DNA from: a virus
Reading direction: 5' to 3' (one strand)
IMG/VR virus record: IMGVR_UViG_3300045921_000422
Location: 1 to 25,647 of that record
DNA: 25,647 nucleotides
The notes under the pieces are model-generated. The model made no database searches and had not been told where the DNA came from. It saw nothing but the letters and a program-made list of their open reading frames with translations. Positions 1 through 25,647 of the stretch are shown piece by piece (the stretch's first letter is position 1; the number at the start of each line of letters is the position of its first letter). The translations under genes and the position numbers were made by a program.

Positions 1-110
1 GCACCTTGGCAGCGCCGGGCGGGGCGTTCGCCGAGCGCGCCCGCACCTTGGCGGCGCCGGGCGGGGCGTTCATCGAGCGCGCCCGCACCTTGGCGACGCC
101 GCGCAGGGCG
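1..110 (+). repeat. 42-bp tandem repeat inside a methylase gene
   Basis: The unit starting gcaccttggc begins at positions 1, 43 and 85, a period of exactly 42 bp. The first two copies are almost identical and the third drifts after about 20 bases. Because 42 is divisible by 3, the repeat keeps the methylase frame open and encodes a 14-residue unit (HLGxAGRGVxRARP) nearly three times. The array may continue to the left of the window. There are no spacers, so it is not a CRISPR array. Confidence 0.85.
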
Positions 111-613
111 AGACGGCGCGGCGCGGGCAGGTTCTACGGGAGTGGATGCGGGCGCTGGCTGACCGGCTGCGGAACGTCCGCGTCTGCTGCGGCGACTGGG
201 AGCGCGTCTGCACCGACGGCGCGACGGCGCACGGCAAGAGCGTCGGCGTGTTCCTCGACCCGCCCTACTCCGCCGAAGCCAACAGGTGCGGCGACATTTA
301 CCGCGTCGAGGACTTGAGCGTGGCGCACCGCGTCCGAGAATGGTGCGTCGCGCGAACCGACAACCACCGCTACCGGATCGTCCTCGCCGGGTACGAGGGC
401 GAGCACGACGAGCTTGAGCGGCTCGGCTGGCGCGTCGTCGCGTGGAAGGCGAACGGTGGGTTCGCCAACTTCGCAAAGGGCGACCAGCAGGGCAAGGTCA
501 ACAAGCACCGCGAGCGGTTGTGGATCAGTCCAAGCTGCGCCAATGCCACGGGCGGCGACGAACCCGACGCCGTAACGCTGTTTGCGGAAGGGGGTGCGAC
601 ATGCCGGAGGTAG
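2..613 (+). CDS. D12-class N6-adenine DNA methyltransferase, 3' part
   Basis: This is the C-terminal part of an adenine-specific DNA methyltransferase of the D12 (Dam-like) class, which transfers a methyl group from SAM to adenine N6. The catalytic motif DPPY is encoded at 257-268 (FLDPPYS). The flanking text, NVRVCCGDWERV before it and RIVLAGYEGEHDE and ERLWISPSC after it, matches phage members of the family. The frame is open to the left edge through the 42-bp repeats, so the ATG at 146 is internal and the true start lies outside the window. The SAM-binding N-terminus is missing from view. It overlaps the next gene by 13 bp. No restriction partner is visible, so protection of phage DNA or epigenetic regulation is the likely role (inference). 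Confidence 0.85.
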   Translation, partial: HLGSAGRGVRRARPHLGGAGRGVHRARPHLGDAAQGETARRGQVLREWMRALADRLRNVRVCCGDWERVCTDGATAHGKSVGVFLDPPYSAEANRCGDIYRVEDLSVAHRVREWCVARTDNHRYRIVLAGYEGEHDELERLGWRVVAWKANGGFANFAKGDQQGKVNKHRERLWISPSCANATGGDEPDAVTLFAEGGATCRR

Positions 614-1005
614 CCGACCTGCTCGCCCGCTCGCGAATCCGCCACGCCATCGAGCGGCTCGAAGCCATCGAAGCGCGCATCGCGCGGCTTGAGGCGGTCG
701 AAGAACGCCGCGCCCGGCTCGAAGCCGGACGCGGCGGCGAGCGTTCCACCGACGCGATCGAGCGGCTCATCGAGACGGTGGCGGAAAGCCACGGCGTGAC
801 GAAGGCGGCGATCATGGGGCGATCCCGCCGCCAACACCACGTCGCGGCGCGGCACGAACTGTGGCGTCGCCTGCGTGAGATGGGGTGGTCGATGATCCGG
901 ATCGCGCGGCTGTGCCGACGCGATCATTCCTCCGTCGTCAAGGCGCTCGGCGCATTGATGGTAGAACCAGAACAGGTACAATCCGAGAAAGAGGTGCAAG
1001 CATGA
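601..1005 (+). CDS. DnaA C-terminal-domain-like DNA-binding protein with coiled coil
   Basis: A 134-residue protein. Residues 12-43 form a charged heptad-like helix (repeats of RLEAIEAR type), probably a dimerising coiled coil. Residues about 53-116 resemble DnaA domain IV: GVTKAAIMGRSRRQHHVAAR followed by RRDHSSVVKA, close to the DnaA signature (RDHSTV). The AAA+ ATPase part of DnaA is absent. Proteins with only this domain occur in phages and could bind DnaA boxes, as replication initiators or decoys (inference). The ATG at 601 was chosen because the upstream frame does not look like protein and because it gives a short overlap with the methylase gene. It overlaps the SSB gene by ATGA at 1002-1005. 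Confidence 0.7.
   Translation: MPEVADLLARSRIRHAIERLEAIEARIARLEAVEERRARLEAGRGGERSTDAIERLIETVAESHGVTKAAIMGRSRRQHHVAARHELWRRLREMGWSMIRIARLCRRDHSSVVKALGALMVEPEQVQSEKEVQA
955..982 (+). promoter_or_regulatory. Candidate sigma70-type promoter for the SSB gene
   Basis: TTGATG (955-960), a 16-bp spacer and TACAAT (977-982) resemble the -35 and -10 boxes. The predicted start of transcription is near 989, shortly before the Shine-Dalgarno-like gaaagagg and the SSB start at 1002. It lies inside the end of the DnaA-like gene and could give extra SSB transcripts. It is a sequence match only. Confidence 0.4.
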
Positions 1006-1403
1006 AGGGCTACAGTCACGTCACCATCGCCGGCAACGTAACCGCCGACCCGACCGAGCGGATCGTTGGCGAATGGCACTTCACGACGGTCGTGGTCGCC
1101 GTCAACTCGTCCTACGTCAAGGACGGGGTGAAGAAGGAAAGGGCCGCGTTCATCGAGGTCAAGTTCGCCAAGCGCGGGATGGAGCATCCAATCTTCCGCT
1201 TCGTGAAGAAGGGCGACCCGATCCTCGTCTCCGGGCGGCTCGACCAGGAGAGCTGGGAGACGAAGGACGGCCAGCGCCGCAGCAAGCTGCTGGTGCATGG
1301 CAGCGACTTCCTCTTCCTCCCGAAGGGCGATGGCGGCGGTTCCGGCTACCCGTCGAGGTGGACACCGACTGACACCATCCCCGACAGCGACGTGCCGTTC
1401 TGA
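1002..1403 (+). CDS. ssb: Single-stranded DNA-binding protein
   Basis: A 133-residue OB-fold SSB that coats single-stranded DNA at replication forks. The N-terminal core has the usual order: HVTIAGNVTADPTER, FTTVVVAVN, then AAFIEVKF, and GDPILVSGRLDQESWE followed by KLLVHGSDFLFL. The extreme C-terminus is DSDVPF, the acidic tip with terminal Phe that recruits partner proteins in bacterial SSBs. The linker between core and tip is short, so the protein is smaller than typical bacterial SSBs. The start at 1002 overlaps the previous stop (ATGA) and has gaaagagg upstream. A longer in-frame version starting at 885 would put non-SSB sequence in front and was not chosen. Confidence 0.93.
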   Translation: MKGYSHVTIAGNVTADPTERIVGEWHFTTVVVAVNSSYVKDGVKKERAAFIEVKFAKRGMEHPIFRFVKKGDPILVSGRLDQESWETKDGQRRSKLLVHGSDFLFLPKGDGGGSGYPSRWTPTDTIPDSDVPF

Positions 1404-1411
1404 GGTTGCCC

Positions 1412-1651
1412 ATGCGCGCCATCGACAGGACAGCCGTGGTGTGCGACGAGCGGGTGCGGGAGCAGATTCCGACGACCGGCCCGCACCGTGCGGCGCACGA
1501 GGACAGGATCAAGGCGCACGCGGAGAGAATCGCGGCGCTGGGCGGGTGGAAGGCGCTGGGCAGTCTGGTTCAGCGCGCCGACCGTCGCGTGCCGGTGGTG
1601 ACTACTCCGTCGCCTGAAGGCGACGGCTTCTCGGGACATGCGGACTTATGA
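1412..1651 (+). CDS. Hypothetical protein with 3' end rewritten by an IS relic
   Basis: A 79-residue protein of unknown function that starts 8 bases after the SSB stop. Residues 1-60 are charged and look helical (VCDERVREQI, HEDRIKAHAERIAALGGWKAL). The last dozen or so codons read through the right-end hairpin and terminal sequence of the TnpB relic, so the natural C-terminus has probably been replaced. ATG 1412 was preferred to TTG 1406. A small phage accessory protein is all that can be said. Confidence 0.5.
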   Translation: MRAIDRTAVVCDERVREQIPTTGPHRAAHEDRIKAHAERIAALGGWKALGSLVQRADRRVPVVTTPSPEGDGFSGHADL

Positions 1652-1838
1652 CCACATTACGTCCCGCTGGCCGAGTCCCGGCCAGGCCTCTCGCAAGTAT
1701 GTTGCGAGCGGCGTTTACGTCTCGTTGGAGCGAGCATCCGCATTCACAGCTATGCCAGCGTTCGGAGATGGGACTGATCTTCCGCGACCTCGAATCTGAT
1801 CCGGTCGAGCAGATGCCGAATGATCGGGCGTGAAACAA
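1602..1838 (-). pseudogene. tnpB: TnpB (IS200/IS605 family) C-terminal relic
   Basis: The minus strand encodes the tail of an IS605-family TnpB, the RNA-guided nuclease ancestor of Cas12. From about 1769 downwards it reads ISERWHSCECGC followed by SLQRDVNAARNILARGL and AGTRPAGRNV. The CECGC is the second knuckle of the zinc ribbon, and RDVNAARNIL carries the last RuvC aspartate region. Only about 55 residues are recognisable. The part upstream of 1769 is open but not clearly TnpB, and the RuvC core, bridge helix and left end are absent, so it cannot be a working nuclease. The reading ends in TAG at 1602-1604, beside the element's right-end hairpin. It is the only sign of a mobile element in the window. 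Confidence 0.75.
1607..1626 (-). repeat. Right-end hairpin of the IS605-type relic
   Basis: ccgtcgcc-tgaa-ggcgacgg is a perfect 8-bp stem with a four-base loop overlapping the last codons of the TnpB relic. Subterminal hairpins next to the tnpB stop are typical right ends of IS200/IS605 elements, where the single-strand transposase binds and where the guide (omega/re) RNA ends. A coincidental hairpin is possible, but its position relative to the tnpB stop is as expected. Confidence 0.6.
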
Positions 1839-2086
1839 AACACGTGTTTGGACTTGGCTGGGGCAAAGTCCCCTCCGCGGAGATCGAGCGGATCGACCGC
1901 GTGCTGCGTGGCGTCAACTCGCGTCGGGAACCGAAGGACGGCGTGACTTTTGTTGCGAAGAGAACCGGCCCTTGTGGTTGGTGGCAGCACTGGTTCGAGG
2001 TCAGGGATGGCGGCGCGTCATTCTGCCGCCGGACTGCGGCAGAGGTGGAGCGGGCCGTAGGTGCGATCCATGCCGATGGAAACTGA
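1820..2086 (+). CDS. Small hypothetical protein
   Basis: An 88-residue protein of unknown function, rich in Trp and charged residues (VFGLGWGKVPSAEIERIDR, GPCGWWQHWFEV). It ends in TGATG at 2084-2088, where its stop overlaps the ATG of the hidden +1 gene inside the cytosine methylase. Its last 17 bases overlap the methylase start. It begins where the TnpB relic ends, so its original upstream region may have been lost. No family recognised. Confidence 0.5.
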   Translation: MIGRETKHVFGLGWGKVPSAEIERIDRVLRGVNSRREPKDGVTFVAKRTGPCGWWQHWFEVRDGGASFCRRTAAEVERAVGAIHADGN

Positions 2087-3206
2087 TGTGGCTGCACGTT
2101 CCATCAACATCCTGTCACTCTGTTCCGGCGTCGGAGGCCTCGACATCGGAGTTGAGCTTGCCCTTGGCGGAGCGGCTCGCGTCGTCTGCCACGTTGAACG
2201 CGAAGCATTCGCCGCCGCGATCCTGGCGGCGCGCATGGAAGATGCGGTCTTGGCTCCGTCGCCTATCTGGTCTGACATTGGAACCTTCGACGGCAGACCG
2301 TGGCGTGGCATCGTGGATTGCGTCATTGGCGGATACCCGTGCCAGCCGTTCAGCTTCGCCGGCAAGCGTTGTGGAGCAGACGATCCTCGGCATCTATGGC
2401 CGCAGGTCGCTCGCATCGTTGCGGAGTGCGTGTCCGGCATCGTGTTCTTCGAGAACGTCGCAGGCCATCTCACTTTGGGATTCCCCACTGTCCGACGCGA
2501 GCTTGAAGCAATGGGGTATCGAGTTACGGCGGGACTGTTTACGGCGGAGGAAGTCGGCGCGCCGCATCGACGGGAGCGGCTGTTCATCCTCGGGGTTCGG
2601 GACGTGGCCGACGGTCAGGGCGGAGGATGCGGAGTCGGCGGGAATGCGTCACAGCCGTGGCGTTGCGGACACACTGACTTCGGTAACGTCGATGTGGGCG
2701 ACGCCACGCACGATCACCGGCGGTGGAGAGAGTGCGGAGCGGAAGAGGGAGCTTGGGCGGGACGAATCGGGCGGCGGAGACCTGCAATCGCAGGCTCAAA
2801 ACTGGCCGACGCCTTCTGCACGCGATCACAAGGGCAGCCTGCAGATTGGCATTCGCAGCCGAACAATGGGAACGCTGGACGAGGCGGCGGAACAACTGTG
2901 GCCGCAGGCGATGTGGGGCGGATCGACCAGTGGCAGCGGGAACGGGAAGAACGAGGCACTGATTACAACGCAGGCGGGGGATGCGACCTGCCGCTCTTCC
3001 CGCCCGGACCAGGCGACCTCAACGCCTGGCGACGCATCCTCGCAATCCGACCCAACCTCGCGCCGTCGACTGAACCGGGCGTTCGTGGAGTGGCTGATGG
3101 GATGGCCGGAAGGCTGGACCGACTTCGGGCGTGTGGAAACGGCGTGGTCCCACTGGTCGCAGCGTATGCGTTCGTGTCTCTATGGGCTTGTCTGCACGAG
3201 CGATGA
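2070..3206 (+). CDS. C5-cytosine DNA methyltransferase
   Basis: A 378-residue SAM-dependent cytosine-C5 methylase with motifs in the usual order: I LCSGVGGLDIG (17-27), IV GGYPCQPFS (87-95, catalytic Cys91), VI FFENV (127-131), VIII APHRRERLFIL (164-173), a target-recognition region, and C-terminal motif X GNGVVPLVAA from 356. The preceding TEPGVRGVADG and RLDRLRACGNG are also typical. The start is ATG 2070 or 2076; GTG 2061 is less likely. By hand count about 57% of its last 47 codons end in G or C, against about 91% in the first 56 SSB codons. That is what a second coding frame on the same DNA would cause, although foreign origin could also explain it. Likely role: protecting phage DNA from host restriction. 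Confidence 0.92.
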   Translation: MPMETDVAARSINILSLCSGVGGLDIGVELALGGAARVVCHVEREAFAAAILAARMEDAVLAPSPIWSDIGTFDGRPWRGIVDCVIGGYPCQPFSFAGKRCGADDPRHLWPQVARIVAECVSGIVFFENVAGHLTLGFPTVRRELEAMGYRVTAGLFTAEEVGAPHRRERLFILGVRDVADGQGGGCGVGGNASQPWRCGHTDFGNVDVGDATHDHRRWRECGAEEGAWAGRIGRRRPAIAGSKLADAFCTRSQGQPADWHSQPNNGNAGRGGGTTVAAGDVGRIDQWQREREERGTDYNAGGGCDLPLFPPGPGDLNAWRRILAIRPNLAPSTEPGVRGVADGMAGRLDRLRACGNGVVPLVAAYAFVSLWACLHER

Positions 3207-3279
3207 CAATGAACAAGGACAGCGCCAGCCAGACCGTCAACCGCGAAGCCGCCAATGCATAGCCGAGGTAAAGCCATGA
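2086..3279 (+). CDS. Overprinted gene in +1 frame of the cytosine methylase
   Basis: A 397-residue open frame that shares almost all its DNA with the methylase, shifted by +1. Openness alone proves little in GC-rich DNA. However, its product looks like a phage protein family I recall: CLRRRKSARRIDGSG, then repeated WPT-type modules (TWPTVRAEDAESAG, NWPTPSARDHKGS), then SSRPDQATSTPG and RRRLNRAFVEWLMGWPEGWTDF. Both ends are coupled to neighbours: the ATG at 2086 overlaps the previous stop (TGATG) and its TGA at 3277-3279 overlaps the next ATG (ATGA at 3276-3279). Its last 48 codons are about 75% GC at position 3. The function is unknown. An alternative is that the N-terminal third is not expressed and an internal start is used. 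Confidence 0.6.
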   Translation: MWLHVPSTSCHSVPASEASTSELSLPLAERLASSATLNAKHSPPRSWRRAWKMRSWLRRLSGLTLEPSTADRGVASWIASLADTRASRSASPASVVEQTILGIYGRRSLASLRSACPASCSSRTSQAISLWDSPLSDASLKQWGIELRRDCLRRRKSARRIDGSGCSSSGFGTWPTVRAEDAESAGMRHSRGVADTLTSVTSMWATPRTITGGGESAERKRELGRDESGGGDLQSQAQNWPTPSARDHKGSLQIGIRSRTMGTLDEAAEQLWPQAMWGGSTSGSGNGKNEALITTQAGDATCRSSRPDQATSTPGDASSQSDPTSRRRLNRAFVEWLMGWPEGWTDFGRVETAWSHWSQRMRSCLYGLVCTSDDNEQGQRQPDRQPRSRQCIAEVKP

Positions 3280-3497
3280 GAGTCACGGTCAACATGGTCA
3301 ACGATGAGCAGCCGCCGCAATCCATCGCCGTCACGCCGCGCGGCATCTACATCCGCGACAAGAGCGGCGCGTACATCGGCGTGGACGGGTACTGGGCGAG
3401 AACCTACCACGCCGCAGGTGAGCCATTTCCCGACACCGCGGCAGCCGAAGCCGCGCTGCAGGCGATGGTCAACAAGCATCATATCCGTACAGGGTGA
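3276..3497 (+). CDS. Small hypothetical protein
   Basis: A 73-residue protein of unknown function beginning RVTVNMVNDEQPPQSIAV and containing GIYIRDKSGAYIGVDGYWAR, which looks like a small beta-rich fold. The ATG at 3276 has gaggta upstream and overlaps the stop of the +1 frame gene (ATGA). An in-frame ATG at 3255 would add seven residues. Its coupling to the overprinted frame, and not to the methylase stop 70 bases earlier, is evidence that the overprinted frame is translated. Confidence 0.65.
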   Translation: MRVTVNMVNDEQPPQSIAVTPRGIYIRDKSGAYIGVDGYWARTYHAAGEPFPDTAAAEAALQAMVNKHHIRTG

Positions 3498-3503
3498 TAT
3501 ATT
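3498..3503 (+). promoter_or_regulatory. Possible -10 element in an AT-rich gap
   Basis: TATATT lies in an unusually AT-rich stretch (about 3495-3511) in otherwise GC-rich DNA, just after one gene and about 40 bases before the HTH gene that leads the packaging region. No convincing -35 sits 16-18 bases upstream. It would be a sensible place for the head-operon promoter, but the evidence is thin. Confidence 0.2.
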
Positions 3504-3540
3504 CGTTTATTGCCGCGGAATGGGTAGGGACGGTGTATCT

Positions 3541-3864
3541 ATGCCCAACACCATCAACGACTTGCGAGCGATCGGACTATCCGACACGGAGATTGCCATC
3601 CTCGCCCGCACGTACGATGGGATGTCGCGGGCTGACATGGCGGACGTGATGCACCTGTCGCCGGTGACGGTGGCGAACTACTACTATTCCGCCCGCCGCA
3701 AGCTGACGCTTGCCGGAAAGCCCTGCCCGAAGCCGCGGCGTGGGCGTCCGCGGAAGCACCGGGTCATGGCGGCCATCGAGGGCAAGCCGCGCGTCGTCAA
3801 CATGGACCCGGCGGAAATGGACAAGCGGTTCGTGTTCGAGGACCGCTACAACGCGAACCTGTAA
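3541..3864 (+). CDS. HTH DNA-binding protein with AT-hook-like tail
   Basis: A 107-residue protein. Residues about 12-55 (GLSDTEIAILARTYDGMSR then ADMADVMHLSPVTVANYYYS) look like a LuxR/sigma-region-4 type helix-turn-helix. It is followed by a basic stretch KPRRGRPRKHR (64-74) whose RGRPRK core is an AT-hook motif that binds the minor groove. It lies directly before the small terminase and after an AT-rich gap, so it may regulate the late operon or take part in DNA recognition for packaging (inference). ATG 3541 has ggtaggga upstream. The upstream in-frame reading is not protein-like. Confidence 0.65.
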   Translation: MPNTINDLRAIGLSDTEIAILARTYDGMSRADMADVMHLSPVTVANYYYSARRKLTLAGKPCPKPRRGRPRKHRVMAAIEGKPRVVNMDPAEMDKRFVFEDRYNANL

Positions 3865-3876
3865 TCCCTTCCCCGC

Positions 3877-3916
3877 GCGGGGTCGGTGGTTCCCGCCTCG
3901 TGCCACCGACCCCCGC
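3877..3916 (+). promoter_or_regulatory. Strong hairpin directly before the small-terminase start
   Basis: ggggtcggtgg (3879-3889) pairs perfectly with ccaccgacccc (3903-3913) around a 13-base loop. Outer bases can extend the stem past one bulged C. It ends only a few bases before the ATG at 3919 and has no T-run, so a simple intrinsic terminator is unlikely on the + strand. It may block or couple translation, or protect an RNA end. A similar hairpin stands before the gene at 10125. Confidence 0.5.
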
Positions 3917-3918
3917 TT

Positions 3919-4383
3919 ATGTCACTGCCAGTCATCAACCCGAAAACAGGAAGGCTGACGACAGCCGACCTCGTTGCCCGGCGGGTTGCTGACGAGGCGC
4001 GGGCGCTGCGGTCGTACCGCCACAAGTTGCAGACGGCGATCTGCAACAGTTTGCCGATCGAAGAGGTCGAGCGTACAATCGCGGCAATCATCGAAATCCG
4101 GGACAACCCGGAGGTCGATCCGCGGGTGAGGCTGGCGGCATGTTCGGAGTTGCTTGACCGCACGGTGGGCAAGCCGCGGGTGATCCAGGAGGTCGAGGTC
4201 GAGCAGCGGCGGGAGAACGTGCTGGAGATCATCACGCAGCGGTTTGGCCTGACGATGCTGGAGGGCGAGGTTGTCGAAGCGGCGGAAAGAATCGGCGGGC
4301 CGACCGGAAGCGCAGGCGGCTCCGGCGACGGAGGCGGCGAGCAGCTCGCACTCCCTGCTCCGCCCGACGATGAAAAGCCGTGA
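3919..4383 (+). CDS. Small terminase subunit-like protein
   Basis: A 154-residue mostly helical protein placed directly before the large terminase and overlapping it by 14 bp. The segment EVDPRVRLAACSELLDRTVGK resembles a helical repeat often found in phage terminase small subunits and related DNA-binding proteins. The C-terminus is Gly/Pro-rich and disordered. No classical HTH is obvious. The assignment rests mainly on position, so a packaging-associated protein of other function is possible. ATG 3919 follows a strong hairpin. The in-frame start at 3886 would run through the hairpin. Confidence 0.6.
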   Translation: MSLPVINPKTGRLTTADLVARRVADEARALRSYRHKLQTAICNSLPIEEVERTIAAIIEIRDNPEVDPRVRLAACSELLDRTVGKPRVIQEVEVEQRRENVLEIITQRFGLTMLEGEVVEAAERIGGPTGSAGGSGDGGGEQLALPAPPDDEKP

Positions 4384-5815
4384 CGTGCTGCGGCGGGAGG
4401 ACTTCTCCCGCGTCGGCACGTTCCTCGACTACCAGCGGCGATGGATCATGGACCCCGGCCCGATGGCCATCGTCGAGAAGGGCAGGCAGGAGGGGTTCAC
4501 CTACTGCGAGGCGTTCTGGTCGGTGTTCCGGCGGCTCATGCTCGCGGAGCGGGGCAAGCGGTTGAACCACTACTTCTCCAGCGCTGACGCGGCGACGGCG
4601 AAGGAGTTCGTGGACAAGTGCTGCGACTGGGCGAGGGTGCTGAACATGGTCGCGGAGCATGACGCCGTCGGGATCGAAGACGGCATCAGCATCGAGCGGC
4701 TGAGGACTCGCGGCGGCGACATCATCGCCGTCAGCAGCAAGGCCAAGGCGCTGCGCGGCAAGAAGGGCGACGTGACGCTGGACGAGTTCGCGTTCGCCGA
4801 GGACGCCGACTCGCTGATCGACGCGGCGGAAGCCTGCACGACGTGGGGCACGGGCGACGAACCGGGCCACCTGCGAATCATCAGCACGCACAACGGGCCG
4901 GGCACGCTGTTCCGCCGCATGGCGAACGCGGCGAAGTCCGGCGACAACGGATTCAACCACCACTTCGTGTCCATCCACGAGGCCGTGCGGGACGGGATCG
5001 CGGTGCTGATCCCCGGCCCGCACCAGCGCCATTTGGACGGGACGCGGGAGGGGCGGCAGAAGTGCGACGCGGAATACATCGCGTCCAAGCGTCGCCGGTC
5101 GCGTTCGGCGGCTGCCTTCTCGCAGGAGTACGAGTGCCAGCCGATCTCGTCCGGATCGGTGATCCTGCCCATCGAGTACGATTCGTGTGTACGCGAGTCG
5201 ATGCCGGTCACCGAGGACTTGGACCCGGCATCTGACTACAACGGGCATGAACTGTTCGCCGGGATCGACGTTGGGCACACGCACGACCTGACCGTGGTGT
5301 GGGTGGTCGAGCGGGGATGGGTTCCGCACGAGAAGAACCCGGCGCTGGACGACCTGCACCGCACGGTGTACCGCACGGTGGCGGTCAAGGCGATCCACAA
5401 CGAGCCGATCCCCGCCCAGTGGCAGATGATCCGCGGGATGATCGGACACCGCTGCATGTCGAAGGTGCTGATCGACCCCGGCACGGTCGGAGCCGTCCTG
5501 TGCAACCTCGCCGTCCAGCAGTTTGGCGACATCGTGGAACCCTACTCGATCACCCGCGGTCGGAAGGCCGAACTGTGCGAGCGGCTTCGGCAGTTCGTGC
5601 AGGAGCGCCGCGTCAGCCTGCCGCGGAACGAGCGAATCCGCGAGGACGTGCTGTCGATGCGGAGGGAGACGACGGATGGCGGGCAGGCCCGGTATGACGG
5701 GTCAACGCGGTTCAGCCACTGCGATTACTTTGTAGCCCTGTCGCTTGCGTTACAGGCCGCCGAGGGCGGACGCGAAAGCGGCATCATGGTCATGAACGAT
5801 TCCGGGGCGGCATGA
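4370..5815 (+). CDS. Terminase large subunit (Mu gp28-like)
   Basis: A 481-residue DNA-packaging motor with ATPase and nuclease domains. The adenine-binding region FLDYQRRWIMD is followed by the Walker A variant EKGRQEGFTY (36-45), with GRQ in place of GKT as in Mu gp28-type terminases. Walker B is VTLDEF (135-140), followed by a coupling-like IISTHNG (170-176). The C-terminal RNase H-like nuclease has acidic residues in FAGIDVGHTHD (D300), VLIDPGT (D369) and SHCDYF (D452). ATG 4370 overlaps the small subunit by 14 bp; a TTG at 4271 would add a Ser/Ala-rich leader and is unlikely. It docks on the portal encoded next. Confidence 0.9.
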   Translation: MKSRDVLRREDFSRVGTFLDYQRRWIMDPGPMAIVEKGRQEGFTYCEAFWSVFRRLMLAERGKRLNHYFSSADAATAKEFVDKCCDWARVLNMVAEHDAVGIEDGISIERLRTRGGDIIAVSSKAKALRGKKGDVTLDEFAFAEDADSLIDAAEACTTWGTGDEPGHLRIISTHNGPGTLFRRMANAAKSGDNGFNHHFVSIHEAVRDGIAVLIPGPHQRHLDGTREGRQKCDAEYIASKRRRSRSAAAFSQEYECQPISSGSVILPIEYDSCVRESMPVTEDLDPASDYNGHELFAGIDVGHTHDLTVVWVVERGWVPHEKNPALDDLHRTVYRTVAVKAIHNEPIPAQWQMIRGMIGHRCMSKVLIDPGTVGAVLCNLAVQQFGDIVEPYSITRGRKAELCERLRQFVQERRVSLPRNERIREDVLSMRRETTDGGQARYDGSTRFSHCDYFVALSLALQAAEGGRESGIMVMNDSGAA

Positions 5816-7545
5816 GCGTGTTTGGCGGGTCCATCTTCAACACCGAGATCGTCAAGAGCATTGACGATGCGGATTGGGGTTGGACGGAGGTCGGGACGCC
5901 GGGCGCGGTGAGCATCCGTTCCGCCTCGGCCATCTCGCGTTCGCTGTCTCCGTCCGACGCCTACGCGCTGGCCATCGGCGTTCGCCGCGCCGTGACGGCG
6001 ATCACGAACAACGTCGTGCAGGCCCGCCCAAGGCTGTTCACCCGCGGCGGGCGTGAGATTGTCGGCGGCGCGCCGTTCGACTTCATCCAGCGACCGTACC
6101 CGCGGATGACGTGGGCGCGGTGGGCGCGGGAGTGGGTGCAGAACTGGCTGGTGTGGGGTGAACACGCGGCGTGGAAGCGGCGCGACTCGCGCGGCATGAT
6201 GCTGGAACTTCTCTCGCCGCCGCGACTGTCGATCGACAAGCCGAAGGGCGGGTTGGTCGATAGCCGCGAGGACGTGTCGGCGTGGGAGTATTCGTACCCT
6301 TCCGGCAAGCGGGTGACGATCCCCGACGTTGACCTCGTGTTCGACCGGATGCCGGGCGGGAGCGATCCCGTCCGCGGGCTTTCCCCGCTGGTCACCGGCG
6401 CAACGCAGGCCGGGATCAGCCACTTCGCCGGGCTGTACAATCAAGCCTTCTTCCAGAACGACACGGTTCCACGCGGCATGATGAAAGTGCCGAACATGGG
6501 GCAGTCGAGGCTGGAGGACTTCGAGCGGCAGTTCCGCGAGCGGTTCTCGTCGAACGGGTCGAACCGGGTCAACTACCACAAGATCATGTTCGCCGTGACG
6601 AACGGCGACGTGGAGTGGATCCCGTTCGAGCAGCAGCCGGACGGGACGTTCCTCGAAACACAGAAGTGGGCGTTCGAGCTGGTCGGGTCGCTGTACGGCG
6701 TCCCGCCGGTGGAGATGCAGAACCTGCAAAAGACGCGGTTCGACACGGCTGACGTGGAGCGGAAGCTGTTCGCCGAATCGACGATCATGCCGCTGCTGGA
6801 GCAGTTGACCGGCGAGTTGCAAATCCAGGTGATCGAGCCGTGGTTTGCCGGCGAGCGGGTGGTGACGACCAACCCGGCGATGAGCAAGGGGATGCGGAGC
6901 GCGTTCGAGCGGGCGAGGACGGTCGCCGCCGGCGACATCGTGCTGCTGCTCGACCCCGACACCATGCCGGTGATGGCGTCGGTGAAGGCTGGCTTGATCG
7001 ACCTTGCGCAGAAGTTCCGCACGTCGCTCGGCGCTTCGCCGCAGGAAACCATCGAGTTCTTCGGGATCGACCTGCCCGCCCGCGAGGAGCGGCTGGACGT
7101 TTACATGCCCAAGACGGAGTGGAACGTCACGCGGCCCGAAAAGAACCCCGAAGTGCAGATCGCCGAGCAAGCCAACCAGCGTCACGCCGCCGACGCCGCG
7201 AACGCTTCGACCGGGTCGGAGGACGAGCCGCCGCCCGCGCCCGCCGCATCGCCGCCCGCCAACGACAAGACGGCGTTGCGGTCGGTCGGCAGGCTTGTGC
7301 GTGGGCTTCGGGTGATGACGCTTGAGCGACTATTCCCTCGCGGCGGCGGCGACGGCGAGTTGTGGTCGCTGGGCGACGCGGACGCGATCAACGAGCTTGG
7401 CGAGGAGGGGGCGAGGATGATCCGCCGCATCCGCTTCGCCGTCCGCGGCATCCAGCGGAACCACCCGAAGGAGGAGTGGCGGGATCGAATCCGCGAATAC
7501 TTCGGTTCGATCGACCTGAAGAAACTACTTGAGAGGCCGGTATGA
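5812..7545 (+). CDS. Portal protein (HK97-type) with C-terminal extension
   Basis: A 577-residue portal, the dodecameric ring through which DNA enters and leaves the head. Typical features are an early ITNNVVQARPRLFTR, a middle QAFFQNDTVPRGMM, and FELVGSLYGVPPVEM before the C-terminal helices. After about residue 455 there is an Ala/Pro-rich linker (EDEPPPAPAASPPAND) and a basic helical tail of about 100 residues ending LKKLLERPV, which many portals lack. The tail may contact scaffold, terminase or DNA. The start overlaps the terminase stop (ATGA at 5812-5815) and the stop overlaps the protease start the same way. Confidence 0.88.
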   Translation: MSVFGGSIFNTEIVKSIDDADWGWTEVGTPGAVSIRSASAISRSLSPSDAYALAIGVRRAVTAITNNVVQARPRLFTRGGREIVGGAPFDFIQRPYPRMTWARWAREWVQNWLVWGEHAAWKRRDSRGMMLELLSPPRLSIDKPKGGLVDSREDVSAWEYSYPSGKRVTIPDVDLVFDRMPGGSDPVRGLSPLVTGATQAGISHFAGLYNQAFFQNDTVPRGMMKVPNMGQSRLEDFERQFRERFSSNGSNRVNYHKIMFAVTNGDVEWIPFEQQPDGTFLETQKWAFELVGSLYGVPPVEMQNLQKTRFDTADVERKLFAESTIMPLLEQLTGELQIQVIEPWFAGERVVTTNPAMSKGMRSAFERARTVAAGDIVLLLDPDTMPVMASVKAGLIDLAQKFRTSLGASPQETIEFFGIDLPAREERLDVYMPKTEWNVTRPEKNPEVQIAEQANQRHAADAANASTGSEDEPPPAPAASPPANDKTALRSVGRLVRGLRVMTLERLFPRGGGDGELWSLGDADAINELGEEGARMIRRIRFAVRGIQRNHPKEEWRDRIREYFGSIDLKKLLERPV

Positions 7546-8288
7546 CCAAGCCGATGACGATGACCCGCCGGATGCCGCAGTCCACGGACGTGTCTCTGGA
7601 CGGGTTCATGGCGGTGGCGTCCGCCGAAATCCCGCCGAGCGACGAGCGCGGCGGCGACGTGATCCGCATCGCGGGAATCGAGATTCCTGAACACGGCGTC
7701 CCGCTTTTGGCGGCGCACACGCACGCCTCGCCCGACGGGACGCCGACCGTGATCGGTCGGTGCAACCGCTTCGAGCGACGGCCGATCAACTGGCGCGGCG
7801 CCACCGTCCCCGCGCTGCTCGCCGGGTGGGAGTGGGGCGACACCAGCCTCGCCCTGCAATACCGCTCGCTGTGGGAGCGGAAGATGCTCGACAGCGTGAG
7901 CGTCGGGCTTTCGGTGAAGGACATCGTGCCGCTGAACGCCTCCGACCCGTGGTCGGGCTGGGACGTGCGGCAGAGCGAGTTGTGCGAACTGAGCATCGTC
8001 GCCGTGCCCGCCAACCCCGCGGCGCGGACGGTGATGAAGAGCATGGGAATCCTCTCCTACGAGGACGAAGTGACATCGAGGCTCGACGAGCTGTTCGGCT
8101 TGATCGAGTCGCGTGACGCAGCGACGTATCGTCGCCTTGACGACATCGAGTCAGCCTTGAGCGTGCTTGCCGAAGGGCAGGCGAAGCAGCAGCACGCTCC
8201 GAATACTTCGCCGGACGCCGATGTTGTCGCGGCGCTGAAGCGGCTGCTGAACCGTTTCCAGCAATATGAAAGGAAAAGCAATGCCTGA
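7542..8288 (+). CDS. Prohead maturation protease (U35/HK97 type)
   Basis: A 248-residue serine protease that trims capsid subunits during head maturation. The fold signature is present: VPLLAAHTHASPDG (His59/His61), KMLDSVSVGLS (candidate Ser118/Ser120) and CELSIVAVPANPA (Glu149 region). These fit the His-Ser-Glu arrangement of HK97 gp4. The C-terminal part after about residue 180 is helical and charged and may act as scaffold, as is common in fused protease-scaffolds. ATG 7542 overlaps the portal stop. The stop overlaps the capsid start by 8 bp. Confidence 0.9.
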   Translation: MTKPMTMTRRMPQSTDVSLDGFMAVASAEIPPSDERGGDVIRIAGIEIPEHGVPLLAAHTHASPDGTPTVIGRCNRFERRPINWRGATVPALLAGWEWGDTSLALQYRSLWERKMLDSVSVGLSVKDIVPLNASDPWSGWDVRQSELCELSIVAVPANPAARTVMKSMGILSYEDEVTSRLDELFGLIESRDAATYRRLDDIESALSVLAEGQAKQQHAPNTSPDADVVAALKRLLNRFQQYERKSNA

Positions 8289-9564
8289 GAACACCACCAG
8301 TCCCGCCGACGCGACGACCGCCAACGTCGCCGCGCTCGTGGGCGAACTGTCGGCCAAGTTGGACAACCTGGCCACCAAGGATGAAGTGAAGCACCTCAAC
8401 GAGCAGTACGCGGAGTTGAGCCGCAAGGTGTCGGACACCACGATCACCGTGCGTGACTTTGGGGATGAGTTTGGCTGGAACCGCCGGTACAAGAGCCTGC
8501 GGAACTTCAGCGACGCGGAGTCGGCGTACACGTTCGGGATGCTGGTGATGGCGGGAATCGCCGCGCAGCAGCCCCGCTACGTGGACGGGAAGCTGGCGGA
8601 GAAGGCCGCCAACTTCCTGAAGGGCCGCAGCGAACTGATCCGCGGCCAGCGCGAGGACGTGGACACACTGGGCGGCTACCTCGTGCCCGAAGCCATCAGC
8701 GCCACGCTGATCGACCTGCGCGAGCAGTACGGCGTGATGCGTCAGCTCGCCCGCGTCGAGGACATGTCGTCGGACACCACGGTGCTGCGGCGACGCGCCT
8801 CCGGCCTGACGGCCTACTTCGTGGGCGAGGCCACGGCGCCGACGCAGTCCACCAAGAGCTGGAACCTCGTCCGCCTGACGGCGAAGAAGCTGGCGACGCT
8901 GACCCCCATCACGTCCGAGCTGAACGAGGACGCGGTGCTGAACATCGGCGACGACCTCGCCGGCGAAATCGCCTACGCCTTCGCCGAGAAGGAGGACGAT
9001 TGCGGTCTGAACGGCGATGGCACGTCCGCCTACGGCGGCATCACCGGCATCGTCACCCGCCTGTCCGACATCAACGGCGTGGATGATGGCGGCGGCCTCG
9101 TACTGGCCGACGGCAACCTGTTCAGCGAGTTCACGCTCGCCAACTTCCACTCGGTTGTCGGTCGCATCCCGCAGTACGCCGACGGCCCGGCGACGTGCTG
9201 GGTGTGCCACCGGACGGTGTGGGCCAGCGTGATGCAGCGGCTGGCGTATGCCGCGGGCGGCAACGACGTGATGAGCATCGCGTCCGGCGCCGGCCCGACG
9301 TTCCTGGGCTACCCGGTGAAGTTTTCGCAGAAGATGCCATCGACGAACGCCAACAGCCAGATCGCCGTCCTGTTCGGCGACTTCACGAAGGCTGTGACCT
9401 TCGGCAACCGGCGTGGCATCAAGGTGGACTTCAGCACCGAGCGGTACTTCGACACCGACGAGCTTGCCGTTCGCGGCACTTCTCGGTTCGACATCGTCGC
9501 CCACGACCTCGGCACTTCAACGGTCGCCGGCCCGGTCGTCGGCCTGATCTCGGCTGCGTCCTGA
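8281..9564 (+). CDS. Major capsid protein (HK97 fold)
   Basis: A 427-residue capsid protein. Residues 15-55 form a coiled-coil-like delta domain (LVGELSAKLDNLATKDEV), probably removed by the protease. The mature body starts near LGGYLVPEAIS, a hallmark of HK97-type capsids. Further typical blocks are YFVGEATAPTQST, KLATLTPITSELNED and RYFDTDELAVRGTSRFD. ATG 8281 has an aagga-type ribosome site at the right distance; ATG 8266 is possible but would overlap the protease more. The gene is followed by a strong terminator-like hairpin. Confidence 0.93.
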   Translation: MPENTTSPADATTANVAALVGELSAKLDNLATKDEVKHLNEQYAELSRKVSDTTITVRDFGDEFGWNRRYKSLRNFSDAESAYTFGMLVMAGIAAQQPRYVDGKLAEKAANFLKGRSELIRGQREDVDTLGGYLVPEAISATLIDLREQYGVMRQLARVEDMSSDTTVLRRRASGLTAYFVGEATAPTQSTKSWNLVRLTAKKLATLTPITSELNEDAVLNIGDDLAGEIAYAFAEKEDDCGLNGDGTSAYGGITGIVTRLSDINGVDDGGGLVLADGNLFSEFTLANFHSVVGRIPQYADGPATCWVCHRTVWASVMQRLAYAAGGNDVMSIASGAGPTFLGYPVKFSQKMPSTNANSQIAVLFGDFTKAVTFGNRRGIKVDFSTERYFDTDELAVRGTSRFDIVAHDLGTSTVAGPVVGLISAAS

Positions 9565-9574
9565 TCCTGACCAC

Positions 9575-9602
9575 GGGCCGGGCGGTTGACGCCGCCCGGC
9601 CC
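9575..9602 (+). terminator. Terminator-like hairpin after the capsid gene
   Basis: gggccgggcgg (9575-9585) and ccgcccggccc (9592-9602) form a perfect 11-bp GC-rich stem with a 6-base loop, ten bases after the capsid stop and followed by a weak pyrimidine run (ttccctc). It may end or attenuate head-operon transcription, or protect the 3' end of the capsid message. Confidence 0.6.
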
Positions 9603-9634
9603 TTCCCTCAACACGCACACGAAAGGCAATCACC

Positions 9635-10075
9635 ATGCATGTGACCGAACAGTTGAATCTTGGCGCTGCCGCGATTGCGACCGGCGCGACGAACGCCACG
9701 GCCACCGTGACCGTGGACACGAAGGGCGCGGATGAGGCGGCGATCATCGTCGGCATTCCGCCCGCCACCGCCACCAACTCCAGCTACACGCTGAGCGCGT
9801 TTCTCGTGAAGGCGGGAGACACGACCGCTGTGACCTCGGCGACGACCATCGTCACCGGCGGGACGGACTTCACCGTCCCGGTCAACAACAACACCTCCAG
9901 TCCGGCAACGGCGAAGGTGGTCGTTGGCGGGCCGCTTCTGAAGCGGTACTTGTTCGTGCAGACGACCCCGTCGGCGGCCATCGCCCCGTCGGTGTTCGTA
10001 CTGCTCGCCCGCACCGGCGAGAACCCGAAGTCGTCCAACCACGGCTTCAACGCCGCTTACACCGACAACGGGTAA
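9635..10075 (+). CDS. Putative head decoration or small structural protein
   Basis: A 146-residue Ala/Thr/Val-rich protein, probably all beta (NATATVTVDTKGADEAAIIV, TDFTVPVNNNTSSPATAKVV), without charged helices or a signal peptide. Its place just after the major capsid gene, separated by a hairpin that could lower its expression, suggests a capsid decoration protein, but no family was recognised. gaaaggc lies 9-10 bases before the ATG. It is followed by another hairpin. Confidence 0.55.
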   Translation: MHVTEQLNLGAAAIATGATNATATVTVDTKGADEAAIIVGIPPATATNSSYTLSAFLVKAGDTTAVTSATTIVTGGTDFTVPVNNNTSSPATAKVVVGGPLLKRYLFVQTTPSAAIAPSVFVLLARTGENPKSSNHGFNAAYTDNG

Positions 10076-10090
10076 CGGCGACCCCAAACA

Positions 10091-10121
10091 CCTCCGTCCG
10101 GTCGAACAGGCCGGGCGGAGG
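10091..10121 (+). promoter_or_regulatory. Hairpin directly before the glycosyltransferase-fusion start
   Basis: cctccgtccgg (10091-10101) pairs with ccgggcggagg (10111-10121), 11 bp with one G-U wobble and a 9-base loop, followed at once by cttatg with the start at 10125. The 3' arm contains ggcggagg, the only Shine-Dalgarno-like sequence, so folding would hide the ribosome site. It could work as a terminator for the previous gene or as a translational brake. Confidence 0.5.
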
Positions 10122-10124
10122 CTT

Positions 10125-11261
10125 ATGAGCAAGGTGAAACTCAACATCGGTTCCGGCGAGCGCAACGCGCTGCCGGGGTACATCCCCATCGACGAGAAGC
10201 TGGGGATGCCCGCCTACCCGCTGCCGTTCGCCAACGCCACGGTGGACGAGGTGTACGCCAGTCACGTGCTGGAACACTTCGGACACCGGGAGGTGGCGGC
10301 GGTGCTGGCGGAGTGGGTGCGGGTGCTGCGCCCGGGCGGGCTGTGCAGGCTCGCCGTTCCCGACTACCACAAGTGCGTGGAACGCGGCGACGCCTATGGG
10401 CTGATGTCCCTCATGGGCGGACAGGTCGATGCACTCGACTACCACAAGTGCTGCTTCGACGAGGCGTCGCTGACGGCGTTGATGCGGCACGTCGGTCTTG
10501 TGGACATCAAGCCGTTCGAGTCCTTCGCCAACGACTGCTCGGCGTCCCCCGTGTCGCTGAACCTGGTGGGCCGCAGGCCGTCCATGCTGGCGATCCAGTC
10601 GATGCCGCGGCTGGCGTTCACGGCGAACATGATGTCGCTGGCGTCGCTCCGGGAGATGCTCGGTGTTGACGTGCAGGTGAACATTGGCTGGCACTGGGCG
10701 ATGGCGATGCAGCGCGAGCTTGAGAAGCGCGTCGATGACTTCGATTACATCATCACGTGCGACTATGATTCGGTGCTGGCGGCGGAAACCGTGCCGGCGC
10801 TGCTGACGCTGCTGAACGACAACGACGCGATCGACGCCATCTGCGCGGTGCAGGTGAAGCGCGAGGCGGACACGCCGCTGTTCGTCCCGCTGAACGACGA
10901 CGGCACGCGGGTGACGGACGAGACGTTCTCGGTTCCGCAGGAGAAGCAGACGCAGCGGATTGCGTGGGGGCACTTCGGATGCACGGTGTTCAGGGCGTCC
11001 AGCCTGCGTCGGCTTGAGCGACCGTGGCTGTGGGATCAGCCCGACCCCGACGGCGGGTGGGGCGACAAGCGGGTGGACGCCGACATCTACTTCTGGAACA
11101 AGTTGAACGCGGCGGGTATGCAGGCCCATGTCGCGTTGCACGTCCCGGTGGGACATGCACAACAGTTGGTCACGTGGCCAGACCAGCAGTTGAAGCCGAT
11201 CCATCAATACGTCAACGACTGGCTGGCGACCCGTCGCCCTCCGGTTGGAGCGAGGTCGTAG
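10125..11261 (+). CDS. Methyltransferase-glycosyltransferase fusion
   Basis: A 378-residue two-domain enzyme. Residues 4-150 form a class I SAM-dependent methyltransferase of the type found in sugar-biosynthesis clusters: KLNIGSGERN (motif I), VYASHVLEHF and EWVRVLRPGGLCRLAVPDY. From about residue 155 there is a GT-A-like glycosyltransferase domain: a nucleotide-sugar-type segment, DYIITCDYDS with an acidic DxD-like motif (213-216), and IAWGHFGCTVF. It may attach and methylate sugars on virion proteins or DNA (inference). It lies between head genes and the lysis region, with a hairpin before it and a terminator after it. The substrate cannot be told. Confidence 0.75.
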   Translation: MSKVKLNIGSGERNALPGYIPIDEKLGMPAYPLPFANATVDEVYASHVLEHFGHREVAAVLAEWVRVLRPGGLCRLAVPDYHKCVERGDAYGLMSLMGGQVDALDYHKCCFDEASLTALMRHVGLVDIKPFESFANDCSASPVSLNLVGRRPSMLAIQSMPRLAFTANMMSLASLREMLGVDVQVNIGWHWAMAMQRELEKRVDDFDYIITCDYDSVLAAETVPALLTLLNDNDAIDAICAVQVKREADTPLFVPLNDDGTRVTDETFSVPQEKQTQRIAWGHFGCTVFRASSLRRLERPWLWDQPDPDGGWGDKRVDADIYFWNKLNAAGMQAHVALHVPVGHAQQLVTWPDQQLKPIHQYVNDWLATRRPPVGARS

Positions 11262-11276
11262 CATTCTTCCTTGCTC

Positions 11277-11309
11277 CCCCGCGCCGTTCGATTATTCGGC
11301 GGCGCGGGG
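11277..11309 (+). terminator. Terminator-like hairpin
   Basis: ccccgcgccg (11277-11286) pairs perfectly with cggcgcgggg (11300-11309) around a 13-base loop, followed by tttc. It lies 15 bases after the glycosyltransferase stop and in front of a candidate promoter, so it probably closes the upstream transcription unit. Confidence 0.65.
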
Positions 11310-11318
11310 TTTCAGTCA

Positions 11319-11347
11319 TTGCGGGTTGGTGACCGTTCTGCTATTGT
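11319..11347 (+). promoter_or_regulatory. Candidate promoter for the lysis-region operon
   Basis: TTGCGG (11319-11324), a 17-base spacer and TATTGT (11342-11347) resemble a sigma70-type promoter with 3/6 and 4/6 consensus matches. The predicted transcription start is about 11354, one or two bases before the GTG at 11356, so the first gene may be leaderless; no Shine-Dalgarno sequence is visible there. It is one of the few intergenic gaps in the window. Confidence 0.4.
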
Positions 11348-11355
11348 AGGTTTGC

Positions 11356-12129
11356 GTGGAATCGACGAGTTTCGTTGCATTCTCGTGTCCACACTGTCCG
11401 CTTCAGGATGAAGGGGCGGTCGAGTGGCTCATCGAGCGTGTGGCGTCGATTCGGCCGGACGTGCTGGTGCATCTGGGCGACGGGCTTGAGGCCGACAGCG
11501 CCAGCCGGTGGCCCACGGAATACCCGTGGTCGCTGGCGGACGAGTTTGCGGAGCATGAGCGGTTCCTGAAGCGGCTGCGCAAGGCAAGCCCGCGTTCGCG
11601 GCGGGTGTTCCTGCCGGGCAACCACGAGGACAACCTGCTGTCGATCAACCGGATCGACCGCAGGCTTCGCGGGCTGTGCGATTACCGCAGCCGGTCGAAC
11701 TGCCCGGAACTGGCCGAGCATTGGGAGCAGCCGGTTCCATACGTTTTCGACCGTCGCGCCGGCGTGTTCAAGATCGGGCAGGTGTCGTTCTCGCACGGGT
11801 TCGAGAGCGGGGCGAGGAGCGACGAGTCGCAGGCGATCCTGCTCGGCCAGCCGTTCGGCCTGATGGTGACGGGGCACACGCACCGACCGACGCCCGGCGT
11901 GATGCGTGCCATGCGGACGCAGACCATACCGTTGCCATACTGGTACGCGAACCCCGGTTGCCTGCGTGACCTGAAGCCCGATTACATGCGGAGGAAGCGA
12001 AGCCACGCATGGGGACACGGGCTTGTGACGGGCAGGGCTTCGCCGGTTCGCGGTGGCCGGCTGTCGCGGATGTGGGAGGCGACGGTCGAGGTGTTCAGGC
12101 TGAGCGACGACGGTGAAATCGAGGTGTGA
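11356..12129 (+). CDS. Calcineurin-like metallophosphoesterase
   Basis: A 257-residue phosphoesterase of the binuclear-metal superfamily. Motifs in order: FSCPHCP near residue 10 (the place of the usual D-x-H), VLVHLGDGLEAD, FLPGNHEDN, SFSHGF and VTGHTHRP. The first metal ligand Asp is replaced by Cys (SCPH where SDPH would be expected), while the GD, GNHE, H and GHxH motifs are intact. This could alter metal choice or activity. The substrate is unknown; phage members may act on nucleotides, phosphoproteins or RNA ends. GTG 11356 is the only reasonable start and lies next to the predicted transcription start. Confidence 0.85.
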   Translation: MESTSFVAFSCPHCPLQDEGAVEWLIERVASIRPDVLVHLGDGLEADSASRWPTEYPWSLADEFAEHERFLKRLRKASPRSRRVFLPGNHEDNLLSINRIDRRLRGLCDYRSRSNCPELAEHWEQPVPYVFDRRAGVFKIGQVSFSHGFESGARSDESQAILLGQPFGLMVTGHTHRPTPGVMRAMRTQTIPLPYWYANPGCLRDLKPDYMRRKRSHAWGHGLVTGRASPVRGGRLSRMWEATVEVFRLSDDGEIEV

Positions 12130-12130
12130 C

Positions 12131-12670
12131 GTGCGGGACTGGTTTCTCGACCATGCGGACGACTTCGTGTGCTACGCGGTCTTGTCGGCCTGCTTCGGAT
12201 TCCTGATCCTCGCCGTTCTGTCGCTTGGCGGTTGCTCGGCCTACCCGCCTGCGCTGTCGGGCGTGGGCAGCGGCATCGCCGCGGCGGAGGCCTACCGCGA
12301 CACGGCGTTCAGGAACGCGGAGAACCCGTCGGTCGTGCGGTCGGCGCTGGGAGAGGACGGACAGAAGCGCTCGCTGCGGGAGGCGAGCGAGTCGCTGGCG
12401 AGGGCGGAGAAGGCGGCAATCGCCGAACACGACGCCCGACTGAGGGCCGAGGCAGACCTGCGGCAAGAGCGCGATCAGTGGCTTGGCGACAGGGGCAAGG
12501 CGTACTTCTGGACGATCGTGCTGTCCGCCACCGGGGTCTGGCTTGGAATGGGGTTGCTCGGAACGATCCTCTCGGTGACGACGGGCGGCTCGTCGGTGTG
12601 GGCGGGCTGGATTTTCAAGCTGATCCCGCTTGGCGGACTGTTCTCCGGTTTGGCGAGGAGGGCGGCGTGA
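12131..12670 (+). CDS. Lipobox membrane protein, candidate unimolecular spanin
   Basis: A 179-residue protein with a long N-terminal hydrophobic segment (13-34) ending in the lipobox LGGC with Cys35, so probably a lipoprotein signal. A charged helical middle (about 70-120, REASESLARAEKAAIAEHDA) follows, and then hydrophobic segments at about 121-147 and 153-172. Lipoylated N-terminus, periplasmic helix and C-terminal membrane anchor is the layout of unimolecular spanins, which fuse inner and outer membranes at the end of lysis. The second C-terminal hydrophobic segment is unusual for that class. The gene lies upstream of endolysin and holin candidates. GTG 12131 has gaggtg just upstream; GTG 12113 is an alternative. 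Confidence 0.5.
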   Translation: MRDWFLDHADDFVCYAVLSACFGFLILAVLSLGGCSAYPPALSGVGSGIAAAEAYRDTAFRNAENPSVVRSALGEDGQKRSLREASESLARAEKAAIAEHDARLRAEADLRQERDQWLGDRGKAYFWTIVLSATGVWLGMGLLGTILSVTTGGSSVWAGWIFKLIPLGGLFSGLARRAA

Positions 12671-13263
12671 CCGAGATCATCACCATCGCCGCTGCCAACA
12701 TCGGGGCTGTCACGGCGGTTCTCGTGACGGCGTGGAAGGCGTACCGCACGACGCGCGGCGAGTGGCAGCGCATGGTTGACACGCTGGAGAAGCACGGCGT
12801 CACGCTGTCGCGGATCGAGTCCGAGGTCAGCGTCAACTCCGGCAAGAGCGTCAAGGACGCCGTGCTGCGGATCGACGCAGCCGTCGCCATGCTGACCGAG
12901 CTTCAGCAGGCGTGCGTTGAGAACTGCGGCACGGCCAGCGTCATGCTCGACGAGAACGGGCAGGTGATCCGCGCTTCGAGCGCGTACACGGCATTGACCG
13001 GGTTGACGACGAGCGAAGCGCAGGATTGGGGATGGAGACAGAGCGTTCACCCGGACGATCTGGACGAGGTGTTGCGGGACTGGTCGGAAGCCTTGCGGGA
13101 GAAGCGGCTGTTCCACCGGCGTTACCGCGTTGTCAACGTAAAGACCGGCCAGGAAACGATTTGCAACGTGACCGCGAGGCCGGTGTTCGCGCCCGGGCAT
13201 GGACGGCTCGTTGGCTGGATTTGCTGGCTGAGGCCGCACAACAGGCTGGAGGTGCGGACGTGA
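12667..13263 (+). CDS. Membrane-anchored PAS-domain protein
   Basis: A 198-residue protein with one N-terminal membrane helix (IITIAAANIGAVTAVLVTAW, 4-23), a helical linker (30-84) and a PAS fold at about 85-187. Typical PAS features are SVMLDENGQVIRASSAYTAL, the PAS_3-like QSVHPDDLDEVLRDW and YRVVNVKTGQETICNVTARP. Sensor kinases and cyclases carry such domains in front of an output module, but here the protein ends after the PAS, so it cannot itself be a kinase. It may bind a ligand or interfere with host sensors (inference). GTG start overlaps the previous stop (GTGA); its own stop overlaps the RusA start. Confidence 0.8.
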   Translation: MTEIITIAAANIGAVTAVLVTAWKAYRTTRGEWQRMVDTLEKHGVTLSRIESEVSVNSGKSVKDAVLRIDAAVAMLTELQQACVENCGTASVMLDENGQVIRASSAYTALTGLTTSEAQDWGWRQSVHPDDLDEVLRDWSEALREKRLFHRRYRVVNVKTGQETICNVTARPVFAPGHGRLVGWICWLRPHNRLEVRT

Positions 13264-13721
13264 ACGGCAGCGTGAGCTTCGTCGTCAAGGGCAATCCCGC
13301 CCCGGCTGGAAGCAAGTCGGCGTTTCCGTTCCGCCGCAGGGACGGACGGCTTGGCGTTCGCGTGACTGATGCAAGTGGTGCGAGGGGCAAGGCGTGGCGC
13401 GAGGCCGTGGCGCTGGCGGCGAGCAGGGCGATGGGCGGGCAGAAGCCCATGACCGGGCCGCTGAAGCTCACCGCCATGTTCTACCTGAGCCGTCCGAAGT
13501 CACACTTCAACAGTCGCGGACTGCTCAAAGACAAGTCGGCGTCCATGCTGCACCACACGCAGAAGCCGGACTTGACGAAGCTGTTGCGGGCGGTCGAGGA
13601 TGCCATGACCGGCATCGTGTACGAGGACGATGCGCAGATCGTCGGGCAGACGGTCGGGAAGTTTTGGACGGACGGCGATCCGCTGGCCAACGTGTTTGTC
13701 TGGCAGGAGAGTGACGCATGA
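13260..13721 (+). CDS. rusA: RusA-like Holliday junction resolvase
   Basis: A 153-residue endonuclease of the RusA family, which cuts Holliday junctions and branched DNA before packaging. The N-terminal VKGNPAPAGSKSAFP matches the usual beta-strand and turn. The catalytic part reads KPDLTKLLRAVEDAM (Asp104, Asp114) and GIVYEDDAQIVG (Asp123/124), the conserved acidic set. GTG 13260 overlaps the previous stop and the stop overlaps the next ATG. It is an unusual neighbour for lysis genes; resolvases more often sit with replication genes. Confidence 0.88.
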   Translation: MNGSVSFVVKGNPAPAGSKSAFPFRRRDGRLGVRVTDASGARGKAWREAVALAASRAMGGQKPMTGPLKLTAMFYLSRPKSHFNSRGLLKDKSASMLHHTQKPDLTKLLRAVEDAMTGIVYEDDAQIVGQTVGKFWTDGDPLANVFVWQESDA

Positions 13722-14611
13722 GCATCGCCGCCGCACAAGCCCACTTGAAGCAGATCATCGCCGATGCCGAGGCTGCGTTGCGCGAGCTATCCGAGCCTGC
13801 GCCGCAGCCGCCTCCGCAGCCGAAACATCGTCACGGCGTCGTCATCCACTTCAGCGACAAGCCCGCCGATTACCCGCTGAAAGCGGGCGGCATCACGGCT
13901 GTGCGTGGTTGGATCAGCCTTGCACCAGATGGAACGGTGAAGGCGAGCGACCTTGCCGGGGCGAAGGCGTGGCGTGATGCCGGGTACTTCGTCATCGCGT
14001 GCGTTCACCCGTCGCAGGCGTCGAGCGTCAACGGCCCGCTGGTCGATCAGTGGGCGGCACACTTGACGGTCGGCTCGGCAGGCGTGGACGTGTGGGAGGT
14101 CGGAAACGAGTGCGACCTGAGCCAGTACTGGCCCAACGGCAACTGGCGCGACGCGGTGATGCGGTTCATCGTCCCGATGGCACGGTCGCTCCGCGAACGG
14201 ATGCCCGACGCTGGGATCATCCCCGGCGCGCTCGGCAACATCGCCAAGCAATCGACCTACGAGGCCGACTACGCTGCGGCGCTCAAGCCGATCCGCGACA
14301 TCGCACCGGCCCAGGCGATCCACCCGTACTCGACGACAACCGGCGACCTTCGGCGGAAGCTGGAGCGGATGCGCGACGTGTACCGCTGCCCGCTGATGGC
14401 CACCGAGTGGGACTTCGCGCGAGGCATGACCGACTCGGTGTGGACACTTGGGCTGAAGGAAGCAATCGCCACCGTCCGCGAACTGACCACGGTGGACTGC
14501 TTCTACCGGATCAAGGACGGCAACCCGGCTGACAACGCTGGGCGAAACCTGTTCGACGTGACGGGAAAGCTGACTCAATACGGCACGGCGTACTTCGGGG
14601 CACTGAGATGA
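13718..14611 (+). CDS. TIM-barrel glycoside hydrolase-like protein, endolysin candidate
   Basis: A 297-residue protein. Residues 1-26 form a helix, 27-36 a Pro/Gln linker, and from about 38 a glycoside hydrolase clan A-like barrel. The acid/base candidate is Glu131 in VWEVGNECDLS (the Asn-Glu pair typical of clan A) and the nucleophile candidate is Glu230 in PLMATEWDF. It may cut peptidoglycan or surface polysaccharide. Small membrane peptides follow at once, which supports an endolysin role, though no known endolysin family was recognised. Its last 47 codons, including the stop, are part of a 250-bp block copied 1836 bases downstream. Confidence 0.65.
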   Translation: MSIAAAQAHLKQIIADAEAALRELSEPAPQPPPQPKHRHGVVIHFSDKPADYPLKAGGITAVRGWISLAPDGTVKASDLAGAKAWRDAGYFVIACVHPSQASSVNGPLVDQWAAHLTVGSAGVDVWEVGNECDLSQYWPNGNWRDAVMRFIVPMARSLRERMPDAGIIPGALGNIAKQSTYEADYAAALKPIRDIAPAQAIHPYSTTTGDLRRKLERMRDVYRCPLMATEWDFARGMTDSVWTLGLKEAIATVRELTTVDCFYRIKDGNPADNAGRNLFDVTGKLTQYGTAYFGALR

Positions 14612-14720
14612 TGGACGAAGCACTGTCAACGTGGGTCGTCGAGGGCATCGCCGCGTTGTCGATCATCATCGCCGTGGCGGTCGCCGTCACCGCCTTCACG
14701 CAGAGGAGACGCAAATGACC
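14471..14720 (+). repeat. 250-bp direct duplication, copy 1
   Basis: Positions 14471-14720 match 16307-16556 without gaps (constant offset 1836). The first approximately 215 bases are identical and the only four differences lie in the last 35 bases. The block holds the last 47 codons of the glycosidase, a complete 36-residue membrane-peptide gene and the first codons of the next gene. The near-identity points to recent duplication or gene conversion. Confidence 0.95.
14608..14718 (+). CDS. 36-residue membrane peptide, holin-like, copy 1
   Basis: MMDEALSTWVVEGIAALSII continues into a hydrophobic helix and ends QRRRK: an acidic outer end, one membrane span of about 20 residues and a basic tail. 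This charge pattern gives an N-out/C-in orientation and fits tiny class III-like holins or lysis regulators, but the size is too small for family assignment. ATG 14608 overlaps the glycosidase stop (ATGA); the ATG at 14611 could also be used. A second copy lies at 16444-16554. Confidence 0.65.
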   Translation: MMDEALSTWVVEGIAALSIIIAVAVAVTAFTQRRRK

Positions 14721-14786
14721 GTTGCAGAGGCCCTTGTTGCCGTCGCCATCGTGGTTGGTGTTGTCGTTCTGTGGAGACGCAAATGA
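14715..14786 (+). CDS. 23-residue membrane peptide
   Basis: MTVAEALVAVAIVVGVVVLW followed by RRRK is one hydrophobic span with a basic tail. It overlaps the preceding and the following gene by ATGA at each end. The 16-base sequence ggagacgcaaatgacc occurs at both its ends (14705-14720 and 14773-14788), so the gene could be a removable unit between short repeats. Translation is plausible but unproven because of its size. Confidence 0.45.
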   Translation: MTVAEALVAVAIVVGVVVLWRRK

Positions 14787-15277
14787 CCATCTCGCAACTA
14801 ATCTCGGATCATCCCGACTGGACGGATGCCCAGGTTGCCGAGGCCGCGTCCGCCCCGGTCTATCACGACATCCCGCTGTCCGAGGTCGCTGCCGCACTGG
14901 TTGGCTACGTCGCCGCTCTACGTGAGATGGCCGACAACCCTTCCGTGCCGACCGAGTTGGCGCAGGGCATCGCGGCGCTGCTGGACGCGCTGGCAAGCCC
15001 GCACCTGCGCGTCATCGAGGCATCCGCGGTGCCGCAGATGCACGCTCTCGCAGCCGCAGCGGTGCAAGTCGAACCCCAACTATCCGGTATTGCCGGAAAG
15101 TTGGCGTCGCTCGGCGTGACGCGACAGACCGTGACCGAGTCCGACGTTATCCGCACGCGATTGCTCGCCGCAGGAAACGTCGCATACGAGCAGGCGGTTG
15201 ACGCACTGAACGCCAGCTACAACGAGTGGGTGGGCAGGGTGCAGCGTGGCGAGACGACCGAACCGTGGAGTGAGTGA
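14783..15277 (+). CDS. Hypothetical helical protein
   Basis: A 164-residue protein, Ala-rich and mostly helical (IPLSEVAAALVGYVAALREM, TELAQGIAALLDALASP), without signal peptide or membrane span. It begins MTISQLISDHPDWTDAQVAE, similar to helical adaptor-like domains but not a family I recognise. It is coupled to the membrane peptide by ATGA and its own stop overlaps a GTG just before the solenoid protein. ATG 14783 was chosen over GTG 14771. Confidence 0.6.
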   Translation: MTISQLISDHPDWTDAQVAEAASAPVYHDIPLSEVAAALVGYVAALREMADNPSVPTELAQGIAALLDALASPHLRVIEASAVPQMHALAAAAVQVEPQLSGIAGKLASLGVTRQTVTESDVIRTRLLAAGNVAYEQAVDALNASYNEWVGRVQRGETTEPWSE

Positions 15278-15279
15278 AC

Positions 15280-16251
15280 ATGGCCGACGTGACGCTTAAT
15301 GCCAATACGAACCTCTCGGCGTTGTCGTACAACCCCGAGGACAGGATTCTGTTGAACGGCTACAAGCTCACCATCGACGTGACGACGATCAACGTCACGG
15401 AGATCACTGCGGCGGGCAACGCTGGCACGCTTGATTGGTCATCAATCAGCGCCACCTACAATTTCACGTCGCCGTCGAATGGCGGTCTGACCATTGTTCA
15501 GGCGGGCACGGCGACTTTGTGGACGGACGCAAGCGGCGTGACCCGCACCATCACGGGCATGGACTTGCGGGGCGGCACTGCCGCGAACGCGATGGGATGC
15601 AATAGCCTTCGCGGCACGTTCAATGGTAAGATCGTCGGCGGGTCAGCGAATGGGGCGCATGGAGTCGGAACAAACTACGCAACGGTTACGGCGACGGTTT
15701 CAGGCGGCGCTGTCGGTAACGGCATCAATAGCAACCAGGGAACGGTGAGCGGCTCCGTGATTGGCGGGACAAGCTCCGGCTCATACGGCATCTACAATAA
15801 CGCATCCCTCGTCAACGCCATTGTTGCCGGTGGTTCAGTTAACGGCGCGCATGGCATGTTCGCGAACAACAATCTCGTCGCTGGCAGCGTGACCGGCGGT
15901 TCTGTTTTTGACGCACACGGCATGTTCTTCAACTACGGAACGATCACTGCCGCCCTCACTGGCGGAGGCGTGAACGGCGCCAACGCTGTGCAATATCTCG
16001 GCGGAACAGTGGTGCTGCTCGGATCGGCTGCAATGACTGATGCTGCTGGTGCGGTCGTGGGCTACTCTACAGCAAACAACGTCGGTTGCACCATCATCGC
16101 TCGCGGCGACAACATCCGCTGCGCCGTTCCCGCCGGAGCGTCGGTCATCTACCGCATCGGGCCGTTCCACCCGTCCGCCAACGTGAACGGTTCAATCCCC
16201 GTGGTCGATCTGGTCGTGCCCGACTTCTTCCGGGCAACCAATATCAGGTGA
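15280..16251 (+). CDS. Beta-solenoid structural protein with 22-residue repeats
   Basis: A 323-residue protein. Residues 120-250 hold six units starting GG, at 120, 142, 162, 184, 206 and 228, with the pattern GGSVNGAHGMFxNxxxxxxxVT; all steps are 22 residues except one of 20. Regular Gly-Gly turns with alternating hydrophobic residues indicate a right-handed beta-solenoid, as in phage tail fibres and tailspikes. The N-terminal 110 residues may be an attachment domain and the C-terminal part (PVVDLVVPDFFRATNIR) a cap. No catalytic residues are apparent. GTG 15274 would overlap the previous stop; ATG 15280 was preferred. Confidence 0.65.
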   Translation: MADVTLNANTNLSALSYNPEDRILLNGYKLTIDVTTINVTEITAAGNAGTLDWSSISATYNFTSPSNGGLTIVQAGTATLWTDASGVTRTITGMDLRGGTAANAMGCNSLRGTFNGKIVGGSANGAHGVGTNYATVTATVSGGAVGNGINSNQGTVSGSVIGGTSSGSYGIYNNASLVNAIVAGGSVNGAHGMFANNNLVAGSVTGGSVFDAHGMFFNYGTITAALTGGGVNGANAVQYLGGTVVLLGSAAMTDAAGAVVGYSTANNVGCTIIARGDNIRCAVPAGASVIYRIGPFHPSANVNGSIPVVDLVVPDFFRATNIR

Positions 16252-16254
16252 ACC

Positions 16255-16368
16255 ATGGTCGTTTACGCCACATCCAATACAGCCTACGCAGCGTTCACGA
16301 CCTACAACCGTCCGCGAACTGACCACGGTGGACTGCTTCTACCGGATCAAGGACGGCAACCCGGCTGA
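16255..16368 (+). pseudogene. Small gene cut by the duplication junction
   Basis: The ATG at 16255, four bases after the previous stop, opens MVVYATSNTAYAAFTTYN and then crosses into the duplicated block at 16307. There the reading is out of frame with the glycosidase and stops at 16366-16368. Only about 17 codons are native. The rest of the original gene appears to have been replaced by the duplicated DNA. Confidence 0.5.
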
Positions 16369-16447
16369 CAACGCTGGGCGAAACCTGTTCGACGTGACGG
16401 GAAAGCTGACTCAATACGGCACGGCGTACTTCGGGGCACTGAGATGA
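16307..16447 (+). pseudogene. Orphan 3' fragment of the glycosidase gene
   Basis: The last 47 codons of the glycosidase, including its TGA at 16445-16447, are repeated exactly but without the upstream catalytic barrel and in a different frame from the gene now in front. It is not expected to be translated as such and marks the duplication's origin in the lysis cassette. Confidence 0.85.
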
Positions 16448-16554
16448 TGGACGAAGCACTGTCAACGTGGGTCGTCGAGGGCATCGCCGCGTTGTCGATC
16501 ATCATCGCCGTGGCGGTCGCCATCGCCGCCTTCTCGCAGAGGAAACGCAAATGA
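16444..16554 (+). CDS. 36-residue membrane peptide, holin-like, copy 2
   Basis: A paralogue of the 14608-14718 peptide, identical for its first 27 residues and conservatively changed after that (AIAAFSQRKRK). The hydrophobic span and basic tail are kept, and all four base changes are compatible with a functional protein. It is coupled by ATGA to the coiled-coil gene that follows. Two such peptides could form a holin/antiholin-like pair (speculation). Confidence 0.65.
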   Translation: MMDEALSTWVVEGIAALSIIIAVAVAIAAFSQRKRK

Positions 16555-16736
16555 CCATTGTTGATCGAGAGGCCGAGTTGTACCGCATGTCCGAGGCGCA
16601 CGCTCGTTTGTTGATGCAGCGACAGGAGATCGAGCGGCAGGCGGCGGAGCTTGAACGACAGATCAGCCTTGCGCAAGTGAGGCTTGACGATGCACGCAAG
16701 GCCGAGGCGAAAGCGAGAGCGGAGAACACGGAATAA
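16551..16736 (+). CDS. Small coiled-coil protein
   Basis: A 61-residue protein (MTIVDREAELYRMSEAHARL, then ERQAAELERQISLAQVRLDD) that is entirely charged helix with clear heptads, so a short coiled coil. It is coupled by ATGA to the membrane peptide and by TAATG to the fibre gene. It takes the place held by the 23-residue peptide in the first copy of the cassette. It may be a fibre chaperone or a lysis accessory protein; no family recognised. Confidence 0.65.
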   Translation: MTIVDREAELYRMSEAHARLLMQRQEIERQAAELERQISLAQVRLDDARKAEAKARAENTE

Positions 16737-18016
16737 TGCCAGTCCCACCTGTCATCTTCGCTACCCTGAGCGGGTCGCTCTACGGCATCACGTCCGCACC
16801 AACGGCGGGGCAGTCGATCCGTGCCAACAGCACGGAGACGGCGTGGGAACTGTTCACGCCGGTGGACACGACGAGCGCGCAGACGATCGGCGGGGAGAAG
16901 ACTTGGACGGCGCTACAGACGATCAGCGTGGATGGCGAGGGGCTGCGTCTCGCAGCCGCCACGGGGGTAAACGAAACCCGCATTCAGATGCACAGCGCAG
17001 TTGGTACACGGATGGCCACCATGCGAGCCAACCCAAACGCCGGCCTTGCGTGGCAACTATTTGGTTCCAATTCCAACGTCTCCGAGATTACGGCAGGGAC
17101 TGATCAGAGCGTTCGTCTTGGCATTCGCAACAACGCATACTTCCGCCTGGCCAGCTACGAAGCGAACGGCAATGCCTCTGCGGACAACATCATCTATGCG
17201 GATGGTGCGACTGGTAATGTCGGGATCGGAACCACGCACGACGCTACGCGGAAGCTAAAGGTCAATGGTTCGGCTCTTTTTACTCAGGCATCGGCCACCC
17301 CGACCCTAACCGTTGAGGTGGAAGACACAGGGATATTTGGGGTCAATCATGCCATTCGTGTCACGAACATTGGCGGCTCAACTACGAAGTTTCATGTCAA
17401 CCGAGCAGGCACTACCTACGGCGCTGGCGGATTTGTCGTAGACAATAACGGGTCGTTTGGAACCGACACCAGCAACTTCAGGTGGTCCACAGACGGAACC
17501 GCTCGCGGTCATGTTTCCTCTGACCGCATCACGGCCTTCGGTGCTGGCAATGATTCTGGATTTGCTGGCCTGAACGTGAACGCCTCGCCATTCACGCACG
17601 TCGGTCAGAGCAGCACAAGCGCTTGGCGGCAGCGAGCAGCGTGGACCGCCGAGGCCGTTGACAACACGGATGCCTCTCGCAAATACCGCTCTCTTTTCAA
17701 CATCTACGACACCGCCGCCCGCGAAGCATGGAGAGCGGAAGCCGACGGCTCGCGCGGCTACTTCATCCAATCCGCCCACCCCACCGCCCCCGGCGACTCG
17801 ATGCTACCGAACAGCAGCTTGGCGGCGTGGCAACCGTCGGCGGGGAAGATCGTGTTCAAGACGAAGGACGGATCAGGCACGGTAAGCGGCATCGGATTTG
17901 AACGATTCCCAAACTACGAGGCGTCTGGTTCGTCAACCGGCGCTCTGGCTGTGTACGACCAGGCTGGAACGCTGCTAGGCTACGTCACCCTACGCAGCAC
18001 AATCACGGCTTTCTGA
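16736..18016 (+). CDS. Tail-fibre-like structural protein
   Basis: A 426-residue protein with the fibre shaft motif GNVGIGTT followed by RKLKVNGSALF, common to phage fibre and host-specificity proteins. Its N-terminus (GQSIRANSTETAWELFTPVD, QTIGGEKTW) also resembles fibre shafts. The C-terminal part has beta-rich repeats and no intramolecular chaperone motif that I can identify. The start overlaps the previous stop (TAATG). It probably forms a fibre that touches the host. Confidence 0.75.
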   Translation: MPVPPVIFATLSGSLYGITSAPTAGQSIRANSTETAWELFTPVDTTSAQTIGGEKTWTALQTISVDGEGLRLAAATGVNETRIQMHSAVGTRMATMRANPNAGLAWQLFGSNSNVSEITAGTDQSVRLGIRNNAYFRLASYEANGNASADNIIYADGATGNVGIGTTHDATRKLKVNGSALFTQASATPTLTVEVEDTGIFGVNHAIRVTNIGGSTTKFHVNRAGTTYGAGGFVVDNNGSFGTDTSNFRWSTDGTARGHVSSDRITAFGAGNDSGFAGLNVNASPFTHVGQSSTSAWRQRAAWTAEAVDNTDASRKYRSLFNIYDTAAREAWRAEADGSRGYFIQSAHPTAPGDSMLPNSSLAAWQPSAGKIVFKTKDGSGTVSGIGFERFPNYEASGSSTGALAVYDQAGTLLGYVTLRSTITAF

Positions 18017-18026
18017 GGATCAAACC

Positions 18027-18314
18027 ATGGCGACAACCAAGAACTCTCGACTCGACTACACCAGCAAGCTCGCCCGCGCTGCGTCCGAAGCGTTCGACAC
18101 GCTGCGCAAGCTGGAAGGGTTGGCGTATGACTATGCCGACCTATACGGCAGCGAACTGAGCGCCGACGACTACGCCGGTACAGCGCTCGATGGCATCGAC
18201 GTGCAAGACATCCGCGACAGCGTTGCCGGCGTCACGGCGATCAGCGAACTGCTGAGTGCCAACAACGGCGCCCTCCGCAAGACGTTCAAGCGGCTCGCGC
18301 AGTTCAACCGGTGA
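18027..18314 (+). CDS. Small helical structural protein
   Basis: A 95-residue helical protein (SKLARAASEAFDTLRKLEGL, DVQDIRDSVAGVTAISELL, ending KTFKRLAQFNR). It lies between the fibre and connector genes and has gaggat upstream of the ATG. It may be a virion component or assembly factor. No family recognised. Confidence 0.65.
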   Translation: MATTKNSRLDYTSKLARAASEAFDTLRKLEGLAYDYADLYGSELSADDYAGTALDGIDVQDIRDSVAGVTAISELLSANNGALRKTFKRLAQFNR

Positions 18315-18317
18315 TGT

Positions 18318-18743
18318 ATGGCCAAGACCGTCCATCTATTCTCGCCGGTAACCGGCACCCACGTTTTCACCGCCCGCAATGCCAGCGGGCAGTGGTGGAA
18401 TGGTAGTGCGTTCGAGACATACAACGCCTCGAACATCGCCACCTACGCCATCGCCGCAACCGTGACGGGCGGCGGCTGGTACAAGGCCATCCTCGATGAT
18501 GCGGCGACGACGTGGGACCTGCGGCTGCGTGTGGGCGGTTCACTGGCGACGACCGATCCGACGGTGGATGTTGGTGGTGTGGCGGATGCCAACGTCGCTG
18601 TGCCGACGGAAGCGCAGATTGCCGCCGAGATTCTGGCGACGACCAACGGCAGCGCCACCGTGGGCACGCAGCTTGCCCGGCTTGATGCGCCGGTCAGCAC
18701 CGCAGGCTCGACCAGCCCGAAGGACTTGAGCGAGGTACTGTAA
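18318..18743 (+). CDS. Beta-domain structural protein, paralogue of next gene's N-terminus
   Basis: A 141-residue protein. Residues 1-70 (HVFTARNASGQWWNGSAFET, ATYAIAATVTGGGWYKA) form a small beta domain that reappears at the start of the next gene (VWNGSSFVTW, SYAITLTSRGGDLF). The C-terminal part (VAVPTEAQIAAEILATTNGS) is a helical tail. It is joined to the connector gene by TAATG. It may be an accessory or decoration protein. Confidence 0.65.
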   Translation: MAKTVHLFSPVTGTHVFTARNASGQWWNGSAFETYNASNIATYAIAATVTGGGWYKAILDDAATTWDLRLRVGGSLATTDPTVDVGGVADANVAVPTEAQIAAEILATTNGSATVGTQLARLDAPVSTAGSTSPKDLSEVL

Positions 18744-19885
18744 TGGCCCGCGAACTACGAGTCGTCCACAACGCCAGCGCGAACATCTACGCGATCCTTC
18801 GCAAGGCCGCCGACGACACGGTGTGGAACGGCTCGTCCTTCGTGACGTGGTCCGACGCCAACATCACGTCCTACGCGATTACCCTGACCAGTCGCGGCGG
18901 CGACCTGTTCACCGCCGACTTCCCGTCCGGCGTCTCCGCAGGGTCGTACAGCGTTTACTACTACAAGCGCGCCGGGGTGAACCCGGCAACGACCGACGAC
19001 TTCCTCGGTGGGCGTGAACTGTATTGGAACGGCGATGCCGTCACGTCATCGCCGGGGACATACCTGACGACGCTCGCCCGCGTCAAGCGGTATGCGGGCA
19101 TCAGCGGGACCAGCTACGACACCAAGCTGACCGAACTGCTGGCGGCGGCGACCACGCACATCCAGCGGCACTGCAACACCGGGATCATCGCCGAGGAATA
19201 CACCGAGATTCGCAACGGGACCGGCGGGCGGTACATGCAGACCGCGAACATCCCGATCATCAATCTCCAGCGCGTCGCCTCTTCAATCCAGTGCGCCCTG
19301 TCCGTCAGCTATTCCGGGTTGGCATCGCTTGCCTTCTCTCGCGTGTTGACGGACGGGGTCTTGTTGCAATCGGTCAGCGGCGGGACGGTGAGCAACACCA
19401 CGCTGACGTTCGCCAGCTACCCCACGCTGGAAACGCTGGCGACGGCGATTTCCGCGGTTTCCGGCTGGACGGCATCCGTGTCCGGCTCGTTCGCCGGTCG
19501 CGCCTCAGCCGACCTGATCGTTTCACCGGGCCTCGACGCCATCAACGGGGTGGCCGAGCTTCCGATGGCGCTCTACACGATCAGCGTCGCCACCTACAAC
19601 CCGTCCAGCGGGGTGATCGGCGGGCGCTTCCCGCAGGGGTGGCGCAACATCGAGTTGCGTTACCGTGCCGGGTATGAGACAATCCCCGACGACATCCAGA
19701 CCGCCGCGTGCGCCGTCGTGAAGGCGCTGCACGACATGAGCCGACGCGACACGACGCTCCAGTCCGAGCGGATCGGCGATTACGCCTACGCCAACGGGCA
19801 GTCTCAGGCGGCGCAGGGCCTCGCGTCCATCAGCCGCGAGGCGGCGATGCTGCTGGAGCCGTACCGGAACGTGAGCTTCGCATGA
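18743..19885 (+). CDS. gp6-like head-tail connector with extra domains
   Basis: A 380-residue protein. Residues 1-95 form a beta domain shared with the previous gene. Residues about 106-145 (TLARVKRYAGISGTSYDTKL, LLAAATTHIQRHCN) match the start of gp6-like head-tail connectors. An insert of roughly 120 residues follows (GTVSNTTLTFASYPTLETLA), and the gp6 fold resumes at NIELRYRAGYETIPDDIQTA and VVKALHDMSRR. gp6-like proteins form the ring beneath the portal. The fusion and insert make this much longer than usual. Overlap with the next gene is ATGA. Confidence 0.75.
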   Translation: MARELRVVHNASANIYAILRKAADDTVWNGSSFVTWSDANITSYAITLTSRGGDLFTADFPSGVSAGSYSVYYYKRAGVNPATTDDFLGGRELYWNGDAVTSSPGTYLTTLARVKRYAGISGTSYDTKLTELLAAATTHIQRHCNTGIIAEEYTEIRNGTGGRYMQTANIPIINLQRVASSIQCALSVSYSGLASLAFSRVLTDGVLLQSVSGGTVSNTTLTFASYPTLETLATAISAVSGWTASVSGSFAGRASADLIVSPGLDAINGVAELPMALYTISVATYNPSSGVIGGRFPQGWRNIELRYRAGYETIPDDIQTAACAVVKALHDMSRRDTTLQSERIGDYAYANGQSQAAQGLASISREAAMLLEPYRNVSFA

Positions 19886-20220
19886 GCCTGTCGTCACTGC
19901 TGAACTCGACGGCGACGGTGTACCGCGTTGCGACGACGCAGGACGCGGTGGGCGGGCTTTCGCGGACGTTCTCCGCCGTTTACACGGACATCCCCTGCCT
20001 GCTCCAGCCGTACATCGGGCGACCGGGCGGCGGGCTTGAAACGTCGGCGGCGAAGCGGAAGATCGACGCCGGGTTCGTTCTCTACACCGACACGGAAGTG
20101 AGCGTCATGCCGGGCGACAAGGTGACGACCGGCGGGCTTGATTACATCGTGCGGATGTCGGCCAACCACGCCGGGCAGTCCCGCCTTTACGCGATCTACC
20201 TCGACCTGATTACCGGGTGA
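19882..20220 (+). CDS. Head-closure (stopper) protein
   Basis: A 112-residue small beta-barrel protein of the SPP1 gp16/head-tail-joining type, with the usual order: NSTATVYRVATTQDAVGG at the N-terminus, then TDIPCLLQP, and GDKVTTGGLDYIVRM with AIYLDLITG at the end. It closes the head after packaging and sits under the connector. Start overlaps the connector stop. The assignment is supported by size, sequence pattern and position. Confidence 0.8.
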   Translation: MSLSSLLNSTATVYRVATTQDAVGGLSRTFSAVYTDIPCLLQPYIGRPGGGLETSAAKRKIDAGFVLYTDTEVSVMPGDKVTTGGLDYIVRMSANHAGQSRLYAIYLDLITG

Positions 20221-20223
20221 GAC

Positions 20224-21132
20224 ATGGCGACGAAGTATTGGATCAGCACGTCATCGACCTCGTTCACGGGCGCGAGCAACTGGTCGCCGTCCGGCGCGCC
20301 CGGCAGCGGCGACACGCTGGTGTTCAACGCCTTCGGCACGGCGAACGTGGAAACCGACCTGTCCACGTCGCTGACCGGCGTGACGCTGATCGTCGAGAAG
20401 TCGTACACGGGTCGGATCGGCGTCCGCGCCGCCACCGGCGGGACGACGACGTACCTCGTGCTGGACGGCGGAACGCTGATCTGCGGTCGCGGGACGGGCG
20501 GCACTTCGTCGGGCACGGGCAGCCCGCTGGTCATGGTCAACTTCGGCTCGACCGCCGCCACCGCCTACATCTACGATTCGGCGTCCACCGGCGCGGTGGC
20601 GACCCTGCCTGCGGTGCTGCTGCTTGGTTCCAACCTCACCGTCCATCACTCCGGCGGCAGGCTGGGCGTTGCGGCGATCCCCGGCGAGACGGCGACGCTG
20701 ACGTACCGCTGCGGCGGGCAGTTCGGCGGGGTGGCGCCGTCGGCCTACTTCGGCTCCGGCGTCACGATTTCAGACCTCGACATGCAGGCCGGGACGGTCG
20801 TCAGCGCCAGCAACCAGACGGTCACATCGGCGACCGTTGGCGGCGGGAGCTACACGCACCAAGGCTCCGGCGCGCACACGACGCTCATCACGACCGGTAC
20901 GGGCACGGTGTATTACGACGGGACGGGGACCATCACCACGCTGACCAACGGCGGCGTGTTCGACAGGTCACGCGGCACGTCGGCGCTGACCATCACCACC
21001 AGCAACCTGTACGCGGGCTGCACCTACAACCTCGACAACGGGCTTGCCGGCAGCATCACCCGCACGAACATCAACCTTTACGGCAAGCTGCAGGACATGA
21101 ACATCAGCCTGCCCTACGGGGAGAAGCTCTAG
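20224..21132 (+). CDS. Beta-repeat structural protein
   Basis: A 302-residue Gly/Thr/Ser-rich protein, beginning ATKYWISTSSTSFTGASNWS and running through repeated short strands (GGGSYTHQGSGAHTTLITTG, GTGTVYYDGTGTITTLTNGG), which suggests a beta-solenoid. Similar YW...NW openings occur in phage and bacterial surface proteins. It interrupts the usual stopper/gp10 order, so it may be a neck or decoration protein. Stop TAG at 21130-21132 is followed directly by the next GTG. Confidence 0.65.
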   Translation: MATKYWISTSSTSFTGASNWSPSGAPGSGDTLVFNAFGTANVETDLSTSLTGVTLIVEKSYTGRIGVRAATGGTTTYLVLDGGTLICGRGTGGTSSGTGSPLVMVNFGSTAATAYIYDSASTGAVATLPAVLLLGSNLTVHHSGGRLGVAAIPGETATLTYRCGGQFGGVAPSAYFGSGVTISDLDMQAGTVVSASNQTVTSATVGGGSYTHQGSGAHTTLITTGTGTVYYDGTGTITTLTNGGVFDRSRGTSALTITTSNLYAGCTYNLDNGLAGSITRTNINLYGKLQDMNISLPYGEKL

Positions 21133-21588
21133 GTGTCGCACGTGGAGGACAGGTCGGCTGCGTTCATGTCGCGGGTTCGCGGCGCCGCACTGGCCGCGTT
21201 GCGTTCCGCGGTGGAGTCCGAGGAGCGGAACGTCAAGCGGGCGTTGAGCGTGCCGATCAGCTTCAGCGGCGGCGTCCCGGTGCGTTCTGCCCCAGGCGAG
21301 CCTCCGCGCCGCGGCCCGCGCAACCCGCGGCTGATGCGTTCGGTTCGCAGTTCCGCGGTGGCCAACGGAGACGTGCTGACGGGCGGGGTCGGCGCCGGGC
21401 CGGTGTACAGCAAGAGCGGGCGTGACTACGCGGTGTCGCTGGAGCGCGGCGGGCTGAACTCCGAGGCTCCTGAACACAAGGGAAAGATCGTTGTGGTGGC
21501 GCGGAGGCCGTACATGGAGCCGTCCCGCCGCAGGATGGAGACGCTGGGCATCGAGTCGATCAAGGCGGCCTTGCGGGGTGTGCTGTGA
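21133..21588 (+). CDS. HK97 gp10-like tail-completion protein
   Basis: A 151-residue basic protein placed between head-closure and tail-terminator genes. The pattern of N-terminal helix (ALAALRSAVESEERNVKRAL), a loop with PGEPPRRGPRNPRLMRSV and a C-terminal ARRPYMEPSRRRM matches gp10-like proteins, which end in RPFL or RPY-type motifs. The GTG at 21133 follows the previous stop with no gap. The ORF ends in overlap with the next GTG. Confidence 0.75.
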   Translation: MSHVEDRSAAFMSRVRGAALAALRSAVESEERNVKRALSVPISFSGGVPVRSAPGEPPRRGPRNPRLMRSVRSSAVANGDVLTGGVGAGPVYSKSGRDYAVSLERGGLNSEAPEHKGKIVVVARRPYMEPSRRRMETLGIESIKAALRGVL

Positions 21589-21998
21589 AACAACTGCTCG
21601 CCGGCATCAAGTCCCGCTTCGAGGCGAACGGCACGCTGTCCGCCGCCTACACCAGCCTTGCCCTGATGCAGACCGAGGACGAGGTGGACCTGCCCTACGC
21701 GGTGGTGTCCTACGTCAACAATGTCCCGACGCACTCGTTCGGTGGCACGTCCAAGCGGCTCGACTTCGTGGACGTGACCATCGACCTGTGGCACACATCG
21801 GCGGATACACTGGCGACGCACGCCGACACGCTGGACGGGCTTTTCGACCATACCGCGTGGGCACTGGCTTCTCCGCTGGAGGTGGTGGGCGGGCTTCTGC
21901 GTGAACGCAGCGGGCCGAGCTACGAGGGCCACTCGGCGGCGAACGGGACGATCTATCGAATGTCCTCAACGTATCGGTTCATCGTGGACCGATCCTGA
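21585..21998 (+). CDS. Tail terminator/tail completion protein
   Basis: A 137-residue protein with QLLAGIKSRFEANGTLSAAY, LPYAVVSYVNNVP and FVDVTIDLWHTSADTLA, the pattern of gp17/gpU-type proteins that cap the tail tube. Position directly after the gp10-like gene and before the tail-tube gene agrees. GTG 21585 overlaps the previous TGA. Confidence 0.7.
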   Translation: MKQLLAGIKSRFEANGTLSAAYTSLALMQTEDEVDLPYAVVSYVNNVPTHSFGGTSKRLDFVDVTIDLWHTSADTLATHADTLDGLFDHTAWALASPLEVVGGLLRERSGPSYEGHSAANGTIYRMSSTYRFIVDRS

Positions 21999-22049
21999 AC
22001 ATGACAACCCGCCGCGCGTTGCGGCAGACCTTTCACCAGCAGGTGCATT

Positions 22050-22442
22050 ATGGCCGTTCCTTCGGGTACGAGCGGAAACATGGTCATCGCGGGCCACGTT
22101 TTCCGCTTTGCGGATTTCGCGATCAACACCAGCCAGGACGTTCACGACACCACGGGCTTCGCGCAGGCCCCGTGGCGTACCAGCGTCGCGGGCGTCCGGG
22201 TCGGCATGATCACGGCGTCGGGGTACTTCGACGACGAGACCGACCCCAACCTGATCTTCGCCGCGGCTGACGATCAGACCGGCGTGACGTTCACCGGGAC
22301 CATCAAGTCCGGAGTGACGTACTCCGGCACGATGATCCTCGAAACGGCGTCGGTCGGCGTCAGCGTCAACGGCGTCCCGGTGGTCAGCGTTTCCGGGCGC
22401 ACGACCGGTCCGGTGGCCGAGACGGTTTCGGGTACGACCTGA
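22050..22442 (+). CDS. Putative major tail (tube) protein
   Basis: A 130-residue beta-rich protein (NMVIAGHVFRFADFAINTSQ, GMITASGYFDDETDPNLIFA) whose order and pattern fit a small tail-tube protein. The fold is expected to be a tube-type beta-sandwich. It is short for a siphovirus tube protein, and there is no Ig-like C-terminal domain. The ATG is preceded by a weak gcaggtg ribosome site. It is coupled to the glycosyltransferase gene by TGATG. Confidence 0.65.
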   Translation: MAVPSGTSGNMVIAGHVFRFADFAINTSQDVHDTTGFAQAPWRTSVAGVRVGMITASGYFDDETDPNLIFAAADDQTGVTFTGTIKSGVTYSGTMILETASVGVSVNGVPVVSVSGRTTGPVAETVSGTT

Positions 22443-23161
22443 TGCGCGTGACGCTGCTGACGCCGACGGGCGACAGGCAGGAAGCCTTCGCCCTGTGCGA
22501 GCGGTGGATGATGCGCCAGACCCGCCAGCCGGACGAGTGGATCGTCGTGGACGACGGCGTGACACCGACCGAATGCACCTGCGGACAGACGATCATCCGC
22601 CGCGGCCCGCCGCCGCCCAATGCCATGCCGATGGACCTGTTGCCGGCAAACATCCGGGCGGCGGCGCTGGGCGGGCACATCAAGCCCGGCGTCATCGTGT
22701 TCGTCGAGGACGACGACTGGTACAACCCGCGGCACGTCGAGATGGCGGCGCAGGCCATCGAAGACGGGTACGACTTGGCGGGAGAGGTGGACGGGGTGTA
22801 TTATCACGTCCGCGCCGGGAAGTGGGCCGTGCCGGACGCCAAGCACAATGCGGCGCTGGCGCGGACCGCGGTCAACAGCGACTGGTTCCTGTCGCTGCCC
22901 AAGTCGTACTTCTATGCCAACTGCGTTTACATGGACGCGAGGATGTGGTCGGAAAAGAACTTCCCCGGCAGGCGGCTTCTGCATCGCCCGTTCGGGGAAC
23001 GCCATTCCGTGGTGGGGATGAAGGGGATGCCGGGCCGCGCCGGACTGTCGATGGGACACGACCCGAACGTGGCGGCATACAGGCCGGACCCGGACGGCAG
23101 CGTGCTGCGCGACTGGGTCGGGGACGACGCCGAGGTTTATTTGCGTTATCGCAAGGGATGA
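22442..23161 (+). CDS. GT2-like glycosyltransferase in the tail module
   Basis: A 239-residue enzyme beginning MRVTLLTPTGDRQEAFALCE, then PDEWIVVDDG, the typical start of family 2 GT-A glycosyltransferases. VIVFVEDDDWYNPRHVEMAA carries the metal-binding DDD. It would transfer sugar from a nucleotide donor. Its place between tail-tube and chaperone genes, in an unbroken operon, suggests that tail or tube subunits are glycosylated (inference). It lacks a membrane segment, so it acts in the cytoplasm. Confidence 0.85.
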   Translation: MRVTLLTPTGDRQEAFALCERWMMRQTRQPDEWIVVDDGVTPTECTCGQTIIRRGPPPPNAMPMDLLPANIRAAALGGHIKPGVIVFVEDDDWYNPRHVEMAAQAIEDGYDLAGEVDGVYYHVRAGKWAVPDAKHNAALARTAVNSDWFLSLPKSYFYANCVYMDARMWSEKNFPGRRLLHRPFGERHSVVGMKGMPGRAGLSMGHDPNVAAYRPDPDGSVLRDWVGDDAEVYLRYRKG

Positions 23162-23164
23162 ACG

Positions 23165-23521
23165 ATGAAACTTTCAGAGTTGCCTGAGTTGAGCCTGTCG
23201 GATTACGCGCTGATCGAGAAGCAGGTTCGGGCGGACATGATGGCGGCGGCGGTCGAGGCGGCGAAGGGCGTCGGGCTTCTGCCCGTGCAGTACGCCGAGT
23301 TCGTTCGCAGCTCGGTGGGAACATACGTCACGCCGGCGCAGGTCGAGGTTTTCCTGCAGTCGTCGGCGGGCGCGCTGTTCGCGTTGAACCTTGCCGCCAA
23401 GCGTGCGGGCGTGAGCATCGAGGAGGAGGTCGCGGGGGCGTCGATCCTCGACCTGTGGGATCAGGCCTTCCGCGTCACGTTTCGGCGCGGTGTCGCCGGA
23501 AAGCCTGACGGAGCCGATTGA
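23165..23521 (+). CDS. Tail assembly chaperone-like protein
   Basis: A 118-residue mostly helical protein (LSLSDYALIEKQVRADMMAA, VTPAQVEVFLQSSAGALFAL) just before the tape-measure gene, the position of lambda gpG-like chaperones. The next ORF overlaps by 32 bases in the +1 frame, as expected of a G/GT pair made by frameshifting, but no canonical slippery heptamer is visible. No other function is suggested. Confidence 0.6.
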   Translation: MKLSELPELSLSDYALIEKQVRADMMAAAVEAAKGVGLLPVQYAEFVRSSVGTYVTPAQVEVFLQSSAGALFALNLAAKRAGVSIEEEVAGASILDLWDQAFRVTFRRGVAGKPDGAD

Positions 23522-23717
23522 CCGCATCGTGGCGAGCCTGTCGCACTTCTACCACGTCGATGCGTGGAACTGGACGATGCACCGCGCCGTGCTGATGTTG
23601 AACGCGGCGGGCGAGATCGTGCGTGAGCGGAACGGGGAGATGCGTGAGGGTTCGTGGTTCTGGCGGAACGTGAAACCGGGAACGGTTAGAAGGTACACCT
23701 TTGCCAGCAGGCGGTAG
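23490..23717 (+). CDS. Small overlapping tail ORF, possible chaperone T part
   Basis: A 75-residue ORF (LTEPIDRIVASLSHFYHVDA, WNWTMHRAVLMLNAAGEIV) in the +1 frame relative to the preceding gene. It may be translated from GTG 23490 or joined by +1 or -2 frameshifting; the frame is open well upstream of the GTG. The IDRIVASLSHFYH segment resembles small tail-assembly ORFs before tape-measure genes. It overlaps the tape-measure start by 17 bases. Confidence 0.55.
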   Translation: MSPESLTEPIDRIVASLSHFYHVDAWNWTMHRAVLMLNAAGEIVRERNGEMREGSWFWRNVKPGTVRRYTFASRR

Positions 23718-25647
23718 CAACAACCTCGGCACGATCTATTACACGGTCAGGCTCGACCTGACCGAACTCCGGCGGGAGCTTGCGCAGATCCCGCGGATGG
23801 TCAGCGGCGCTCAGCCGGCCCGCGTTTCTGTGCAGGGGGCCACGGCGGCGCCCGGCGCGACGACCGCGGCCACCATGTCCAGCGCGCCCATCGCGGGGAA
23901 CGCGAGCGCGGCAATCGGCGGCTCGGCAGCGTCGAGCCTGCTGTACGGGTTCGGCGTTCCGACGGAACGCGACAAGAGCATCCCGTTCGTGGCCCCCGGC
24001 GTTTCGCTCGGCTTGTATAGGGCCAGCAAGAGCCGAGAGTTTGCCGGCGTGCGGCTTTATCACGGGCTGTACGGCCTTCGCTCGTCGCAGCGTGCGGCGG
24101 CGAGAGAGGCGTACGAGATGTGGAGGGCCGACCCGGAGGGCGGCCTTGGCTTCGGCATCGCGGCGCAGTATTACGCCGGACGTGCATACGACACCGAAAG
24201 GCGCATCAAGGAGGCCCAGGCGCGTGAGGCGGCGAAGCAGCAGCGTGCAGCGCTTGCGGAGCAGGCGCGGATCGACCGGTTGGACCTGCGCGAGCGTTCG
24301 CAGCGGCTTGCGGCGCGGAGCGCCTACAAGTCGGCCATCGAAGGGTCGATGGGGTGGATCGGGCTTGAGGCGGAGCGGAGCGGCGAGACGCGGGCTGCCG
24401 TTGCAGGCCGCGTCGTGACGCGGGTGCGCGAGCGGGCGGCTTCCATCCAGAAGGACGAGTCGGTTGACGCGGCGACGGCGCTGGCGAGGGCGACGCGGAT
24501 CGTCGTGCGTGAACTGAAGGCGGCGGCGAAGGAGATGGAGGCGACGGCGGCTGCGGCGGCGAAGACGGCGTCTGCCAACGCCCGGTCGGCGCGGCGCGTC
24601 GCGGAATACGAAGTCGGCGGCATGGGTCCGTTCCGGCAGTTCCTGGCCTACCGTGGCATGGCGCGGGACGCCTTGAACCCGGAGGACGCGGCGCGTTACC
24701 GCGCTTTGGCGAAACGGGCGTGGCGGAACAGCAACGTCGGCAGGTTCTTCGGCCCGCCGTCGGGGATGGGGCTTTACTTCTCGGCCGTGTTTGGCGGGTG
24801 GGAAGTGGCGCAGTCGGCGACGGCGCTGATGCAGTCGTCGCTTGCGGTGGGCAACGCCAAGTCCGCGAGCGAGGCGTTGGGTGCGATGGCGGGCGGGATC
24901 GAGGCGGCGACGCAAGGTCCGCTTGGGGCCATGTCCAGCATCGGCAGCTACATTCTCGGCCTGCCAAGCAGCCCGATTGCCGTGTCCCAGGTTCTCCGCC
25001 GCGCCGAGGCGAGGGAGGCCGCCTTCTCGGACTGGTATCGCGGCGTGTTCGACATTCGTGCGGCGCGGCGAGCCAACGCCCTTGTCGGGTCTGGCGGCGG
25101 CGCGGCGCGTGCGATCCGCGAGGCCAATGCTGCTGCGATGGCGGCTCGCGACAAGCGGGCGGTCGAGATGAGGGAACTGCAGGGCGCGATCTCGGTGCAG
25201 GGGGCGGAGCTGTCCGGTCTGGCGTCGGAGATTGAGCGTTACCGTGAAGGCACAGAAGGCGTAAGCGGTTGGATACCCGGCCTTGGCCTCGTGCGTGGAT
25301 ATCAATGGCGCGTCGCGTATGACCGCTATGAGTCCGTGCGTGGCGGCATGGAGGACAACAAGCGGAAGCTGAAGCAGATGCAGGAGGCGGACGCGGTGGC
25401 GCGGGAGGGCGAGCGCAGAAGGATCACCGAGATGCGCCGCGAACGCAGCGCGAACATCCGGTATATCGCCGAGATGGGGGCATTGTCCGGGCGGGACACG
25501 TTCGCCGGAGACCGCGCCCGCGCCGCAGCCAAGTACAAGCTGGACATTGCGACCGGCGACTTCGGCGTTGCCACCACCGAGTATGCCGCGACGCTGGCCG
25601 GAATCGGGGCGGATCAGAAGAAATACAACCGCGCCGGGAACCTGATG
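23701..25647 (+). CDS. Tape measure protein, 5' part
   Basis: An open frame of 649 codons that reaches the window's right edge. It starts MPAGGSNNLGTIYYTVRLDL, then has long charged helices (RIKEAQAREAAKQQRAALAE, KRKLKQMQEADAVAREGERR) broken by hydrophobic segments (GMGLYFSAVFGGWEVAQSAT; GAMSSIGSYILGLPSSPIAV), the typical make-up of a siphovirus tape measure, which sets tail length and enters the host. The only suitable start after the in-frame TGA at 23671 is TTG 23701, with agaagg 7 bases upstream. Its 3' end is outside the window. Confidence 0.85.
   Translation, partial: MPAGGSNNLGTIYYTVRLDLTELRRELAQIPRMVSGAQPARVSVQGATAAPGATTAATMSSAPIAGNASAAIGGSAASSLLYGFGVPTERDKSIPFVAPGVSLGLYRASKSREFAGVRLYHGLYGLRSSQRAAAREAYEMWRADPEGGLGFGIAAQYYAGRAYDTERRIKEAQAREAAKQQRAALAEQARIDRLDLRERSQRLAARSAYKSAIEGSMGWIGLEAERSGETRAAVAGRVVTRVRERAASIQKDESVDAATALARATRIVVRELKAAAKEMEATAAAAAKTASANARSARRVAEYEVGGMGPFRQFLAYRGMARDALNPEDAARYRALAKRAWRNSNVGRFFGPPSGMGLYFSAVFGGWEVAQSATALMQSSLAVGNAKSASEALGAMAGGIEAATQGPLGAMSSIGSYILGLPSSPIAVSQVLRRAEAREAAFSDWYRGVFDIRAARRANALVGSGGGAARAIREANAAAMAARDKRAVEMRELQGAISVQGAELSGLASEIERYREGTEGVSGWIPGLGLVRGYQWRVAYDRYESVRGGMEDNKRKLKQMQEADAVAREGERRRITEMRRERSANIRYIAEMGALSGRDTFAGDRARAAAKYKLDIATGDFGVATTEYAATLAGIGADQKKYNRAGNLM

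What the first reader, a model, noticed from the sequence alone, without database searches (positions are those of the whole stretch)
2086..3279. Two conserved protein families encoded in overlapping frames of the cytosine-methylase DNA
The methylase frame is intact to motif X (GNGVVP), and the +1 frame is open for 397 codons. Its product carries recognisable conserved blocks (RRRKSARRIDGSG, WPT modules, LNRAFVEWLMGWPEGWTDF) that I recall from phage proteins annotated apart from methylases. The +1 blocks fall exactly over methylase motifs VIII and X. The hidden gene is coupled at both ends by stop/start overlaps (TGATG at 2084-2088, ATGA at 3276-3279), and the methylase codons lose their GC3 bias there. 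This suggests a gene born by overprinting on a methylase and kept by selection, possibly the origin of a whole phage family.
Basis: partly seen in the sequence, partly recalled or inferred. Interest (0 to 1): 0.8.

Follow-up and report, generated by a model that had tools for sequence, protein, structure and literature searches.

The report
Second protein hidden inside phage methylase
In this phage and hundreds of relatives one stretch of DNA encodes two different proteins in overlapping reading frames, a cytosine methylase and a partner that probably supplies its missing DNA-recognition part, which shows how two genes can share the same letters and split one enzyme between them.

Summary
A 397-codon +1 ORF (2086-3279) spans the whole C5-methylase gene (2088-3206). 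It is a real, selected gene. In 32 of 33 loci found through the methylase alone, the +1 frame has no stop in either half; the exception lies outside the family (~73 N-half stops expected). A further 160 of 160 loci carry it. Over 65 independent pairs, the constrained frame changes along the gene. Over motifs I-VIII the methylase frame is conserved (dN/dS 0.16). Between VIII and the motif-IX block the methylase frame is neutral (0.94) and the +1 frame conserved (0.17; control 0.65). Over the motif-IX block both are conserved, and at motif X mainly the methylase frame. The WPT/LNPxFVEWLMGWP half is therefore not an overprint. It is homologous to the recognition/motif-IX half of other phage methylases, where it stands in frame with motif X. 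Only the +1 N-half is overprinted. Best reading: a split m5C methylase, catalytic chain in frame 0 and recognition/motif-IX chain in +1, started 2 nt apart at NTGTGG, resembling M.EcoHK31I but fully overlapping. Assembly and activity are inferred. One complication: complete single-chain relatives also keep a short +1 ORF.

The parts
2086..3279 (+). +1-frame gene, 397 aa: overprinted N-half, WPT modules, motif-IX-like block, C-terminal helix
   Evidence: full-length homologues in about 300 loci fetched; C-half dN/dS 0.17
2088..3206 (+). C5-cytosine methylase frame, GTG start at 2088 (alternatives GTG 2061, ATG 2070, ATG 2076)
   Evidence: PF00145 E 1.9e-30 over motifs I-VIII; phrog_363 over the whole length; starts
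2086..2091 (+). dual start ATGTGG: +1 start at 2086, methylase GTG at 2088
   Evidence: NTGTGG in 83 of 112 loci
2118..2144 (+). methylase motif I (LCSGVGGLD), frame 0
2337..2345 (+). methylase motif IV (PCQ), frame 0
   Evidence: G83, P85, C86 invariant in A3
2451..2459 (+). methylase motif VI (ENV), frame 0
2556..2579 (+). methylase motif VIII (GAPHRRER), frame 0; overlain by +1 RRRKSARRIDGSG
2161..2325 (+). +1 segment 1 (about residues 26-80), predicted folded in part; methylase 4-fold sites slow here (0.124 vs 0.288), not in single-chain relatives
2446..2556 (+). +1 segment 2 (about residues 121-157), mostly a predicted helix; 4-fold sites slow (0.111), also in actinophage relatives
2605..2628 (+). 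+1 WPT module 1 (WPTVRAED)
   Evidence: W174/T176 nearly invariant
2695..2718 (+). +1 WPT module 2 (WATPRTIT)
   Evidence: W204 nearly invariant
2803..2826 (+). +1 WPT module 3 (WPTPSARD)
   Evidence: W240/P243 nearly invariant
2601..3005 (+). frame-0 region between motif VIII and the tail: neutral in the methylase frame, conserved in +1
   Evidence: methylase dN/dS 0.94, +1 0.17; codon-position flip
3006..3065 (+). frame-0 block GPGDLNAWRRILAIRPNLAP; methylase frame constrained again
   Evidence: substitution profile -50 to -30 before motif X
3070..3126 (+). +1 motif-IX-like block LNRAFVEWLMGWPEGWTDF
   Evidence: hhalign to actinophage EWMMG block prob 98.9; L329, F333, M338 invariant
3084..3128 (+). 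frame-0 block RGVADGMAGRLDRLR under the +1 motif-IX block; both frames constrained
   Evidence: methylase dN/dS 0.37, +1 0.12
3135..3152 (+). methylase motif X (GNGVVP), frame 0
1820..2086 (+). upstream 88-aa ORF; its stop TGA 2084-2086 overlaps the +1 start

Best explanation
One DNA segment encodes both chains of a split cytosine-5 DNA methyltransferase. Frame 0 makes the catalytic chain: motifs I-VIII, an unconstrained linker, a short conserved block and motif X. The +1 frame, over the same DNA, makes a second chain whose C-half holds the WPT modules and the motif-IX block LNPxFVEWLMGWPxGWT, which in other phage methylases lie between motif VIII and motif X of the enzyme itself. Translation of the two chains begins 2 nt apart at NTGTGG, so one ribosome-landing site can serve both and give similar amounts. 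The chains then assemble into a methylase that modifies phage DNA, most likely against host restriction. Shown by computation: both frames are selected, the constraint changes frame along the gene, starts are paired, the +1 C-half is homologous to the recognition/motif-IX half of other phage methylases. Inferred: that both chains are made, that they bind each other, that the WPT part reads the target, and what it protects against.
For: (1) Selection against +1 stops in both halves, none against +2 stops. (2) +1 homologue in the same offset in 160/160 further loci, half found by methylase profile in viral contigs and half by +1 profile in bacterial genomes. (3) Constraint by region: I-VIII methylase 0.16; recognition region methylase 0.94 [0.83-1.06], +1 0.17 [0.15-0.20]; IX block 0.37 and 0.12; X 0.17 and 0.52. 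Control methylases: 0.19 for the methylase and 0.65 for +1 in the C-half. (4) Homology of the +1 C-half to the LLPTP/EWMMG chain of actinophage methylases (hhalign 99.2 and 98.9); homology of frame-0 motif X to the same chain's motif X (96.4). (5) In Rita-type phages that block sits in one chain with I-VIII and X; AlphaFold plus VIA-align place a chain of that type on M.HhaI (Z 22.6, rmsd 3.8, 251 aligned). The HMM alignment sets EWMMGWP on M.HhaI VMGYP (motif IX), colinear but at -2.8 bits. (6) In Kampy, EricB, Anthony, Smooch, phiBT1, Colucci and Upyo the enzyme is two ORFs: I-VIII in one frame, the LLPTP-IX-X chain in +1 over motif VIII. (7) In L169/L174/L177 frame 0 is cut by several stops before motif X, yet I-VIII stays constrained in frame 0 and the recognition part in +1. 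(8) Dual start NTGTGG in 83/112 loci. (9) M.EcoHK31I precedent: motif IX alone on a second polypeptide (PMC3404938).
Against: No expression, binding or activity data. AlphaFold of the +1 chain is mostly low (mean pLDDT 58) and finds no fold relative. In the N-half the +1 dN/dS (0.65) is not below the control (0.69); the case there rests on stops, the SN/SS ratio (0.42 vs 0.74, overlapping intervals) and slow 4-fold sites. Single-chain actinophage methylases that already hold LLPTP, IX and X in frame 0 still keep an open, conserved +1 ORF over motif VIII (15 of 15 examined), which the simple split-subunit model does not predict. Motif IX identity by sequence is weak. The frame-0 block before IX shows no detectable homology to the corresponding block of the single-chain enzymes (hhalign prob 1).
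Confidence: 0.62

Rival explanations
1. The +1 protein is a real gene with a separate job (for example a methylase regulator, a target-DNA or anti-restriction protein) that happens to share DNA with the methylase; its likeness to the recognition half is an old relic.
For: A short conserved +1 ORF over motif VIII also exists in single-chain methylases that have their own IX and X. Large parts of the +1 product are predicted disordered.
Against: The methylase frame has lost constraint exactly where +1 carries the homologous recognition half, so the methylase would be left without a recognition region.
Confidence: 0.2
2. Programmed ribosomal frameshifting: ribosomes read I-VIII in frame 0, shift to +1 for the recognition region and back for motif X, making one chain.
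For: Constraint changes frame at motif VIII, before the W block, and around IX/X. In L169/L174/L177 motif X stays conserved behind frame-0 stops.
Against: It needs two or more shifts per chain. The N-half of +1 is kept free of stops although a shifting ribosome would not read it in +1. +1 has its own conserved start NTG-TGG. Segment 1 shows family-specific slow 4-fold sites. No slippery site was searched for systematically.
Confidence: 0.1
3. Frame 0 beyond motif VIII is decaying and only the +1 chain plus I-VIII matter; motif X in frame 0 is a remnant.
For: Several loci have frame-0 stops after motif VIII (L155, L169, L174, L177, L216).
Against: Motif X in frame 0 keeps dN/dS 0.17 over 65 pairs.
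Confidence: 0.06
4. The long +1 ORF is a shadow of GC-rich methylase codons without function.
For: VADA-type repeats read WPTP in +1, so some +1 similarity follows from frame 0.
Against: Stop depletion is +1-specific and survives synonymous codon shuffling, including in loci at 43-55% GC. In the C-half the methylase frame is neutral, so +1 conservation cannot be its shadow.
Confidence: 0.02

Closest known systems
M.EcoHK31I (YGGCCR), two-polypeptide C5 methyltransferase
   Same: Large chain with motifs I-VIII and X, motif IX on a second smaller polypeptide (PMC3404938, citing Lee et al. 1995, not held). From memory, the smaller one is read from another frame inside the larger gene.
   Different: There the target recognition domain is assigned to the large chain. 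Here the recognition region of frame 0 is neutral and the WPT modules are in +1; the +1 gene spans the entire methylase gene and starts with it. No sequence comparison with M.EcoHK31I was made.
M.AquI, split C5 methyltransferase
   Same: Catalytic motifs I-VIII on one chain, recognition part on another (PMC3404938).
   Different: In AquI the second chain also holds motif X, and the split lies inside the variable region.
Actinophage two-gene methylases (Kampy gp78/gp77, Anthony, Smooch, Upyo gp54/gp53, phiBT1)
   Same: I-VIII in one frame; a recognition chain in the +1 frame over motif VIII with LLPTP modules and EWMMG.
   Different: Motif X is in the +1 chain; the overlap is partial; +1 does not reach the methylase start.
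Single-chain actinophage methylases (Rita, prophiGD91-2)
   Same: LLPTP, EWMMGWPxGWVT and GNGVVP homologous to parts of both chains here.
   Different: All in frame 0; only a short +1 ORF remains around motif VIII.
PHROG families 1008, 27243, 26627 and annotated overlap in Escherichia phage fKuEco01
   Same: phrog_1008 and 27243 match the +1 product at 1.6e-22 and 1.2e-15. fKuEco01 has both frames annotated: DNA cytosine methyltransferase and putative Mte8-like protein.
   Different: Labelled DNA methyltransferase or unknown. phrog_1008 also weakly matches motif X of frame 0 (E 0.23), so it may contain chains of the actinophage type.

Membership tests
C5-cytosine DNA methyltransferase (PF00145) | Motifs I, IV (PCQ), VI (ENV), VIII in order in frame 0 | tested here: met
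   PF00145 1.9e-30 over residues 12-177; G83, P85, C86, N124, V125, R163, R165 invariant in A3
C5-cytosine DNA methyltransferase (PF00145) | Motif X (GNxVxP) in the same chain | tested here: met
   GNGVVP at 3135-3152; dN/dS 0.17
Single-chain C5 methyltransferase | Recognition domain and motif IX in the same chain as I-VIII | tested here: not met
   Frame-0 recognition region neutral, dN/dS 0.94; IX-like block lies in +1
Split C5 methyltransferase (AquI/EcoHK31I type) | Catalytic motifs and motif IX/recognition part on two separately encoded chains | tested here: met
   Sequence and selection only; motif IX identity rests on homology to in-frame blocks and weak alignment to M.HhaI
Split C5 methyltransferase (AquI/EcoHK31I type) | Both chains needed and assembling into the active enzyme | not testable with these tools
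   needs expression and methylation assay
M.EcoHK31I-like nested pair | Sequence relation of the two chains to EcoHK31I alpha and beta | not tested
   EcoHK31I sequence and primary paper not available here
De novo overprinted gene | No homologue of the product outside the overlap | tested here: not met
   C-half homologous to in-frame methylase chains. For the N-half alone no outside homologue was seen: no Pfam or NCBIfam family, no fold match
De novo overprinted gene | Alternate frame under purifying selection | tested here: met
   Stop depletion in both halves, C-half dN/dS 0.17, slow 4-fold sites over segment 1 only in this family

The most novel reading that the evidence does not exclude
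A large clan of phage cytosine methylases encodes its catalytic and its specificity chain full-length on the same DNA in two frames with near-coincident start codons. The functional blocks of one ancestral enzyme have been dealt alternately to the two frames (I-VIII in 0, WPT in +1, W block in 0, IX in +1, X in 0), so that neither protein works alone and most annotations show only one of them.
Probability: 0.5. Interest if true: 0.88.

Novelty: new variant of a known kind. Interest (0 to 1): 0.75.

Why it matters
Full-length same-strand gene pairs with clear evolutionary proof are rare outside small viruses. Here hundreds of diverse loci show selection moving from one frame to the other along a well-understood enzyme, so questions about how overlapping genes arise and are kept become measurable: each chain has known motifs, structures of relatives and a simple activity assay. 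It also means that many phage methylases are annotated in the wrong frame or as one protein when two are needed, which bears on phage counter-restriction and on methylase assays that fail when one chain is cloned.

Tried and rejected
Shadow or chance ORF: rejected. Whole-protein birth by overprinting: rejected for the C-half. Pfam, NCBIfam and PADLOC for the +1 product: nothing. Foldseek and VIA-align for the +1 model: no match; the model is weak, so this says little. Homology of the frame-0 W block to the single-chain WGKYAxAIxRWE block: not supported. Pfam on tails of actinophage chains: no PF00145 tail match. First use of single-chain methylases as a +1-free control had to be qualified: they turned out to carry a short +1 ORF around motif VIII, so the 0.65-0.69 baseline is if anything conservative. 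hhalign E-values are for one-to-one comparisons and are nominal. Papers: no report of this overlap in phages found; PMC8008677 and PMC3711429 were opened and are about other genes. The M.EcoHK31I paper is not held. Own genome: only the 25.6-kb virus record exists.

Full report
WHAT IS THERE. The +1 ORF 2086-3279 (397 aa) and the methylase frame ending at 3206 are as described. Motifs and blocks are mapped. The methylase belongs to PF00145 up to motif VIII and to phrog_363 over its length. The +1 product has no Pfam or NCBIfam family but matches PHROGs 1008 and 27243. The starts are packed: TGA of the upstream ORF (2084-2086), +1 ATG (2086), methylase GTG (2088).

IS THE +1 FRAME A GENE? Searching viral contigs with the methylase only and reading the +1 frame afterwards avoids bias. 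Inside the shared region 32 of 33 loci have no +1 stop in the N-half and 32 of 33 none in the C-half. Synonymous shuffling expects 84 and 57 stops in all. The one exception, L138, lies outside the family. The +2 frame shows no depletion (206 vs 207 and 276 vs 270). A wider scan gave 160 loci (80 bacterial genomes by +1 profile, 80 viral contigs by methylase profile): every one has the +1 homologue at the same offset. Relatives down to 43-50% GC keep it open, apart from one to three stops near the ends.

WHICH FRAME IS SELECTED WHERE? Over 32 independent pairs, substitutions fall on methylase codon position 3 up to about 20 codons past motif VIII. They then switch to position 1 (the +1 wobble position), with position 3 lowest, then back for a short block 50-30 codons before motif X, then +1 over LNPxFVEWLMGWP, then frame 0 at motif X. 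An OLGenie-style count over 65 pairs gives methylase and +1 dN/dS of 0.16/0.65 (I-VIII), 0.94/0.17 (recognition region), 0.37/0.12 (IX block) and 0.17/0.52 (X). Single-chain actinophage methylases as control give 0.19/0.69 and 0.19/0.65. So the N-half value of 0.65 is only baseline; constraint on the N-half of +1 is shown otherwise: synonymous changes creating a +1 stop run at 0.063 of other synonymous changes (control 0.145, intervals overlap), and 4-fold sites are slow over +1 residues 26-79 (0.124) compared with 80-120 (0.288), a trough absent in the control (0.266 vs 0.308). 4-fold rates anticorrelate with AlphaFold confidence of the +1 chain (rho -0.66, p 0.006).

WHAT IS THE +1 PROTEIN? 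An alignment of 81 shows W2, L329, F333 and M338 invariant and repeated W[PA]TP modules. Its C-half is homologous to the LLPTP-EWMMG chain of actinophage methylases (hhalign 99.2 on the segment around motif VIII and the first WPT module, 98.9 on the EWLMG block). In Rita, prophiGD91-2 and others this chain is in frame with I-VIII and X. In Kampy, EricB, Anthony, Smooch, Colucci, phiBT1 and Upyo it is a second ORF in +1 that overlaps motif VIII and carries motif X. Frame-0 motif X of the window family is homologous to motif X of that chain. A model of a single-chain relative matches M.HhaI over its whole length (Z 22.6), and the profile sets EWMMGWP on M.HhaI motif IX, colinear but with a negative score. 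The order of blocks is the same in all forms; what differs is the frame.

TREE. On motifs I-VIII the fully overlapping loci form one side of a well-supported branch (40 of 42 rows, 100/100). Single-chain and two-gene actinophage forms are interleaved on the other side, with the two remaining overlap-labelled rows, L138 and L231. Direction of change cannot be read without an outgroup.

NATURAL EXPERIMENTS. In L169, L174 and L177 frame 0 has several stops between VIII and X. Between these loci the catalytic part still varies at position 3 (for example 11/2/21) and the recognition part at the +1 wobble (54/12/4). The frame-0 recognition region is thus dispensable while +1 is not. Motif X remains conserved there behind the stops, which I cannot explain; a downstream ATG in frame 0 exists in each.

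MECHANISM. The best reading is a split m5C methylase, both chains from one segment, starts 2 nt apart. Precedents for splitting are M.AquI and M.EcoHK31I (PMC3404938); in the latter motif IX alone sits on a second polypeptide. Against a simple version: all 15 single-chain actinophage methylases in which motif VIII was located also keep an open +1 ORF of 100-260 codons over it, with a conserved SETWPxSGMTRxG...LPTP sequence and slow 4-fold sites. The +1 chain may therefore be older than the full overlap and do something besides supplying motif IX.

LIMITS. No expression, binding or activity data. The substitution method is my own short implementation. hhalign values are one-to-one. Loci in the 160 set include near relatives, though the 65 pairs use each locus once.

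Noticed in passing
L001 (PP438429.1) and L004 (OM868082.1), 1494-2633: Matching Synechococcus phage loci are annotated in different frames: the +1 product XAI96804.1 in one, the methylase UPT53381.1 in the other. Sphingomonas WP_239025738.1 (L396 795-1886) is also the +1 product.
   Followed up: yes
L169 2683-3352, L174 3033-3708, L177 1067-1742: Frame 0 carries multiple stops after motif VIII, yet motif X downstream in frame 0 is still conserved; an in-frame ATG lies between the last stop and motif X.
   Followed up: partly
L141, L143, L146, L314-L322, L324, L333, L362 around motif VIII: Complete single-chain methylases keep a short conserved +1 ORF (SETWPxSGMTRxG ... LPTP) with slow 4-fold sites.
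   Followed up: partly
L141 vs L147 (phages Rita and Jarcob): Nearly identical methylases, one as a single ORF, one split into two annotated genes by a short sequence difference before motif VIII.
   Followed up: no
L085 2005-2007: A single stop interrupts the +1 frame in an otherwise conserved pair; could be real loss or a sequence error.
   Followed up: no
window 146-613: ORF with DPPY reads like an adenine methylase; together with the cytosine methylase the phage may modify both bases (read by eye only).
   Followed up: no
window 4271-5815: Terminase-like large ORF (read by eye) with GC3 0.90, a useful reference for the lost GC3 bias in the methylase gene.
   Followed up: partly
L395 797-1612 (Leptospira interrogans plasmid p2): An overlapping pair of the ABMM1 phage type also occurs on a Leptospira plasmid; only the methylase frame is annotated.
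   Followed up: partly
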